Shown here: piece by piece, positions 1-64,000 of the stretch
Layout: the number at the start of each line of letters is the position of its first letter
How positions within the stretch are numbered: the first letter of the stretch is position 1
Source: Bacteroides finegoldii DSM 17565
Lineage (GTDB): Bacteria; Bacteroidota; Bacteroidia; Bacteroidales; Bacteroidaceae
Assembly (NCBI RefSeq): GCF_000156195.1
Contig: NZ_GG688319.1
Location: forward strand, 251,364 to 315,363
Reading direction: 5' to 3'
DNA: 64,000 nucleotides
Translations under genes and position numbers: made by a program
Notes under the pieces: generated by a model
Databases searched by the model: none
Seen by the model: the letters and a program-made list of their open reading frames with translations, nothing else
What the model was told of the DNA's origin: nothing

Positions 1-993
1 CTCATAATACTTGTTATCGTCACCACGAAAGATAACAGAATCAGTCAAAGCAGACTTCTTCAACTTGCCTTCTTTAATGAGTTGCTGCTTTTCCAATTTT
101 ATCTGTTCAAGTAACTCTTCGCCAGTTCCTTCTTCTGCTATTTGTTGTACAAGCCGACCTTGAACAGCTTCTTGTAGGATGGATTTTTTGAGATTTCCTA
201 GAAGCTCTACATTTAATTTATCTAATGCCTCTTGAGATTTTGCATATCGATCGATAAAAGGTAATATTTCTTGAAGTTTTTTATCTATTTCATATTGCTC
301 GTTAGTAGGTGGAAGTGGAATTAGAAGATTTAATATATGCTCACGGCTAATTCCAGGGATAACACCTTGTGCATTAGAAATTATCGTTTGCAAATTAGCT
401 TCAACTACAGATTTAACATATGATAGACTTATCGCATTGGAGAAATTTCTAATAATTTGAATTTGTCTAGCAATATGTATTTTATCTACATTACAGATGC
501 ACATTTTCCCAACTCCTGAACCTTTACAAACAATAAGTAAATCTCCTAATTTTCCTATTACCGTAGGAGTTTCAGTCCAACGATTTATTGCCAAATTCCC
601 ATTCACAATATTACTTGCTCCTGTAATATAGGGAATTCCTTGATTACTCGAATTATACTTTTCAGGAATAAAGTCTTGCCCTGATAGCAGTTCTATAACA
701 TTTGACAGTTTACTCCATTCCCATCCCTTTGGAATCTCAAACGGACTCTCCTCGTCAATGCACTTCACCTCCCCGGTAGCGAGAAACTTCTCATAATAGG
801 AATTGTCATCACCTCTAAAAATAAACGACTCGTTCTTATCCTTCTTAATTTTTCCCTCCTTAACAAGGCGAGCTTTCTCTGTCCGAATCTTCTCTAACAA
901 AACCGATGCAGGTTCATCATTAGGGTCTTGAGGTACAAGTTTTCCCTGTATAGCCCACTGAAGTATACTATTCTTTAATTGCTTACCATTCAT
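1..993 (-). CDS. hsdS: Type I restriction enzyme specificity subunit HsdS (3' end beyond the left edge)
   Basis: HsdS supplies sequence recognition to the HsdR2M2S complex. The frame is open for 331 codons from the ATG at 993 to the window edge, so the protein is partial. A short N-terminal helical segment (LKNSILQWAIQGKLVPQ) is followed by a linker containing FRGDDNSYYEKF, then the canonical entry into target-recognition domain 1 (PFEIPKGWEW, about residue 82). After that domain a second copy of the same segment appears (LKKSILQEAVQGRLVQQ ... FRGDDNKYYE) at the left edge, which is the usual two-fold repeat of HsdS; the second recognition domain must lie outside. The gene begins 5 bp after the hsdM stop and is the last gene of the operon. 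The repeated segments are where specificity shuffling happens in other Bacteroides loci, but no inverted partner is visible here. Confidence 0.93.
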   Translation of the reverse strand, partial: MNGKQLKNSILQWAIQGKLVPQDPNDEPASVLLEKIRTEKARLVKEGKIKKDKNESFIFRGDDNSYYEKFLATGEVKCIDEESPFEIPKGWEWSKLSNVIELLSGQDFIPEKYNSSNQGIPYITGASNIVNGNLAINRWTETPTVIGKLGDLLIVCKGSGVGKMCICNVDKIHIARQIQIIRNFSNAISLSYVKSVVEANLQTIISNAQGVIPGISREHILNLLIPLPPTNEQYEIDKKLQEILPFIDRYAKSQEALDKLNVELLGNLKKSILQEAVQGRLVQQIAEEGTGEELLEQIKLEKQQLIKEGKLKKSALTDSVIFRGDDNKYYE

Positions 994-998
994 AAGGA

Positions 999-2516
999 TT
1001 AATCAAGTTTGATTTCAATACCCAGCAGCTTCTGTATTTCAGCCAATGTTTTATCTATCTCATAATCAAGAGCTGCACGCTTCTTAAAATAATTAGCAAG
1101 CAATTCTGCAGGTGGTAAGATTTCTTCCTCATCTTTAGGAAATTTACATTGATCAAAATTACAATCAAGTGAAATCAAATCTTGAACAGAAAAACAACGA
1201 GATTTCTCATTTCCATCTTGGCTTACAATCTCTTTCCTATCGTTCCACCACTCTTTTATTGGTTGACAATGCTCTAACTTCATTGGTTTTGTCTTAGAGA
1301 AGTGCTTATATCCATCAGGCATATCAAGACGATAAAACCAAGTTTCTTTTGTTGAATACCCATCAGGAGCATCTTCAACCCTTTCATTATTGAAAAAAAG
1401 AATATTTGTAGCAATACTTGTATAAGGAGAAAAAATACTTCCAGGCAAACGAATAATAGTATGTAAATTAAAATCTTTTAATAGCTTCGTTTTAATTGCA
1501 AGCTTCGCACCGTCTACACCAAACAAAAATCCATCAGGTACAATTACTGCCGCACGACCATTGGCTTTCAAACGGTACATTATCAATACCATAAATAAAT
1601 CCGCAGTTTCACTACTACGCATATCTGAAGGAAAGTTATTTTTAACGCTCGCTTCAGTACTACCACCATAAGGTGGATTCATTGCAATAACATTAACCTT
1701 GTCGCATTCTTTAAAATCCCCAACCCTTGTACCCAAAGAATCACAATGAATAATATTAGGAGCTTCAATATCATGCACTAAAAGATTAGTGATTGATAAA
1801 AGATATGGCAAAGGTTTCCATTCTTGCCCTATTACGGCTGTCTGGAATAACTTAACATCATTTGTCGTTTTAACTTGCTTATACAAATGATTTAATGCAG
1901 ATGTAAGAAAGCCTCCCGTTCCTGACGTAAAATCTCCAAAAGACTCTCCTAGTTGAGGATTTAGTATTTCCACCATAAAATCAGTCAGTGCACGAGGAGT
2001 ATAAAACTCTCCGGCATTCCCCGCAGATTGTAAATCCTTCAAAATGCCTTCATATATATCACCGAATGTATGACGGTCTTCAACATCTGAAAAATCAATC
2101 TCATCTATGACATTAACCACTTGACGAAGCAAAATTCCATTCTTCATGTACTGGTTAAGGTCTGAAAAGATTTCTTTCACTATAGTTTTGCCTCTTGGAG
2201 TATCTTCATTTACTGGTAAGGCCTTAAGGGTAGGAAAAAGCCTTGCATTTACAAATTCCAATAAAGCGTCCCCAGTAAGTGCTTCCCCATCTGCATTATC
2301 AACTGCCCAGTTTCTCCACCTTAGCTCTTCTGGAATAATTGATTTAAATTCCTTTTTTTCACGGCGACTTTTATACTCCCACGTTTCTTCCTGTGCATCA
2401 TAAACTTTTAGGAAGAATAGCCAAACCATTTGTTCAATACGCTGTGCATCACCACTAATACCTGCGTCTTGACGCATTATATTCTGTAATCGTTTTATTA
2501 TATTATTAACTGCCAT
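999..2516 (-). CDS. hsdM: Type I restriction-modification DNA methyltransferase HsdM
   Basis: N6-adenine methyltransferase subunit (505 aa) of the type I system, which modifies host sites and forms the core of the restriction complex. An N-terminal helical HsdM_N-type region (residues 1-130) precedes the catalytic domain. S-adenosylmethionine motif I is DFTSGTGGF (195-203) and catalytic motif IV is NPPY (280-283), preceded by the conserved GEFYTPR (169-175). The gene sits 3 bp after the hsdR stop and 5 bp before hsdS, so all three are one transcript. Length and motifs are normal and nothing appears disrupted. Confidence 0.96.
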   Translation of the reverse strand: MAVNNIIKRLQNIMRQDAGISGDAQRIEQMVWLFFLKVYDAQEETWEYKSRREKKEFKSIIPEELRWRNWAVDNADGEALTGDALLEFVNARLFPTLKALPVNEDTPRGKTIVKEIFSDLNQYMKNGILLRQVVNVIDEIDFSDVEDRHTFGDIYEGILKDLQSAGNAGEFYTPRALTDFMVEILNPQLGESFGDFTSGTGGFLTSALNHLYKQVKTTNDVKLFQTAVIGQEWKPLPYLLSITNLLVHDIEAPNIIHCDSLGTRVGDFKECDKVNVIAMNPPYGGSTEASVKNNFPSDMRSSETADLFMVLIMYRLKANGRAAVIVPDGFLFGVDGAKLAIKTKLLKDFNLHTIIRLPGSIFSPYTSIATNILFFNNERVEDAPDGYSTKETWFYRLDMPDGYKHFSKTKPMKLEHCQPIKEWWNDRKEIVSQDGNEKSRCFSVQDLISLDCNFDQCKFPKDEEEILPPAELLANYFKKRAALDYEIDKTLAEIQKLLGIEIKLD

Positions 2517-2519
2517 AAA

Positions 2520-4826
2520 TTATGCTACATATAATTCGTTTTCTAAATCTTTAAGTGCTTTTTCAAATTTCTCCCATCCACCAAACAACTTAACTATCTT
2601 TTGAGGTTTACCGATTGTATTAAAAGGAGGGGTATCAAGTATATCCTCATTCTCAAATTCCAAAATGCCTTTATCAGCATATTTATCTAACAATGCTTCT
2701 AAAACTTGTTTAGCCACACCTTCATATCTAGATAAATAATCTCTCTTCTTTACATTATTAGCACGTTCCTTTCGCGTAAGTGGTTGCTTATCAAAAGCCA
2801 CATGACATATTATATCAAAAATGTCTGCATTAAGCAAATCAGGACGCTTTTCACGAACCGCATCAAGTAAAACATTGTATTCTTTAAGTTCATCAACAAT
2901 AACTTTCTTCTTATCAGCAGCAGTCCAGTTCTTTATAAACTCATCCAACGTAGCATACTTACCTCGAATATTCTTACGTGTAAAATCTGTTAAACTTTCA
3001 GTAACAAGAGTATGCCCATCAGCACCAAGATATGAAACTATTTCTGTGTTTATCTGAACATTTTTTCCATTAATGTAATATTTCTTGAGACCATATTCCC
3101 TTTGAGGTTGATCATGTGATACAGTCCGACGCGGACGATATGGAGGATACGTTTTACTCCCTCCACCTTCCAACTCTGGATCACCATCAAATTCTGGATC
3201 TTTAAACAATTGGGTCACATTCCTGAAATCAAGAATTTCAAAATGCCACTTCCCCTTATCAGTACGCAACCGAGTACCACGCCCCACAATCTGCTTAAAT
3301 TCCGTCATAGAACCTATTTCTTTATCAATAACAATAAGTCCGCATGTTTTACAATCAACACCAGTAGAAAGCATCTCGGAAGTCGTAACGAGCGTTGGAT
3401 ATGGTTGATCTGGATCTATAAAATTATCAAGCTGTTTCTTCCCAATATTCTCATCTCCAGTGATACGCATAATATAGCGAGAATCCTTCTTGCACAAATC
3501 AGAGTTATAATTAACCAAAAGTTGCCGCATCGCCTCCGCTTCTTCTATATCTGCACAAAAGATTATAGATTTTGTCATGCGTCCTATTCTATGGAGCATT
3601 TTAGTTATGCGTCGAGCAACAATATCTCGGCGTTGCATAATAACTAACTCACGTCCAAATGTTTTCCGGTTATAAAAACCAGCTTTAATGAGATTACCTT
3701 TTATATCCAACTCATCTTCCTCGGGCGTCCATCCTTCTAAATCGATATTCAAAAAAGAGTTAGTTACTCTATACGGAGCTAAAAAACCATCTTCAATACC
3801 TTGCTTTAATGAGTATGTATACAAAGGCTCATTGAAATAGTCAAGATTATTAGCTCCTTCTTTTACTTTAGGGGTTGCAGTCATACCAATCTGAGTTGCG
3901 GAAGAAAAATACTCTAACACTTTTCGCCACTCCGATTCATCTTTAGCACTTCCACGATGACACTCATCTACAAGAATCAAATCAAAGAAAGTTGATTTGA
4001 ACTCTTTAAAAGGATCGGGAATATTCTCGTCATAAGAAACTAATTGTTGATATAGAGCCATATATATTTCAAAAGAAGAGTCCATATTCTTCTTTTGAAT
4101 CTTCGTCATAACTTTTTTAAAAGGCTTAAAATCTTGAGCCATAGTCTGATCTATCAAGACATTTCTATCTGCAAGATATAAGACTCGCCTTTTTAATCCA
4201 GATTTTGTCAACCGATGAATAATCTGGAAAGCTGTAAAAGTCTTTCCTGTACCTGTTGCCATTACCAATAAAATTCGATTTTGTCCACGGGCAACAGCTT
4301 CAATTGTTCTATTTATAGCTATTCGCTGATAATAACGAGGAATGTTAGTATGAGCATCCCAATAATAAGGTTCTTCAATAGCCTTTATTTCTTCCGAAGT
4401 ATATTTTTTAGAATCACGTAAACGTTTTAACAGTTCATCAGGAGTTGGAAACTCATCTATATTAATATTAGTTTCCTTACCAGTAAGAAAATCATGCTCA
4501 ATAAAACCGTCTCCATTAGAACTGTAAGCAAAAGGTATATCCAGAATTTTCGCATAGTCCATTGCCTGTTGCAGTCCAGCTCCCACAGCTTTATTATTAT
4601 CTTTTGCCTCAACTATAGCAATAGGATTATTTGCAGAATAATGCAATAAATAGTCAACTTTCTTTCCTTGTTTCCGGGCATGAACATTCCCTTGAAATAT
4701 TACTCGCCCATCAGTAAAGTAATATTCCATCTTTATGAGTTCTTTTTGCCATCCTGCCTTTTCAACAATAGCTGGAGTTATAAAACGTAATTTTATATCT
4801 TCCTCTGTTAATGACTTCTTATCCAT
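2520..4826 (-). CDS. hsdR: Type I restriction endonuclease subunit HsdR
   Basis: ATP-dependent translocase and nuclease subunit. An N-terminal PD-(D/E)xK-like nuclease region shows VDYLLHYS...IVEAK. The superfamily 2 helicase follows, with Walker A ATGTGKT, the DECH box in LILVDECHRGS, and motif VI IVGRGTRL. The C-terminal part resembles EcoEI-type HsdR C-terminal domains. I start at the ATG at 4826 (MDKKSLTEE) rather than the upstream in-frame TTG at 4874, because a -7-like box lies at 4872-4879 and would place the TTG upstream of the transcript start. This gives 768 aa. It is the first gene of the hsdRMS operon. Confidence 0.94.
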   Translation of the reverse strand: MDKKSLTEEDIKLRFITPAIVEKAGWQKELIKMEYYFTDGRVIFQGNVHARKQGKKVDYLLHYSANNPIAIVEAKDNNKAVGAGLQQAMDYAKILDIPFAYSSNGDGFIEHDFLTGKETNINIDEFPTPDELLKRLRDSKKYTSEEIKAIEEPYYWDAHTNIPRYYQRIAINRTIEAVARGQNRILLVMATGTGKTFTAFQIIHRLTKSGLKRRVLYLADRNVLIDQTMAQDFKPFKKVMTKIQKKNMDSSFEIYMALYQQLVSYDENIPDPFKEFKSTFFDLILVDECHRGSAKDESEWRKVLEYFSSATQIGMTATPKVKEGANNLDYFNEPLYTYSLKQGIEDGFLAPYRVTNSFLNIDLEGWTPEEDELDIKGNLIKAGFYNRKTFGRELVIMQRRDIVARRITKMLHRIGRMTKSIIFCADIEEAEAMRQLLVNYNSDLCKKDSRYIMRITGDENIGKKQLDNFIDPDQPYPTLVTTSEMLSTGVDCKTCGLIVIDKEIGSMTEFKQIVGRGTRLRTDKGKWHFEILDFRNVTQLFKDPEFDGDPELEGGGSKTYPPYRPRRTVSHDQPQREYGLKKYYINGKNVQINTEIVSYLGADGHTLVTESLTDFTRKNIRGKYATLDEFIKNWTAADKKKVIVDELKEYNVLLDAVREKRPDLLNADIFDIICHVAFDKQPLTRKERANNVKKRDYLSRYEGVAKQVLEALLDKYADKGILEFENEDILDTPPFNTIGKPQKIVKLFGGWEKFEKALKDLENELYVA

Positions 4827-4871
4827 ATACCTAACACTTAACTTCTTATAATTGTGTATTATCGGAAGTTG

Positions 4872-4879
4872 CAAATCTA
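4872..4879 (-). promoter_or_regulatory. Putative -7 box for hsdRMS
   Basis: Read on the minus strand this is TAGATTTG, matching TAnnTTTG, 45 nt upstream of the chosen hsdR ATG. A TTG lies upstream but at shorter than ideal spacing, so the -33 element is uncertain. Confidence 0.4.
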
Positions 4880-5206
4880 ATTAAAATAATTAACAAGAAG
4901 AAATTATTTACTCGTTTTTGTAGAAATAATGTAATTACATAGTTTTACCAGGGGTAACACATATATTTCACAAACGATACCTAAATTAAATAATCATCCT
5001 TCTGCAATGTTTAAGAAGATATTTTCCTCACAAAAAATCAGATGACTAAAAGTTACTTTCCGTACAATTCAAAGAATAAAACTAGAGATAAAATTCAGTA
5101 CCATGTTTAATATATTGTTTACCCAAACTAACAATAAATTTCATCAAATAAAATAACCAAAACTACAGAAACAAAAACATACACTAAAAAATAAAGCACA
5201 CTTTCA
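4880..5206. other. AT-rich divergent intergenic region
   Basis: About 330 bp between hsdR (minus) and the first XRE gene (plus). It is very AT-rich and has no open frame that I can support. It is presumably the control region of both divergent units and a natural operator site for the adjacent XRE proteins, but I see no convincing palindromic operator. Confidence 0.35.
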
Positions 5207-5236
5207 TTTGAATTAAACTGTTTCTTGTTATCTTTG
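5207..5236 (+). promoter_or_regulatory. Promoter of the tandem XRE genes
   Basis: A -33 TTTG at 5207-5210 and a -7 TATCTTTG at 5229-5236 are separated by 18 bp. The predicted transcript would start near 5242 and give a leader of about 25 nt to the ATG at 5267. Confidence 0.65.
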
Positions 5237-5266
5237 CCTAGACGTATTCATTTAAAGAACAATAAT

Positions 5267-5674
5267 ATGGATGTTGAAATAAAAGAGAAAGAAAACCGGA
5301 GACATGTCGGACGCAATTTACAAAGGATTCGTGTATATTTAGGCATGAAACAGGAAGCGCTGGCTGCCGATCTTGGTGTAAATCAGCAGGTCATTTCAAA
5401 GATTGAGAAACAAGAGGAAATAGAAGAAGGCTTTCTAAAAAGAATTGCTGAAGTATTGGGAATATCCGAAGAAGTCATTAAAGACTTTGATGTTGAAAAG
5501 ACGATTTTCAATATTAATCATCATAATTATAAGGATGCAAATATCTCTGAAGGTGCTACTACATACGCCATCGTTCAACAAATAAATCCACTTGAAAAAA
5601 TAGTTGAGTTATATGAGCGTTTGTTGAAAAGTGAGCAAGATAAAATTGAGATCCTGAAAAAATATATGAAATAA
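5267..5674 (+). CDS. XRE-family helix-turn-helix regulator (first of a tandem pair)
   Basis: 135-aa regulator. Residues about 12-70 form a Cro/C1-type HTH (LQRIRVYLGMKQEALAADLG ... QQVISKIEKQ). The C-terminal tail (EKIVELYERLLKSEQDKIEILKKYMK) is a predicted amphipathic coiled coil for oligomerisation. I use the ATG at 5267; an in-frame TTG at 5225 overlaps the promoter and cannot be the start. The following gene is a clear paralogue 35 bp downstream with the same layout, so the two are probably co-transcribed. The position between a restriction system and the inverted-repeat element suggests control of one of them, but the sequence does not show which. Confidence 0.85.
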   Translation: MDVEIKEKENRRHVGRNLQRIRVYLGMKQEALAADLGVNQQVISKIEKQEEIEEGFLKRIAEVLGISEEVIKDFDVEKTIFNINHHNYKDANISEGATTYAIVQQINPLEKIVELYERLLKSEQDKIEILKKYMK

Positions 5675-5709
5675 TCACTACTAGATTCAGCAATCTAATA
5701 TATAGAAGA

Positions 5710-6108
5710 ATGGAAACAATAGAAAATATAAAATCAAATCACCTTCACCTTGGAAAAAAGATAGAACGTGTACGCAGACTTCGCGGTATGACTCAAACGG
5801 AGCTAGGCGAATTGTTAGGAATAACCAAGCAAGCTGTTTCAAAAATGGAACAAACCGAGAAAATTGATGATGAACGATTAGAAAAAATCGCCTCTGCATT
5901 AGGAGTTACTACCGACGGATTGAAAGAGTATAACGAAGAAACGGTTTTATATAACACAAATAATTTTTACGAGAATTGCGGTGTAAAAAATGCAATTGGT
6001 AATAACCAAACATTCAATAATTTTCCCATAGAACAAACGATTGAACTCTTTGAGAAACTGTTAGAGAAACAGAAAGAACAATTTGAGAGCTTAAAAAAAG
6101 AGAAATAG
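5710..6108 (+). CDS. XRE-family helix-turn-helix regulator (second of a tandem pair)
   Basis: 132-aa paralogue of the upstream regulator. The HTH is at about residues 13-70 (IERVRRLRGMTQTELGELLGI ... QAVSKMEQTEK), followed by an Asn-rich linker (YNTNNFYENCGVKNAIGNNQTF) and a coiled-coil tail that starts IEQTIELFEKLLEKQ. The reading frame stops just after an A7 run at 6093-6099. A -1 shift in that run opens a further 59 codons of coiled coil ending at 6278 (separate entry), so the protein may be longer than annotated. Confidence 0.83.
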   Translation: METIENIKSNHLHLGKKIERVRRLRGMTQTELGELLGITKQAVSKMEQTEKIDDERLEKIASALGVTTDGLKEYNEETVLYNTNNFYENCGVKNAIGNNQTFNNFPIEQTIELFEKLLEKQKEQFESLKKEK

Positions 6109-6278
6109 ATGACCTTTATAAAATACTCAACTTCGTTTATAACAATTATTTCCCTAAGGGAGTTGTAGATGAATTGATTTCCTCAAAGAACAAAGAAATT
6201 GATTGGCTAAAAATAGAGATAAAGAACCTTAAACAAGAAAGAGAAACCTTGCTGCAAATAATTAGGGATATGTATTGA
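6093..6278 (+). other. -1-frame coiled-coil extension of the second XRE gene
   Basis: From the slippery A7 run (codons TTA AAA AAA GAG) a -1 shift replaces the last two residues and the stop with AGA GAA ATA GAT and stays open to the TGA at 6276-6278, adding 59 codons. The encoded segment is hydrophilic and heptad-like (VVDELISSKNKEIDWLKIEI, then NLKQERETLLQIIRDMY), continuing the coiled coil already begun upstream. Three explanations fit: programmed ribosomal slippage at A AAA AAA, a decayed longer gene that lost one A, or a missed base in the run. No independent start codon serves this segment. Confidence 0.5.
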
Positions 6279-6367
6279 GTATCCCTAATTACCAAATGTT
6301 GATAAGAAATCCCTATTACATACAAATAAAACAATCCCAACGCTTCCCATTCCCAAAATAAAGTCCT

Positions 6368-6375
6368 ACTTTTGT
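6368..6375 (+). promoter_or_regulatory. Putative -7 box of the DUF6078 gene
   Basis: TACTTTTG fits the Bacteroides -7 pattern 59 nt upstream of the ATG at 6435. I see no good -33 partner. Confidence 0.35.
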
Positions 6376-6434
6376 GAAGAATTCTGTTTGCTATATTTAC
6401 AACAGTATTTCACAAATAAAATAAGCCCAACAAG

Positions 6435-6869
6435 ATGAAAGAAGAACCCGACAGTCTGTCTGTCCCTTACAATTTTGCCCGTTGCTTCAACGCTCAATGT
6501 CCACAAGCCCCCAAATGCCTGCGCCACATAGCTACACAACTTGATACAGCCGACAACCTATATATCACTATCATTAATCCGGCACGTTATCCTGCGGATG
6601 GGAATCAGTGCGAATGTTTCAAGACTGCTGTCAAAGTTCATGTGGCATGGGGACTAAAACGGTTGCTTGACAGAATCCCTTATGAAGATGCGGTCAGTAT
6701 CAGAATACAAATGGTCGGACACTATGGAAAAACGGGATATTATCGGTTCTATCGTGGAGAACGGGGGCTTATGCCTAAAGACCAAGCCTACATCAGACAA
6801 TTATTCCGTAATAAAGGGATAAAAGAAGAACCAACTTACCAACGCTACACAGAAGAATATATTTGGTAA
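6435..6869 (+). CDS. DUF6078 family protein
   Basis: 144 aa, function unknown. The N-terminal third has a tight Cys/His cluster (ARCFNAQCPQAPKCLRH, then NQCECF) that could bind a metal. The middle is a conserved-looking helical and strand region with VHVAWGLKRLLDRIP and GHYGKTGYYRFYRGERGL, followed by a basic tail. I recognise the family as a Bacteroidales-specific DUF; no role is known to me. It converges on the VirE-type gene, and its stop codon is only 4 bp from the outer end of the left 100-bp inverted repeat, so it is either just outside that element or a passenger beside it. Confidence 0.75.
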   Translation: MKEEPDSLSVPYNFARCFNAQCPQAPKCLRHIATQLDTADNLYITIINPARYPADGNQCECFKTAVKVHVAWGLKRLLDRIPYEDAVSIRIQMVGHYGKTGYYRFYRGERGLMPKDQAYIRQLFRNKGIKEEPTYQRYTEEYIW

Positions 6870-6873
6870 GTTG

Positions 6874-6973
6874 CTGTCATCTGTCACAGTTTAGGAGTTA
6901 ATAGTTTAGTAATAAACCGATAAGCCCGTGACAGCAAGAGGTGACAGCAGGGTGATGGCATTTTTGCCGTCAC
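6874..6973 (+). repeat. Left 100-bp inverted repeat of the VirE element
   Basis: Begins CTGTCATCTGTCACAG (6874-6889), then a 38-bp spacer, then two direct copies of GTGACAGCA (6928-6936 and 6940-6948). The inner end is a hairpin with arms GTGATGGCA and TGCCGTCAC. It overlaps the last codon and stop of the VirE-type gene, so on transcripts of that gene the hairpin lies at the 3' end. Confidence 0.85.
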
Positions 6974-9060
6974 CTGGTTATTAGTCTTACAACATGATAA
7001 AGCGTACCGCTACGCGTATGTTTGGAAGGTATTTCTTGCTTTTTCAGTATTCTTCCGAAGGAATTAACCCTCTTGACAGACATCGGGATTGAACTGCCTT
7101 TTTGAATATCCTCCATAATCTCCGCTGGAGACAACCACTCCCCTTCTTCAGGCTGTGCGGCACGAAAATAACGGAAGAAAAGTTGCTCTTCCGGCGGGAC
7201 TTGTTCAAATTCACGGTTGTTTTCCATCATGATCTTTTCTTCCTCCTGATCGAACCAGTAACGTTCGCCATGTTCCAGTTCATACATAGCTTGTGCGTAA
7301 AGCTGCTCATAGTCTATCGGACGGTTGGTATCAATCACTCCGGTCACTTCGATGCAAATAAAACGACGGCTGCCGGAAGGGTCGGTCAACAAGTCTTTCT
7401 GATTACTTGTGGCTATGAATGAGGCGTAACGACGCATTTCAAGCACGGCACTGCCATGAGGTTTCTTCACATTCAATACTGGCTTTTGCAGAATATGTTT
7501 CAGAAAGCCTTGTTGTGTCGAACTCACCTGGTCAAATTCATCGATATTGATAAGCGCAAAACGATTGAGGTAAAGTTCAGCATCTTTCTTTCGGGAAAAA
7601 TCAATACTGTCGGTATAGTAGGAACGCTCGGAAGGAGGCATTATGCTCCGGCAAAAGGTGGATTTACGTGTTCCTTGCGGTCCGACGAGTAAGGGCGAAA
7701 CACTGTTTGCATACTTTTTATTGCTTCCTTTCCAATGAGAAACCATATTGAGGAACCAACGGTGGAACAAATCCATCCAATACGGATTCTTACAAGGGAC
7801 GGTGGCTGCCAATGCACGAATACGGTCTTTACCGTCCCATGCGGGAAGCCGGTAGAGAAAATCTTCCAACGGGTTGAATACAGGCACGCGATTGGAGTAA
7901 ATATAACGGCTAATATCCCTGTCCCACAAGGGGATGCCTTCCATTTGTGCATCCAAAGCAATGCTGTTCAACGCACGTTTGTCGAGAGGATTGAAGCGGA
8001 AACGGAAAGAAAGCCTTTCACGATATTCTACCTCGCCAATTTGGGTGTTATGGCGGAATTCATAGCGGCGTTTCATGAATTCTTCAGTCTGCAAGGCGAG
8101 TTGCTGCTCTTTGCTTAGGCTGATATTCTTGCCGAAGCCTTTGCACTCGGTATATATATTGCCAATCATTTGCCGGATAAGCTCTTCTTGTTTATACATA
8201 TAGAAGTGGAAAACGGTACGTTTCACGACTTCTTCTTGCGGAAGTCCCGAAGCAAAACAGTTTTTAGCCAGTTGGACAACTAAAGGATGCCATGTGTCTT
8301 CGCTCAATTCGAGCCCCGCTTCCCTAAGATCGGCATAAGCTTTCCGAAAAGCGGCTTCGAAAAGCATCAGGAAGGCATTTTCCGCATCATATCCCGGTAC
8401 GGCACGAGTCAATGGAGATTTCTCCGCCTGAACCGCTTCACGGAAAGTGGTTTCTTCGGGCATGGATGACGGTTGAGAGAGATAAAATTGAACAGAATTC
8501 GGACGATATATGATGTCCGGATCGTGGGATAATCGCGAATATTGTTCCAGAGTCGGTTCTTTGGGAAGTATATCGAATGGGATTTGGGGCTGATAACATT
8601 TCACAGCCAGTCGATAAGCATGGGCGTGGAATAGTTCCGCTTCTTCCCGTGTTTTGGGAAGCGAGTTGTCCGGTCGGGTGAAGGTAGTCCATATTTTCAC
8701 CGTTTTACCACTTGAACCCATAAAAACACAACGGGTTTGTGGCTGCTCACAGGCTTTTTGTTTCACTAAAGCGATTTCCGACTTATTGGACAAGGGACCG
8801 ATGGTCAGTTCTACAATACCGTTGTAGTTTTTCATCTGTTTCTGACCGTTTACCTTACGGAATTCAGCGGCAGGAATTATCTTGGGCAGTTTATCGGCAA
8901 ACATACACCGTTCATCGGAAAGAACATATCGCAGATGCTCTCTGAATGTAGAAACAGGACGGGATTTTATTTCTGTCTTTATCTTATTTACCAGTATATC
9001 AAGATCCATTACGCTGAGCGCTATCGTATCTTCATTCTTACGAAATTGAGTAATTTTCAT
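6970..9060 (-). CDS. BT4734/BF3469-family VirE-domain protein (primase-polymerase-like plus P-loop helicase-like)
   Basis: 696 aa. The N-terminal ~240 residues match what I know as the BT4734-like domain, related to archaeo-eukaryotic primase-polymerases. The C-terminal half is a VirE/VapE-type P-loop ATPase with Walker A GPQGTRKST and Walker B ALINIDEFD, followed by a sensor-like ATSNQKDL. This pairing is that of replication initiators in plasmids, phages and satellites. I chose the ATG at 9060 (MKITQFRKN) over the in-frame start at 9150, because family members as I recall them begin near this motif and the extension is atypical. The gene is alone between the two inverted repeats, with the iteron array about 190 bp upstream of its start. 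It probably acts on the repeats or iterons as initiator; biochemical function is not established. Confidence 0.8.
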   Translation of the reverse strand: MKITQFRKNEDTIALSVMDLDILVNKIKTEIKSRPVSTFREHLRYVLSDERCMFADKLPKIIPAAEFRKVNGQKQMKNYNGIVELTIGPLSNKSEIALVKQKACEQPQTRCVFMGSSGKTVKIWTTFTRPDNSLPKTREEAELFHAHAYRLAVKCYQPQIPFDILPKEPTLEQYSRLSHDPDIIYRPNSVQFYLSQPSSMPEETTFREAVQAEKSPLTRAVPGYDAENAFLMLFEAAFRKAYADLREAGLELSEDTWHPLVVQLAKNCFASGLPQEEVVKRTVFHFYMYKQEELIRQMIGNIYTECKGFGKNISLSKEQQLALQTEEFMKRRYEFRHNTQIGEVEYRERLSFRFRFNPLDKRALNSIALDAQMEGIPLWDRDISRYIYSNRVPVFNPLEDFLYRLPAWDGKDRIRALAATVPCKNPYWMDLFHRWFLNMVSHWKGSNKKYANSVSPLLVGPQGTRKSTFCRSIMPPSERSYYTDSIDFSRKKDAELYLNRFALINIDEFDQVSSTQQGFLKHILQKPVLNVKKPHGSAVLEMRRYASFIATSNQKDLLTDPSGSRRFICIEVTGVIDTNRPIDYEQLYAQAMYELEHGERYWFDQEEEKIMMENNREFEQVPPEEQLFFRYFRAAQPEEGEWLSPAEIMEDIQKGSSIPMSVKRVNSFGRILKKQEIPSKHTRSGTLYHVVRLITR

Positions 9061-9250
9061 TAATTTGATAATAAATTGTTTTGTCAGCGCCTTTGTGATC
9101 GTTGAGACTGCTAAATTACTCATATTATTCGGGACCGACAAGAAAAACAAGATTTTAATATAGAAAATTATTGATATATCAAGTGCCTATTTAGCCGAAA
9201 GAAACGGGATCGTTATCACTCAATTACGGTTCAAGTTATTTTTCTCTGCT

Positions 9251-9398
9251 TGAAACTAAAGTTTCAGCTAGGAGAAACTCTAGTTTTATCGGCAAGAAAC
9301 CAATAGTTTCAAGTAATTGGAACTAGAGTTTCAAGCGTATGAAACTAAAGTTTCAAACCGCAGAACCAACAGTTTCACGCCTTGAAACCGTTAGTTTA
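9251..9398. repeat. Seven-unit palindromic iteron array, ~22-bp period
   Basis: Seven interrupted palindromes of the form (T/A)GAAAC-N4/5-GTTTCA have centres near 9258, 9280, 9303, 9325, 9347, 9369 and 9391, so the period is 21.5-22.5 bp, about two helical turns. Units 1 and 5 are perfect (TGAAACTAAAGTTTCA); unit 2 has GTTTTA, unit 4 TGGAAC, unit 6 AGAACC and unit 7 a degraded right arm. The array lies between the VirE-type gene start and the right inverted repeat. Same-face spacing implies cooperative binding of a dimer, as in plasmid origin iterons or a repressor operator array. It is not CRISPR: the spacers are 5-6 bp. Confidence 0.88.
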
Positions 9399-9481
9399 AA
9401 GGCAGGGCACAACTCATAAGTACGGGGATAATAAATTGAACGACTTATCTTTCTATAGCTGATACTATCAAATTCCAAACA

Positions 9482-9489
9482 GTATCTTT
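9482..9489 (+). promoter_or_regulatory. Isolated -7-like box
   Basis: TATCTTTG on the plus strand just inside the right inverted repeat. No gene follows for more than 2 kb on this strand, so it would make only a short RNA through the right repeat and its hairpin. It may be chance. Confidence 0.25.
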
Positions 9490-9511
9490 GATTTTTTCTT
9501 TGTTTTTTGGG

Positions 9512-9611
9512 GTGACAGCATTATTGCTATCACACTGCTGTCACCTTGTGCTGTCACGCTACTAAGTTCTTATACTCTGCAAGTTAGATTATAATCTGTG
9601 ACAGATGACAG
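9512..9611 (-). repeat. Right 100-bp inverted repeat of the VirE element
   Basis: Reverse complement of the left repeat in layout: outer 16 bp identical, 38-bp spacer, GTGACAGCA twice, and the inner hairpin with arms GTGATAGCA and TGCTGTCAC. Relative to the left copy a G-C pair of the stem has become A-T on both arms, while an interior T-G mismatch is kept. This compensatory change indicates selection for folding in RNA or single-stranded DNA. Confidence 0.85.
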
Positions 9612-9834
9612 ATATATTTTGTTTTTTATTTCATAAGGGGGCTAGTCTTATTTCACAGGGGACAATTATTCCGTCATCGTATCATATTCCACAATCTTCT
9701 CCTTACATAGACTTTCAGTAATATCTTTCAGAATATCTACGCATCCGTATTTTGAGATTTGATAACCTTACAAAGGTACGAACGTTGCCATCTCCAAACA
9801 ACAGAGATACAGAAAAGCTTATAATAAAGTATTT
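9612..9834. other. Non-coding stretch between the right inverted repeat and the SWIM gene
   Basis: No supported gene. A minus-strand TACCTTTG box at about 9774-9781 could drive transcription toward the VirE-type gene through the right repeat and iterons, giving a leader of about 700 nt; this is speculative. Confidence 0.3.
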
Positions 9835-11610
9835 TTAAAACCTCGCCAATACTTCCATCATTGCCGGACGACGTTTATATTTTATCCGGAACTCTGCAAC
9901 CAACCTTTTCACTGCTGCCTGTCCCCCATTAAGTTTCTTTGCACACAACAACGCTTGTACTATATATTCATAATGAGTCCGTCCCATATTCTGTTCTGCG
10001 TAATCATTCAACAAAGAAGTATATATAGCAATCAATTGCTCCGAATGAGTGTCTTTCAGATAATAAGAATACTTCATCAATGCTTCCAGCTGATTATACC
10101 TGATTGACGACAACAATTTGAACAAACGCTCATTATCCCTTTCTTTCACATAAATTTCAGCCTCATCATTCGCGCCAAAAGAAAAATATTCATTAAAATG
10201 AGTCTCTTCCATCATTGCATCCAGAAAGCTCTTCCATTCTTCTTTCGGAACAAGAGTTTTAAGTTTGCTATAATATTCTAACTTATCTCTGCCTGACACA
10301 AACAATAAACGACATGTATCGATGACGTCGGAAGTTTGATGAGTCATCTCATAAATCATCAATTTAGTTTTCAACCATTCATCTATGGTTCCGATATGTT
10401 TTTCTTTTTCCGCAATCTCTATTCCCTCATTCAGTAAACGGATAGCTTCATCATACCGGCAACGGGCAATCAATTTATCTACTTCCATTCTTCGAATTTC
10501 TGTTAAATAAAGGTATTGACGAATCGTATCAGCCGCTTTTTGCTCTTCATGCAGTTCGGTTAACAGATTGACTTTCCGAAGAACGATTTGATATAAGTCG
10601 TAAGCATCTTTTCTTTCTTCCAGGAGTTTGTCAATCAATTCCAATGCTTTTTCTGCCGGTTGAATGGAAAGATTTATTTGCATCAGCAATTCGTCTATAT
10701 CATAAAGGTCATAATCACGATAAATAGATATTTTAGCAATCTGCCCCAGTTCCTGAAGAATTTCTGTCTTTTGCTTTTGAGTAGTCTTAGGATGCTCGAT
10801 TACTTTTACCAACAAATCTCCTGCCTGTTCACAATAATCAGAAGGGCAGAGATCATCATTATACAAAAGTTCATCATCATAATTTTCACCGATTGAACGA
10901 AGCGTTTGAAGAGCTATAGCGACAGTGCTTTCTATGTTTCCCAATTTCAGAAAGAAATCCGCTTTCTCCAAGAAAATATCCATCTGATTGAAAACAGCTT
11001 CCCAATCACACTCAAAATCATCGTAGCGATTGCGATAACGAGACTTTTTACTATAATTGGAACTATCAAACACTTTTTGAATCTCTGCTTTATAATTCTT
11101 TTCCCTTGACGTTACAGACAACTCTTTAGCTATAAAACGATTCAAAAGGGCTGTTTTAAACTCTGGATGCATAGAGGCATATTCATATATAAATTGTGAA
11201 AGTTCGTGTGGTTTAACGAATGACAATAATTGTTCTATGTCCACATAGGGCTGACAAGCCTTGACCGCTTCTTTCGTCTCCTCTAAAACAACGGCTTCCT
11301 CTACCTCTACTTTCATCTTGGAAAAGGCACTGCGACTCACCTTTCCCTCATTATCACGAATTGCCAGTAACGTTGCTACTACATGTTTACAAATCTCCCC
11401 ATCATAAGGACAATCACAGTACCAAGACTTTATTTCTTTTCCGTCCATAGATATCTCTACGTTATAATTTTCCGTACCCTCTACTGTCGCAGTCCATTCA
11501 CCGGGCGAATCTTCTTCCAATTCAGAAACAGCCCCTGTTTCATAATACTCTTCTCCGCGCACTAATATTCTATAGGGTACACAGCTCTCAAAATTATCTA
11601 ATGCAATCAT
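9835..11610 (-). CDS. SWIM zinc-finger protein, fifth gene of the Wadjet operon
   Basis: 591 aa. Residues 50-90 hold a SWIM zinc finger, CxC-x6-CxH (C65, C67, C74, H76), a motif associated with DNA or protein binding in SWI/SNF, MuDR and bacterial helicase-associated proteins. The remaining 500 residues are helical, with TPR/HEAT-like repeats (for example ALELIDKLLEERKDAYDLYQ and EAIRLLNEGIEIAEKEKHIG), and have no enzymatic motif that I can see. The gene starts 10 bp after jetD stops, on the same strand, with no promoter between, so it is almost certainly co-transcribed with jetABCD. It is not one of the four canonical Wadjet parts. A DNA-sensing accessory, or an unrelated rider, are both possible. 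Confidence 0.8.
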   Translation of the reverse strand: MIALDNFESCVPYRILVRGEEYYETGAVSELEEDSPGEWTATVEGTENYNVEISMDGKEIKSWYCDCPYDGEICKHVVATLLAIRDNEGKVSRSAFSKMKVEVEEAVVLEETKEAVKACQPYVDIEQLLSFVKPHELSQFIYEYASMHPEFKTALLNRFIAKELSVTSREKNYKAEIQKVFDSSNYSKKSRYRNRYDDFECDWEAVFNQMDIFLEKADFFLKLGNIESTVAIALQTLRSIGENYDDELLYNDDLCPSDYCEQAGDLLVKVIEHPKTTQKQKTEILQELGQIAKISIYRDYDLYDIDELLMQINLSIQPAEKALELIDKLLEERKDAYDLYQIVLRKVNLLTELHEEQKAADTIRQYLYLTEIRRMEVDKLIARCRYDEAIRLLNEGIEIAEKEKHIGTIDEWLKTKLMIYEMTHQTSDVIDTCRLLFVSGRDKLEYYSKLKTLVPKEEWKSFLDAMMEETHFNEYFSFGANDEAEIYVKERDNERLFKLLSSIRYNQLEALMKYSYYLKDTHSEQLIAIYTSLLNDYAEQNMGRTHYEYIVQALLCAKKLNGGQAAVKRLVAEFRIKYKRRPAMMEVLARF

Positions 11611-11620
11611 AATGAATATT

Positions 11621-12481
11621 TTACTCTTTTATATAACCTTCTTGTTCATACCCTCTTCTGTATTTATGAATCATTGCCACCAATGGTCTTAAACGTTCGT
11701 CAGAAACCAACATAGCCCTATAACGCAAATACTGATTATCATAAAGCTGCCGGTTTCCGTCCTTGAGGCGTTTCTTCACATCCGCAGGAATGAAAAATTC
11801 CGCACGATTGCCCAATTTTACATAGAATTCATTTAAAAAGATAGAAATGCCAGCCAAATCTATGTCTCCGAAATGAATATAGCGATTGGGGATTATCTTT
11901 AGCCAGTTACACAAATCCTTCGATTGCGGATAACGGGACACGAAAAGAACTTTCATTCCTTCAAACAAGTACTTTTGGGCACGGATATGCTGGAAATTCT
12001 CTCCATTCTCTATACCCACTACTACGACATCTTCAGGAATACGGAAATATTCGTAATCCTGCATGAAAATAGAAGTGCCTTGCAAGGGAGAAAGAACACA
12101 TGGTTCGCCATGAAAAGTAGCTTCTATAGGCGTATAACAATTGAGGAGAAAACCTTTGAACGTACGGGTATATCTCAGTTTAGAGTCCCCCGCCTTCGCC
12201 ACTTGCTCCGAACGCGACACTTCATCCGGACAGTTCTTCATCTCAATCCAATCTTCCAGCTCCATGCCGGAAGTATAATTCTGGGAGATGTAGATACGGC
12301 ATCCTTCCGGGTCAATCATACGAAAACTACGCTTACTCCCTCGGGGAACAATAGTGATGATTCCCTCATCCATTAATCTATTTGCTATCAGTCCATCAAA
12401 CTTTGTGTAAGGTATGAGCTCGCCGCCCAGCATTTTCAGAACCAGCCTCGCCATCGCCAATGTAAATAAACTGCCACTCAT
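11621..12481 (-). CDS. jetD: Wadjet nuclease subunit JetD (Toprim/Spo11-like)
   Basis: 286 aa. JetD cuts circular DNA after the SMC complex has extruded it. The C-terminal half shows Toprim signatures: acidic motif GIENGENF with E158, and GDIDLAG with D206 and D208, which coordinate the catalytic metal in topoisomerase VI A-like nucleases. The N-terminal ~120 residues look like the winged-helix arm of the DUF2220/DUF3322 class. Its ATG overlaps the jetC stop in an ATGA arrangement (4 bp), so translation is coupled. It is shorter than JetD of the best-studied systems, which fits a smaller N-terminal module. Confidence 0.88.
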   Translation of the reverse strand: MSGSLFTLAMARLVLKMLGGELIPYTKFDGLIANRLMDEGIITIVPRGSKRSFRMIDPEGCRIYISQNYTSGMELEDWIEMKNCPDEVSRSEQVAKAGDSKLRYTRTFKGFLLNCYTPIEATFHGEPCVLSPLQGTSIFMQDYEYFRIPEDVVVVGIENGENFQHIRAQKYLFEGMKVLFVSRYPQSKDLCNWLKIIPNRYIHFGDIDLAGISIFLNEFYVKLGNRAEFFIPADVKKRLKDGNRQLYDNQYLRYRAMLVSDERLRPLVAMIHKYRRGYEQEGYIKE

Positions 12482-15400
12482 TTTTCTATCTTATTATAGG
12501 TTAACAATGGGACAACCTGGGTATTTGACCGCCCGTCTTTACTCAATAAATAGGTATAACGATAATCTTCCACATTGTAAGTAGTGGGAGAACTATTTAC
12601 CAACAATATATTCCGGCAATTGGCAAAGTCCAAAATACCTTTCACATTGTTGGGGTGTAACTTGCCTATTTCATCCATCATACAATGGATTTTAAAGTCA
12701 CCAAACTTACGTGACGCCTTTTCTTTGAATACATTAATCAGCATGATATTGACCATTGCTTTTACCAGAATATCTGTACCGTCGGAACCTACATTGGCAA
12801 TCTTCTCCACCCATCCCGTGTCATTATCATTCTCTTTCACGCGAAACTCCAGTTTGAATGTATCGGCAAGCGCCAACCGTCTGCGTCCCGGCTCGTCAAG
12901 CAGGAATTTCATAAACGACAACAAATGCCGGACAGCCATCGCATTGACATCTTCACGGGAATCCTGCGAGAACAAGTCAACCTTTCCCATATTATATTGG
13001 TTCTCATCACTAAACCGTTTAATCTCCAGCAATAACTGCATCAGTTTATCGCTGCTCTGAAGCGGGCGAAGAGCTATTTCCTTTATTACTCCGGCAAAAT
13101 TCCGCTTGACAAAATCGTCGTTGATATCCTTTATTGTTCTGTGTATCTCGCTTTCATTACGGGTCAGTCCTCCCACTTCCTGCGAAATCCGGCGGATTAT
13201 ATCCGTATACCGTTCACTGATATGTTTCTGATAATCGGAAATCTTATCATTATCTACAAACTCGCACAGATTGGAAGCGAAATCATAGTAATCCTGTTCT
13301 CCAACCAGTTCCGTACGGAAATGAAACGTGTTTTTTGACGAGAAGTTTCCATTGAACTGCGTCACCGCTTTCTTGAATTCTTCTGTTTTTCTGATGGTGG
13401 ATACGATGAGAGACTTCAATTCTTCCACTATAACATCGCAACTTTTCCGGGTAGGCTTCTCTCCTATTTCCGTCACAGAAGGCGGACAGAAAGTTTCATC
13501 TTTCCGGAACATATCCACTTTTTTCAATCCGTCCTCCAATAAGTGCAATTCTTTGCCAATCCGCTCGAGATGCTCGTCCGCCCCTTTTTTCTGGACCTGC
13601 AACTTCTCCTTTTTCAGATCGAAACGTTCGTCCAATGCAACTAGCTTCGCATCCTGTTCTTTCTTCCGGCTTCGCGTAGCAGGTTCTTTATCAAACAGTT
13701 CCTCCTTGTCTCTTTCATAAAAAAGAACTTGCGGGCGGGATTTACCTATATAATCTAATTCTTTATTTATTTCGGCAAGCCTGTCATCATACTTGCGGAT
13801 AGTGACCGTATCAGCACCCTTTCCATTCAATTCATTCTCCTGCACCTGCTTCAATTCCTTTTTCCGCTCCGCAGTTTGCTGTTTCATCCGCTCTATCTCT
13901 TGCTGAATGCCGGCAACAAACTCCTCCAGTTCCTTCCGGAGTTCCGTCCTGCTATCATTATACACTTTCCGGCAAGCTTTCAACAGTTTTTCCCGTTCCG
14001 CCAAATGCTTCTCCTTCTCGCCTTCCGCCACATAAAGACGATGACCGATATCATTCAGTTGCGCCTGTAATTCTTCGGTACATCCTCTTTTCCATTCCTC
14101 CTCTTTCGTCTTCCATGAGGCGTAATCAGCCTGCAAATTCTTCAATTTTGCAGGAATCTGCATTCGCTCAGCTTCCATCAGATGTTGTTCTTCCAAAATA
14201 CTATGTATTTGCTTCGAATACTTCTTCTCCAAAGAAGAAACAGCTTCCCCCTCTTCTTCCGTCAGTCGGGTGAGACGGTCGGTACAGAGTTGCCGGGCTG
14301 CTTGTTGCCTGTCGCGCTCCTGCTTCATTTCCTCGGGAGTGCGGACAGAACGCTCGATTGCTGTCAGATTGAGTGAAACACCGAACAAAGTAGCTTCCTT
14401 ATTCACTAATTGAGGTTGTAGTTCATTGTTGTACAACACCAGTTCCTCATCCGCCACCTTGCCTATCGTCTCCTGCCAATCCGGTTTGTTCTTCTCCAGC
14501 CATTCACACAAAGAACCTTTTCGTTTCTCAATCAAGGCATCCAATGTTTGCAACTGTTCTTCAATCGCGCTCCGTTCTTTACGAACGGTCTCCATCTTTG
14601 CCTGAAATTCCCATTTCAATTTTTCCACTTTCCATTCACACTCCTGCCTCAACTGCTTTATTTCTCCTTGTTGCTGACGGATGCTATGTTCCAGTTCCTT
14701 GTCCTTTTTGCGCAGTTCGTTGATGCCGTCTTCACAATCGGACATTTCCTTTTGATGGGGATGTTCGTATTTCACCTTTTGAAGTTTCAGGTTACACTGT
14801 GCCTGTTCATCGCGCAACTGCCGGATACGATTATCCACAGTCTGCACTTTCTCTTCTTGCGTTGCCCTTACTTTCTCTTCTTCCACACGAAGTTGTTGCA
14901 TCAATTCCTCCTGCTTGCCGGCAATCTCCGCATTCCGAGCATTTATCCGTGCTTGCTGGCTATTCTCAAAAGTACGGAAATCAGCTTCCAGTTTCTCAAA
15001 CAACAATCGGTACTTACTCAATACATCCTCATAAGCTCTTGTCAGTTCCGATTTCATATTCCGGACTTGCTCCAGTTCCTGAATCAGTAATTCTTCGCAA
15101 GATACCCGTTTGATGATTTCTTCAATCTGCATCTGCTCGTAATGCAGACGTTTCTCACGTATCTTTTTGAGCAAATCGTTTATTATACCTATATCCCTAA
15201 TCAAACCATCACGCTCATTGGTGTACTTTTGTTGCAGTTCACCCATAAGCCGCAGCAACCGTTCACGTTCCGTCTCCGCTTTAGCCTGTTCTTCCTTCAC
15301 TAACGGAATCTCATGCAAAGCCTGTTTCTCCGCAAAGTTAAGCTCCGCACGCCCTTCACCAATCTGCTTTTGAGTATAAATCAAGTCACGATAGGCGTTC

Positions 15401-16146
15401 ATTACTTTCTCCGCCATCTTCCGGACAGGCACTTCTCCATTCTTGTTCTTTGTAAACCAAAGCATCACGTCCCTGTATTCCTGCTCGAATTCCTTTATCT
15501 GGCTACGATAGAAGTCCAAATCGACAGAGATATCCTCATCACTCATCGAACGGATAATGGTATCTTTTATAAAATCAGCATCCAGTTTGGAATTTAAAAA
15601 GACGTTCTGTATCGTACGGGGAATATTCTGATATTTTGCACTTTCCACAATGGCAAACTTGCGGTAGGGTATCATTTCATGCTTGCGGTTATTACCGAAA
15701 ATAATGTCCCGATACATTTCATAGCTAGTCACTTGTGCAGTAATCTGAATCTTCGAACCGATATGTTCGCGGATGCGTCCCCACTCGGAATGTACCACAT
15801 TGTGTTCGTCAATGAACCAGTCCTGTTGGAATGGCGCATCAATAAAACGGAAAAACACCCGTCCCTGGGATTTGGCAGCTACCACACAATACGCCCCATT
15901 CTCCCGCATCACCTCATAGATAATGTAAGAATTGGCGTATGGAAAGTAAAAAGCATCGAAGCTTTTCTTCTCCTTCGGAATACCCAGTCTTAGTTTGTCA
16001 GCATTATAAAAGAATAGGATGGCACGGAGCAGCGTACTCTTACCGACACCTTGCGTACCTATAAAATGTACATTCCCATCCAACTTCACTTCCGCATACG
16101 GAATATGGGCACTGTTCAGAAAAATAATCTTATTCAGGTATCTCAT
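12478..16146 (-). CDS. jetC: Wadjet SMC-like ATPase JetC (MukB/SbcC type)
   Basis: 1222 aa condensin-like motor. Walker A is GTQGVGKST (residues 30-38). Long coiled-coil arms run through the middle with a hinge region near the centre. The C-terminal head has a Walker B-like MMDEIG followed by NILLVNSSPTT. The start is the ATG at 16146 (MRYLNKIIFLNS), which overlaps the jetB stop by 17 bp; an in-frame start at 16230 would overlap jetB by 100 bp and adds residues unlike the conserved SMC N terminus. With JetA (kleisin-like) and JetB it should form the loop-extruding complex that recognises small circular DNA. Confidence 0.93.
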   Translation of the reverse strand: MRYLNKIIFLNSAHIPYAEVKLDGNVHFIGTQGVGKSTLLRAILFFYNADKLRLGIPKEKKSFDAFYFPYANSYIIYEVMRENGAYCVVAAKSQGRVFFRFIDAPFQQDWFIDEHNVVHSEWGRIREHIGSKIQITAQVTSYEMYRDIIFGNNRKHEMIPYRKFAIVESAKYQNIPRTIQNVFLNSKLDADFIKDTIIRSMSDEDISVDLDFYRSQIKEFEQEYRDVMLWFTKNKNGEVPVRKMAEKVMNAYRDLIYTQKQIGEGRAELNFAEKQALHEIPLVKEEQAKAETERERLLRLMGELQQKYTNERDGLIRDIGIINDLLKKIREKRLHYEQMQIEEIIKRVSCEELLIQELEQVRNMKSELTRAYEDVLSKYRLLFEKLEADFRTFENSQQARINARNAEIAGKQEELMQQLRVEEEKVRATQEEKVQTVDNRIRQLRDEQAQCNLKLQKVKYEHPHQKEMSDCEDGINELRKKDKELEHSIRQQQGEIKQLRQECEWKVEKLKWEFQAKMETVRKERSAIEEQLQTLDALIEKRKGSLCEWLEKNKPDWQETIGKVADEELVLYNNELQPQLVNKEATLFGVSLNLTAIERSVRTPEEMKQERDRQQAARQLCTDRLTRLTEEEGEAVSSLEKKYSKQIHSILEEQHLMEAERMQIPAKLKNLQADYASWKTKEEEWKRGCTEELQAQLNDIGHRLYVAEGEKEKHLAEREKLLKACRKVYNDSRTELRKELEEFVAGIQQEIERMKQQTAERKKELKQVQENELNGKGADTVTIRKYDDRLAEINKELDYIGKSRPQVLFYERDKEELFDKEPATRSRKKEQDAKLVALDERFDLKKEKLQVQKKGADEHLERIGKELHLLEDGLKKVDMFRKDETFCPPSVTEIGEKPTRKSCDVIVEELKSLIVSTIRKTEEFKKAVTQFNGNFSSKNTFHFRTELVGEQDYYDFASNLCEFVDNDKISDYQKHISERYTDIIRRISQEVGGLTRNESEIHRTIKDINDDFVKRNFAGVIKEIALRPLQSSDKLMQLLLEIKRFSDENQYNMGKVDLFSQDSREDVNAMAVRHLLSFMKFLLDEPGRRRLALADTFKLEFRVKENDNDTGWVEKIANVGSDGTDILVKAMVNIMLINVFKEKASRKFGDFKIHCMMDEIGKLHPNNVKGILDFANCRNILLVNSSPTTYNVEDYRYTYLLSKDGRSNTQVVPLLTYNKIEK

Positions 16147-16687
16147 CTTGCACCTCCTCTGAAATTGTGATACAATCAACCAAGTCCTCCATATAATGGA
16201 AAGCCGACAATACTTTATACGTCCCGTCAAGTTCGTTTTCTTTCTCTATCAGTCCTATACTCTCCAGTTCTTTCAGCAGTTTGCCGACTACTTCATCATA
16301 TTTCTTCTTATCCGAAAACAGTTTGGTTGCCTTTTCTTTCAGTTCGATATCGCATCCTATCTGAATCTCAATATCAGCAGCACGAAACAGAAAGCCCGGG
16401 CCGAATGCCGAATGATAGGTTTTCAGGAAACTCAGGTAATCAATCCACTTCTGAATTGCTTCCAGTTTACGTTCTAAGTCGACTTTCGATTCCTTGCGAG
16501 TAAAGTAGTAATAACCGTCACCACCTTCCAGATAAAAACCGATGCCTTTGTAGTAATCATAATAATCGGGCAAATCTTCCTCAATGGCATCATACAAGCG
16601 TTTCACTTGGGTAGAGACACTATTGGAAGAAATGAATCCCCCTTTGCTAAGTATATTAAATATCTCTTCAGTATATTTCATGGTCAT
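16130..16687 (-). CDS. jetB: Wadjet MukE-like subunit JetB
   Basis: 185 aa, small and acidic, in the position and size of the MukE/KITE-like subunit that binds the kleisin. The N-terminal half is helical (EEIFNILSKGGFISSNS), and the region from about 120 resembles a winged helix (DEVVGKLLKELESIGLIEKE). I assign it mainly from context, directly between jetA and jetC. It may correspond to the DUF6063 type of JetB, but this is recalled, not shown. It ends 17 bp inside jetC. Confidence 0.85.
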   Translation of the reverse strand: MTMKYTEEIFNILSKGGFISSNSVSTQVKRLYDAIEEDLPDYYDYYKGIGFYLEGGDGYYYFTRKESKVDLERKLEAIQKWIDYLSFLKTYHSAFGPGFLFRAADIEIQIGCDIELKEKATKLFSDKKKYDEVVGKLLKELESIGLIEKENELDGTYKVLSAFHYMEDLVDCITISEEVQDEIPE

Positions 16688-16710
16688 CTGTTTTTAGTAT
16701 TCAGCATATA

Positions 16711-17907
16711 TTATTTGGCATATATTAAAGGGTATTCCACTTCGTCGGAAATTTCATAAGTATCCGTAAAGCGAAGTTCGTCGGCATACTGTGACGCCAG
16801 TTGGCAGAAAAAGATTAATTTCTCTCCACGTGTCACCTCTTTCCGGTAGCGATAGTTCATCACAAAAGAGAACAGATGGGTGCTGGACGCCATAAATGAA
16901 TTATGCACTTCCTGCAAGTTTACGGTATCTATCATTTGCGACTGCCCATCCAGATATCCTTCCGGAATGGCATCTGCCAGTTGTTTCATTCCTTTCGGAG
17001 AATTTTTCTGCCGCGCGACAAGTTTCTTCAAAATCTGAAAAGCCTCATCGGAAGTCCGTAGATTATCAATGGAAAGCTTGATGCGATAACCGACCTGCGG
17101 CTCCATCCAGACAGGATTTTTTTGTGCGACAACAGAACGGATACTTGTATGTTCTTCCAACAAGAACTGGTCTTTCAAGTACTTCAACTTCTTTACTTTC
17201 TCAAAGATACGGTTCTGATAGTCAATGAGATTCAGGTAATGGATGATTTGTTTCTGGATTTCAATCAGGTTATGGTACGAGTCATTTAGCTGAAGTTTCA
17301 CATCACTAACTACATTCCGCATTTGTACGTCCATCGCCACCCGGAAGAAAACAGGCTGTCCGTAGTCTATCAATTCCTCACTTTTACGGATCAGCAGAGC
17401 AATATTATTCCGTTTCTCATCAAGCCGGACGAGTTTGGTTTTCTTTATCTTATAATTCGGTTCGTTCTTATAAGTATTATCCATGTTCCTTTTCAAGTCC
17501 ATCACATTGCGGACTGTAGTCAGAGCAATGTTTTTCAGGCAGCGTTTCACTTCACGCTGGTAGTTGTATTTACGTTGCTCGTTATTCTCTTTCAAGTAAT
17601 AGTCAATGTTTTCATTCAGTCGCATCAGGTAATCCTGCACGAAAGATACATTGATTTCTTCATTTACTTCGAGCACATCTTCAAAGAATTTCAGATAGAT
17701 ATCTTCCATTTCCAGAAAGTCACCAGTATCCCGGATAACCCCATAGTCAATCAGATAGCGGATACGCTCTTCTTTGTACTCCGTCATTTCAAGCGCATAA
17801 TCGTAACGGAACGAAAGAGATTTCCGTTTAGCAAACATTTCTTTCAAGAGTTCTTTCTCCCGGTCCAGACTTTTGACAAGTTCTTCTATAGAACGAAAAG
17901 TGCTCAT
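16711..17907 (-). CDS. jetA: Wadjet kleisin-like subunit JetA
   Basis: 398 aa. JetA is the MukF-like kleisin that bridges the two JetC heads. The N-terminal part contains a winged-helix-like stretch (RYDYALEMTEYKEERIRYLI, then DYGVIRDTGDFLEM), followed by long helices (EEINVSFVQDYLMRLNENID ... EVKRCLKNIALTTVRNVMDL) and a C-terminal ordered domain. It is the first gene of the operon, with 23 bp to jetB. The assignment rests on gene order and fold pattern; PF18982-type JetA proteins of Bacteroides look alike as I recall them. Confidence 0.87.
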   Translation of the reverse strand: MSTFRSIEELVKSLDREKELLKEMFAKRKSLSFRYDYALEMTEYKEERIRYLIDYGVIRDTGDFLEMEDIYLKFFEDVLEVNEEINVSFVQDYLMRLNENIDYYLKENNEQRKYNYQREVKRCLKNIALTTVRNVMDLKRNMDNTYKNEPNYKIKKTKLVRLDEKRNNIALLIRKSEELIDYGQPVFFRVAMDVQMRNVVSDVKLQLNDSYHNLIEIQKQIIHYLNLIDYQNRIFEKVKKLKYLKDQFLLEEHTSIRSVVAQKNPVWMEPQVGYRIKLSIDNLRTSDEAFQILKKLVARQKNSPKGMKQLADAIPEGYLDGQSQMIDTVNLQEVHNSFMASSTHLFSFVMNYRYRKEVTRGEKLIFFCQLASQYADELRFTDTYEISDEVEYPLIYAK

Positions 17908-17968
17908 ATTAGTTTTGTCTTTTAATAATGTTTACTGCTTCAATAGACTACCTCAACCTATTCACTTA

Positions 17969-17976
17969 CAAAAGTA
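17969..17976 (-). promoter_or_regulatory. Putative -7 box of the jet operon
   Basis: Minus-strand TACTTTTG, 61 nt upstream of the jetA ATG. The -33 element is not clear. Confidence 0.45.
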
Positions 17977-18014
17977 AAAAAATCTATCGTGTCATTACTA
18001 TTATTGAATAAGAA

Positions 18015-18045
18015 TTTGTCTCTAAGTTTAGTATTCATATCTTTG
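18015..18045 (+). promoter_or_regulatory. Strong plus-strand promoter running into the first IS1380 element
   Basis: TTTG at 18015-18018 and TATCTTTG at 18038-18045 with 19 bp between. No intact gene follows before the insertion sequence at 18182, so the original target of this promoter has been cut off. One candidate is the beta-lactamase gene now at 30230, on the far side of the accessory block. Confidence 0.65.
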
Positions 18046-18093
18046 TGCTTTCAACAAGAAACCTGTTTAACCTAAAATCCGCAAGCAATCTCA

Positions 18094-18181
18094 ATGGCAA
18101 TCTCAATTGCAGTAAAGAGCTTGAACACTATGCATCATGATAGTATGAGCGTGAATTTTGTCCGATTTGTGCATACCTTCC
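18094..18181 (+). pseudogene. Possible 5' end of a gene cut by the IS
   Basis: An ATG at 18094 opens 29 codons (starting MAISIAVKSLNTMHHD) before the frame enters the insertion sequence and stops a few codons later. It sits about 45 nt downstream of a good promoter. I do not recognise the peptide, and a short chance frame is possible. Confidence 0.3.
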
Positions 18182-18239
18182 CCTTACCCCACAATGCGAC
18201 TTGAGGCAATACGCAGATTAAAACCATAAGGAACGGACT

Positions 18240-19529
18240 TTATCCGAATCCAGTTTTGAAAGGTCTTGCATAAGCCCGGTTTTCAGTATAGATATTCAGC
18301 ACGTATTGCCTTGCTGTCATGATCCACTTGGCAGGTACGGAGATGAAGCTGAAGACAAAAGCCTTTATGCGACTCGTTTCCTTGAGCCCGAAAGCCTTGG
18401 TGTCAAGCTTGCTAATGATGGTCTTATAGAAATTGTGTATCAATGCCGTAAGCAGAAGGAATACAGTGTTCTCTGACATGAACGACTTGGGGAGCCTGTT
18501 CCAGCCGAATCCGTTGTTCATATCATCGAATATACGCTCTTTGCCCCCACGCTTGTTGTAAAATTCGACGATGTCTCTTGTTGATGAGTCATAATCGTTG
18601 GTAAGAATGGATCTGTAGGTGTATTCACCTTCCCACAAGTCAAGCTCTCCATCCATGCGCTTTTGTCTCTGAATGACAAGACGATAGCACTTGCCTTCCC
18701 ATTTCTCAACAAGAATGGAATTGAGTTCAAACTGGATGCCGTTGATTTCCTCCGTCTTCCATCCCCTCAGTGAAAACAAGTCATCGTAGAGCGAACTGCA
18801 TCTGTTGGCGCGGATGTAGAAGTGCGTGCAATGCTTCTCTATCTCACTGACAATTTCCTTCGAGCACGAACCACAGTCGGCTCTGAAGCGATTCACACGG
18901 ATGCTGTTGGCTTCCAGTAGGGCAAAGAATCTCTTGTGGGTCTCAGCCTGATAAAAGCGCACATTTGTGTTGCCATCGCTGTTCTCGACATAGACAATCA
19001 TGTCACCGATGACATATACGCCAGGTCTGTAGCCGAGGAACTTCTTGTATGTCGGTTTTGCATCATACTTCTCTGTTTCAAGGAACTGATGGTCGAAATC
19101 AACATCGTAGGTTTCCACCTCATTCAGTTCACCAGTGGAAACCAAGGCTTTTATAAGCAAGGCGTTGAGCTTGTCTGCCGTATTGAAATCATAGGTCTTG
19201 CCCTTATCGGAAGTATATGAGATGTTTTCCTGTGTCAGTTCCTTGATGGCTCTGAGGATGGTATCAGAGCTGCATGTGCGCAAGGTCGGATGATACGAGA
19301 GATGACGCATCAGATGCGATGTTACATCCTCCACGCATGAACCGCCACAGAAGTATACGCTCATCAGAGAACGAATAATTTCGCTGTACTGGTATCCGAT
19401 GATACTGCGGCATCTCTGACCAAGTGTCTGGTCGATAATAGGTGAAAGCATGGAGTCAAATTGCTCCATGATTGAAAAAATTCCTCCAAAAGGTGTGAGT
19501 TTTTCAGATTTTATTTGTACCTTTGCCAT
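18240..19529 (-). CDS. IS1380-family DDE transposase (copy A)
   Basis: 429 aa, apparently intact. Catalytic acidic residues are recognisable in DVDFDHQF, FRADCGSCS and GGKERIFDDMNNGFGWNR (the conserved E region of IS1380). The N terminus MAKVQIKSEKLTPFGGIF is typical of the family in Bacteroides. It resembles copy B over its whole length, with scattered substitutions, so the two are related but not recent duplicates. Confidence 0.93.
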   Translation of the reverse strand: MAKVQIKSEKLTPFGGIFSIMEQFDSMLSPIIDQTLGQRCRSIIGYQYSEIIRSLMSVYFCGGSCVEDVTSHLMRHLSYHPTLRTCSSDTILRAIKELTQENISYTSDKGKTYDFNTADKLNALLIKALVSTGELNEVETYDVDFDHQFLETEKYDAKPTYKKFLGYRPGVYVIGDMIVYVENSDGNTNVRFYQAETHKRFFALLEANSIRVNRFRADCGSCSKEIVSEIEKHCTHFYIRANRCSSLYDDLFSLRGWKTEEINGIQFELNSILVEKWEGKCYRLVIQRQKRMDGELDLWEGEYTYRSILTNDYDSSTRDIVEFYNKRGGKERIFDDMNNGFGWNRLPKSFMSENTVFLLLTALIHNFYKTIISKLDTKAFGLKETSRIKAFVFSFISVPAKWIMTARQYVLNIYTENRAYARPFKTGFG

Positions 19530-19664
19530 GTCTTGTTACGATTTACTGTAATATGTAACTTTGCAGCGCCAAAAAATGGTAAAGTTGATGCGCCAGTACA
19601 AAAAATGTACTTTCATCACCTTTGAAAAATAAAAAAACATAAAAATTGGAGGTATTTTAAAAAA

Positions 19665-19709
19665 GCGTTCATATCTTTGTAGATGCTAAAAAAACATTGA
19701 TATGAACGC
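19665..19709 (+). promoter_or_regulatory. Hairpin and outward -7 box at the right end of IS copy A
   Basis: Perfect 11-bp arms GCGTTCATATC (19665-19675) and GATATGAACGC (19699-19709). A TATCTTTG -7 box at 19672-19679 points outward toward mef, with a TTG about 23 bp upstream. Outward promoters from IS1380-family elements are known to drive adjacent resistance genes in Bacteroides. A 24-codon frame from the ATG at 19702 crosses the IS end; its meaning is unclear. Confidence 0.5.
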
Positions 19710-19790
19710 TATAAAAAAAGAACCTCTCATAAATGAGAAACTCATAATGTGGTACATCAAAGTGTTGCGGAATTAAGGGAGATAATATAA

Positions 19791-21016
19791 ATGGAAAAAT
19801 ACAACAATTGGAAACTTAAGTTTTATACAATATGGGCAGGGCAGGCAGTATCATTAATCACTAGTGCCATCCTGCAAATGGCGATTATTTTTTACCTTAC
19901 AGAAAAAACAGGATCTGCGATGGTCTTGTCTATGGCTTCACTTGTAGGTTTTTTACCCTATGCGGTCTTTGGACCAGCCATTGGTGTATTAGTGGATCGT
20001 CATGATAGGAAGAAGATAATGATTGGTGCTGATTTAATTATCGCAGCAGCTGGGGCCGTGCTAGCTATTGTTGCATTGTATATGGAGTTACCTATCTGGA
20101 TGGTTATGGTAGTATTGTTCATCCGTAGCATTGGAACAGCTTTTCATACCCCGGCTCTCAATGCGGTTACTCCACTTTTAGTACCAGAAAACAGCTTACG
20201 AAATGTGCAGGCTATAGTCAGTCTTTGCAGTCTATAAGCTATATTGTTAGTCCGGCGGTTGCAGCACTCTTATACTCCGTTTGGGGACTAAATGCTATTA
20301 TTGCCATCGATGTATTGGGTGCTGTGATTGCATCTATTACGGTAGCAATTGTACGTATTCCTAAGCTGGGTGATCAAGTGCAAAGTTTGAAACCAAATTT
20401 CATACGAGAAATGAAAGAAGGAATGGCTGTACTACGGCAAAATAAAGGATTATTTGCTTTATTACTCGTTGGAACATTATATATGTTTGTTTATATGCCC
20501 ATAAATGCTTTATATCCTTTAATCACTATGGAATATTTTAATGGTACACCGATGCATATTTCTATTACGGAGATTGCTTATGCCTCTGGTATGTTGATAG
20601 GGGGTCTATTATTAGGGTTATTTGGGAATTACCAAAAGCGAATCTTATTAATAACGGCATCCATTTTTATGATGGGGATAAGCTTAACCATTTCAGGATT
20701 ACTTCCCCAAAGTGGATTTTTCATATTTGTAGTCTGCTGTGCAATAATGGGGCTTTCGGTTCCGTTTTACAGCGGTGTGCAAACAGCTCTTTTTCAGGAG
20801 AAAATTAAGCCTGAATATTTAGGACGTGTATTTTCTTTAACTGGAAGTATCATGTCTCTTGCTATGCCAATTGGGTTAATTCTTTCTGGATTCTTTGCTG
20901 ATAGAATCGGTGTAAATCATTGGTTTTTACTATCAGGTATTTTAATTATTTGCATTGCTATCGTTTGCCCAATGATAACTGAGATTAGAAAATTAGATTT
21001 AAAACAAAATTCATAG
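19791..21016 (+). pseudogene. mef: Macrolide efflux MFS transporter Mef(A)/(E)-type, one-base frameshift
   Basis: A 14-15-helix proton-driven 14- and 15-membered macrolide exporter when intact. The first frame gives about 140 residues almost identical to Mef(A) as I remember it (MEKYNNWKLKFYTIWAGQ...), then leaves frame near 20189. The family has GAA GAA CAG CTT here, whereas the window has GAAAACAGCTT, one G fewer. The second frame continues from about 20200 to the stop at 21016 with the rest of the transporter. Total length is one base short of 409 codons. The start has an AGGGAGA site built partly from the IS end. The usual mef leader peptide and attenuator are absent, replaced by the IS. 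Truncated at residue ~148, it should not function unless the lesion is a sequencing error. Confidence 0.88.
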
Positions 21017-21029
21017 GAGGGCCATTTTT

Positions 21030-21128
21030 ATGTATTTAATTTTCATGTAATTTTTCCTGCTAAAATCGTAGGGTTTTCCCTGCGTACAAGCAAATGAAAA
21101 CATGCGATTATAGACAGGAGGAAAATGT
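21030..21128 (+). promoter_or_regulatory. MsrD leader peptide (MYLIFM) and attenuator
   Basis: A ribosome site AGGAGG precedes ATG TAT TTA ATT TTC ATG TAA (21030-21050), encoding MYLIFM, the known MsrD leader peptide on which macrolide-bound ribosomes stall. Downstream are a hairpin with arms CGTAGGG and CCCTGCG (separated by TTTT) and a competing AATCG/CGATT pairing. This fits the described attenuation of msr(D) and should keep expression drug-inducible. Confidence 0.8.
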
Positions 21129-21129
21129 T

Positions 21130-22593
21130 ATGGAATTGATATTAAAAGCAAAAGACATTCGTGTGGAATTTAAAGGACGCACTTGTTTAGATATAGATGA
21201 ATTAGAAGTGTATGATTATGACCGTATTGGTTTAGTAGGAGCAAATGGTGCAGGAAAAAGCACTTTATTTAAGGTGATTTTAGGAGAATTAACTCCTCCA
21301 GGATGTAAAATGAATCGTCTAGGTGAACTTGCCTATATCCCTCAGTTGGACAAGGTAACCTTGCAAGAGGAAAAAGATTTTGGACTTGTAGGCAAGCTTG
21401 GTGTTAATCAATTAGATATTCAGACCATGAGCGGCGGTGAAGAAACAAGGCTTAAAATAGCACAAGCTTTATCGGCACAGGTTCATGGTATTTTAGCGGA
21501 TGAACCTACCAGTCATTTAGACCGTGAAGGAATTGATTTTCTAATCGGACAGCTAAAATATTTTATAGGTGCACTGTTAGTTATTAGCCATGACCGCTAT
21601 TTTCTTGATGAGGTAGTAGATAAAATATGGGAACTGAAAGATGGCAAAATCACTGAGTATTGGGGAAACTATTCTGATTATCTTCGCCAAAAAGAGGAAG
21701 AACGCAAGAGCCAGTCTGCAGAATACGAACAATTTATTGCGGAACGTGCCCGATTGGAAAGGGCTGCGGAGGAAAAGCGAAAGCAGGCCCGTAAAATAGA
21801 AAAAAAGGCAAAAGGTGCTTCAAAGAAAAAAAGTACTGAAGGCGGAGGGCGTTTAGCTCATCAAAAATCAATGGGAAGTAAGGCAAAAAAGATGCATAAT
21901 GCCGCTAAGTCCCTAGAACATAGGATTGCGGCCTTAGGAAAAGTAGAAGCCCCAGAAGACATTCGTAGGATTCGTTTCAGGCAAAGTAAAGCATTGGAGC
22001 TCCACAATCCATATCCTATTGCTGGTACGGAAATTAATAAAATATTTGGAGATAAGGTATTGTTTGAAAATGTATCTTTTCAAATTCCGCTTGGAGCAAA
22101 AGTGGCATTAACTGGTAGTAATGGAACCGGAAAAACAACTTTAATCCAAATGATCTTAAACCATGAAGATGGAATTTCTATTTCACCTAAGGCAAAAATA
22201 GGTTACTTTGCACAAAATGGTTACAAGTACAACAGTAATCAGAATGTCCTAGAGTTTATGCAGGAGGATTGTGATTACAATGTATCGGAAATTCGTTCAG
22301 TGCTAGCATCCATGGGGGTGAAACAGAATGATATTGGAAAAAGCTTATCTGTTTTAAGCGGCGGAGAAATTATTAAATTATTGCTAGCTAAAATGCTTAT
22401 GGGTAGATATAACATCTTACTAATGGATGAACCGAGCAACTTCCTTGACATACCAAGCTTAGAGGCTTTGGAAATACTAATGAAGGAGTATGCCGGAACT
22501 ATAGTATTTATCACCCATGACAAACGGCTGCTTGATAATGTGGCTGATGTGATTTATGAAATCAAAGATAAGAAATTAAACTTAGTCCGATAA
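21130..22593 (+). CDS. msr(D): ABC-F ribosomal protection protein Msr(D)/Mel
   Basis: 487-aa ABC-F protein that displaces macrolides (and in the family ketolides and streptogramin B) from the ribosome; it is not a transporter. There are two ABC cassettes: Walker [10 protein letters not shown] (37-45) with signature MSGGEE and ADEPTSHLD, then GSNGTGKTT with LSGGE and [10 protein letters not shown] charged linker lies between ([20 protein letters not shown]). I begin at the ATG at 21130 ([20 protein letters not shown] upstream), as in known Msr(D), not at the in-frame ATG at 21094 inside the attenuator. It is intact, unlike the mef gene before it. Confidence 0.96.
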
Positions 22594-22710
22594 TTAATTT
22601 ACTTTTCGTATTTGACAGATCGTAAGTAGGCCAGTGAAAGAGGTTATTGATTTTATCTAAACGTTAAGTAGGTTAGACCTCTAATCAGGGAAAATAAGGC
22701 CTTCAAGATG

Positions 22711-22736
22711 AATTTTGAAGGCCCCCTTTCCATAGA
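22711..22736 (+). terminator. Hairpin after msr(D)
   Basis: Arms GGCCTTCAA and TTGAAGGCC with an 8-nt loop, followed by a pyrimidine-rich stretch. It probably separates the mef-msr(D) unit from the next operon. Confidence 0.6.
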
Positions 22737-22824
22737 AATATACGTAAAGCATAAGGAACACATGGCAAAAAAGGTGTTTCTCAACATGGGATATAGCTTT
22801 TGATATTGAAAGGAGTGATTCAGT

Positions 22825-23664
22825 ATGATAGATAATATTATTCAATCAGTGACAGAAAAATTATCCTCTTTGCCTTATATAGAAGGCATCGTATTAGGGG
22901 GTTCTCGTGCAAGAGGCACCCATACAGAGGATTCTGATATAGATTTCGGAATCTATTACAATTCAGAGTTATTTGACATTACAGTAATTAATCAACTTGC
23001 TACAGAGTTGGATGATGAGAATAGAAGCAACCTTATTGTACCTCCCGGAGCATGGGGTGATTGGATTAATGGCGGCGGATGGTTAGTCATAAACGGGTAT
23101 CATGTTGACTTAATTTTACGTGATATTAAACGGGTGGTACAAATAATCAAAGATACGGAGCAAGGAATTGCTACTGCTAATTATCAGACGGGGCATCCCC
23201 ATGGATATATAAGTGCTATGTATCGAGGAGAATTAGCGATTAGCAAAATACTATATGCTAATGATGAAAACTTTTATGAGTTTAAAAAGCAAGCAGAACG
23301 TTATCCAACCGCTTTGCAGAAAGGATTAACTGAATTTTTTATGTTTGAGGCAGGTTTCTCTTTAATGTTTGCTGAGAACAATATAGATAAAGACGATGTA
23401 TCCTATGTTTGCGGGCATTGCTTTCGAAGCATATCTTCCCTTAATCAAGTCTTATTTGCAGTAAATAAAGAATACTGTATAAATGAAAAAAAGGCTGTTA
23501 AGATGATCGAGGATTTTAAGATCAAGCCAAGCGATTACAAGGAAAGGGTCGATAAGGTTATTTCCTTAATATCAACTAATGTAGATTGTACAAGAAAAGG
23601 AATAGAGATTCTTCAAAGACTAGTAAATGAGGTTGAATACCTGAAAGGAGCCCATATTCAATGA
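22825..23664 (+). CDS. Nucleotidyltransferase-domain protein, antibiotic-modifying type
   Basis: 279 aa. The N-terminal pol-beta-type nucleotidyltransferase motif is GGSRARGT with D38 and D40 (DSDID); a third carboxylate is likely in VDLIL. The C-terminal helical region (150-275) resembles aminoglycoside or lincosamide nucleotidyltransferases. I cannot decide the substrate, and it is not the common Lnu(A) or Lnu(B) sequence. Shine-Dalgarno AAGGAG lies 10 bp upstream of the ATG. Its TGA overlaps the ATG of the Vat gene (ATGA), so it heads a nucleotidyltransferase-vat-erm(G) operon. Confidence 0.8.
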   Translation: MIDNIIQSVTEKLSSLPYIEGIVLGGSRARGTHTEDSDIDFGIYYNSELFDITVINQLATELDDENRSNLIVPPGAWGDWINGGGWLVINGYHVDLILRDIKRVVQIIKDTEQGIATANYQTGHPHGYISAMYRGELAISKILYANDENFYEFKKQAERYPTALQKGLTEFFMFEAGFSLMFAENNIDKDDVSYVCGHCFRSISSLNQVLFAVNKEYCINEKKAVKMIEDFKIKPSDYKERVDKVISLISTNVDCTRKGIEILQRLVNEVEYLKGAHIQ

Positions 23665-24320
23665 CGGGGCCAGATAAGAAAAAGCTTTATCCGAATGAAA
23701 ATATAAAGACGGTTTGCTATATAAGTAATCTACCTAAAAGACCAAATGTTGAGATTGGTGAATACACTTATTACAGCGACAATAATAAATCTCCTGAGAA
23801 ATTTTATGATAATATAGAGCACCACTACGAATTTCTTGGAGATAAACTCATTATAGGCAAGTTCTGTGCAATTGCAGCGGGTGTTAAGTTTATCATGAAT
23901 GGTGCAAATCATAGAATGGATGGAATTACAACCTATCCCTTTAATATCTTTGGCTGTGGATGGGAAAAAGTGACTCCTACAATAGAACAACTTCCTTTTA
24001 AGGGTGACACAGTGATTGGCAATGATGTGTGGATATGTCAAAATGTAACCATAATGCCAGGTGTTAAAATTGGAGATGGTGCGATTATTGCTGCTAACTC
24101 AACAGTAGTAAAAAGTGTTGAACCCTATTCAATATATGGTGGGAATCCAGCTAAGTTTATCAAAAAACGCTTTAGTGACGAAAAGATTGAATTCTTGCTA
24201 AAGCTAGAGTGGTGGAACTGGAGCGAAGAGGAAATATTTGATAATCTTGAAATTCTAACATCCGAAGCAGGGTTAGAGGAATTAATGAATAAATATTCGA
24301 AAAGAGATGAAATAAATTAA
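23661..24320 (+). CDS. Vat-family streptogramin A O-acetyltransferase
   Basis: 219 aa left-handed parallel beta-helix acyltransferase (hexapeptide repeats, e.g. GNDVWICQNVTIMPGVKIGD and GAIIAANSTVV). The catalytic His is H84 in NGANHRMDG, the signature that separates Vat proteins from CatB-type chloramphenicol acetyltransferases, which have a different context around the His. Acetyl-CoA is the donor. It is translationally coupled to the upstream gene. A Vat/Sat-like gene next to erm(G) was reported for CTnGERM1. Confidence 0.85.
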   Translation: MTGPDKKKLYPNENIKTVCYISNLPKRPNVEIGEYTYYSDNNKSPEKFYDNIEHHYEFLGDKLIIGKFCAIAAGVKFIMNGANHRMDGITTYPFNIFGCGWEKVTPTIEQLPFKGDTVIGNDVWICQNVTIMPGVKIGDGAIIAANSTVVKSVEPYSIYGGNPAKFIKKRFSDEKIEFLLKLEWWNWSEEEIFDNLEILTSEAGLEELMNKYSKRDEIN

Positions 24321-25067
<747 letters not shown>

Positions 25068-25106
25068 AAACAATAGGCCACATGCAACTGTAAATGTTTA
25101 GTTATA

Positions 25107-25144
25107 GGTAGGGTAGCATAAGTTAAAATGCTATTCTGCCTTTT
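25107..25144 (+). terminator. Terminator after erm(G)
   Basis: Thirteen-pair stem with wobbles, arms GGTAGGGTAGCAT and ATGCTATTCTGCC, followed by TTTT. Confidence 0.75.
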
Positions 25145-25540
25145 AAAAGTATGGTATACATTCCAGAGAGAGATTGGATATGTTCCCGCCTACCGATAGT
25201 GCCAAAAACGTAGTGGATATGTTTCCGAGAACGGATACGCTCAAATGACATTCATTCTGTCCTCTCGAGCCATGTTGAGAGCGTGGTTCTGTTGACTAAA
25301 GTACATAATTGATAGTGTGAAAATGCTTGAAATATAAGGCTTATCCGAGGATTTGGACGTAAATCCAGGTCCTCGGATTTTCCGCGTTTTAGAGGCTGCA
25401 AAGAGATGAATTTTTATAGTTGGATAGACAGAAGTGTTGATTTGGGGTTGGATAGACAAAAATATTGACATAAGACCATTGCCATAACCTAAGAGAAGAA
25501 GAACGGAGAGAAATAACTTTTTAAACGAGGGGGAATTCAG
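25145..25540. other. Non-coding stretch with hairpin and direct repeats
   Basis: No supported gene. A hairpin at 25345-25376 has outer arms CCGAGGA and TCCTCGG and inner TGGA/TCCA. Two direct copies of GTTGGATAGACA lie at 25419-25430 and 25447-25458, 28 bp apart, each followed by an imperfectly matching AAxTxTTGA. Multiple short terminal repeats of this kind are typical of IS21-like ends, but no transposase is present, so this is only a suggestion of a scar. Confidence 0.45.
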
Positions 25541-26281
25541 ATGAAAGAAAACAAATATGATGATAATATATTTTTTCAAAAATACAGTCAAATGAGTCGC
25601 TCACAGCAGGGACTAGCCGGTGCAGGAGAATGGGAAACATTGAGAAAGCTGCTGCCGGATTTTAAAGATAAGCGTGTGCTTGATTTAGGATGCGGCTATG
25701 GATGGCACTGTATTTATGCGATGGAACACGGAGCGTCTTCTGTTGTAGGTGTTGATATTTCTCATAAAATGCTCGAGGTAGCCAAAGAAAAAACACATTT
25801 TCCACAGGTTGAATATAAATGCTGTGCTATAGAAGATGTGGAATTCCCAGAGGAGAGTTTTGATGTAATATTAAGTTCACTTGCGTTTCACTATGTAGCA
25901 GATTATGAGATTTTAGTAAAAAAGATATATAGAATACTGAAGTCTGGTGGTAATCTAGTTTTTACGGTTGAACATCCTGTTTTTACTGCCTATGGAACAC
26001 AAGACTGGCATTATAACGAAAAAGGAGAAATACTGCATTTTCCGGTGGATAATTATTATTATGAGGGCAAACGGACAGCTGTGTTTTTGGGAGAAAAGGT
26101 TACAAAATATCATAGAACACTGACCACATATCTAAATACACTGCTTTCAAATGGTTTTATAATAAATCATATTGTGGAGCCGCAGCCGCCGGAAAACATG
26201 ATGGATATTCCGGGGATGCAGGATGAAATGCGCCGTCCCATGATGCTGATTGTATCGGCGAACAAAAAAGTGTATAGATAG
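25541..26281 (+). CDS. Class I SAM-dependent methyltransferase
   Basis: 246 aa. Motif I VLDLGCGYGWH and post-I acidic GVDIS are clear, with motif IV-like FDVILSSLAFHYV. A small-molecule methyltransferase of the UbiE/Methyltransf_11 type, substrate unknown. A strong GAGGGGG ribosome site lies upstream. Such genes are common in clostridial mobile elements beside erm genes, and codon use here is low-GC like the resistance genes, so it probably arrived with them. Confidence 0.85.
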   Translation: MKENKYDDNIFFQKYSQMSRSQQGLAGAGEWETLRKLLPDFKDKRVLDLGCGYGWHCIYAMEHGASSVVGVDISHKMLEVAKEKTHFPQVEYKCCAIEDVEFPEESFDVILSSLAFHYVADYEILVKKIYRILKSGGNLVFTVEHPVFTAYGTQDWHYNEKGEILHFPVDNYYYEGKRTAVFLGEKVTKYHRTLTTYLNTLLSNGFIINHIVEPQPPENMMDIPGMQDEMRRPMMLIVSANKKVYR

Positions 26282-26318
26282 AACTAAAACACCTATAAGA
26301 TATAAATGGAGGTAATTT

Positions 26319-26813
26319 ATGTTTAAAGAAAAAATTATTATAGAGATGAAAGAAGTATTCAAAGAAATTCCTTTTGGCATAGAGCATACTTTCAAAGTTT
26401 TGAAAAATGCAGAAGATATAATGAAAGGAGAAAATATCGGAGAGGAAGAAAAAGAATTCATCAGTATTATTGCTATACTACATGATATTGGTGCGGTTGA
26501 AGCACAAAAAAAATACGGTTCTATTGATGGTGTCTATCAAGAAAAGGAAGGACCAGAAGTAGCGAAAGAAATATTAAAAAAGGTAGGCTATAACAAAAAT
26601 ATTGATAGAATATGCTTTATAATAGGCAACCATCATACTCCATCTAAAATTGATGGACTTGATTTTCAAATACAATGGGAAGCTGATTTGCTTGAAAATT
26701 TAACGGTTATGGATAAAGAAAAAGAACAGGAAAAGATAAAAAAGTGTATAGATGAAAACTTTAAAACAAACACAGGAAAAAGGATAGCTTATAATCGCTT
26801 TATTTTAGATTAG
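26319..26813 (+). CDS. HD-domain phosphohydrolase-like protein
   Basis: 164 aa. Metal-binding HD pattern: H in IEHTFKV, HD in AILHDIGA, HH in GNHHTPS and D in WEADLLENL. The family cleaves phosphates from nucleotides and similar molecules; the exact substrate is unknown. Ribosome site GGAGGT 9 bp before the ATG, 37 bp after the methyltransferase, so the two are probably one operon. Low-GC codon use matches the Firmicutes-type module. Confidence 0.85.
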   Translation: MFKEKIIIEMKEVFKEIPFGIEHTFKVLKNAEDIMKGENIGEEEKEFISIIAILHDIGAVEAQKKYGSIDGVYQEKEGPEVAKEILKKVGYNKNIDRICFIIGNHHTPSKIDGLDFQIQWEADLLENLTVMDKEKEQEKIKKCIDENFKTNTGKRIAYNRFILD

Positions 26814-26837
26814 TAGTAGATTATTACAGTTATGTAT

Positions 26838-27897
26838 TTTACTCAAGTTTCGGATTTAGGTTTTATGCAGTCTGAGCGATCAGTTGCATGGCCTTGAACC
26901 TGCGGTTATCCCGTATAATTTGCTCCATCAATTCGTTCTCGTCAATGGTAAAAATCTCAGCCACGATTGCTATTACATCAATAATGATTGACCAGATCTT
27001 TTCCACGACGGTGAGCTCGTGTACGCCTTCATATATATCGGCGAACAATCCTCCAATGGTCTCTTCACCATGCTCTTCAGGCGCTCAAGCTTGGATACGA
27101 AATACTCTTCCTTGCGTTTTTCGGTCTGGCAGTCTCTGTCACGCTTGCGGTTGTAGCGCCTCTCGCGCTGCCGGGCCGTAAGACCTTGTTCCTTGCCATC
27201 GACCTTCCCTCTCTCGCCGTGAATCGAGAAGTCCACGACAAATTGAGAGCGGCTGTCGCTCCAGCACAGGGCCAGCAGCTTGTAGCCGAGAATGCACCGC
27301 TGAAACACGTGCGAGAATATCTTGCCAATACACTCCATCCTCAATCCGGTCTTCGGCAGGTCGGAATCATCCACAATAAGCACTGCCGGAAGATGGCTCT
27401 TTTGATAGTCTTTCCTTATGGTCACGGCCTTGATGAGATGACAGGCGATGTGCCAGATGATGTTGCTAGTCTATATTGTCCTTGGCCATAAACGAATAGA
27501 GTAGGTCCTTCTTACCCCCGAACAGTTTCGAGATTGACGATCCGGCATAATGAGAAAAACCCGGGACGGCCATAAACGGCAGAATCAATATGATCTGGAA
27601 AAGTTGAAGGTTGGTAAGCTGACAGTTCTCACGTTTTTTCCCTCCGAGATCTTTGTCTGAAATCCTCATCCCCTCAAGGAGGGTCATAAACTTGGAAAAT
27701 GCGGGATTGATTCGTTTTCCCGTGAAAAAGTTGCGGATCTCCGATGGAATTTTTGTAATTTTGCTCATGGCTTTGAGTGATTGTAATTAGTTGTTTGGGC
27801 ACCTCTAAATTACTAAATTTCCGTGACATACGGAAATCCTCAAAGCCTTTTTTATGCCCAAATCTATCCTCTCAACCTAAATCCGAAACTTGAGTAA
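26838..27897 (-). mobile_element. Decayed IS4-like insertion sequence
   Basis: About 1.06 kb between perfect inverted repeats ACTCAAGTTTCGGATTTAGG (26841-26860) and its complement (27875-27894), extendable by TTT/AAA. The internal transposase is broken into three frames and is shorter than expected. The element has split an older gene, whose last 51 codons remain at its right side. No clear target duplication. Confidence 0.85.
26863..27768 (-). pseudogene. IS4-like transposase, frameshifted
   Basis: The start is at 27768 (MSKITKIPSEIRNFFTGKRI). The first frame ends at about 27466 after MAKDNID, the second (27425-26973) carries TIRKDYQKSHLPAVLIVDDSDLPKTG with the DDE-type Asp, and the last 60 codons lie in a third frame to 26863. 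Both junctions look like small deletions. Joined, the pieces cover about 300 codons of what I take to be a longer protein, so internal sequence may also be missing. It should be inactive. Confidence 0.85.
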
Positions 27898-27902
27898 ATT
27901 AT

Positions 27903-28055
27903 AATTATGAGATGCTACGTGCTTTTGTTCAATATACCCTAAACGTCGATTTAAATGCGCCTGTGATAAAGGATTTAGTTGAAAAGTATAAGGATATAGA
28001 ACAATTTAATAGGAGCATAACAGATAAATACGTTGCAATATGTAAACGCTTTTAA
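27903..28055 (+). pseudogene. C-terminal tail of a gene interrupted by the IS4-like element
   Basis: Fifty codons ending at the TAA at 28053, in a hydrophilic, low-GC style (NYEMLRAFVQYTLNV, later VIKDLVEKYKDIEQFN). It enters directly from the IS end with no start. I do not recognise the family. Its base composition is that of the Firmicutes-type module, so this is probably the module's original right border. Confidence 0.5.
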
Positions 28056-28102
28056 TATTTGAATTTAGCCGTTTATGTAGAATGAAGGTGTGCAAACAAA
28101 CA

Positions 28103-28310
28103 GACCCTGAAAAGGGTCTCACCCCCGTTAACCGCAATGTCAAAGACTTGCGGATGGCCAGATGACTCCTATACATCCGACCCCAACGGGGTCGAACCAT
28201 ATAATCTGTAGAAAGGTTCGACCTCCGTTGGGGTCGTGGATTGGGAAGGCACTTCGACCCGCACATTGTATCATGTGCGGTTACTTGAAGTTCGACTCCC
28301 GTTGGGGTCG
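28103..28310. repeat. Cluster of GACCCCAACGGGGTC-type inverted repeats
   Basis: Copies at 28178-28198 (CGACCCCAACGG-GGTCGAACC), 28215-28236 and 28290-28310 (both inverted; the first has one extra A), plus a related hairpin GACCC/GGGTC at 28103-28118. Copies 1 and 2 face each other and can form a long stem. They are extragenic. Such GC-rich palindromes in an AT-rich context look like REP-type repeats. Confidence 0.8.
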
Positions 28311-28368
28311 ATGGCTCGTCGTTATTCTGAATCTTAGCAAATCCTCTCTTTTTTAATGAACTGTGTGC

Positions 28369-28397
28369 TTGATCACTGAAAATAATCCTTATTTTTG
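28369..28397 (+). promoter_or_regulatory. Promoter of the small Cys-rich protein gene
   Basis: TTG at 28369-28371, 18 bp, then TATTTTTG at 28390-28397, 36 nt before the start codon. Confidence 0.65.
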
Positions 28398-28433
28398 CCA
28401 CGAGAGTTTTACGAAAGATAAATAGATAAAGTA

Positions 28434-28634
28434 TTGGAAAAGAAACATAACTGTCAGCAGTGCCCACTGAGGCGGCGATACGACCGTTCACCCAAGTCAT
28501 TGTTGGGTCGTTTTTGGCGATGGCACATCAATTTCTGTCCGGGATGGAAAGCCTATTTCCTGTCGCTGAGCGAAGAGGAACGGCATGTATTGAGAAAGCA
28601 ATACGCTTTTCATAAGCCTCAAATCCGCAACTAA
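28434..28634 (+). CDS. Small conserved-looking Cys-rich protein
   Basis: 66 aa with a TTG start behind a good promoter. It contains CxxC near the N terminus (NCQQCPLRRRY), then SLLGRFWRWHINFCPGWKAY and SEEERHVLRKQY. The aromatic and Cys-bearing middle looks conserved rather than random, and I believe that related small proteins occur in other Bacteroides, but I cannot name the family. Composition is Bacteroides-like, so this is chromosome or a Bacteroides passenger inside the IS-bounded block, not part of the Firmicutes module. Confidence 0.6.
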   Translation: MEKKHNCQQCPLRRRYDRSPKSLLGRFWRWHINFCPGWKAYFLSLSEEERHVLRKQYAFHKPQIRN

Positions 28635-28787
28635 GTCCTTCATCGTCCTATTTACGTGTACACGTTCTCTCATTACTGAATTATTAGATAAATTGAGGCT
28701 GAAATACCCACTTCTGCCTACAATACCCCCTTACCCCACAATGCGACTTGAGACAATACGCAGTATCATACCCATAAGTTGTAGTCG

Positions 28788-30074
28788 TCATCCAAAATCA
28801 GTCTGGAATACATCTGCGTAAGCATTATTACAGGTATAGATATTCAGCACATACCACCTTGATGTTCTGATCCATTTGGCTGGTACAGAGACAAATCTGA
28901 AGACAAACGCTTTTATGCGACTTGTTTTATTGGGTCCGAACCTCTTTACGTCAAGTCTTTGGATAATGACCTTGTAGAAGTTACGGATAAGTGCTGTAAG
29001 AAGAAGGAACACTGTGTTCTCTGCCATGAAGGATTTGGGCAATCTGGACCATCCGAAACCATTGTTCATGTCATCGAAGATGCGCTCCTTTCCTCCGCGG
29101 AGGTTATAGAACTCGACAATCTCTCTTACGGAAGGCTCGTAGTCGTTGGTCAGGATGCAGCGGTATGTGTATTCTCCTTCCCAGAGGTCAAGCTCACCGT
29201 CCATCCGTTTCCGCCTTTGAATCACAAGCCGGTATGTCTTGCCTTTCCACTTCTCTACAAGAATGGAATTCAGCTCAAACTCAATGCCGTTGATTTCTCC
29301 CCTCTTCCAGCCTCTGAGAGCGAAGAGGTCATTGTAGAGCGAACTACAGCGGTTGGCACGGATATAGAAGGTCTTGCAGTGGGTGGCAACCTCTTCCACG
29401 ATCTCTTCAGAGCACGAGCCGCAATCAGCTCTGAAACGATTGATAACAAGATTGTTCTGTTCAAACCTTTCGAAGAATCTCTTCAGCGTGTCCTTCTGAT
29501 GGAAACGGACGTTTGTGTTGCCGTCGCTGTTCTCAATGCCGACAATCAAATCTCCAATAACCGCCACACCTGGTCGATAACCAAGGAACTTCTTGTATGT
29601 ATGCTTTGCATCATATTTCTCTGTTTCTATGAACTGGTGGTCGAAATCAACATCATACATCTCACCCTCTTTCAGCTGACCAGCTGCACACATACAATTG
29701 AGCAGTAAGGTATTGAGGGTGTCAGCCGTATTGAAATCGTAGTTCTTACCCGTATCTGACGTGTATGAAATGTTCTCCTGCGTCAGTTCCTTTATCGCTC
29801 TGAGGATAGTGTCAGAGCTGCAGGTACGAAGTGTCGGATGAAGCGAGAGATGGGGCATCAAATGAGTTGTGACATCCTCAATACATGAGCCGCCACAGAA
29901 GTAGATGCTCATGAGAGAACGGATGATTTCGCTGTATTGATAACCATACAGCCTGCATCTTAGACCGAGGGTTGTGTCAATTACATATGACAATGTGGAG
30001 TCAAATTGCTCCATCATTGCAAATATTCCTCCAAAAGGAGTGAGTTTCTCAGATTTTATTGCTTTCTTTGCCAT
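28788..30074 (-). CDS. IS1380-family DDE transposase (copy B)
   Basis: 428 aa, apparently intact, with DVDFDHQFIETEKYDAK, FRADCGSCSEEIV and GGKERIFDDMNNGFGW as the catalytic landmarks. Compared with copy A, one residue is missing near position 42 (RCR-SIIGYQ against RCRLYGYQ) and there are many substitutions, so they are separate IS variants. Confidence 0.93.
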   Translation of the reverse strand: MAKKAIKSEKLTPFGGIFAMMEQFDSTLSYVIDTTLGLRCRLYGYQYSEIIRSLMSIYFCGGSCIEDVTTHLMPHLSLHPTLRTCSSDTILRAIKELTQENISYTSDTGKNYDFNTADTLNTLLLNCMCAAGQLKEGEMYDVDFDHQFIETEKYDAKHTYKKFLGYRPGVAVIGDLIVGIENSDGNTNVRFHQKDTLKRFFERFEQNNLVINRFRADCGSCSEEIVEEVATHCKTFYIRANRCSSLYNDLFALRGWKRGEINGIEFELNSILVEKWKGKTYRLVIQRRKRMDGELDLWEGEYTYRCILTNDYEPSVREIVEFYNLRGGKERIFDDMNNGFGWSRLPKSFMAENTVFLLLTALIRNFYKVIIQRLDVKRFGPNKTSRIKAFVFRFVSVPAKWIRTSRWYVLNIYTCNNAYADVFQTDFG

Positions 30075-30143
30075 GTCTGTCGGGTTTGATACATATTTTG
30101 ATTTGCAACACTAAGATAGGTGAAAAATCTGACATGACAAAAT

Positions 30144-30188
30144 CCTGAGCAACTTTTTGTTGCTCAGGTACTTAAAAAGTTATATTTA
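30144..30188 (+). promoter_or_regulatory. Perfect hairpin and outward promoter at the right end of IS copy B
   Basis: Arms CCTGAGCAAC (30144-30153) and GTTGCTCAGG (30159-30168) with a T5 loop. TTTG at 30156-30159, 21 bp, then TATATTTA at 30181-30188 form an outward promoter aimed at the beta-lactamase gene. The hairpin probably shields the transposase from outside transcription. Confidence 0.6.
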
Positions 30189-30229
30189 TAATAGTGTTGC
30201 GGAATTAAGGTTTAACAAAAAAATAGATT

Positions 30230-31116
30230 ATGCGCTCATTCATTATTCTTCTCTGTCTGATACCGACTCTCCTTTTTGCCCGACAGAGCCAGCTCAAGAC
30301 ACTGTTAGAACAAGCTATTAAAGGGAAAAAGGCGGAAATAGGGATTGCCGTTATTATCGATGGAAAGATACAGTCACTGTGAATAACGACATCCAATATC
30401 CGCTGATGAGTGTTTTCAAGTTCCATCAGGCAGTGGCTTTGGCCGATTATATGGATAAAAAGAGATTGCCGCTAGGGACTCTGTTGTCAATTAAGAAATC
30501 AGATTTAAAACCAAATACATACAGTCCGTTGCGAGATCAGTTTCCACAGGGAGGATTCGAAATGAGTATCGCTGATTTATTGAAATACACCCTGCAACAG
30601 AGCGACAATAATGCTTGTGATATTCTTTTCAATTATCAAGGCGGGCCGGATTCTGTCAACCGGTATATACAATCACTGGGGATTCGTGATTGCGAGATCA
30701 CTCATACAGAGAACGATATGCACGAAGACTTAGACCTCTGCTATAGCAACTGGAGCACACCGCTGGCTGCTGCCAAATTACTGGAAATATTCCGCCGCAA
30801 AACATTGTTCGATGAAGCCTACAAAAACTTCATCTATCAGACAATGGTAGAATGCCAGACCGGGCAGGACCGTCTGGTTGCCCCGTTACTGGGCAAAGGG
30901 GTAACCGTAGGACATAAAACAGGAACGGGAGATTTCAATGCGAAAGGACAGCAGATAGGCTGCAATGACATTGGCTTCGTTCTCCTACCCAACGGACACG
31001 CATACAGTATAGCCGTTTTCGTGAAAGACTCTGCGGAAAGCAGTCTGAAAAACAGTAAGATTATCGCTGATATTTCCCGCATTGTCTATAAATATGTAAT
31101 CCGGACAACAAAGTAA
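30230..31116 (+). pseudogene. Class A (Bacteroides subgroup) beta-lactamase, one-base frameshift
   Basis: Serine beta-lactamase of the CepA/CblA/CfxA-like A2 group. The first frame gives a signal peptide (MRSFIILLCLIPTLLFA) and about 46 residues, then stops; the second frame, open before 30379, carries the catalytic SVFK (S70-x-x-K), SDN of SDNNACD and KTG of HKTGTGD. Adding one A in GGAAAG near 30365 restores IDGKDTVTVNND and a 295-aa protein. As written it is inactive. An IS with outward promoter sits directly upstream, the arrangement that usually raises beta-lactamase expression, so the frameshift deserves checking by resequencing. Confidence 0.88.
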
Positions 31117-31162
31117 TACAACAACGATAACAATAAAGATAAAGACAAAAATTAAAATCAGC

Positions 31163-32536
31163 ATGAAACTACATCATATCGCTATCTGGACTTTTCGTCT
31201 GGAAGAATTAAAAGATTTCTATGTCCGCTTTCTAGGTGGAACGAGTAATGAAAAATACATCAATCCGAAGAAAGGATTCGAGTCCTATTTCATCTCTTTC
31301 GGAGAAGGCCCTTCTCTGGAATTGATGAGCCGGACAGACGTACAAAATACTCCGATAGAAGAGAACCGTCTTGGGCTGACGCATCTTGCCTTCACCTTCC
31401 CCAGCCGAGAAGAAGTGCTTCGCTTCACGGAACAAATGCGCTCCGAGGGATACATCATAGCAGGCGAGCCACGTACTTCGGGAGATGGTTATTTCGAAAG
31501 TGTAGTTCTTGATCCTGACGGTAACCGGATAGAATGCGTATGCCCCCCGCAGGCAGACGAACCACAGGATGATTGTTCGTTTGAAACGGAACGCTTACTC
31601 ATCCGGCCTTTTCGGGAAAATGATGCAGAAACATTCTTCGCTTGTTGCCAGAATCCGAATCTGGGCAATAATGCCGGATGGGCTCCCCATAAATCGATAA
31701 AAGAATCGCGCGAAATCCTCCAGAACGTGTTTATCGGTCAGGAGGATATCTGGGCTATAACACTGAAAGACACACGACAGCTCATCGGCTCCATCGGCAT
31801 CGTCCCCGACCCGAAGCGGGAGAACCCGCAAGTACGTATGCTGGGATACTGGCTCGACGAGCCTCACTGGGGAAAAGGATATATGACGGAAGCGGTACAA
31901 GCTGTGCTTAATTATGGTTTCAACGAACTTCAGCTCAGCCTTATCACCGCCAACTGTTATCCGCACAACAAGCGGTCTCAGCAAGTATTGGAACGTAACG
32001 GCTTTATCTGTGAAGGTATACTGCATCAGGCGGAACTTACCTACAACGGAAATATATACGATCACCTGTGCTATTATCTGCCTAATATATGCCGACCTGT
32101 TCCGGAAGACTACGACGAGATTCTGCAAGTATGGGAAGATTCCGTACGCCATACGCATCACTTCCTCACGGAAGAGCATATCCAATTCTACAAACCATTG
32201 GTACGCAACCACTACTTATCGGCTGTAGAACTGTATATCATCCGCAATACCAATGGAAAGATTGTCGCCTTTATGGGACTGAGCGACGAACTCATCGAAA
32301 TGCTGTTCGTAAGCCCCGGCGAACAGGGAAAAGGATATGGCAGACGATTGCTGGAATACGCCACCCGGAGAAAACAGATAAATAAAGTAGACGTAAACGA
32401 GCAGAACGACAAAGCACTCGGATTTTATCTCCGCATGGGATTCCGGATCATAGGCCGAGATGAAACAGACGGTATGGGCAAGCCTTATCCGATTCTCCAT
32501 CTGCAACTACCGGAGGCAGAGAACGGCAACAAATAA
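31163..32536 (+). CDS. Three-domain fusion: VOC (glyoxalase-like) + GNAT + GNAT
   Basis: 457 aa. Residues 1-125 are a vicinal-oxygen-chelate domain (HHIAIW, LGLTHLAFTF, DPDGNRIECV with the metal-ligand-type E). Residues 140-308 are a RimJ/RimL-like acetyltransferase (FETERLLIRPF, GYWLDEPHWGKGYMTEAV, NKRSQQVLERNGF). Residues 309-452 are a second acetyltransferase (ELYIIRNTNGKIVAFMGL, EMLFVSPGEQGKGYGRRLL, KALGFYLRMGFRIIGR). Both GNAT domains keep an acetyl-CoA loop (G-x-G-Y). The physiological substrates are unknown; the fusion suggests a shared target or co-regulation. Confidence 0.88.
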   Translation: MKLHHIAIWTFRLEELKDFYVRFLGGTSNEKYINPKKGFESYFISFGEGPSLELMSRTDVQNTPIEENRLGLTHLAFTFPSREEVLRFTEQMRSEGYIIAGEPRTSGDGYFESVVLDPDGNRIECVCPPQADEPQDDCSFETERLLIRPFRENDAETFFACCQNPNLGNNAGWAPHKSIKESREILQNVFIGQEDIWAITLKDTRQLIGSIGIVPDPKRENPQVRMLGYWLDEPHWGKGYMTEAVQAVLNYGFNELQLSLITANCYPHNKRSQQVLERNGFICEGILHQAELTYNGNIYDHLCYYLPNICRPVPEDYDEILQVWEDSVRHTHHFLTEEHIQFYKPLVRNHYLSAVELYIIRNTNGKIVAFMGLSDELIEMLFVSPGEQGKGYGRRLLEYATRRKQINKVDVNEQNDKALGFYLRMGFRIIGRDETDGMGKPYPILHLQLPEAENGNK

Positions 32537-32570
32537 AAACAACTCATTCCCCCCAAAAAACGAGAGCCAT

Positions 32571-33095
32571 ATGAACCTGCGTGCAAGACTATCTGAGCGT
32601 GTACACATCGAGAATATCAGAGAGATACTTCATTACATACAAGACAACGAACGCCTCAGAGAAGAAATCTACCGGTTGATATATGATGAGGACAGCATCG
32701 TCTCTTACCAGGCACTGTGGGTTTGTACCCATTTCTCGAAACCGGAAGTAGAATGGCTGAGCGGGAAACAAAATGAATTGATTGATGCAACGCTTACCTG
32801 CCCGCATTCAGGAAAACGAAGAATGCTCTTGAACCTGCTATGTCAGCAACCGCTAGCCGACCCTCCACGGGTGGACTTGCTGGATTTCTGCATAGAGCGT
32901 ATGGTATCCCGGCAGGAACCGCCCGGAGTGCAGTCACTTTGCATCAAACTTGCTTACCAGCTGACCCGTTTCATCCCGGAGCTTCAACAAGAATTGCGCA
33001 CAATGCTGGAAATCATGGAACCCGAATTACTGGTTCCCGCTATCCGCTCTGTGCGCAAAAACACGTTGAAGGCAATCAAGGCAAAGAAGAACTAA
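32571..33095 (+). CDS. HEAT-like helical repeat protein of unknown function
   Basis: 174 aa, all-helical, with repeated ~30-residue units (IREILHYIQDNERLREEIYR; VSYQALWVCTHFSKPEVEWL; RRMLLNLLCQQPL; SLCIKLAYQLTRFIPELQQE). No catalytic motif. I start at the ATG at 32571, 35 bp after the acetyltransferase fusion; the frame is open further upstream only by overlapping that gene. The basic C terminus (SVRKNTLKAIKAKKN) could contact nucleic acid. It overlaps the convergent peptidase gene by 4 bp. Confidence 0.75.
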   Translation: MNLRARLSERVHIENIREILHYIQDNERLREEIYRLIYDEDSIVSYQALWVCTHFSKPEVEWLSGKQNELIDATLTCPHSGKRRMLLNLLCQQPLADPPRVDLLDFCIERMVSRQEPPGVQSLCIKLAYQLTRFIPELQQELRTMLEIMEPELLVPAIRSVRKNTLKAIKAKKN

Positions 33096-34636
33096 TAATT
33101 CTTCATCAGTTCCTTAAAATACCATTGCATCTTCCCAAAATTCTCCAGGGATATATACTCATTTTCGTTATGTATCGTACGCTGCTCGTACTGGTTCAGA
33201 CAAATAGGCAAGAAACGGTAGATGTCATCGCTCACCGTCTGATATTTGTAGGAATCGGTACCCCCAATCGTAATATAAGAGGTAACGATAGCTGCGGGAT
33301 ATATTTTTGCCATCTCTTCCTTGATAATCTCGAAGCCTCTAACGTTCTCAGGAGAGATGCTTGAAGGCTCACGTTCCGATACCACATGAATGGCAACATC
33401 GTAACCTTCACACAACTTCTTTACATGCTCTATCACCCCGGCAACCGATTCACCGGGCAAAATGCGGAAGTTTACAGTAACCTCAGCCTCCGAAGCCAAT
33501 ACATTGGCCGCATCACTGCCTTTAGCCATCGTGATGGCGGTTGTAGTGCGTACCAGCGCATTGGAGGCGGGAGATTTTTCCATAGTCTTCAGCAGTAGCG
33601 GTTCGAGCAGCCATTGATTGGCTATCGCCATCTGCGAAAAGAATCCCATTTCCTCTCCTACATTATCGAAAAATGCTGCTATGGGAGAAATGATTTCTGC
33701 CGGGAACTGGTTGTCATTCAGCTTCTCTATGATTTCTGCAGCATACACCAGAGAACTCTTTGAAGGTGGCATCGAAGAATGCCCTCCCATCCCTTTTATC
33801 GTAAGGCGCAAGGTCAGAAAGCCTTTTTCTCCCACTCCCACCAATGCCAACGGTTCTTGTATGGATTCTATTGCCGAACCGGGAGCTGCAATGATGCCTC
33901 CTTCGTCATAAACCGCACTGAAGCGTAGCCCTTTCTGTTTAAAATAATCGGCAATTTTGAAAGCCCCCTGACGTCCGCTCACTTCCTCGTCTTGCCCGAA
34001 AGCAAACCAGATGTCTCTTTCCGGTTGGAAGCCTTCGGCTATCAGGTTATCCGCTCCCTCCATCAGAGAGAAGAGCATACATTTCATATCAAGTGTTCCA
34101 CGACCGTATATGCGTCCGCCTGCAACAGCTCCTGAGAAGGGAGGATAATCCCACTTTTCCGAATAAGTCCTGATGGGAGGCAACGGTTTGTCGTCAAACC
34201 GGAAAACCGTATCTGCAACAGTCGCCGTAGACGGATCATATCCGACTACTGGAACCACATCGTAATGGGACAAGAATAATATCGGTTTCAGATCACTGTT
34301 CTTGCCTTTCCAATGAAACACCAGCCCGTATGTATTAATGGTATCTACATCCATCACCCTATATACCTCCGGATAAGAATCGGCCAGGTACTTCATAAAT
34401 TCATCGAAAGGCTTGAAATCAGTCTCTTCATACACTTCATTACTGATTGTCGGGATTCGTATTCCTCCGACAAAACGACGTACTGATTGCTCCGAAGGAG
34501 CTGTGTTCACCAGTTCTTTATCATCCGCATTCTTGGGCACTTTACCAAATTTATAAGTTACGGTCCGTACTATCAAAACCAGAATAAGTATAAGCAACAG
34601 GATTAATAAAACTGCTAAAATCTTTTTCATTTTCAT
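33092..34636 (-). CDS. M20-family metallopeptidase (carboxypeptidase S-like), membrane-anchored
   Basis: 514 aa. An N-terminal membrane anchor (residues 5-27, ILAVLLILLLILILVLIVRT) leads to a periplasmic or surface-facing M20 catalytic domain. Zinc ligands and catalytic residues are in LSHYDVVP, GRGTLDMK and GQDEEVSG, with the dimerisation-domain motif GGHSSMPP. It cleaves peptides or N-acylated amino acids in this family; substrate unknown. No neighbour gives further clues. Confidence 0.92.
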   Translation of the reverse strand: MKMKKILAVLLILLLILILVLIVRTVTYKFGKVPKNADDKELVNTAPSEQSVRRFVGGIRIPTISNEVYEETDFKPFDEFMKYLADSYPEVYRVMDVDTINTYGLVFHWKGKNSDLKPILFLSHYDVVPVVGYDPSTATVADTVFRFDDKPLPPIRTYSEKWDYPPFSGAVAGGRIYGRGTLDMKCMLFSLMEGADNLIAEGFQPERDIWFAFGQDEEVSGRQGAFKIADYFKQKGLRFSAVYDEGGIIAAPGSAIESIQEPLALVGVGEKGFLTLRLTIKGMGGHSSMPPSKSSLVYAAEIIEKLNDNQFPAEIISPIAAFFDNVGEEMGFFSQMAIANQWLLEPLLLKTMEKSPASNALVRTTTAITMAKGSDAANVLASEAEVTVNFRILPGESVAGVIEHVKKLCEGYDVAIHVVSEREPSSISPENVRGFEIIKEEMAKIYPAAIVTSYITIGGTDSYKYQTVSDDIYRFLPICLNQYEQRTIHNENEYISLENFGKMQWYFKELMKNY

Positions 34637-34769
34637 ATATCAATGCTTTATTATAAAACATAAATGGAACATTATTGTTTTGAGAATATGCTTTTGCGAG
34701 AGGAATCCGCATCGGTTGAATACCCCGTGAAAGCAGCTTATAATAAACCTTTAACTAGAAATTAAAATT

Positions 34770-34927
34770 ATGTGTACAAGAGTCGTTTATTCGGAAAAGA
34801 AACAGACTTGTCGGAAGGAGCTCCGGTACTCAAATTATCTATCGCCAACGGTGAAACTTATCATGGAAATGCAACGAAAGAGTTTAAACCGGCACAGCCG
34901 TTCAGATTTATGGGAGTAAAAGGATAA
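34770..34927 (+). pseudogene. Remnant of a bile-salt-hydrolase (choloylglycine hydrolase) family gene
   Basis: The ATG at 34770 encodes MCTRVVY, the start of the Ntn-hydrolase family in which Cys2 becomes the catalytic nucleophile. Seven codons later, in another frame, the sequence continues as a typical family C terminus (LSEGAPVLKLSIANGETYHG ... EFKPAQPFRF) to the TAA at 34925. About 300 codons are missing, so this is an internal deletion with a frame change. The call rests on recall of both ends; it cannot make an enzyme. Confidence 0.6.
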
Positions 34928-34929
34928 AA

Positions 34930-35017
34930 TTATCCCCGGAAACGATCCATCTGAAGCACATCCCAAAAGTTTTTGTATCTAACTTTTGAGACGTATTTCG
35001 ATCATTTCCGGGGATAA
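34930..35017. repeat. 88-bp nested-stem (MITE-like) inverted repeat
   Basis: Outer arms of 18 bp with one mismatch (TTATCCCCGGAAA core at 34930-34942 and its complement at 35005-35017), and an inner stem CAAAAGTT (34964-34971) with AACTTTTG (34981-34988). It lies between the hydrolase remnant and the convergent MaoC gene, and could act as a two-way terminator. Confidence 0.75.
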
Positions 35018-35042
35018 AATCTGTTTCTTTAACAGCTTGCCA

Positions 35043-35507
35043 TTAATTGAAATAATAAAGGAATACAGCAATTCCTTCCAACGCCTTCTTTGGTTGGTCT
35101 TTTATTTCGATAGCAAACTTGATTTCCGCTTTTGCCACACCACGCAGATTAGTCAGCGAGTGCAAAGTAGTCACCAGACGGATGCTCTGTCCTGACAATA
35201 CAGCCTGACCGAATTTCATTTTGTCCATGCCGTAGTTAATCATCATTTTCAGGTTATTCACCTGAATAATCTGATTCCACAAATAAGGAAGCATGGATAA
35301 TGTCAGGTAGCCGTGAGCAATCGTGCTATGATAAGGGCTGTCTACTTTAGCACGTTCCGTATCTACATGAATCCATTGATGATCCAGCGTTGCATCAGCA
35401 AAAAGATTGATACGTTCCTGCGAGAGTTCCACATAATCGGAAACACCTATCTGTTGGCCTACTAGTTTTTCGAATTCTTCGTACGAATTGATAATTACTT
35501 TTTCCAT
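35043..35507 (-). CDS. MaoC-like (R)-specific enoyl-CoA hydratase
   Basis: 154-aa single hot-dog-fold hydratase. The hydratase-2 motif is complete: D and H in ATLDHQWIHVD and the downstream STIAHGYLTLSM. It hydrates trans-2-enoyl-CoA to (R)-3-hydroxyacyl-CoA; in Bacteroides its pathway role is not clear. Monocistronic. Confidence 0.9.
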   Translation of the reverse strand: MEKVIINSYEEFEKLVGQQIGVSDYVELSQERINLFADATLDHQWIHVDTERAKVDSPYHSTIAHGYLTLSMLPYLWNQIIQVNNLKMMINYGMDKMKFGQAVLSGQSIRLVTTLHSLTNLRGVAKAEIKFAIEIKDQPKKALEGIAVFLYYFN

Positions 35508-35627
35508 AAGTCTTATCGTTTTTATGGGGGTTATTTACTATTAAATTGGGGACAAAAATAGGAAAAATAAACTGATATGCCACCAAATTTATAAATAAAA
35601 GCAAGGAATGAAGTATTTAGGTATGTT

Positions 35628-35799
35628 TTACAAACCGGAAGCCCGTTTCAGTGCTTCTGACAAAATACTGTAACCCCTGCCATTCAAATGTAAATCGTCG
35701 AGAGTCAACTCCGGAAGTAAAGTAGACATCCAATGCCCAAAATGCCATGTGACTGTTGCCAAGAAAGGCAAATTTAGGTTTCTCTCCCATTCTATTCAT
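35628..35799 (-). pseudogene. Remnant of an SGNH/GDSL hydrolase gene
   Basis: The frame from 35799 encodes KPKFAFLGNSHMAFW, resembling block I of SGNH hydrolases. In a second frame the segment up to the TAA at 35628 reads LTLDDLHLNGRGYSILSEAL, the block V region with catalytic Asp-x-x-His. The ~150 codons between are gone and the frames differ. A 35-bp-scale deletion cannot explain this; most of the gene has been lost. Confidence 0.55.
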
Positions 35800-35870
35800 G
35801 TTACTTCATTCGATAATTCACAGATTTACTTTACTTTTGCAAAGGTAATCACATTCATATATATAAACCG

Positions 35871-37556
35871 ATGATACATTTTTTCAAGCAACCCATTTCT
35901 CACCTTGCGTTACCGGATAAATTCACTTATCCTTTCCACTATACGCCTCATCCATTGTGCGTGTTGGCAGCGGAAGAAGTGAAAGAATATATCGCGAGCC
36001 GAGAAGAATGGCAAGAAGAATTAGCTTTCGGAAAAATGTTCGGGGTACTGATTGTACAAAAAGAGAATAAACAAGAGACTGCAAAAAAAGAAGCAGTCAA
36101 TGAAATTGGTTATCTCGCTGCTTTCTCCGGCAATCTGGCAGGGAAGAATCTGCATCCTTATTTTGTCCCTCCTGTTTACGACTTATTGCAACCGGAAGGA
36201 TTCTTCAAAATTGAAGAAGAACAAATATCTTCCATCAATATCCGTATTCGTGAATTAGAAAACAATCGTTCTTATCTCGATTTAAAAGAAAAGTGGAAGA
36301 CGGAAACGGAACAGGCTAAAGCAATTTTGAATCAGGCTAAGGCAGAACTCAAAGCAGCAAAGGAGGCGAGAGAGATTCGCCGCCAATCATCCTCTACCCT
36401 TTCCGAAGAGGAACAAGCCTCCCTGATCCGGGAAAGCCAATACCAGAAAGCGGAATACAAACGACTGGAAAAAAAATGGAAGAAACGATTGGAAGAACTC
36501 GAAACGGAAACGAGACACTTCGAGACTGAAATAGAACAACTGAAAACCGAACGGAAGGAACGTTCGGCAGCCTTGCAAAGAAAGTTGTTCGAGCAGTTCC
36601 GGATGCTGAATGCCAGAGGAGAAGTGAAAGACCTATACACTATCTTTGAGCAGACAGTTCAGAAAGTTCCTCCTGCCGGTGCGGGTGAATGTGCTTTGCC
36701 TAAATTGTTGCAATATGCGTATCTTCATCAATTAAAGCCATTGGCTATGGCTGAATTCTGGTGGGGAGACTCTCCTAAAAACGAAATCCGGCATCACGGA
36801 TATTATTATCCTTCCTGCAAGGGAAAATGTGAACCTATTTTGCAGCATATGTTGCAAGGACTGGAAGTAGACGAGAATCCGTTGCTGAACTCCATCCATG
36901 AGGATGAAGAACTGGAAATCGTATATGAAGATGAATGGTTAGTGGTAGTCAATAAGCCGGCAGGAATGTTGTCCGTTCCGGGAAAGGAGGAGGACAGAGA
37001 TTCAGTCTATCATCGCCTGAAAAAGAAGTATCCCGATGCTACCGGACCTATGATTGTACATCGCCTCGATATGGCGACTTCCGGATTATTGCTCGTAGCT
37101 AAAACGAAAGAGGTGCATCAACATTTGCAGGCACAATTTGCAAGCAGAAGTATCAAGAAACGCTATGTAGCCGTGTTGGATGGGGCAACAGCAACAGTAG
37201 AGAAGACAGCACTGCCGCCCGGAAGAACAGGAAGAATCGAACTCCCTCTCTGTTTGAATCCTCTTGATCGTCCCCGGCAAATCGTCAGTAGAGAACATGG
37301 GAAAGAAGCGATTACAGAATACCGCATCATCAGTGAATCAGAAAAACACATCCGGATTGCTTTCTATCCGTTGACCGGACGGACACACCAATTACGGGTA
37401 CACGCCGCCCATCCGGAGGGTTTGAGTTGCCCCATTCTTGGGGATGAACTTTACGGAAAGAAAGCGGACAGACTATACCTCCACGCCGAATATATAGAGT
37501 TCCGTCATCCCATCAGCGGAAAGATTCTACGCATACAGAAAGAGGCCGACTTCTAA
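35871..37556 (+). CDS. RluA-family RNA pseudouridine synthase with long N-terminal coiled-coil extension
   Basis: 561 aa, nearly twice the usual RluA length. The C-terminal ~210 residues are the synthase: YEDEWLVVVNKPAGMLSVPG, catalytic Asp in HRLDMATSGLLL, and TGRTHQLRVHAAHP. Residues 1-125 form a separate domain, and residues ~125-250 a strongly charged coiled coil (KTETEQAKAILNQAKAELKA and KKRLEELETETRHFETEIEQ). A Cys-containing segment (YPSCKGKCEP) precedes the catalytic domain. This layout is known in Bacteroidetes and Gammaproteobacteria RluA relatives; the RNA target is not identifiable. Confidence 0.9.
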   Translation: MIHFFKQPISHLALPDKFTYPFHYTPHPLCVLAAEEVKEYIASREEWQEELAFGKMFGVLIVQKENKQETAKKEAVNEIGYLAAFSGNLAGKNLHPYFVPPVYDLLQPEGFFKIEEEQISSINIRIRELENNRSYLDLKEKWKTETEQAKAILNQAKAELKAAKEAREIRRQSSSTLSEEEQASLIRESQYQKAEYKRLEKKWKKRLEELETETRHFETEIEQLKTERKERSAALQRKLFEQFRMLNARGEVKDLYTIFEQTVQKVPPAGAGECALPKLLQYAYLHQLKPLAMAEFWWGDSPKNEIRHHGYYYPSCKGKCEPILQHMLQGLEVDENPLLNSIHEDEELEIVYEDEWLVVVNKPAGMLSVPGKEEDRDSVYHRLKKKYPDATGPMIVHRLDMATSGLLLVAKTKEVHQHLQAQFASRSIKKRYVAVLDGATATVEKTALPPGRTGRIELPLCLNPLDRPRQIVSREHGKEAITEYRIISESEKHIRIAFYPLTGRTHQLRVHAAHPEGLSCPILGDELYGKKADRLYLHAEYIEFRHPISGKILRIQKEADF

Positions 37557-38914
37557 ACAGTAACCGTACTTGTGAACACCTGCTTCTTCAACCTGCGATA
37601 AACGTAGATAAATGCCGGTACGAGGAACAAATCTGCCGCTATCCAAGCCATCGGATCACCGTAGCAGACAGCAATAAAACCGAATACCGGTACGGCATAG
37701 AGACTGACAAGAATACGAGCAATCATCTCCGCCACTCCGGAGAACATGGCAAGATTGGTAAAGCCTACTCCCTGAATGGTATAACGCAAGATGCACAACA
37801 AACCAAGCATTGGGAAGAACATACAGGAGACATGCAGGAACAACTCGGTATCCAACAGAATTTCCGTTTCCGACGGATCTACAAAGATCAATGCAAAATA
37901 TTTAGCTCCCACCATCAGAAGAACGAATGTAAATGCCGCATAAACGATCATCATCAAAGCACTCGCCTTAATTCCCAACCAGACACGCTCCGGTTTTCCT
38001 GCCCCATAATTCTGTCCGCTATACGTAGCCATCGCAATTCCCAGACTCTCGAACGTGCAGATAAAGAACATCTTGATGCGCATAGCAGACGTAAAAGCTG
38101 CCACACACGCTGTTCCCAATGCATTATTCGCACTCTGAAGCATGATGCTGCCGATAGCCGTGATAGAAAACTGCAATCCCATAGGCACACCAATGTAAAG
38201 CAGCGTCTTAGCCAGTTTCGACTGGAACCGGCGTTCTTTCGGAGTACCTTGCAATATTTCAAACTTCCGGTACATATAAATGTAGCAGAGAACAGCCGAC
38301 AATCCTTGCGAAAAGACAGTAGCAATAGCAGCTCCCGCCACTCCCCAGCCAAGTACCAAAATACAGAACAAATCAAGAATGATATTCAGAACAGCCGCAA
38401 ACAGCAGAAACCAAAAAGGCGTCTTACTGTCTCCCAACGCACGGATAATGCTCGAAAGAAGATTATAGAAGAAAGTACACGGCACACCAATAAACGTGAC
38501 AAGCAAATAAGCATACGCCCCTTCGAAAATATTCTCCGGCGTACGCATGATCCGAAGAATATCCTCACATAAAATACAGGTGAGAAGAGCAATCACCACA
38601 GACATTCCCGCAGCCAGTTTCAGACTGACGGCCACATAACTGCGCATCGTACTGTAATCCCGCGCCCCAAACTTCTGCGCAACGGGTATTCCGAAACCTC
38701 CGCAACATCCATTGCAGAACCCGAGAATAAGAAACACCACCGATGTGCTAGCTCCAACAGAAGCTAACGCGTTAATTCCTAAAAACTTTCCTACAATTGC
38801 AGCATCAACAAGCGAATACGTTTGTTGCAACAGATTGCCGAGTAAAAGCGGCAGCGTAAACTTTAAAATGAGAGGTAATGCCGGCCCTGCCGTCATTTCT
38901 TTAGAAGTTGCCAT
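37553..38914 (-). CDS. MATE-family multidrug efflux transporter
   Basis: 453 aa, 12 predicted helices in two halves. The N-terminal motif LPLLLGNLLQQTYSLVDAAIVGKFLG is typical of the NorM/DinF-like MATE fold, a cation-coupled exporter of organic cations. I use the ATG at 38914 (MATSKEMTAGPALP), since the in-frame TTG at 38941 overlaps the -7 box. It overlaps the convergent RluA gene by 4 bp. No regulator adjoins. Confidence 0.92.
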   Translation of the reverse strand: MATSKEMTAGPALPLILKFTLPLLLGNLLQQTYSLVDAAIVGKFLGINALASVGASTSVVFLILGFCNGCCGGFGIPVAQKFGARDYSTMRSYVAVSLKLAAGMSVVIALLTCILCEDILRIMRTPENIFEGAYAYLLVTFIGVPCTFFYNLLSSIIRALGDSKTPFWFLLFAAVLNIILDLFCILVLGWGVAGAAIATVFSQGLSAVLCYIYMYRKFEILQGTPKERRFQSKLAKTLLYIGVPMGLQFSITAIGSIMLQSANNALGTACVAAFTSAMRIKMFFICTFESLGIAMATYSGQNYGAGKPERVWLGIKASALMMIVYAAFTFVLLMVGAKYFALIFVDPSETEILLDTELFLHVSCMFFPMLGLLCILRYTIQGVGFTNLAMFSGVAEMIARILVSLYAVPVFGFIAVCYGDPMAWIAADLFLVPAFIYVYRRLKKQVFTSTVTV

Positions 38915-38938
38915 ACGTCTATGTTCTAAAATCGGATG

Positions 38939-38946
38939 CAAAGATA
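38939..38946 (-). promoter_or_regulatory. -7 box of the MATE gene
   Basis: Minus-strand TATCTTTG, 24 nt before the ATG. Confidence 0.55.
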
Positions 38947-39037
38947 CGGAAAATTCAATGAATTAGTTCTTGATTTGCGTTCCTCTTTTAGTTGACATAA
39001 ATCAAAAAAATCAGTATGAGAGCATGAGTCTCCCGGT

Positions 39038-39244
39038 CTATCGTTTCACCAACCGTTTAGGTGAACCATGCCACGAGCATCCCAGGCAGAAGACTTCTGT
39101 CAAATCGAACCCCTCCATCGAATCTTCCGGATATTTGGGAACAACTTCACCATCTTCGAGCACATAAACCAGCAGCCTGTCACCCTGTTCATTCTTCACA
39201 TACATAGCTGCAATCTTGCATTGCGGACACAATAACTTTTTCAT
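39038..39244 (-). CDS. Small zinc-ribbon protein
   Basis: 68 aa with two CxxC pairs (CPQC near the N terminus, CLGC near the C terminus), so a zinc ribbon. The last residues HGSPKRLVKR are basic. Function unknown. The ATG at 39244 is preceded by TATCTTTG ending only 4 nt away, which would make a leaderless transcript; the alternative in-frame TTG at 39289 would place the promoter inside the gene. Confidence 0.7.
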   Translation of the reverse strand: MKKLLCPQCKIAAMYVKNEQGDRLLVYVLEDGEVVPKYPEDSMEGFDLTEVFCLGCSWHGSPKRLVKR

Positions 39245-39322
39245 GCTGCAAAGATACAGATTGTTTCCGTCAACCACAAACTCTTCCAACGATGTTTCAG
39301 AAGCCCGTTCATGATTTACAGT

Positions 39323-40829
39323 TTATCTATTCTTCCAGAATCCCGGATAAAACAACAGGAGTACACTAAACAATTCCAGACGTCCCACCAGCATCAGAAA
39401 AGAAAGTATCCACTTTGCCAGATCAGGTAAAGAATTCCACGAATATGCAGGCCCGCAAGTTCCCAATCCCGGACCGACATTGCCTATACTCGAAATAACC
39501 GTACTGACGGACTCGGAAAAGCCAACTCCCAAAAACAAAAGAGCCGTCCACCCAATCAGGATCAGAACCAGATAAAAAGCAAAGAAAATCAATACGGTAG
39601 TTACAATAGAAGAAGACACCGTCTGCTTATTGATACGTACGGGAAGCACGGCATTCGGGTGGAGCAGATGTTTGAACTCATTCCGAATGGCACGTGCCAC
39701 AATCAGCAACCGCATATTCTTGATACCTCCACTGGTAGAACCCGTACACCCTCCCGAAAGCATCGCAATAAACAACAGTAACCACGTGAAAGGAGGCCAC
39801 ATATTATAATCATCCGTAGCAAAACCGCAGGAAGTATGCACCGTAGACACCTGGAACAATGCTTTCCGGAAAGCCAGTTCCCAGTCATAATGATTTTGAA
39901 AGACGAGCGCCAACGTGATAAGAAAAGTCAAGATACCCACTGACGCCAGAAACCAGTGCAGCTCTTCATCTTTGAATAAACGACCGACTTTTCCTTTCAA
40001 ACACATCAGAAACAAAGAGAAGTTGATACTGGAAACAATCATAAAGATAGCCACCACATATTCTATATACGGAGAATTCCAGTAAGATATACTGTTCTGC
40101 TTGGTAGAATATCCGCCCGTAGCAGTAGTGGCAAACGACTGGCAAATGGCATCAAACAAGCTCATGCCCCCAAACATCAATAAGACAGTTTCCGAAACTG
40201 TCAATACCAGATAAATTGTCCACAACCACTTGGCCATGACATTGATTTTCGGATGGGTACGGTCGTGCGTCACTCCCGTAGATTCAGCAGAGAAGAGTTG
40301 CACTCCTCCCGTGGTAAAGATAGGAAGAATGGCAATCGTGAAAAACACAATCCCCAAACCACCGATCCACTGCGTCAGGCTTCGCCAGAAAAGCATACCG
40401 TGGGAAAGGGATTCAATATCATCGAGAATAGTAGCTCCTGTAGTGGTAAACCCGGACATGGTTTCGAAAAAGGCATTGGTTATCGTATCAATGCTTCCGC
40501 TAAAATAAAAAGGAAGCATGCCGAAAAAGGTAAAAAACAACCCATGAAAGAGTGACCACACAATATCCGTCTCTCCGGCTCATCTTATTCTCCGCTCCCC
40601 GTCCGTAGAGCAGTAACAATCCGCCTACCACAGCATTGATGATACAGGTGTAAAGAAAGTATTTATAATCACTTTCCCCGTAACCAGCCGACACTCCGGC
40701 ACAAAGTAAGAACATCCCCAATTCGATGAATAGCAACATACCCAGCACGCGCCCTATCATCTTCCGGTTAATCATGCTATTATTCTTACTCCGAATATAC
40801 AGACTGTTATCTGAAATGTACTCTTCCAT
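39323..40829 (-). pseudogene. trkH: TrkH-family potassium uptake protein, one-base frameshift
   Basis: Membrane subunit for K+ import. The first frame (40829-40500) covers the first three helices (MGRVLGMLLFIEL-type region, then SRRDGYCVVTLSWVVF). The second carries the rest: MSGFTTTGATI, GGYSTKQ, TSCGFATDD and ISSIGNVGPG are the four selectivity-loop segments, all present. The frames cross at the T6 run (complement of 40532-40537); removing one T joins WVVF to TFFGMLPFYF and gives 501 aa. No TrkA gene adjoins. As written it is inactive, but homopolymer error is a plausible cause. Confidence 0.87.
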
Positions 40830-41082
40830 AACTCATGAATTATTTTGTATGTTCCCCTCATAGCCAAGAGTATGCCAAAATGAAAAGGATTCTGATAATT
40901 AGCTTGTAATCAATGCATTTATTTTTTTTCATTTTAGAAAAAGTAATCTCTAAACACCCTACCAAAATGAAAGGGTGCTTTTCAAAATAGAAAAAAGAAG
41001 AAGGTGTATTTTAACAGAATACGCCTGCATTTCTGCATAATCTTCGCTATCTTTGTCATTCCAAAGTGTAAAAAAGAAAGAG

Positions 41083-41382
41083 ATGAAAGCATCACGCATT
41101 GCGCACGAAAAGAAAACGGTAGAGTTGATGATCCGCCTCTATTGCCGGAAAAAAGAAAAAAATACAATTCTTTGTGCCGACTGTGAAGAGTTGCTCCGCT
41201 ATGCCCACGCACGTCTCGACCATTGTCCGTTTGGAGAGAAGAAGAGTGCATGCAAAGAATGCACCGTACATTGTTACAAACCCGTCATGCGCGAACGAAT
41301 GCGACAGGTGATGCGTTTCTCCGGACCGAGGATGTTGCTTTATGCACCCTGGCAGGCCATACGACATTTATTGAACCTATAA
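41083..41382 (+). CDS. Nitrous-oxide-stimulated-promoter family protein (YgbA-like)
   Basis: 99 aa. Four or more Cys in a pattern CADCEELLRYAHARLDHCPFG ... SACKECTVHCY, which I recognise as the PF11756-type family linked to nitrosative stress; it probably binds metal. I start at the ATG at 41083 (MKASRIAHEKK), since an in-frame codon upstream lies within the -7 box TATCTTTG (41048-41055). The gene is followed 19 bp later by an SDR gene. Confidence 0.82.
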   Translation: MKASRIAHEKKTVELMIRLYCRKKEKNTILCADCEELLRYAHARLDHCPFGEKKSACKECTVHCYKPVMRERMRQVMRFSGPRMLLYAPWQAIRHLLNL

Positions 41383-41401
41383 CTTACTAAAAAAATCAGT
41401 A

Positions 41402-42133
41402 ATGAAAAAAGCCATTATCATTGGCGCTACCTCCGGCATCGGACAAGAAGTTGCAAAATGTCTGTTACTGGATGGATGGCAAATCGGAGTAGCCGGCAGA
41501 CGGCAATCCGCTCTCGAAAACCTGCAACGGGCAGCACCGGATCAGATTCAAATTCAAGCGTTGGACGTAACCCAGGAAGATGCAGGCGAGAAATTGAATA
41601 TGCTCATCGACAAGGTGGGCGGCATGGATTTGTTTCTTCTTAGCTCGGGCATCGGTTTCCAGAATACGAATCTGAACATGGAGGTGGAGCTGAACACAGC
41701 ATACACGAATGTAGAGGGATTTATCCGCATGGTGGATACCGCTTTCATCTATTTCAGGAAAAGCGGAGGCGGCCACCTGGCAGTCATCAGTTCCATCGCG
41801 GGAACGAAAGGACTTGGAGTGGCTCCTGCCTACTCTGCCACCAAACGCTTCCAGAACACTTACATAGATGCTCTCGAACAACTTTCATATTTACAAAAAC
41901 TGAATATCCGTTTTACTGATATCCGTCCCGGATTTGTTGCCACCGACTTGCTCAACGACGGGAAACATTATCCGCTATTGATGGATGCAGCGAAAGTGGG
42001 ACGTCACATCGCCTGGTCACTGGAGCGGAAACAACGGATAGTAGTGATCGACTGGCGCTACCGGATACTGGTCTTTTTCTGGAAAATGATTCCCCGTTGG
42101 ATGTGGAAACGGCTGCCCGTGAAAACCAATTAA
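41402..42133 (+). CDS. Short-chain dehydrogenase/reductase
   Basis: 243 aa. Cofactor motif GATSGIGQ, the catalytic Ser in ISSIAG and YSATK (Y-x3-K). A basic, hydrophobic C terminus (YRILVFFWKMIPRWMWKRLP) suggests membrane association. Substrate unknown. It follows the YgbA-like gene at 19 bp, likely the same transcript. Confidence 0.9.
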   Translation: MKKAIIIGATSGIGQEVAKCLLLDGWQIGVAGRRQSALENLQRAAPDQIQIQALDVTQEDAGEKLNMLIDKVGGMDLFLLSSGIGFQNTNLNMEVELNTAYTNVEGFIRMVDTAFIYFRKSGGGHLAVISSIAGTKGLGVAPAYSATKRFQNTYIDALEQLSYLQKLNIRFTDIRPGFVATDLLNDGKHYPLLMDAAKVGRHIAWSLERKQRIVVIDWRYRILVFFWKMIPRWMWKRLPVKTN

Positions 42134-42208
42134 CACCAAAAGCAAACCAGGAAAGAAATAAATGAATAAATAGCAAGACCAGACTACTTCTTTTCCAATA
42201 TTTCTACT

Positions 42209-42216
42209 TACATTTG
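42209..42216 (+). promoter_or_regulatory. -7 box of the zinc-ribbon gene
   Basis: TACATTTG, 35 nt upstream of the ATG at 42252. Confidence 0.45.
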
Positions 42217-42251
42217 TCTTGTAACATAAACTTATAATCTAACAAAAAAAG

Positions 42252-42521
42252 ATGGAACAAAAATTTTGTCAAAGTTGCGGTATGCCGATAGACGACTCAA
42301 CTTTTGGAAAAGAAACGGACGGTAGCAAGAACGAAGATTATTGCCACTATTGCTATGCGGACGGACATTTCACGAAAGAGTGTACCATGGACGAGATGAT
42401 CGAGCTTAATCTGAATTATCTGGATGAGTTCAATAAAGACTCGGAAGTGAAATACACAGTGGAGGAAGCACGGAAAACGATGAAGGAGTACTTTCCACAG
42501 TTGAAGAGGTGGAAACAGTAA
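42252..42521 (+). CDS. Putative zinc-ribbon domain protein
   Basis: 89 aa. N-terminal zinc ribbon FCQSCGMPI ... YCHYCYADGHF, the Zn_ribbon_2 (PF12674) pattern, followed by a helical tail (TMDEMIELNLNYLDEF). The family is of unknown function, often near transferases. No operon partners. Confidence 0.85.
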   Translation: MEQKFCQSCGMPIDDSTFGKETDGSKNEDYCHYCYADGHFTKECTMDEMIELNLNYLDEFNKDSEVKYTVEEARKTMKEYFPQLKRWKQ

Positions 42522-42577
42522 TTGAGAAATAAAAGGAGCTTTCAGGCATGAATACATATTCAGACCTGAAAGCTTAT

Positions 42578-42862
42578 CTACTTATTTTCTTTTATAAAAT
42601 CCGTAAAGTTCGACCAGTCTTCTACACGAAACGCACGAAGATCACGAACTGACGCCTGAAACCAAGGAATACGTTTCAATGCGTCAATTGCACGAAAAAG
42701 ATTTGCCATATCAGTTTTCTCTGTTAGATATACACTACCCTGCGTATTATAAAACTCATACTGACGCAACACTTTATTTATTTCAAAATAGGCATTGTTA
42801 TAAGGCTCTCCATAATTGGCACGTAGGTCTGTAATGACCATATCAAAGGCTATTGCATACAT
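42578..42862 (-). CDS. vapD: VapD-family endoribonuclease toxin
   Basis: 94 aa with the VapD hallmark MYAIAFDMVI, followed by QGSVYLTE, NLFRAIDALK and SVRDLRAFRVEDWSNFT. VapD is a Cas2-like ferredoxin-fold RNase that cleaves mRNA. The start overlaps the upstream gene by 13 bp, an arrangement typical of toxin-antitoxin pairs. Confidence 0.88.
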   Translation of the reverse strand: MYAIAFDMVITDLRANYGEPYNNAYFEINKVLRQYEFYNTQGSVYLTEKTDMANLFRAIDALKRIPWFQASVRDLRAFRVEDWSNFTDFIKENK

Positions 42863-43068
42863 ACATTATCCTCATTTACAGGAATAAAATATTTCTGCTC
42901 ACCAAAGAAAATACGGTTAAATTTATCACGAATCGCTATAACTAAGCCTTTGAACGGATTATGTTCAATATCAATTACTGTACCCTCTATCCATTCATCG
43001 AGTCCCGTTAACCTAGGATCCACTTTTACCTTTTCACCTTCTTTTATCATAACACTATTTTTCTTCAT
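42850..43068 (-). CDS. Putative antitoxin partner of VapD
   Basis: 72 aa, strongly beta with charged loops (MIKEGEKVKVDPRLTGLDEW, IEGTVIDIEHNPFKG), resembling an Sm- or KOW-like small fold. It overlaps vapD and precedes it, the usual order for an antitoxin. I base the role on position; the sequence is not the known VapX. A -7 box TATCTTTG lies at 43082-43089, 13 nt upstream of the ATG. Confidence 0.65.
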   Translation of the reverse strand: MKKNSVMIKEGEKVKVDPRLTGLDEWIEGTVIDIEHNPFKGLVIAIRDKFNRIFFGEQKYFIPVNEDNVCMQ

Positions 43069-43126
43069 TGATTTCCAATTACAAAGATAATATTATTTCC
43101 TTTTCCGACGAATCAAAAGCGAGTAT

Positions 43127-43393
43127 TTAACCATTTATTTCCGGGTGTCTTTCCAACCACTTCACTGCATAAGAGCATGTTGCTTTCGGCTTCATCCCGT
43201 TAGCTAATGCATAGGCGTAAGCAGCTTTTACCAAGGCAGCGGCAATCCCCCGCCCTTCAATGGGTTGTGGCACAATTGTGTGGATAATATCAAGAGAATC
43301 ACCTATCAGGCGATATTGTACAAAGGCGGTGCGACCGTCTACTTCTGTCTTGAACAATTTTTGTTCGGGCTGATGAATAATTTCGTAATTCAT
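43127..43393 (-). CDS. Small GNAT-family acetyltransferase (YjdJ-type)
   Basis: 88 aa, the minimal acetyltransferase family that has IVPQPIEGRGIAAALVKAAY as acetyl-CoA loop and ends with CSYAVKWLERHPE (the conserved C-x-Y...HPE). Substrate unknown. Confidence 0.88.
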   Translation of the reverse strand: MNYEIIHQPEQKLFKTEVDGRTAFVQYRLIGDSLDIIHTIVPQPIEGRGIAAALVKAAYAYALANGMKPKATCSYAVKWLERHPEING

Positions 43394-43475
43394 AATTGCT
43401 GTTGTTTTAAAGTTGTCTCATTGTTCGTTAAGCACTCCGGCAAAATAATCTTAGGTTATCAGGCGCAGATTGCGA

Positions 43476-44789
43476 TCAGAGTTGCTCGATCCACTTCAAC
43501 TGGCTCGTATCGTATCCACGACGTTCGGCAGCGGTGACGAGTTTCTTCTTGATTTCTTCCGGCAGTTGGGGTGTACGGCTTAGTATCCAGAGATATTTAT
43601 CAGTACTGCTGCCTATCAGGGCATAATTGTAATTCTCTTCATCCAGTTCCAAGACATAATAATCAGAATAGAAACTAAGGAAGAAAGACACTTTCAGTTT
43701 GCCCGGCTGTGCGGGATCGGGTATTTTGGCATGTCCGTTGGCAGTCTTGCAGATGTCGTAAGGAGAATTACGTTTGCATCCCCGGTTCTCCACACGAATC
43801 ATGCCGTCGGGACGGAGCGTGTAAGTAGCCGTGACGTCTACAAGTCCGTATTCAAAGCGATTCTCGTAGCGGGCTATTTCATACCAAAGTCCCATATACC
43901 GGTGCAGGTCGAGAGAGGTAACCGTACTATGGTCCGTACCTCTGAAAAGACGTCCGACATTGGGAATGGAAAAATGAAATCCCGCCTCCGTCAGACGCGT
44001 TGGGCGAACTCTCTGGCCAGCAGTCAGGAAAGATGCCGCTTCACCATATAAGATACGGAAAATTCGTTGCGGAGCTACCATCGTTGTCCATGCCCGATAA
44101 GCCTTTCCCATCGCACGGGTGAAAGCATATTGCGAAATCTGCTGCGGAGCAACCAGATTATATACCCCATGTGTCTCTTCGTGAGTGATAAAGAACTCCA
44201 TTGCACGGCAAAGATCCCGTATCGATATCCACGGAAAAGCCTGCGTACCGGGACCGATGGCAGTGGCTATCTTGGTAGCTTGCAAAGGGCGAAGCATCTG
44301 CTGCATCGCTCCCCCGTCCAGAGAAAGCACTACGCCGAAGCGTGTAATAACGAGCCTTGTAGGTTCGGGACAGTGTTTCGCTTCCTTTTCCCACGCATAG
44401 CAAAGATCGGACAGAAAACCTTCTCCACGGGTACGGGTATATTCGTCCACCTCCGCTTCCGAAGGATAATAACCTACGGCAGAAGCCGAAATCATCAGTT
44501 TCGGTTTCGTTTTGACTGCGTTCAAAGTGCGGATAATACGATTGGTTACGACAATACGACTGTTGAAAAGCTCCTGTTTATATTCCGGTGTCCAACGTTT
44601 ATTGATAGGTGCACCTGCCAGGTTGATGACAACATCACAATGGGTCAGTGTCTAAATCAAATAACCGGACATACCTTCGCGAAACATCGACCTTCCTAGA
44701 GGAATGATCCGATGTCCGCCCTTTTCTGTAAGATAATTAGAAAGATGTTTACCTATATATCCGGTAGCTCCGGTCATTGCTATATTCAT
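43476..44789 (-). pseudogene. TIGR01777-type epimerase fused to a lipocalin, with an in-frame stop
   Basis: The gene starts at the ATG at 44789 with an NAD-binding motif (MTGATGYIGKHLS). It is in one frame to 43476 except for a TAG at 44654-44652 (codon 46; CAG in the reading YLIQTLTHCD is the likely ancestor). Downstream are INLAGAPINKRWTPEYKQEL, SASAVGYYPS and LDGGAMQQML of the SDR-like epimerase, a DUF1731-like tail, then a lipocalin domain from about residue 295 (YMGLWYEIARYENRFEYG, the Blc pattern). A substitution rather than an indel, so less likely to be a homopolymer error. An ATG at 44525 could restart translation of the last 349 residues, lacking the cofactor motif. Confidence 0.82.
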
Positions 44790-44848
44790 CTTGATTCGTT
44801 GTTTATTTTAACTCTATTAGAAAAACGTATAAAATGCAAGAAAAGTTC

Positions 44849-44878
44849 TTTGAAAAAAGCAAAATGAGGTTATCTTTG
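44849..44878 (+). promoter_or_regulatory. Promoter of mltD
   Basis: TTTG at 44849-44852, 18 bp, then TATCTTTG at 44871-44878. Confidence 0.65.
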
Positions 44879-44920
44879 CAAGATAGACGTAAACATTGAA
44901 GCATCCAAAAAGGTTATAAA

Positions 44921-45901
44921 ATGAAAAGACAAATGAAAATCAACTATATTCTTACACTTATATTAGTATTTTGCATCGGTGCTTCCATCCCAATATTGAC
45001 AGGCAGCAGCCAAGTGAACGAACAACATTCCGCCAAATCGGAAGTGCCTTATTGTGTCACTCCGCCTACTGTTCCCGCACAGGTCACCTTCGACGGGGAA
45101 ACGATTGACCTCCGGCGCTATGACCGCCGCGAACGGATGGACCGCGAGATGATGGCCTTCACCTATATGCACTCCACCACCATGTTATTAATCAAGCGTG
45201 CCAACCGTTACTTCCCCATCATCGAACCGATACTGAAAGCAAACGGTATTCCTGATGACTTCAAATACCTGATGGTCATCGAGAGCAATCTGAATAACAT
45301 CGCACGTTCTCCGGCAGGAGCAGCAGGTCTATGGCAATTTATGCCTGCCACCGGACGGGAATTCGGGCTGGAAGTGAACGATAACGTAGACGAACGCTAT
45401 CATATTGAAAAAGCAACCGTTGCCGCCTGCAAATACTTCAAACAGGCGTATGCCAAATATGGCGACTGGATGGCTGTCTCCGCCGCCTATAACGCCGGAC
45501 AGGGACGCATCTCCTCCCAACTTGAAAAGCAGTTGGCAAGTCATGCCATGGACTTATGGCTGGTAGAGGAAACTTCCCGCTACATGTTCCGCTTGCTGGC
45601 AGCCAAAGAGATATTCAACAACCCGCAACGTTACGGATTCCTCTTGAAACGGGAACATCTGTATCCGCCTATTCCTTATAAAGAGGTAACCGTCAACACT
45701 TCTATCGACGATCTGAACGAGTACGCAAAATCACAGGGAATCACCTATGCCCAACTCCGTGATGCCAACCCCTGGCTGCGCGACACTTCATTGAAGAACA
45801 AGACCGGAAAGACATACATTCTCTATATTCCTACACAAGAGGGAATGTATTACAACCCGCAAAAGACCATTGCCTACAATAAACAGTGGGTCATCGACTA
45901 A
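44921..45901 (+). CDS. mltD: Membrane-bound lytic murein transglycosylase MltD-like
   Basis: 326 aa periplasmic enzyme that cuts peptidoglycan and forms 1,6-anhydromuropeptides. N-terminal hydrophobic signal/anchor (YILTLILVFCIGASIPIL). The SLT domain has the catalytic Glu in VIESNLN, GLWQFMPATG and AAYNAGQGR. The C-terminal ~75 residues (STVNTSIDDLNEYAKSQG) look like one LysM-type peptidoglycan-binding unit, fewer than in enterobacterial MltD. Ends 38 bp before the K+ channel gene, which may be co-transcribed. Confidence 0.9.
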   Translation: MKRQMKINYILTLILVFCIGASIPILTGSSQVNEQHSAKSEVPYCVTPPTVPAQVTFDGETIDLRRYDRRERMDREMMAFTYMHSTTMLLIKRANRYFPIIEPILKANGIPDDFKYLMVIESNLNNIARSPAGAAGLWQFMPATGREFGLEVNDNVDERYHIEKATVAACKYFKQAYAKYGDWMAVSAAYNAGQGRISSQLEKQLASHAMDLWLVEETSRYMFRLLAAKEIFNNPQRYGFLLKREHLYPPIPYKEVTVNTSIDDLNEYAKSQGITYAQLRDANPWLRDTSLKNKTGKTYILYIPTQEGMYYNPQKTIAYNKQWVID

Positions 45902-45939
45902 AAAGACTTTTTCTTTAATTCCGACCAAGCACTATTGAT

Positions 45940-46809
45940 ATGAAACTGAAAGAAAGAATCCATCGTTTTTTACATGACGAGAAACTGAAACGAAAGTTAT
46001 ACGTCATCATCTTCGAATCGGACACCCCTGCCGGGAAATTGTTCGACGTGATTCTTATCGCCTGTATTCTGGTCAGCGTATTGCTCGTCATCATCGAAAG
46101 TCTGAAAGGACTTCCCACCTATCTGACGACTCCGTTCGTCATTATGGAATTCCTTTTCACCGGCTTCTTTACTTTCGAATACCTGACGAGGATCTACTGT
46201 TCACCCCGTCCCCGGAAATACATATTCAGCTTTTTCGGTATCGTAGACTTACTGGCCACGTTGCCTCTTTACATCGGTCTGCTCTTCCCGGGCGCCCGCT
46301 ATCTACTCATCATCCGTGCCTTCCGCCTGATACGTGTGTTCCGCGTCTTCAAGCTTTTCAACTTTCTGAATGAGGGGGAACGGCTGCTCACTGCCTTGCG
46401 TGAAAGTAGTAAGAAGATTGCAGTGTTCTTCTTGTTTGTCGTCATTCTGGTGACTTCCATCGGAACGCTAATGTATATGATTGAAGGAACGCAACCCAAC
46501 TCCCAGTTCAACAATATCCCGAACAGCATCTATTGGGCTATCGTCACCATGACTACCGTAGGTTATGGAGATATTACTCCCGCCACCGGCCTCGGAAAAT
46601 TCCTTTCCGCCTGTGTCATGCTGATCGGTTACACGATTATTGCCGTACCCACAGGTATCGTATCTGCCTCCATGATGAAAGAGTATAAACGCAGGAGAGA
46701 CAAAGAATGTCCCAACTGCCATCGCTCCGGACACGAAGATAATGCAGAGTTTTGCAAATATTGCGGTCACAGCCTAAACCCATCCGAAACCAAAGCGGAA
46801 GAGAAATAA
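45940..46809 (+). CDS. Voltage-gated-type potassium channel with C-terminal zinc ribbon
   Basis: 289 aa with six predicted helices. S4-like voltage sensor RAFRLIRVFRVFKLF (126-140), with Arg every third residue; selectivity filter TVGYGDI (206-212). The cytoplasmic tail carries a zinc ribbon, C257/C260 and C272/C275 (CPNC, CKYC), in the place where other channels have RCK or cyclic-nucleotide domains. The zinc ribbon may be a tetramerisation or sensing module. It probably lies on the mltD transcript. Confidence 0.92.
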   Translation: MKLKERIHRFLHDEKLKRKLYVIIFESDTPAGKLFDVILIACILVSVLLVIIESLKGLPTYLTTPFVIMEFLFTGFFTFEYLTRIYCSPRPRKYIFSFFGIVDLLATLPLYIGLLFPGARYLLIIRAFRLIRVFRVFKLFNFLNEGERLLTALRESSKKIAVFFLFVVILVTSIGTLMYMIEGTQPNSQFNNIPNSIYWAIVTMTTVGYGDITPATGLGKFLSACVMLIGYTIIAVPTGIVSASMMKEYKRRRDKECPNCHRSGHEDNAEFCKYCGHSLNPSETKAEEK

Positions 46810-46814
46810 ATCCT

Positions 46815-47183
46815 CTACGATCTACGCCGGACGAAATGCTCGAATAAGACAATGAAAACGCATCCCACAGCATAGCAGGCAATATCTCCCCAATCGAACG
46901 TAGAACCCAGCACAATTCGGGCTACGCGGTTCGTGACACCCAATGTTTCCACCAGCCGGAAGTATTGCAAGACTTCTACCAAACAGGCAAAAAGAAAGAC
47001 ATAAAACGGCATCCGCGGAATCCCCGTCGGTAGAAAGATACGTACAAAGCTATATACCAGCACTACCACCAACATATCTCCGACATAAGGTCGTATGAAA
47101 CGGTCGCGCACATACAAAGCTATCAACACCTCCATACAGAAGATCACCAGAAAGCTGATTATATAAAAAATTCTTTTCTTCAT
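46815..47183 (-). CDS. DUF2809 family membrane protein
   Basis: 122 aa with four predicted helices (YIISFLVIFCMEVLIAL; DMLVVVLVYSFVRIFL; PFYVFLFACLVEVLQYF; DIACYAVGCVFIVLF) and the family-like R-x-F-I-R-P-Y-V-G-D. ATG at 47183 chosen over the TTG/other starts upstream (MFNPATEQI). It converges on the channel gene 5 bp away. Function unknown. Confidence 0.82.
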   Translation of the reverse strand: MKKRIFYIISFLVIFCMEVLIALYVRDRFIRPYVGDMLVVVLVYSFVRIFLPTGIPRMPFYVFLFACLVEVLQYFRLVETLGVTNRVARIVLGSTFDWGDIACYAVGCVFIVLFEHFVRRRS

Positions 47184-47357
47184 TATTTGCTCGGTCGCGG
47201 GATTAAACATTTATTTGAATCTGCGAATATACGATAAAATGAATTGGATACGTTCAAATATTACTAAATGATTGATACAAAAAGGGGAAATAATTGTATA
47301 TTTATAGTCCTAAGCATTTTTCCACAAACAATAAAAAACAGAAAGGAGATTGAACAC

Positions 47358-48026
47358 ATGATGTTGAATATGGATTTTGTAATCCGTTTATTGGTCGCCG
47401 GAATATTGGGAGCCATCATCGGACTGGATCGTGAATACCGTGCCAAAGAGGCCGGATACCGCACTCATTTTCTCGTGTCGCTAGGTAGTGCTTTGATTAT
47501 GATTGTTTCCCAATACGGATTTCAGGAAATTATAAAAGAAAGTAGTGTCACACTCGATCCCAGTCGGGTGGCGGCACAGGTTGTCAGCGGTATCGGATTT
47601 ATCGGTGCAGGAACCATCATCTTTCAAAAACAGATTGTACGCGGACTGACTACCGCCGCAGGAATCTGGGCAACAGCAGGTATCGGCTTGGCGGTAGGTG
47701 CAGGAATGTACACCATCGGTATTGCCGCCACGGTGTTAACCCTCGTCGGACTGGAACTACTTAGCTATCTATTTAAAAGCATCGGAATGAAAAGCTCGAT
47801 GGTTTCTTTCTCAACTCCCAACAAAGACATACTGAAACAGATAGCGGACAGATTCAACTCTAAAGACTACCTGATAGTCTCTTACGAGATGGAAACGCAA
47901 CACACGGGTGAAACAGAATATTATCAGGTTACGATGGTTATCAAGTCGAAACGAAATAATGATGAAGGGCATCTGCTTTCGCTGATACAGGAATTTCCGG
48001 ATGTAACGGTGCAGCGAATTGAATAG
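47358..48026 (+). CDS. MgtC/SapB-family membrane protein
   Basis: 222 aa. MgtC-type core (LGAIIGLDREYRAKEAGYRT, SGIGFIGAGTI, RGLTTAAGIWATAGIGLAVG) with a C-terminal ACT-like cytoplasmic domain (about 140-222). The family moderates ATP synthase and phosphate or Mg2+ homeostasis in other bacteria; here the role is not shown. I take the ATG at 47358, which has AAAGGAG 9 nt upstream, rare for this genome; the in-frame 47268 start has none. Confidence 0.88.
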   Translation: MMLNMDFVIRLLVAGILGAIIGLDREYRAKEAGYRTHFLVSLGSALIMIVSQYGFQEIIKESSVTLDPSRVAAQVVSGIGFIGAGTIIFQKQIVRGLTTAAGIWATAGIGLAVGAGMYTIGIAATVLTLVGLELLSYLFKSIGMKSSMVSFSTPNKDILKQIADRFNSKDYLIVSYEMETQHTGETEYYQVTMVIKSKRNNDEGHLLSLIQEFPDVTVQRIE

Positions 48027-48058
48027 TCAGACTTTCGCTCCTCTCCCAAAATGGAAAT

Positions 48059-48835
48059 CTACTTTTGCTTTTCCGTCAGATACTTCCAATAACGTACAGG
48101 CATATCCTGCCTGTGCTTCCTCGGATTCATGCGTTCTTTGATACAAATGACCTTGAAATATGTCTTCCAAAGTTGTTGGAAAAGCTTCTCATCCTTGTCC
48201 ATCAGACTTTCGTCCAGCATCCCCGTAATCAAATGGGATTCACGACTGTCATCATCAAACGAGATAGTCGTCACCTCCTGCAAGTCATAATAAAATCCGT
48301 AACGGCGTTTCATGTCGTAAATAATCCACTTCTGATCGGCAAAACGGTCTTTGAAATGGTGAACCGTCAACGGGAGCGCATTATACTGCGGTTCGAAAGC
48401 GGCAAAGAATGTACCGTCGGCAGCTTTCTGGAAACGGACAAACTGCATCAGGTGTACACGTTCGCCATCCACCTTCTTCCATATTTGCGCCAATTGTAAA
48501 ACATCCGGATCACCAAAATTGGTTTCAATGGACCGGGGCGCGTCGATCGCTTTACGGATATAACGAAAAATAAGCATCCCTACTTCCGGAAGCTCCGACA
48601 GCCAACTTTGTGTGAGGCAACCCAAAGCGGAAGAGGAAACTTTCTTCTGTAATCCCCGCCACACACGCCCGGCCTTTTCTTCATCGGTCACTACCGTATG
48701 CAGCTCATCACAAAATAAAGGCAAAGCATCTCCTTCCGACAGCAAGGCATCGGGGAAAGTCTTGCGGAAATAGGCGTCGAACACAGCCGTCAGCAGACCA
48801 TCAAAGGTTTTATCGTAAATATAAACACTAAACAT
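48059..48835 (-). CDS. TIGR03915-family putative DNA repair protein (DUF4130)
   Basis: 258 aa, N-terminal YIYDKTFDGLLTAVFDAY and C-terminal MNPRKHRQDMPVRYWKYLTE are family-typical. It is the obligate companion of the radical SAM protein next upstream on the same strand. The pair is thought to act in DNA repair or modification, with no proven reaction. An inverted-repeat-rich 100-bp spacer separates the two genes. Confidence 0.87.
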   Translation of the reverse strand: MFSVYIYDKTFDGLLTAVFDAYFRKTFPDALLSEGDALPLFCDELHTVVTDEEKAGRVWRGLQKKVSSSALGCLTQSWLSELPEVGMLIFRYIRKAIDAPRSIETNFGDPDVLQLAQIWKKVDGERVHLMQFVRFQKAADGTFFAAFEPQYNALPLTVHHFKDRFADQKWIIYDMKRRYGFYYDLQEVTTISFDDDSRESHLITGMLDESLMDKDEKLFQQLWKTYFKVICIKERMNPRKHRQDMPVRYWKYLTEKQK

Positions 48836-48837
48836 AT

Positions 48838-48925
48838 TTACTATTAGACAATTTACGATTTACTATTTAAGTTACTATTAGACAATTTACGCTTGGTATC
48901 ACTTTTGAATAGTAAATTGTCTAAT
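48838..48925. repeat. Direct and inverted copies of a 14-20 bp motif between the TIGR03915/03916 genes
   Basis: TTACTATTAGACAATTTACG occurs at 48838-48857 and again at 48872-48891; the inverse GTAAATTGTCTAAT at 48912-48925 pairs with either. The mRNA can form alternative stems, which could set the level of the downstream gene. Confidence 0.75.
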
Positions 48926-48937
48926 CGTAAATTATTC

Positions 48938-50209
48938 TTATTCGCCAAAATCAAGCAACAACTGACGTTCATCTACTTTCTTTTTCGGTTTCGGCAACAA
49001 TAAGCTGCGCACCCGTTGCGGAGAAAGTTCGTTCACTGTCTGCATCTGGAGAGGCAGTTCTTTGCAAGTGATGAAATATTGCGCTTTCTTCATCACCACT
49101 CCTATCTTCTTCAGTTCATAAAATCCCAGCCGCGAAAAACGACGGGAAGCAACAATCAGTTTCGCCGACTTCACCCCTACTCCCGGCACACGGAGCAACA
49201 TTTCGTAGTCTGCCTTATTGATGTCGACAGGAAACTGTTCGGGATGGCGCAAAGCCCACGAAAGTTTCGGGTCTATTTCGAGATCGAGATCCGGATAGGA
49301 ATCATCCACAATTTCATCTACCTTGAATTGATAAAAACGCAATAACCAGTCAGCCTGATAGAGCCGGTTTTCACGTACCAGAGGCGGCTGTTTCAATGCC
49401 GGAAGGCGCTTATCATACGTATTCACGGAAACGTAGCCCGAGTAATAGACACGTTTCATGGTGGGGCGCCCATAAAGTGCCGACGAAAGAAAAAGAATAT
49501 CTTTATCCGATTCGGAGGTAGCTCCCACAATCACCTGGGTACTTTGTCCCGCAGGTGCGAAACGCGGTGCGTGGCGAAACTTCTGCCGTTCTTCTTTACT
49601 CTCCAACACGCCTTGTTGAATGTATTTCATCGGAGCAAATACACTTTTATGGTCTTTTTCCGGTGCAAGCAGTTTCAAATTTTCTTCTTTGGGAATTTCG
49701 ACGTTGACGCTAAGACGATCGGCATACAATCCGGCTTCATTCACTAATTCGCGACTGGCTCCGGGAATACTCTTGAGATGGATATAACCGTTAAAACGGT
49801 ACACTTGCCGCAAATCTTTGGCTACACGCACAAGTCTCTCCATTGTATAGTCCGGATTACGGACCACTCCGGAGCTAAGAAACAGCCCTTCGATATAGTT
49901 ACGACGGTAGAATTCCATCGTCAGCTCCACCAATTCCGAAACGGAAAAGGTAGCGCGGGGAAGATCGTTGCTACGACGGTTGACGCAATAGGCACAATCG
50001 TAAATGCAATAATTGGTAAGCATGATTTTCAATAGCGAGATACATCGACCGTCCTCGGCAAAACTGTGGCATATCCCCCATCCTCCCACAGTGTTTCCCA
50101 GCGTTCCCGGCTTATTGGAACGCACCGTACCACTGGAAGAACAGGAAACATCGTACTTGGCAGATTCTGCAAGTATCTTCAGTTTAGCTAAGACGTTTTC
50201 GTTCATCAT
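48938..50209 (-). CDS. TIGR03916-family radical SAM protein, putative DNA repair/modification
   Basis: 423 aa. Radical SAM Cys motif CIYDCAYC (C68, C72, C75). A C-terminal helix-hairpin-helix (VPGVGVKSAKLIVASRRFS) gives DNA contact, an unusual partner for radical SAM chemistry. The start is the ATG at 50209 (MMNENVLAKL); a -7 box TATATTTG lies at 50231-50238, so the in-frame codon upstream is not transcribed. Works with the TIGR03915 protein downstream. Confidence 0.9.
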   Translation of the reverse strand: MMNENVLAKLKILAESAKYDVSCSSSGTVRSNKPGTLGNTVGGWGICHSFAEDGRCISLLKIMLTNYCIYDCAYCVNRRSNDLPRATFSVSELVELTMEFYRRNYIEGLFLSSGVVRNPDYTMERLVRVAKDLRQVYRFNGYIHLKSIPGASRELVNEAGLYADRLSVNVEIPKEENLKLLAPEKDHKSVFAPMKYIQQGVLESKEERQKFRHAPRFAPAGQSTQVIVGATSESDKDILFLSSALYGRPTMKRVYYSGYVSVNTYDKRLPALKQPPLVRENRLYQADWLLRFYQFKVDEIVDDSYPDLDLEIDPKLSWALRHPEQFPVDINKADYEMLLRVPGVGVKSAKLIVASRRFSRLGFYELKKIGVVMKKAQYFITCKELPLQMQTVNELSPQRVRSLLLPKPKKKVDERQLLLDFGE

Positions 50210-50313
50210 TCCCGATCTTGATTCTTTTCGCAAATATACGATTAATATTAAGAATACAAAAAACAGACTTTCACAAGCCCGGTTTTCAGTACATAAGTTG
50301 CAAAAAGAGAAGC

Positions 50314-50354
50314 TTAAAAAATAAAAAGAGGATATATCATGATAATATACCCTC
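50314..50354 (-). terminator. Terminator of the histone H1-like gene
   Basis: On the minus strand, GAGGGTATAT, a 7-nt loop and ATATATCCTC, followed by a U-rich tract (TTTTTATTTTTT). Confidence 0.7.
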
Positions 50355-50387
50355 TCATTTCTTCTGATATCTTAGTAGTTTCTAATC

Positions 50388-50564
50388 TTACTTTTTAGAA
50401 GCTTCCAAAGATGCTTTACGGAATTCTTTCATTGCTTTTTCGATTTCCAAAGAAGCTTTACGAGCGCGAGTTCCTGCTGCTTTGTTACCATTTTCAATCT
50501 GAGCGTTAGCATCTTTTGCGAAGTCAGCATACAGAGCTGCTACTTTTTCTACCAATTCTTTCAT
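50388..50564 (-). CDS. Histone H1-like (Hc1-type) DNA-binding protein
   Basis: 58 aa, Lys/Ala-rich helix-forming chromatin protein found throughout Bacteroidetes: MKELVEKVAALYADFAKDAN then AGTRARKASLEIEKAMKEFR. It condenses or bridges DNA. The ATG at 50564 is chosen; the upstream in-frame TTG at 50600 adds residues not in the family. Confidence 0.88.
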   Translation of the reverse strand: MKELVEKVAALYADFAKDANAQIENGNKAAGTRARKASLEIEKAMKEFRKASLEASKK

Positions 50565-50701
50565 AATCCTTTTATTTTTTTCGTTAATAATGTGTCGCAA
50601 AAATACACTGTTTCCCGAAATAAACGCATAAAAACAATCTTTTTTTTTGTAAATATTCTTTGAAAATAATGCAAAAAAAGGTACTTTTCGCCATTTTTAC
50701 C

Positions 50702-50709
50702 TACCTTTG
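50702..50709 (+). promoter_or_regulatory. -7 box adjoining the AlbA_2 start (leaderless)
   Basis: TACCTTTG ends 5 nt before the ATG at 50715, so the message probably begins at or within a base or two of the start codon. Confidence 0.5.
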
Positions 50710-50714
50710 TAGCC

Positions 50715-51362
50715 ATGAAACCGCTTACAGATACCGATTATATACATACTTTGATTGCTGAAGGAGAGCATCAACAACAGGACTTCAAATTTGAAATTTC
50801 CGATGCACGCAAGATAGCCAAAACCTTGTCCGCTTTTGCCAACACCGACGGAGGAAGATTGCTTATTGGCGTGAAAGACAATGGAAAAATAGCAGGCGTA
50901 CGTTCCGAAGAGGAAAAATATATGATTGAGGCGGCCGCACAACTTTATTGTGTACCCGAAGTGGAATATACAATGCAAACATACATAGTAGAAGGACGAC
51001 AGGTATTGGTAGTCACTATCGAAGAGACCCTTCACAAACCGGTGTATGCCAAAGACGAAACCGGAAAACCGCTCGCCTATCTCCGTATCAAGGACGAAAA
51101 CATATTGGCGACACCTATACATCTCCGCGTGTGGCAACAGAGCGACAATCCCCGTGGCGAACTAATCCGTTACACTGAACGTGAACAGCTTTTGCTCGAT
51201 CAACTGGAACACGGTACTCTACTATCACTCAACCGTTATTGTCGTCAGACAGGAATCTCACGCCGTGCCGCCGAACATCTGCTTGCCAAATTCGTTCGTT
51301 ATGGTATTGCAGAACCTGTATTCGAAAATCATAAATTCTACTTCCGGATGAAAAGTGAATGA
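50715..51362 (+). CDS. AlbA_2/Schlafen-like ATP-binding domain protein
   Basis: 215 aa. The AlbA_2 (DUF4062/Slfn-related) core has QDFKFEISDARKIAKTLSAF, ANTDGGRLLIGVKDNGKIAG and a conserved acidic/aromatic region. The C-terminal ~65 residues form a winged helix (LNRYCRQTGISRRAAEHLLA, KFVRYGIAEPVF). The family includes transcription regulators and RNA-processing enzymes; the role here is unknown. Confidence 0.88.
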   Translation: MKPLTDTDYIHTLIAEGEHQQQDFKFEISDARKIAKTLSAFANTDGGRLLIGVKDNGKIAGVRSEEEKYMIEAAAQLYCVPEVEYTMQTYIVEGRQVLVVTIEETLHKPVYAKDETGKPLAYLRIKDENILATPIHLRVWQQSDNPRGELIRYTEREQLLLDQLEHGTLLSLNRYCRQTGISRRAAEHLLAKFVRYGIAEPVFENHKFYFRMKSE

Positions 51363-51492
51363 TCGCAATTACATTAGAGACTTTATGCTAAACAATGATG
51401 GTACTTTCCGGCTCATCGCAGAAGAAAGTCGGCATTCAGAATCCTGTTTTCAGAAAAGAGACAATGCCGGATATTGAAAAGGACTTGGAATG

Positions 51493-51524
51493 TTGGTGAA
51501 ACCCAACTGTTTTTTGTACCTTTG
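51493..51524 (+). promoter_or_regulatory. Promoter of the 210-aa gene
   Basis: TTGG at 51493-51496, 20 bp, then TACCTTTG at 51517-51524; the leader to the ATG at 51615 is about 85 nt. Confidence 0.65.
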
Positions 51525-51614
51525 CACACGAAATATCAGCTTGGTTGGTATGCAACAAAGCAATCACACACGTTCAATTAGTAAATTGTAAATAATAAAA
51601 TTGTAAATACAACA

Positions 51615-52247
51615 ATGGGCTTATTTGGTTTATTCAAGAAAAAATCCGATGAAACAAAAGTCGGCAATGTAGAAGATTTCATTTCTCTGACCCGGGTCTA
51701 TTTCCAGTCAGTTATCGCCACTAACCTTGGTATCACAAATATCCGCTTCCTGCCGGATGTAGCCAACTTCAAACGTTTATTCAAGATACCTACGCAAAAC
51801 GGCAAGTTAGGATTGGCCGAAAAGTCAGCTTCGCGCAAAATGTTGATGCAGGACTATGGATTGAATGAGAGTTTCTTTAAAGAAATCGATTCTTCCGTAA
51901 AACGCAACTGCCGTACTCAGAATGATATTCAATCTTATCTGTTTATGTATCAAGGATTCTCTAACGACTTGATGATGTTGATGGGGAATCTGATGCAATG
52001 GAAGTTCCGCATGCCGTCTATCTTTAAGAAAGCACTTTATGGCATGACTCAGAAAACGGTCCACGATGTTTGCACAAAGACTGTATGGAAAGCTGATGAT
52101 GTGCACAAGACTGCAGCGGCTGTACGTCAATACAAGGAACGTCTGGGATACTCGGAACAGTGGATGACGGATTATGTGTATAATATTGTCTTATTGGCAA
52201 AAAAAGAGCCGAAACGCAAGAATGATGACACGGAAACGAAAAAATAA
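51615..52247 (+). CDS. Conserved-looking protein of unknown function
   Basis: 210 aa, no signal peptide. The N terminus is a short basic segment (MGLFGLFKKK), the centre is helical (VEDFISLTRVYFQSVIATNL; QNDIQSYLFMYQGFSNDLMM) and the C terminus is very basic (KKEPKRKNDDTETKK). I do not recognise the family. Good promoter and terminator make it a single-gene unit, so it is probably functional. Confidence 0.72.
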   Translation: MGLFGLFKKKSDETKVGNVEDFISLTRVYFQSVIATNLGITNIRFLPDVANFKRLFKIPTQNGKLGLAEKSASRKMLMQDYGLNESFFKEIDSSVKRNCRTQNDIQSYLFMYQGFSNDLMMLMGNLMQWKFRMPSIFKKALYGMTQKTVHDVCTKTVWKADDVHKTAAAVRQYKERLGYSEQWMTDYVYNIVLLAKKEPKRKNDDTETKK

Positions 52248-52291
52248 GTTGCTCTAAAATGTTAGAAAATCGTAAAGATTAGCACGATAGA

Positions 52292-52322
52292 AAAAGCGGA
52301 AGTATGAAACTTCCGCTTTTTT
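52292..52322 (+). terminator. Rho-independent terminator
   Basis: Perfect 12-bp stem (AAAAGCGGAAGT / ACTTCCGCTTTT) with a 5-nt loop and a T6 tail. Confidence 0.92.
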
Positions 52323-52358
52323 CGTATCTTTATATACCATTAAATAGAGAGATTGCTT

Positions 52359-54500
52359 ATGAAACAAAAGAAAATGCTTACACTTACTTTTTCACAATTG
52401 AAACAAATCTATAATCAAGAAATTCCGGAAGTGGTGGAGATGGCTGATAAAAGCTCTTCTGTTGAGGAGTTTAAGCTAAAAATGCAACGATTTCTGGAGA
52501 CTTGCAGAATGGAGAATAAGACTGCGAAAGAGGCTAGGGAGCAAATTCGACTTTTACTCCATTATGATGGACAGGATGTCCATGAACTGTCTACGGGACA
52601 GGATATGTCAATACAGACAATACGGTTGCTTTATGAATTTCTGACGGGAACATTAGAAAACATGGAATTACCGACAGACTTATTCATAGAACTCTTTCAA
52701 ATGTTCAAACGATTGAAAGGGGATATAATACCTTTACCGTCTCCGCAACGTATCAAAAACCGGAATGACCGTTGGGAAACAGGATTAGATGAAGAGGTAC
52801 GGGAAGTGCGGGATGAGAATAAGGAGCGGATGTTGCATTTACTGATTCAAAAGATTGAAAACAGAAAGTCGAAACCTTCGGCACGTTTTCATTTTGAAGA
52901 AGGGATGAGTTATGAAGAGAAATACAGACTGGTGAGTGAATGGTGGAATGACTTTCGCTTTCATTTGGCAATGGCTGTTAAGAGTCCGGGAGAGTTGAAC
53001 CGTTTTCTAGGAAATTCACTTTCGTCAGAAACAATGTATTTGCTTCATCGTGCCCGAAAGAAAAGGATGCCGTTTTTTGCCACTCCTTATTACCTGTCAT
53101 TACTCAATGTTACGGGATATGGATATAACGATGAAGCGATCCGGAGCTATATTCTTTACTCACCACGACTGGTAGAAACTTATGGAAATATCCGCGCATG
53201 GGAGAAAGAAGATATTGTAGAGGCGGAAAAACCGAATGCAGCAGGATGGCTATTACCGGATGGACATAATATTCATCGACGTTATCCGGAGGTTGCTATT
53301 CTTATTCCCGATACGATGGGAAGAGCGTGCGGAGGACTTTGCGCTTCTTGTCAACGGATGTATGATTTTCAGAGCGAACGGTTGAATTTTGAGTTTGAAA
53401 CGTTACGACCGAAAGAGTCATGGGAACGCAAATTACGACGCTTGATGACTTATTTTGAAGAAGATACGCAATTGCGGGATATTCTTATCACCGGAGGAGA
53501 TGCGCTGATGAGTCAGAATAAGACACTTCAACACATTCTGGATGCAGTATATCGAATGGCCGTACGCAAACAGAAAGCGAACCTTGACCGTCCGGAGGGT
53601 GAAAAATATGCAGAACTGCAACGGGTAAGGTTAGGTTCCCGTTTACCAGCCTATTTACCGATGCGCATTAATGACGAGTTAGTGGAGATATTGCGGGAAT
53701 TCAAAGAAAAGGCTTCGGCAGCCGGTGTGAAACAGTTTATTATCCAGACCCATTTCCAGACCCCATTGGAGGTGACTCCGGAAGCTAAAGAGGCTATTCG
53801 GAAGATACTTTCCGCTGGATGGATCATCACGAACCAATTGGTGTACACAGTGGCAGCTTCGCGACGAGGACATACAACACGGCTCCGACAAGTGCTTAAT
53901 TCATTGGGAGTGATGTGTTACTATACTTTTTCCGTGAAGGGCTTTAATGAAAATTATGCGGTGTTCGCACCCAACAGCCGTTCAATGCAGGAACAGCAGG
54001 AGGAAAAAATATATGGCAGAATGACACCGGAACAGGCAGAAGAATTATATAAGATATTGGAAACGAAGACGGGAGCAGAAAAAGATATGAAAGAAAAAGA
54101 AGAGGTTGCCAAACAGTTAAGACGGTTCATGAGAAAACATCACTTACCTTTCCTTGCTACAGATCGCAGTGTACTGAATTTACCAGCCATCGGCAAAAGT
54201 ATGACTTTCCAATTAGTGGGACTTACAGAAGAAGGGAAACGCATCCTATGTTTTGAACATGACGGAACGCGCCGCCACAGTCCGATTATTGACCGGATGG
54301 GACAAATTTATATTGTAGAGAACAAATCGTTGGCCGCTTATCTGCGCCAATTGGCTAAAATGGGAGAAGACCCGGAAGATTATGCTTCGATATGGAACTA
54401 CACCAAAGGGGAAACCGAAACTCGTTTCAGTCTCTACGAATATCCGGATTTCCCCTTCCATATAACTGACAAAATGAGTAATCTGAGTATTGAAGATTAA
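52359..54500 (+). CDS. KamA-family radical SAM protein (lysine 2,3-aminomutase-like), long form
   Basis: 713 aa, against about 420 for lysine 2,3-aminomutase. Radical SAM motif CGGLCASC (C324, C328, C331); KamA-like follow-on ITGGDALMSQN and RLGSRLPAYLPMR. The N-terminal ~320 residues are a helical extension not in classical KamA. The lysine/PLP-binding residues of true KamA are not clearly visible, so the substrate may differ. The start is the ATG at 52359. Confidence 0.85.
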   Translation: MKQKKMLTLTFSQLKQIYNQEIPEVVEMADKSSSVEEFKLKMQRFLETCRMENKTAKEAREQIRLLLHYDGQDVHELSTGQDMSIQTIRLLYEFLTGTLENMELPTDLFIELFQMFKRLKGDIIPLPSPQRIKNRNDRWETGLDEEVREVRDENKERMLHLLIQKIENRKSKPSARFHFEEGMSYEEKYRLVSEWWNDFRFHLAMAVKSPGELNRFLGNSLSSETMYLLHRARKKRMPFFATPYYLSLLNVTGYGYNDEAIRSYILYSPRLVETYGNIRAWEKEDIVEAEKPNAAGWLLPDGHNIHRRYPEVAILIPDTMGRACGGLCASCQRMYDFQSERLNFEFETLRPKESWERKLRRLMTYFEEDTQLRDILITGGDALMSQNKTLQHILDAVYRMAVRKQKANLDRPEGEKYAELQRVRLGSRLPAYLPMRINDELVEILREFKEKASAAGVKQFIIQTHFQTPLEVTPEAKEAIRKILSAGWIITNQLVYTVAASRRGHTTRLRQVLNSLGVMCYYTFSVKGFNENYAVFAPNSRSMQEQQEEKIYGRMTPEQAEELYKILETKTGAEKDMKEKEEVAKQLRRFMRKHHLPFLATDRSVLNLPAIGKSMTFQLVGLTEEGKRILCFEHDGTRRHSPIIDRMGQIYIVENKSLAAYLRQLAKMGEDPEDYASIWNYTKGETETRFSLYEYPDFPFHITDKMSNLSIED

Positions 54501-55819
54501 TCTTTCTCTTCTTTTACACGTATTACTATATTGGCAATTATTGCAGTCAGGCCTCCGGTAGTGATTCCCGATGAAAAGATACTTCGAATCGCTTCGGGGG
54601 CTTGTTGCAGTACGTCCGGCATTAATTCTACTCCCAAGCCAAGAGAAAGGCTGACCGCTAATACCAACGTTTCTTTACGACCGATTTCCTGAGAAGAGAC
54701 AATGCGGATACCTGCGGCGGCTACCGTACCGAACATAAGCAAGGTTGCTCCACCCAGTACTGGATCGGGCATTAATGAAAAAACAGCCCCTACAATAGGG
54801 AACAAGCCCAAAAGTACAAGCATTGCAGCAATATAATAACCCACATAGCGACTGGCTACTCCAGTCAGTTGAATAATACCGTTGTTCTGCGCAAAAATAG
54901 AGTTTGGGAAGGAGTTAAAAACTCCGGCAAGGAAAGAGTTGAATCCGTCTGCCATTACTCCACCTGAAACTCGTTTCAGATAAGAATCACCTTCAATCGG
55001 AAGACCGGATATCATAGAATTGGCAGTCACGTCTCCCGTCGCTTCAATAGCCGTAATCAAGTAAACCAGCCCAATAGCTATAAAAGAAGAAACATTGAAG
55101 TCAACGCCATATTTAAAAGGTTGAGGAATATTGAAACTCATCAGCATTCCTACATTCAGAGAGCTCATATCGACTTTCCCTAAGACAAAAGCCAAACCAT
55201 AACCAAGACAAAGCCCAAGAACAATGGAACTCATGCGCAGGTATTTATTTCCGCAACGATTGAAAAACAATACACTTAAAAGCACCAGTGCAGCAATAGA
55301 TAGATTTTCCCAAGTTGCAAAGGTTCCGTTATCCATAGCAGAATATCCGCCTCCGCAAGACACGATCCCGACTTTTATCAGGCTCAATCCGATAAGTAGC
55401 ACAACAATACCGGATACTAACGGAGTGATGATATTACGCAAGTACTTAAAAGTACGGCTGACAATCATCTCGATGGGCGCGGCAACCATACAGGAACCAA
55501 AAATTAGAGGTAATCCACCGACAAGCCCTGTGGCAATAATAGGCCCAATAAAAGAGAAACTGGTTCCCTGAATACAGAGCAGCCCTGCTCCTATCGTTCC
55601 GAAACGGCGACATTGAATGAAAGTTGATACTCCTGAAGCAAAGAGAGACATAGAGACCAGAAAACTCGTCTTCTCCACATCCAGTTTCAAAGCACTCGCA
55701 ATGATAAGTGGCGGTGTAATGATGGCAACAAAGATAGCCAACAGATGTTGCAAAGCGGCAAACAGCGCATCTTTAAAAGGAGGACGGTCTTCAACACCGT
55801 AGATTAAATCTGTTTTCAT
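54497..55819 (-). CDS. NCS2-family nucleobase:cation symporter (xanthine/uracil permease)
   Basis: 440 aa with 12-14 predicted helices. The N-terminal QH motif (LFAALQHLLAIFVAIITPPL) and the QGTSFSFIGP region are typical of xanthine/uric acid permeases (XanQ/UacT), importing purine or uracil. Its ATG directly abuts the DUF5020 stop, so it is the last gene of the susC-susD-DUF5020-NCS2 operon. It overlaps the convergent radical SAM gene by 4 bp. Confidence 0.9.
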   Translation of the reverse strand: MKTDLIYGVEDRPPFKDALFAALQHLLAIFVAIITPPLIIASALKLDVEKTSFLVSMSLFASGVSTFIQCRRFGTIGAGLLCIQGTSFSFIGPIIATGLVGGLPLIFGSCMVAAPIEMIVSRTFKYLRNIITPLVSGIVVLLIGLSLIKVGIVSCGGGYSAMDNGTFATWENLSIAALVLLSVLFFNRCGNKYLRMSSIVLGLCLGYGLAFVLGKVDMSSLNVGMLMSFNIPQPFKYGVDFNVSSFIAIGLVYLITAIEATGDVTANSMISGLPIEGDSYLKRVSGGVMADGFNSFLAGVFNSFPNSIFAQNNGIIQLTGVASRYVGYYIAAMLVLLGLFPIVGAVFSLMPDPVLGGATLLMFGTVAAAGIRIVSSQEIGRKETLVLAVSLSLGLGVELMPDVLQQAPEAIRSIFSSGITTGGLTAIIANIVIRVKEEKD

Positions 55820-56527
55820 TTAATTCAATGTCCATTTTAGGGCTAGTGTCGGGATTGCATAAAAGCCATCACGATTACCGAAGTTATTACTTAATTCCAC
55901 TTCCGAGCCTATACTTAAGTTGAAATTCTTATTTACTCCTTTAATACGGTTCAGGTTTACCCAAAACTGTGGTTCGGTAAGGAAGATCGTTTTCCCATAA
56001 TCCGTTTCCTCACGCCACCAGTCGGCAAACCCGGAGAAAGTCAGCAAGTTATGGCAAAAATTAATGTACCAAGTACCTGTCAATTGGAAATTGTTAGGTG
56101 ATTTATGCTTCTGAATGTACTTATACATGGCACTCACAGTGAAACCTTTTGAGAAAGAAGCATTGTTATAAGTATAGGTAGCACCGGCCAGATAAGCATT
56201 ATTGTAAGAAAATCCTTTTGCCAAACCACCGTTATATTCGAGATGTGCGGAAAAAGGAGCTTTCCAGAATTTCAACTCACGGGCAATCTCCCAATAAGCG
56301 GAAGCTACCCCATCGGAAGTATAATCCATATCAACAAAGAAATAGGTACTTCCCCAAGCATCGGGATGGAATTTCTCTACAGTAGAAGTCAGCAAAGGAC
56401 GACCTTTTAAATCTTTATCATACAGGGAACGTCCGAAATCATAATGCAACTGTATGTTTTGAGCCCGCAATCCCGACACGGGCCAAAGCAACATACAAAG
56501 GAAAAAAGCAGCAATAATCTGTTTCAT
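55820..56527 (-). CDS. DUF5020 outer-membrane protein, Tsx-like
   Basis: 235 aa. Signal peptide (MKQIIAAFFLCMLLWPVSGLRAQ), then beta-rich, aromatic-terminated strands (ASAYWEIARELKFW; NNAYLAGATYTYNNASF; FNLSIGSEVEL) ending in ALKWTLN, so an outer-membrane barrel. The family is, as far as I recall, related to the nucleoside channel Tsx; with an NCS2 permease next to it this suggests nucleoside or nucleobase passage. Confidence 0.8.
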   Translation of the reverse strand: MKQIIAAFFLCMLLWPVSGLRAQNIQLHYDFGRSLYDKDLKGRPLLTSTVEKFHPDAWGSTYFFVDMDYTSDGVASAYWEIARELKFWKAPFSAHLEYNGGLAKGFSYNNAYLAGATYTYNNASFSKGFTVSAMYKYIQKHKSPNNFQLTGTWYINFCHNLLTFSGFADWWREETDYGKTIFLTEPQFWVNLNRIKGVNKNFNLSIGSEVELSNNFGNRDGFYAIPTLALKWTLN

Positions 56528-56603
56528 GAATAAATGTGTTTTTTAATGAAAGCGCAAAATTAGTCAAACCTGCACATATACACACATTACTTACACAGAT
56601 TTT

Positions 56604-58199
56604 TTATTCCAAACTATTATTTCCCGTATCCCACCATAGGTATGTACCTTCGTGATCTTCTCCATCCAAAGCTTTCACAAGGGCAGAATATTGCTCCGGA
56701 TCTTCTGTTTGCAAAGTACCGGGAAAGTGAAGTCGGCGTACCATCGTCTCCGAATCTATACATCCGTTCCTGCTATGATTGAAACGTACGGGAAACAAGC
56801 GGGGATATCCCGTACGTCGTTGTTCAGCCCAAGCTTCACAGCCTTCGGGAAACATGGCAATCCACTTTTGGGTAATAATCTTCTCCAGCTTTTTCTCCTT
56901 ATCATCCGACGGATTCCATTTTGGTGATACCTTACAACGAGCTTCCACATTATTCTCCGTTTCATAAGTGTCTACAAAATTCGAAGCTATCCGTTCGCTC
57001 TTCAAGTAATCTTCTACTCCATAGACACCCCATTGTTCGAAAGAAGTCATCACTCCGTTCCGATAGCAGTTTTCTTCATTTTCGTCTGTCCAACCGCGTA
57101 AAGCGGCCTCAGCACGTAAAAACCAGACTTCAGAAGCCGTCATCAGAGGTGCGTCCGTAGCCTGTGTGACCGACAATCGGGACAGCCCTGCATAATGATT
57201 ATGTGCAAAACAAGTTCCCTGACGAATGCCACGATACTCTCCCCTAAACTTTTCATCCGTACAAGGAACGAAATAGGCTTTGAGTCGAGGATCATCGTAT
57301 CCCGTAAGTATAGACTCCATTGAAGCATTCATATACGTTTCATTCCACACCAAATTAAGTTCTCCCAACGGATTAATATATCCCGATTTTGTAGAAACCG
57401 CAACTTTTTCCGATCCTCTCTCAAAGAAACCGTAATCATTATCCTTTATCTTCTCTATTTCCAAACGTGCCTTGTCGGGAGCGATTGATGCAAGACGCAT
57501 AGCCAAACGCAAGCGCAAAGAATTGGCAAACTTCACCCAAGAGGAATACTTGCCATCCAGCAGAATGTCAAACCGGGCGAACCCATTGGATTCCGGTTTT
57601 TCTTCTATATAACCGATAAGAGCGACAACGGCAGAATCCAGTTCATTAAAGAATTCATAATAGACCTCTTTCTGCGTATCAGGTTGATAATGCTTTTCCG
57701 CATTCGCAAAATGCCTGTAAATAATAGGACCATAGTAATCCGTTACCCGATGCATTACTTCCACTTTCAATATTTTCGTAATACCAAACAGGGCTGGATG
57801 AGTATCACGGGTAGCATTCTCCGACTGATATATCTGTGGAAAAATATACGAATACACATGTGTCCACATCGCACTGTTCCAACCATCCTGCATATTATAA
57901 TCGGAATTATTGGAACCACCGTTCAGAGGTTTGGCATCATGCATATATCCACTGAACATATCCGCATTCAAATTCTGTATCAACTGGAAAGGCCAATTCT
58001 TCCCCTTTCCGTAATCATAATTAAAATAAATGCCTTGTTGGATAATCCCCAGACGGATTCCATAACCATTATCGTCAATGTTCAGATCTTCATTCGTAAT
58101 GCCGGACAGATCGGTATTATAATCGCGGAAGTTACCCGTGCATGCTACGCAAAAAAGCCACCATCCTATCAAATATAAATATATGTATCGTTTCTTCAT
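56604..58199 (-). CDS. SusD/RagB-family surface lipoprotein
   Basis: 531 aa. Lipoprotein signal with lipobox Cys C20 (FCVACTGN). The TPR-based SusD fold is supported by the N-terminal segment (YNTDLSGITNEDL, NADMFSGYMHD), and the SusD-like C-terminal RRTGYPRLFPVRF. It binds substrate on the cell surface as the lid of the partner SusC. The gene starts 16 bp after susC ends. Substrate class is not readable from the sequence; context points to nucleobases or nucleosides rather than glycan. Confidence 0.9.
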   Translation of the reverse strand: MKKRYIYLYLIGWWLFCVACTGNFRDYNTDLSGITNEDLNIDDNGYGIRLGIIQQGIYFNYDYGKGKNWPFQLIQNLNADMFSGYMHDAKPLNGGSNNSDYNMQDGWNSAMWTHVYSYIFPQIYQSENATRDTHPALFGITKILKVEVMHRVTDYYGPIIYRHFANAEKHYQPDTQKEVYYEFFNELDSAVVALIGYIEEKPESNGFARFDILLDGKYSSWVKFANSLRLRLAMRLASIAPDKARLEIEKIKDNDYGFFERGSEKVAVSTKSGYINPLGELNLVWNETYMNASMESILTGYDDPRLKAYFVPCTDEKFRGEYRGIRQGTCFAHNHYAGLSRLSVTQATDAPLMTASEVWFLRAEAALRGWTDENEENCYRNGVMTSFEQWGVYGVEDYLKSERIASNFVDTYETENNVEARCKVSPKWNPSDDKEKKLEKIITQKWIAMFPEGCEAWAEQRRTGYPRLFPVRFNHSRNGCIDSETMVRRLHFPGTLQTEDPEQYSALVKALDGEDHEGTYLWWDTGNNSLE

Positions 58200-58215
58200 T
58201 TTCCCTTTTCAGCTT

Positions 58216-61200
58216 TTAAAACTCACATTTCAGCGTAAAACCCAGGCTACGGGTAGTAGGCATTCCGAACACCTCGATACCTTGATTATCATTTCCTGTA
58301 GAAAGTACCAGATCCGGGTCAAAAGGTGCTTCCTTATACAAGAAACACAGATTACGGGCTACAAACGAAAGTTGCACATTCTTCAATACTTTAGTTTTCT
58401 GCATCCATTCCTTAGGGAAATTGTAACTCAGCGACACTTCACGCAAACGCAGATTAGTGGCATCATACATATAATATTCCGTCACTCCGGCACGTCCGCC
58501 TACCACATTCTTATAAAATCCTTTCACATTGTCTATCCGTTCCCCTTCCAGCATAACATATCCTTTATCACGAGCATCTGCAGTTATTTCCGACACTCCA
58601 TAAAGATCCATTTCCGCCTGCGTTTGCGAAAGGACTTTACCACCATAACGCCAGTCGAGCAAAAAGTAAAAACTGAATCCCTTGTAAGAAAACGTATGAT
58701 TCCATCCCATTAAAAAGACCGGATTGGCATTTCCTACTTTCACCGTATTACCATCTCCTTCCACCAACGGCAGCCCTTTATGGTCTCCTTCCGTCCCATA
58801 AACAATCCTTCCCTGATCATCGCGCACAAAAGCTTTTCCATATATATCCCCGATAGAACCGCCTTTCACCAATTTCATAGCATAGCTTGAAGAAAAACTT
58901 GTAGGTCCGTAAACGAACTCCTTCAAGTCATCATGCAACTTCACAATCTTATTCTTATTGGAAGAAAAGTTGAGCGACGTCTTCCATGTGAAGTCAGAAG
59001 TTAACACCGGAGTAGCATTCAGCGTAATTTCCCATCCCTTGTTTTGAATATTTCCAGCGTTCACATACCGATAAGCAAACTCATCACCGGCGAGAGCAGG
59101 AAGCTTGAAAAACTGATTATACGTATTTGTGCGATAATAAGTCAGGTTAATTCCCAAACGGTGTCGGAAGAACTTCCATTCCGTTCCGAATTCCATAGCA
59201 TGAGTCATTTCCGGTTCCATTTCTTTAAAAGGCGCAGCATCATTTGCCTGTACCTCACCACCGGCATTGACGTGCGAAGTGGAATTTGTGATGTACAGAG
59301 GGATATCATTTCCCACTTTACTGTAAGCCCCGCGTAACTTTGCAAAAGAAACCCATTCGGGCAATTTCAGCCATTTATCAAGCAATATGGAAAGACCGAC
59401 GGACGGATAAGCAAATCCTGATTTCTCATGTTTGGTATAGGATAACGTGGACGACCAGTCATTACGGGCTGTCAAATCAAGAAATATCTTTTCCTTATAA
59501 CCTATCTGAGCCGTACCGAAAAATGATTGCAACTGCCGGTGTGCATCTATCTTCTGATCAATACTGGCAGAGCTGTTCATCACGATATTGGCAATATTAA
59601 ACACATTGGCGTATTTCAAAGAAGCATTCTTCGAGTCGTAACGGGTTGAGTTCACCACCTTATCATTGATACTGCCGCCAATAGCCGCATCCAGAGTAAA
59701 ATCACCCCATGTTTTCTTAAACATAGCCATCACGTCACCATACATCTGCGTTTCCTGATAGTCCATCTCAAGATAACGCCCGTTCACTCCGCATAAAGCT
59801 GTTGCGGTAGAAGCATAGAATTTCTGACGCAATTTATCAGCCCAATAATCCATATTGCCACGTGCTTGTATCGTCAGCCAACCATTCACCTTGAAAGTGA
59901 CGGAAAGAGCAAGAATGACACGTGTGCGTGTTTCCCTGCTTTGGATACGATTCACTATCCAATATGGATTCTGCTCAAAATCTTCGGTAAACGTATGCCA
60001 ATTCTGCACATTCAAATTACGCTCTTCATTATAAGTTTCAAAATGCTCCTTATAATAAGACAGATCTTCGCCACGCGGAAAACGGTAAAGCCCTACTAAC
60101 GGATTCATATAAAAACCTCCTGAGACGGGCTTATTCTCAACCGTTTGTTTCATGACATTGACATTGCCATCCAACTTCAGACGTTTGTTGAACATGGCAG
60201 CCGTTTCACGCAGATTGATGTTATGCTTCTTTAATTTATTCCCTTCAATAATGCCCCGTCCAGTAGTATTGGCATAAGAAAAATAAGTTTGCAGATTTTC
60301 ATTTCCGTGACTGACGGATACGGAAGTCATGGAAGTAAGTCCGGTACGGAAAAAATCATTCAGATTATCATGCACCTCCAAACTTTCCTTTCACCCAACT
60401 ATCTATCACATCACTCACCCCATAGCTATTTTGCATCTGAGGTAAGCTGAAAGCCTTTTCAAAAGTAAGTCCGGTAGAGAAATGGATACTTCTTTTCCCT
60501 GTAGAATTTCCTTTTTTGGTAGTGATCAGGATTACTCCATTGGCAGCCAAACTTCCATACAAAGCCGCTGCTGGGGCGCCTTTCAAGATACTGATACTTT
60601 CTACATCCTCCGGATTCAGATTGGAGATACCATCTCCTCCATCTCGGTTTCCGGCATTTGCCGTTCCGCCAATCGCCGAATAAGCCTGTTCCGGAGAAGT
60701 GTTGGACATCGGTACACCGTCTATTACATAAAGCGGCTGATTATCTCCGGATACCGAACGGACTCCCCGAAGAGTGATTTTGGCAGAACCACCCATACCG
60801 GAAGAATTCTTGTTGACCTGCACTCCTGCAGCTTTTCCGGCAAGGGCTGTTATCATATTTATCTCCTTTACCCGATTCAGTTCTTCCCCTTTTATTTTCT
60901 GAGTCGAATAAGCCAAAGTAGATTCATCCTTTTCAAGCCCTAGAGCAGTCACAATTACATTATCAAGCATGACCGTATTTTCCCGAAGGGAGATTTCAAG
61001 CATTGCCCTACCCGTTACTTTGACTTCCACTGTCTCATAACCGATAAAGGAAACTTGCAGAACAGCGCTATCCGGAACGGACAAAAAGAAGCTACCGTCT
61101 ATATCACTGACAGTTCCGTTCGCTCCTCCTTTCTCACGAATGGTTGCCCCGATAAGCGGCTCGCCGTTGGTATCGACAACACGTCCCCTTACCGTTGCCG

Positions 61201-61339
61201 TCGCATTATCCGTAGGGGTTTCTATAAACGTAACTTGTTCCGAAGCGTAACCATTCTCGCTTAAAAAGAAGAATGAACTCAATAAACAACTTACAACAAC
61301 TTGAACTCTCAATGATATTATAAAAGACTGTCTATTCAT
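58216..61339 (-). pseudogene. SusC-family TonB-dependent receptor, frameshifted
   Basis: About 1040 codons in two frames. The first (61339-60368) has a signal sequence, a carboxypeptidase-like regulatory domain (GRVVDTNGEPLIGATIREKG) and the plug (NVIVTALGLEKDE, LRGVRSVSGDNQPLYVIDG). The second (from about 60381 to 58216) is the beta barrel, ending SLGFTLKCEF with terminal Phe. The frames cross at GGAGG near 60373-60379; one extra base (or two missing) is required, and removing a G gives KFGVHDNLNDFF. Total length fits SusC. As written no barrel is made. Confidence 0.88.
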
Positions 61340-61346
61340 TATGCCA

Positions 61347-61354
61347 CAAAAATA
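61347..61354 (-). promoter_or_regulatory. -7 box of the susC operon
   Basis: Minus-strand TATTTTTG, 7 nt before the susC ATG, implying a very short leader. No clear -33. Confidence 0.4.
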
Positions 61355-61391
61355 CGTAAATATTTTATATATTGCATTTTTTCACATTGAT

Positions 61392-61423
61392 TTTGAACGA
61401 AATAAACATTATCACTATTTTTG
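61392..61423 (+). promoter_or_regulatory. Promoter of the uracil-DNA-glycosylase-family gene
   Basis: TTTG at 61392-61395, 20 bp, then TATTTTTG at 61416-61423; leader about 16 nt to the ATG at 61446. It diverges from the susC promoter. Confidence 0.65.
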
Positions 61424-61445
61424 CATGAAATTAAAATGATACATA

Positions 61446-62027
61446 ATGATGGAAATCGAGAAACATCCACTAGAACCATTTCTTCCGGCAAAAGCCAAAC
61501 TGTTAATGCTGGGAAGTTTTCCACCGCAGAAAAAGCGTTGGTCCATGGATTTCTATTACCCGAACCTGAATAATGATATGTGGCGCATTTTCGGTGTGTT
61601 GTTTTTTAATGACAAAGACTACTTTCTAAATCCTACACGGAAAGCGTTTTGCCGTGAACGGATTATAGACTTTCTAAATGAGAAAGGAATTGCACTGTTC
61701 GATACGGCCTCATCCGTTCGCCGACTACAAGACAATGCGTCCGATAAGTTTCTGGAGGTTGTGGAAGCCACCGATATTCCCGCAATGCTTCGTCGGCTTC
61801 CCGAATGTAAGGCCATCGTTACTACCGGTCAGAAAGCTACTGACACACTCCGGCAACAATTGGATGTAGAAGAACCGAAAGTCGGCGATTATTCGGAGTT
61901 TGTTTTTGAGAAACGCGCAATAAGGCTGTATCGTATGCCTTCATCATCGCGAGCATACCCATTGGCATTGGATAAGAAAGCGGCTGCCTATCGAATCATG
62001 TATCAGGATTTACAGTTACTACCCTAA
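61446..62027 (+). CDS. Uracil-DNA-glycosylase-family protein (deoxyinosine/hypoxanthine glycosylase type)
   Basis: 193 aa base-excision repair enzyme. Motif A is LGSFPP (22-27) and the C-terminal MPSSSRAYPL corresponds to the conserved HPSSxR region. This variant is the deoxyinosine-DNA glycosylase family (TIGR04274-like) rather than Ung. Next gene begins 35 bp downstream. Confidence 0.87.
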   Translation: MMEIEKHPLEPFLPAKAKLLMLGSFPPQKKRWSMDFYYPNLNNDMWRIFGVLFFNDKDYFLNPTRKAFCRERIIDFLNEKGIALFDTASSVRRLQDNASDKFLEVVEATDIPAMLRRLPECKAIVTTGQKATDTLRQQLDVEEPKVGDYSEFVFEKRAIRLYRMPSSSRAYPLALDKKAAAYRIMYQDLQLLP

Positions 62028-62062
62028 ATGTGAAACAACAAATATCAAATAATAAATTAGAA

Positions 62063-62422
62063 ATGAGTATGATACCTTTATTTTTGCAGTACCCGGCATG
62101 CAGCACATGCCAAAAAGCCAAAAAGTGGTTAACAGAAAATAACATTGAGTATACAAACCGGTTGATTGTAGAAGAAAATCCTACAGTAGAAGAGCTAAAA
62201 GCATGGATTCCCCGTAGCGGTCTGCCTATAAAGAAATTCTTCAACACTAGCGGACTCGTTTATAAAGAGCTGAAACTGAGTGAGAAGTTGCCAAGCATGA
62301 GCGAAGAGGAACAAATAGAACTGTTGGCAACAAACGGTAAGTTGGTGAAACGTCCTCTAGTAGTAACAGACAGTTTGGTATTGGTCGGTTTCAAGCCCGA
62401 CGAATGGGAAAAATTAAAATAG
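62063..62422 (+). CDS. ArsC/Spx-family thioredoxin-fold protein
   Basis: 119 aa. CxxC motif C13-C16 (YPACSTCQKAKKWL) and the family tail NGKLVKRPLVVTDSLVLVGF. The two-Cys motif is like Spx/YffB rather than CX5R arsenate reductases, so a redox regulator or glutathione-linked reductase is likelier than arsenate reduction. The ATG at 62063 is chosen; a GTG at 62030 is in frame. Probably co-transcribed with the glycosylase gene. Confidence 0.83.
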   Translation: MSMIPLFLQYPACSTCQKAKKWLTENNIEYTNRLIVEENPTVEELKAWIPRSGLPIKKFFNTSGLVYKELKLSEKLPSMSEEEQIELLATNGKLVKRPLVVTDSLVLVGFKPDEWEKLK

Positions 62423-62445
62423 TTCAAAACTTATTTACCCGAATG

Positions 62446-62476
62446 TTTGGAGATTCAGAAGTTTCTACTACCTTTG
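62446..62476 (+). promoter_or_regulatory. Promoter of tRNA-Trp
   Basis: TTTG at 62446-62449, 19 bp, then TACCTTTG at 62469-62476, 12 nt before the tRNA. Confidence 0.75.
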
Positions 62477-62487
62477 CAGCCGCAAAC

Positions 62488-62560
62488 ACGGGAGTAGCTC
62501 AGTTGGTAGAGCACCGGTCTCCAAAACCGGGTGTCGGGAGTTCGAGCCTCTCCTCCCGTG
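62488..62560 (+). tRNA. tRNA-Trp (anticodon CCA)
   Basis: 73 nt cloverleaf: acceptor ACGGGAG/CTCCCGT, D-loop AGTAGCTCAGTTGGTAGAGC, anticodon stem CCGGT/ACCGG with loop CTCCAAA (anticodon at 62521-62523), T-arm with GTTCGAG. Discriminator G; CCA is not encoded. It is transcribed alone and closed by a terminator. Confidence 0.98.
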
Positions 62561-62561
62561 C

Positions 62562-62609
62562 AATAAGAAAACCGCAAATAGTCGTCAAGCCATTTGCGGT
62601 TTTCTTATT
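62562..62609 (+). terminator. Terminator after tRNA-Trp
   Basis: Perfect 18-bp stem (arms AATAAGAAAACCGCAAAT and its complement) with a 12-nt loop. Each arm holds an A or T run, so it works on both strands, also for the convergent VWA gene. Confidence 0.9.
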
Positions 62610-62664
62610 ATTGCCTCACAGATAAGTTACTACTCTCGGCTCAGTTTGAAAACTCTCTCTTATA

Positions 62665-64000
62665 CTAATTCTTACTCGTCTTTTCCAATCCTTTAGCAGC
62701 CTCAACCAGTCGGATAAACTCTCTTCGATATCCTCTTTCATCATTATTCACCCCCTGTTTAGCTAGCTTAATGACTTTGTCATAATCGGCAGTTCCTTTA
62801 AAGTCAGAATCACGAAGCAACTGTCCGAACATGGCTACTGCCGAAGCGAAACGGAAGTCGGAAGAAACACTATCTCCTTTGTTATCTACAAAAGGAAGTT
62901 CCATTTTCCTGCTGACATCCTTATCCGGAGCTTTGTAACGCAATTTCACAGTAAGGAGTTCATCAGATCCGGTCGGTTTCAGCGTCATTTTTTCTTTCTT
63001 TTGGTATTTCAAGTCGTCTACTTTACCTACATATTCATTCTTCACACCTGCGGGAATCACTTCATAAAAAGCTGTTACCGTATGTCCTGCTCCCATATCT
63101 CCGGCATCTTTCGCATCATTATTAAAATCTTCGTCTTTCAGCAGACGGCTTTCGTAACCAATCAGACGATATGCCTGGACTTGAGAAGGATTAAATTCCA
63201 CTTGCAGTTTGACATCTTTTGCCACAGTATGCAATGTAGCACCAAATTCGCCTACTAAAACACGATTGGCTTCCTGCAAATTATCTATATAGGCATGATT
63301 CCCATTTCCTTTTTCAGCCAATACTTGAATTTTCTTATCTTTGTAGTTACCCATTCCATAGCCTAGTACAGTAAGGTGTACGCCACTTTTCCGTTCTTTT
63401 TCTATCAATTGTTCCAATCCTTCGGCGGAAGAAACACCGACGTTGAAATCACCATCGGAACAAAGTATGATACGGTTATTGCCATCAGAGATAAAGTTCT
63501 TTTTAGCTATTTGATACGCCAAATGAATGCCCGCGCCTCCTGCAGTAGATCCGCCTGCGGTCAGTTCATCTATCGCTTCACGGATCTTCTGTTTATCACC
63601 GCCCGAAGTAGCTTCCAGCTTCACACCGGCACTGCCTGCATAAGTCACGATTGCCACCTTATCTTTATTCCGCAGATTATTCACCAATAGTTTGAGCGAT
63701 GACTTTACCAAATCCAACCGATTAGCCCCCCACATAGAACCGGAAATATCAATCAAGAATACAAGATTGGACGCCGGCAACTGCTCCGTCGGAATTTCTT
63801 TAGCTTTCAATCCGATACGAACAAGCCGATGAGCTGTATTCCAAGTACAAGTTCCGGCTTCCACAGTTATCTTCACAGGATCGTTGCCCGTTGGTTTCGG
63901 ATAGTCGTAAGAAAAGTAATTCACTAATTCTTCCGTACGGATTGCATCGGCAGGAGGCAATTCTCCTCTATTGATAAAACGACGCATATTGCTATAAGAA
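62665..64000 (-). CDS. VWA-domain protein (YfbK-like), 5' end beyond the right edge
   Basis: At least 445 codons are visible; the frame stays open to the window edge (SYSN before MRRFINRGELPPADAIRTEE), so the real start is outside. The von Willebrand factor A domain has the MIDAS motif DISGSMW with the downstream T and D (GSTAGG and CSDGDFN). A YfbK_C-like region follows. Probably a surface or periplasmic lipoprotein binding other proteins in a metal-dependent way; the missing N terminus prevents a location call. Confidence 0.88.
   Translation of the reverse strand, partial: SYSNMRRFINRGELPPADAIRTEELVNYFSYDYPKPTGNDPVKITVEAGTCTWNTAHRLVRIGLKAKEIPTEQLPASNLVFLIDISGSMWGANRLDLVKSSLKLLVNNLRNKDKVAIVTYAGSAGVKLEATSGGDKQKIREAIDELTAGGSTAGGAGIHLAYQIAKKNFISDGNNRIILCSDGDFNVGVSSAEGLEQLIEKERKSGVHLTVLGYGMGNYKDKKIQVLAEKGNGNHAYIDNLQEANRVLVGEFGATLHTVAKDVKLQVEFNPSQVQAYRLIGYESRLLKDEDFNNDAKDAGDMGAGHTVTAFYEVIPAGVKNEYVGKVDDLKYQKKEKMTLKPTGSDELLTVKLRYKAPDKDVSRKMELPFVDNKGDSVSSDFRFASAVAMFGQLLRDSDFKGTADYDKVIKLAKQGVNNDERGYRREFIRLVEAAKGLEKTSKN

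Follow-up and report, generated by a model that had tools for sequence, protein, structure and literature searches.

Candidate initiator-helicase units of Bacteroidales, bounded by putative recognition modules and accompanied by gene-less elements

RAYT genes are flanked by inverted repeats, as is the gene described here, and insertion sequences with their MITEs likewise combine terminal inverted repeats with non-autonomous derivatives. In the TnpA-REP/RAYT system, a protein is accompanied by dispersed cognate repeats (REP, REPIN) with which it co-evolves, according to PMC8266576; a protein with dispersed repeats is also what we report. A second comparison is with replication initiators: SaPI Rep (PriRep1, PDB 7pds) and Cch2 of SCCmec are self-loading helicases of the same fold as our protein, and SaPI Rep, according to PMC7581432, recognises via its C-terminal domain iterons just downstream of its gene, where our unit has iterons too. 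A third is with the BT4734-like AEP family (PF08800), whose catalytic motif I is given as hhhDhD/E in PMC5862659. The repeats reported below were not described in the literature searched, which included PMC5704556, PMC7366714, PMC8266576, PMC7581432 and PMC5862659, with subscription journals mostly outside; the orphan repeats of PMC5704556 (24-bp repeats with 39-nt spacers) are unlike our palindrome arrays.

The window (the whole stretch of 64,000 nucleotides of Bacteroides finegoldii DNA that was analysed) contains a unit of about 2.74 kb, in which inverted repeats of about 100 bp at both ends enclose one gene. The left repeat consists of an outer block (6874-6889, plus strand) of two direct iterons of type T1, CTGTCATCTGTCACAG, an AT-rich spacer (6890-6926) and an inner block (6927-6974, plus strand) with two inverted iterons, GTGACAGCA and AGGTGACAGCA, and a hairpin at 6951-6974; the inner block overlaps the stop codon and last codon of the gene. 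The right repeat comprises an inner block (9511-9558, minus strand; hairpin at 9512-9533), an AT-rich spacer (9559-9595) and an outer block (9596-9611, minus strand). The sequence-only reading had proposed a discrete unit on the basis of these repeats, and the proposal is supported: the outer 16 bp are identical, the inner blocks are 48 nt long (46 bp in that reading) and 83% complementary, and the spacers, diverged in sequence, are both 37 nt long in the alignment (38 previously). With up to 2 mismatches allowed, the 16-mer occurs twice in the window against 0.02 occurrences expected, and none of 100 shuffled sequences contained two. The hairpin copies of the two inner blocks differ by a compensatory change (GGC/GCC versus AGC/GCT). 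The stretch from the right repeat to the start codon contains an array (9240-9400) of GAAACTnnAGTTTC-like palindromes, several of them spaced by 22 bp. These are 14-nt palindromes with gaps of about 8 nt, versus the unique spacers of about 30 nt in a CRISPR array, a reading that this layout does not fit. Outward of the right outer block lies an A-rich stretch (9612-9640, read on the minus strand).

The gene, confirmed to be the only one enclosed, occupies 6973-9060 on the minus strand (696 aa; stop codon at 6970-6972) and encodes the Pfam domains BT4734-like_N, VapE-like_dom and, C-terminally, DUF3874. The N domain lies above the Pfam cut-off for PF08800 (155.7 bits against 22.4), in keeping with the BT4734-like family. 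Walker A (GPQGTRKST), Walker B (LINIDEFD) and a conserved GSRR are invariant or nearly so across 52 sequences. By sequence and by fold, the top structural match was the SaPI initiator PriRep1 (7pds), which supports the likeness to replication initiators suggested earlier. AEP motif I of the window protein reads VELTIG, with T and G at the two aspartate (acidic) positions. In a difference from the BT4734-like family, strict motif I was kept in 1 of 97 aligned proteins; both positions were acidic in 11 and neither in 50, and DID is kept in two further PF08800 proteins that this genome encodes (loci L012 and L016). The earlier idea of a self-replicating unit gained no support, the strict primase motif being lost in 96 of the 97. 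The gene's domain matches were to BT4734-like_N, VapE-like, DUF3874 and related helicase/primase models, with no transposase or recombinase domain among them; an HUH Y1 nuclease domain was also absent, so that an AEP/VapE helicase stands here where RAYT has an HUH nuclease. Judged from its sequence, the product appears to be a VapE/D5-type initiator helicase (SaPI Rep-like) with retained helicase motifs and predicted iteron binding, and the catalytic motif of the primase domain appears mostly degenerate across the family.

Eighty of 100 relatives were kept, giving 75 loci, of which 5 were dropped (contig edge, no clear gene or alignment error); 70 loci and the window made up the tested set. 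Flanking inverted repeats scoring above the maximum of 100 shuffles were found at 38 of the 70, with words of their own, so that repeats do recur around homologous genes, the 16-mer itself being lineage-specific; an absence of repeats there would have refuted the sequence-only reading. The score reached at least 45 at 35 loci (null maxima: median 30, highest 39), and 32 of the 70 showed no significant repeats within the flanks searched. The end words vary by lineage and the layout recurs: direct iterons, AT-rich spacer, inverted iterons, hairpin. The distance from the first direct to the first inverted iteron was 51-58 in 17 of 23 ends with a typed word in both orientations and fell outside this range (44-77) in the other 6; in 9 further ends the typed word was missing in one orientation. 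As had been proposed from the window alone, spacing looks constrained, the same layout being found with unrelated words in distant homologues.

Ends were compared with one another in 35 units only, those with a score of at least 45 and an aligned protein. The two ends of one unit matched with a median of 73 among these units, which were chosen by score. Between units, ends matched in 88% of 74 pairs with proteins more than 90% identical, and in 0-1% per identity bin at less than 70% protein identity (954 ordered pairs in total). The downstream module sits directly at the stop codon. Each of six Bacteroides genomes read in detail held 4 to 8 such genes, with open frames of 690-770 aa, and several end types (lineage-specific variants) coexist in a genome; nine iteron words have been identified so far. 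In the records, the proteins are named only 'BT4734/BF3469 family protein' or 'VapE domain-containing protein'. On these comparisons, modules are lineage-specific, alike within a unit and similar in geometry across unrelated words, and the window segment is one end-type-T1 member of a large Bacteroidales family of units with dispersed, gene-less relatives; neither the family nor the relatives figured in the sequence-only reading.

The gene-less elements (solos) were found in seven Bacteroides genomes (G000, G001, G009, G012, G021, G030 and G086). They have unit-type ends around a palindrome array of the same kind as that at 9240-9400, and lie between ordinary genes, such as queC and queF. Sixteen arrays with an exact palindrome were present in G086, and 14 of them were taken as gene-less after exclusion of one within a T1 unit and one about 1.9 kb from gene L210; 7 of the 8 full-length genes of this genome were examined for end types. 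Six arrays were fetched from G001. The end types of the solos fitted resident gene types in 19/19 cases (G086) and 7/9 cases (G001), versus 6/19 and 6/9 in a control with the two genomes swapped. Dispersed repeats that fit gene types resident in the same genome are thus present, as with RAYT and REPINs, but here they are iteron clusters of about 100 bp around a palindrome array; one genome can hold several types, and a single solo can unite different ones. No end type was consistent at both ends in L213 and L214 (G086) or L196 and L197 (G001), and neither the two G001 ends of types T4 and T5 nor the T1 ends in G012 had a matching gene in the units read or the homologue list. Many solos had two different end types, or one end only; such mixed or single ends are unexplained by a simple two-ended transposon. 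Sequence comparison thus shows that gene-less modules surround palindrome arrays at other chromosomal sites, mostly with types that have a gene in the same genome.

Exact palindromes tracked the gene loosely (seven homologues and no palindrome in G026, five and one in G030). A strict search for palindrome chains found none at other unit types and none at the window unit either; it was too strict to tell, because it missed the window unit's own array. Other palindrome arrays were seen by eye at L122 and L010. Co-occurrence of the T1 word with the T1 gene in 149 genomes (11 and 11, 9 shared) was not used as proof, being largely circular since the word belongs to the unit.

The left flank of the window unit (6300-6873) was searched against 149 genomes, a set with one genome per species, and found at 85% identity or more in 13, with the gene in 11 and with remnants in 2. 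The unit adjoined the same DUF6078 gene in all 11 genomes that hold it; in the window this gene (6435-6869, plus strand) is convergent with the helicase gene and ends 4 bp from the left end. An empty site, for which the sequence-only reading had advised a search in close relatives, was found in none of the 13. In G146 the left end breaks off at the position matching 6907 and continues straight into the array at 9240; in G082 the corresponding points are 6881 and 9301. Both have lost the right module and retain part of the array. Because these are deletion remnants, differing from each other, the locus shows loss rather than an empty site. Two different internal-deletion remnants at the home locus are a further likeness to insertion sequences and MITEs. 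The constant position beside DUF6078, with variation there amounting to loss, counts against mobility and speaks partly against the sequence-only reading.

Placement also bears on a domesticated chromosomal system, with a host function such as phage defence, control of the nucleoid or of expression, or the local restart or amplification of replication, and with repeats that spread only passively. We consider this unlikely, though it is the strongest of the alternatives. The queC-queF element is found in one position across seven genomes belonging to different species (of 26 readable loci, 6 had it and 18 had a short plain spacer), its end words changing and its architecture remaining constant across species; this counts against mobility and is compatible with host function. 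The window unit has a type I R-M locus on one side and Wadjet-like genes on the other, a PADLOC PrimPol model matches the N domain, and at least one homologue (L010) keeps its open frame where no downstream module was seen, all of which would suit such a system. Against it, 64 of the 149 genomes of the genus gave no homologue match at E<=1e-50 (some of the 64 are incomplete), and the presence of several lineage-specific variants in a genome has the look of selfish diversification.

For one solo, L224, a relative (G012) offers an empty site, next to a terminator T-run, which two adjacent hits revealed. The short plain spacers between queC and queF are likewise candidates for empty sites. When the joined flanks of five solos were compared with 15 genomes, no alignment truly crossed the join (one passed it by 2 bases), and the other four solos had no empty site there. 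When 150-bp flanks were aligned locally, in both orientations, for 52 elements, direct repeats at p<=0.01 came up in 3, namely the window unit and its 99% relative L022, which are one locus, and solo L224; a consistent target-site duplication was absent. A 17-bp direct repeat (6796-6812/9661-9677) was not used as a target-site duplication. The elements L116-L118 were rejected as three fresh copies; they may be homogenised copies, since their right flanks are shared, L116 and L118 run into what we take to be 16S rRNA and L117 ends at the contig end.

Movement by an ordinary transposase encoded elsewhere, with the helicase gene as cargo, would account for the long terminal inverted repeats and gene-less derivatives typical of MITEs, and for the DUF6078 and HU genes, which vary as neighbours. 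We regard it as improbable: end types go with the lineage of the helicase, whose gene is what stays constant; target duplications were not consistent; and the recurrent neighbour families scanned included no transposase. The lack of a known transposase and of a consistent target duplication also separates these units from insertion sequences and MITEs. The DUF6078 gene may be a partner or cargo gene, since 25 of the 76 loci compared have a member of its family next to them.

The same Pfam scan (12 families present at 4 or more of 76 loci) revealed no integrase, capsid, packaging, partition, mobilisation or transposase protein among the recurrent neighbours, which speaks against the earlier suggestion of the core of an integrated plasmid or satellite. 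Descent from a once-integrated plasmid or phage satellite (SaPI/P4-like), of which the replication module would survive with its ends as a paired origin and the remainder would be lost, is quite improbable, even though PriRep1 is the top structural match, PHROGs matches of the protein are phage helicases and primases, and the iteron module follows the gene immediately, as it does in SaPIs (PMC7581432). What sets the units apart from SaPI Rep and SCCmec Cch2 is a pair of inverted modules around the gene, the lack of a satellite genome, a mostly degenerate AEP motif I and the dispersal of solo modules. The three plasmid records read look like chromosome stretches with ordinary chromosomal neighbours, which argues against this descent as well. 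Inverted modules on both sides and dispersed solos are, to our knowledge, not features of satellites. Site-specific integrases lie some kilobases off in record L123. Carriage by viruses was rejected, two faecal-virome contigs being linear, without terminal overlap and with other genes beside the unit. That the repeats are simple autoregulatory operators flanking a normal gene is hardly credible: the modules are built of repeated short words and one copy lies in the 5' intergenic region, but the stop codon has an equal copy, modules without the gene occur at many other loci and the hairpins are kept.

The reading we prefer, to which we give a probability of roughly 0.55, is that these are Bacteroidales initiator-helicase units, each between two copies of a putative recognition module, together with non-autonomous derivatives. 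By analogy, each module (two direct iterons, an AT-rich spacer of about 37 nt, two inverted iterons and a hairpin) looks like a SaPI-type origin. The protein would bind its own module as a self-loading hexamer, the spacer would be melted, and local unwinding or copying between the modules would then start. Copies or derivatives may occasionally be fixed elsewhere, as the one solo with an empty site in a relative suggests. The family would then consist of autonomous units with non-autonomous derivatives, comparable to RAYT/REPIN or IS/MITE pairs. As to how copies would be joined to the chromosome, neither a nuclease or recombinase nor a consistent target duplication was found. A more novel reading, which we hold only tentatively, is that of origin-bounded mobile or selfish DNA, moved or multiplied by an initiator helicase with a disabled primase domain and not by a transposase, in which several specificities per genome share mosaic gene-less elements with the modules of two initiators around a common array.

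Built on a replication helicase in place of a transposase, this would seem to be a selfish-DNA or repeat-maintenance system that has not been described before, and the units and solos may also have a host role. If the protein acts in trans on the end modules, the system would be a repeat-protein system of a type not known to us, in which protein lineage and iteron word would form a testable recognition code. If true, the proposal would raise the question of how DNA is spread by an initiator helicase without a nuclease, and it would account for one group of repeats scattered through the genomes of a major gut genus.

The inverted repeats that the sequence-only reading had placed around the gene proved real. 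The outer 16-bp blocks (6874-6889 and 9596-9611) form an identical inverted pair, and the 16-mer has no further copy in the window at up to 2 mismatches (0.02 expected). The inner blocks (6927-6974 and 9511-9558, inverted) are 83% complementary, as had been described, and span 48 nt by alignment rather than 46 bp; the spacers are equal in length (37 nt here, 38 in that reading) and diverged in sequence. Both inner blocks fold into hairpins, and a compensatory change distinguishes the two copies. A single gene lies between the repeats, as claimed (6973-9060, minus strand; domains BT4734-like_N, VapE-like and DUF3874), its 3' end overlapped by the left repeat. A 17-bp direct repeat (16 of 17; 6796-6812 and 9661-9677) stands at a distance on either side of the unit; among 52 elements, only this unit and its close relative L022 show it at significance.

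Methyltransferase and restriction genes of type I restriction-modification (999-4874, minus strand, PADLOC) are located on one side and a four-gene locus resembling Wadjet (JetABCD-like; 11621-17907, minus strand; PADLOC matches to JetC and JetD, both weak) on the other, so the unit sits between two defence loci. A SWIM-domain gene adjoins the Wadjet-like locus, and two neighbouring XRE-type HTH genes (5225-6108, plus strand) lie left of the DUF6078 gene.

Searching genome contigs for relatives, we obtained 75 loci, and at each testable one aligned the 1800 bp upstream to the reverse-complemented 400 bp downstream, with 100 shuffles per locus. Repeats were not absent around homologous genes: the best of 100 shuffles was exceeded at 39 of 71 testable loci, the window included (~0.7 expected at 1/100 per locus), with a margin of only 2-3 points in three (L034, L064 and L072). 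The score was at least 45 at 36 of the 71; null maxima had a median of 30 and a highest value of 39. No significant repeats were found at 32 of the 71 within the stretch searched, some of these being at contig ends. At two other loci of the window's genome, an IS-like gene lies upstream (L011) or no downstream module was seen by eye (L010).

Nine word types of iteron were distinguished: T1 (CTGTCATCTGTCAC, that of the window unit), T2 (TATTGTCACTTGTCAC), T3 (CTGACAATA), T4 (CTATCACCTATCACC), T5 (ATCTGCCATCTGCAAC), T6 (CTTGCACCTTGCAC), T7 (CCCTCATACCCTCA), T8 (GCTCCCATGCTCTCAC) and T9 (ATCTCTCATA). Sixteen chosen units gave 32 ends, in which the direct iterons are mostly 6-9 nt apart; the typed word occurs in both orientations at 23 of them. 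The distance from first direct to first inverted iteron is 51-58 in 17 of these 23 and 44-77 in the other six (upstream ends of L066, 65, L050, 75, and L048, 73; downstream ends of L039, 68, L088, 44, and L046, 77).

A divergent HU-family gene is also enclosed in some units (e.g. L048), and DUF6078 adjoins others; as neighbours, the two families were counted at 22 and 25 of 76 loci, respectively. Ten other neighbour families, in a scan of those recurring at 4 or more of the 76 loci, were ordinary chromosomal proteins (SusC/SusD-type, glycogen debranching, MarC, rhomboid etc.). Other family members have different palindrome arrays (CACGGCCGTG-like; TTCACTAGAGTGAAC-like) near their start codons where the GAAACTnnAGTTTC array would be, at L122 (14660-14800) and upstream in L011 and L010.

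We compared ends and proteins in the 35 units whose ends were clear and whose protein had been aligned. The two ends of one unit matched with a median score of 73 (units selected on that criterion). Between units, ordered pairs matched at 45 or more in 0-1% of cases in every bin with proteins less than 70% identical (954 pairs overall), in 12% at 70-80%, 47% at 80-90% and 88% above 90%. The end modules follow protein lineage. N domain, helicase and C-terminal part correlated nearly equally with end match, so none of them stands out as the specificity determinant.

Modules also occur in solos, gene-less elements with modules around a palindrome array. At least one was present in 19 of 20 sampled gene-less arrays (14 of genome G086, six of G001). 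In L220 (T1), L222 (T4), L224 (T5) and L232 (T1), for example, both ends are of one type; L217 (T4/T5) and L227 (T4/T1) are mosaic. Gene units gave T1, T4, T5, T6 and T7 in G086 and T1, T2, T3 and T8 in G001. Module ends fitted resident gene types in 19/19 cases in G086 and in 7/9 in G001 (queC-queF counted); with genomes swapped, the fit fell to 6/19 and 6/9. Because types were set after inspection, loci share ancestry and T4 of G086 came from one downstream end (L210), this fit supports a match between solos and resident genes rather than formally testing it. Exact palindromes per strand numbered 43 in G086, 27 in G012, 24 in G001, 17 in G021, one each in G030, G022 and G034, and none in G026; the seven homologues of G026 speak against a strict pairing of palindromes with the gene.

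The window's genome has sequences nearly matching the T1 end, with no family gene, at L018 (queC-queF), L019 (adjoining uvrA) and L021 (adjoining an outer-membrane protein gene); an array like that at 9251-9400 follows each. Eight arrays there contain the exact palindrome, the other five being those of the window unit, L116-L118 and L119. L116, L117 and L118 (contigs C10, C20 and C23) are nearly identical solos with a common right flank; two lie upstream of, or run into, what we take to be a 16S rRNA gene. Both queC and queF were present in 26 of 30 fetched loci, with the element in six spacers (487-631 bp), 11-122 bp in 18 and other filler in two. G086 also has the element (L227), and G001 has a left T2 module in place of T1; in G030, neither a T1 gene nor a T1 module at queC-queF was found.

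An empty site was found for L224 of G086, which is missing in G012, where the flanks join at a terminator-like T-run. Imperfect direct repeats, and possibly a TTGT duplication, bound the inserted stretch; a survey of 52 elements gave no general target duplication, and joined flanks of five solos yielded no alignment crossing a join in 15 genomes. By eye, inverted repeats in the outer flanks of L220, L222, L224, L227 etc. seem to continue outward as an A-rich ~30 nt terminating in a CTCTAYATA-like word, so the true termini may be outside the iterons.

The exact 16-mer is present in 11 of 149 genus genomes; in five (G000, the window's own, G021, G086, G091 and G127), two copies face each other over 2736-2738 bp. 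Eleven of the 149 (own genome counted) encode a protein sharing at least 92% identity with the window protein, and 13 hold the left flank (6300-6873, including DUF6078) at 85% identity or more: these 11, in which the gene directly adjoins the flank, and G146 and G082. The sequence-only reading had proposed looking for empty sites in relatives; none was found for the window copy among the 13, 11 having the gene and two deletion remnants, a loss in place. In G146 (L098), the left end runs to the equivalent of 6907 and is fused there to 9240, within the palindrome array; in G082 (L256), it runs to 6881 and is fused to 9301. Both lost the gene and right module and partly retained the array. These are two distinct internal deletions of a window-type unit at the home locus.

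AEP primase motif I is given as hhhDhD/E in PMC5862659. The window protein has VELTIG. Among 97 aligned proteins, the strict motif was found in one (L197); acidic residues fill both places in 11 and neither place in 50. DID is retained in two other PF08800 proteins of the window's genome. Eight of the 11 were repeat-testable and three passed (L046, L075 and, barely, L072), so these data do not demonstrate a strict tie of motif loss to repeats. Across 52 sequences, the helicase motifs vary little or not at all. The AlphaFold model (pLDDT 84; pTM 0.56, which leaves domain arrangement uncertain) matched SaPI PriRep1 with dsDNA (7pds, E 2.3e-15), the NrS-1 C-terminal region and ASFV PrimPol; in a sequence search, 7pds was the sole match (E 1.2e-12, residues 390-602). 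The primase motif is mostly degenerate and the helicase initiator-like.

Our literature search, which covered subscription journals thinly and is thus no proof of absence, returned no description of such repeats, nor any account of inverted repeats flanking genes of this family. The main rival explanation is a host or regulatory role of the gene and its modules. The nearest analogy is RAYT/REPIN, a co-evolving protein with dispersed repeats as outlined in PMC8266576; as a machine, SaPI Rep with its origin comes nearest. Since the family protein has no HUH nuclease and no satellite genes were found among the recurrent neighbour families scanned, we file the units under neither. As judged from the DNA compared, these are bounded units with lineage-specific paired modules, recurring geometry and type-matched solos. 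We infer that the protein would bind the module, the AT-rich spacer would melt, copying would follow, and copies would occasionally be fixed.
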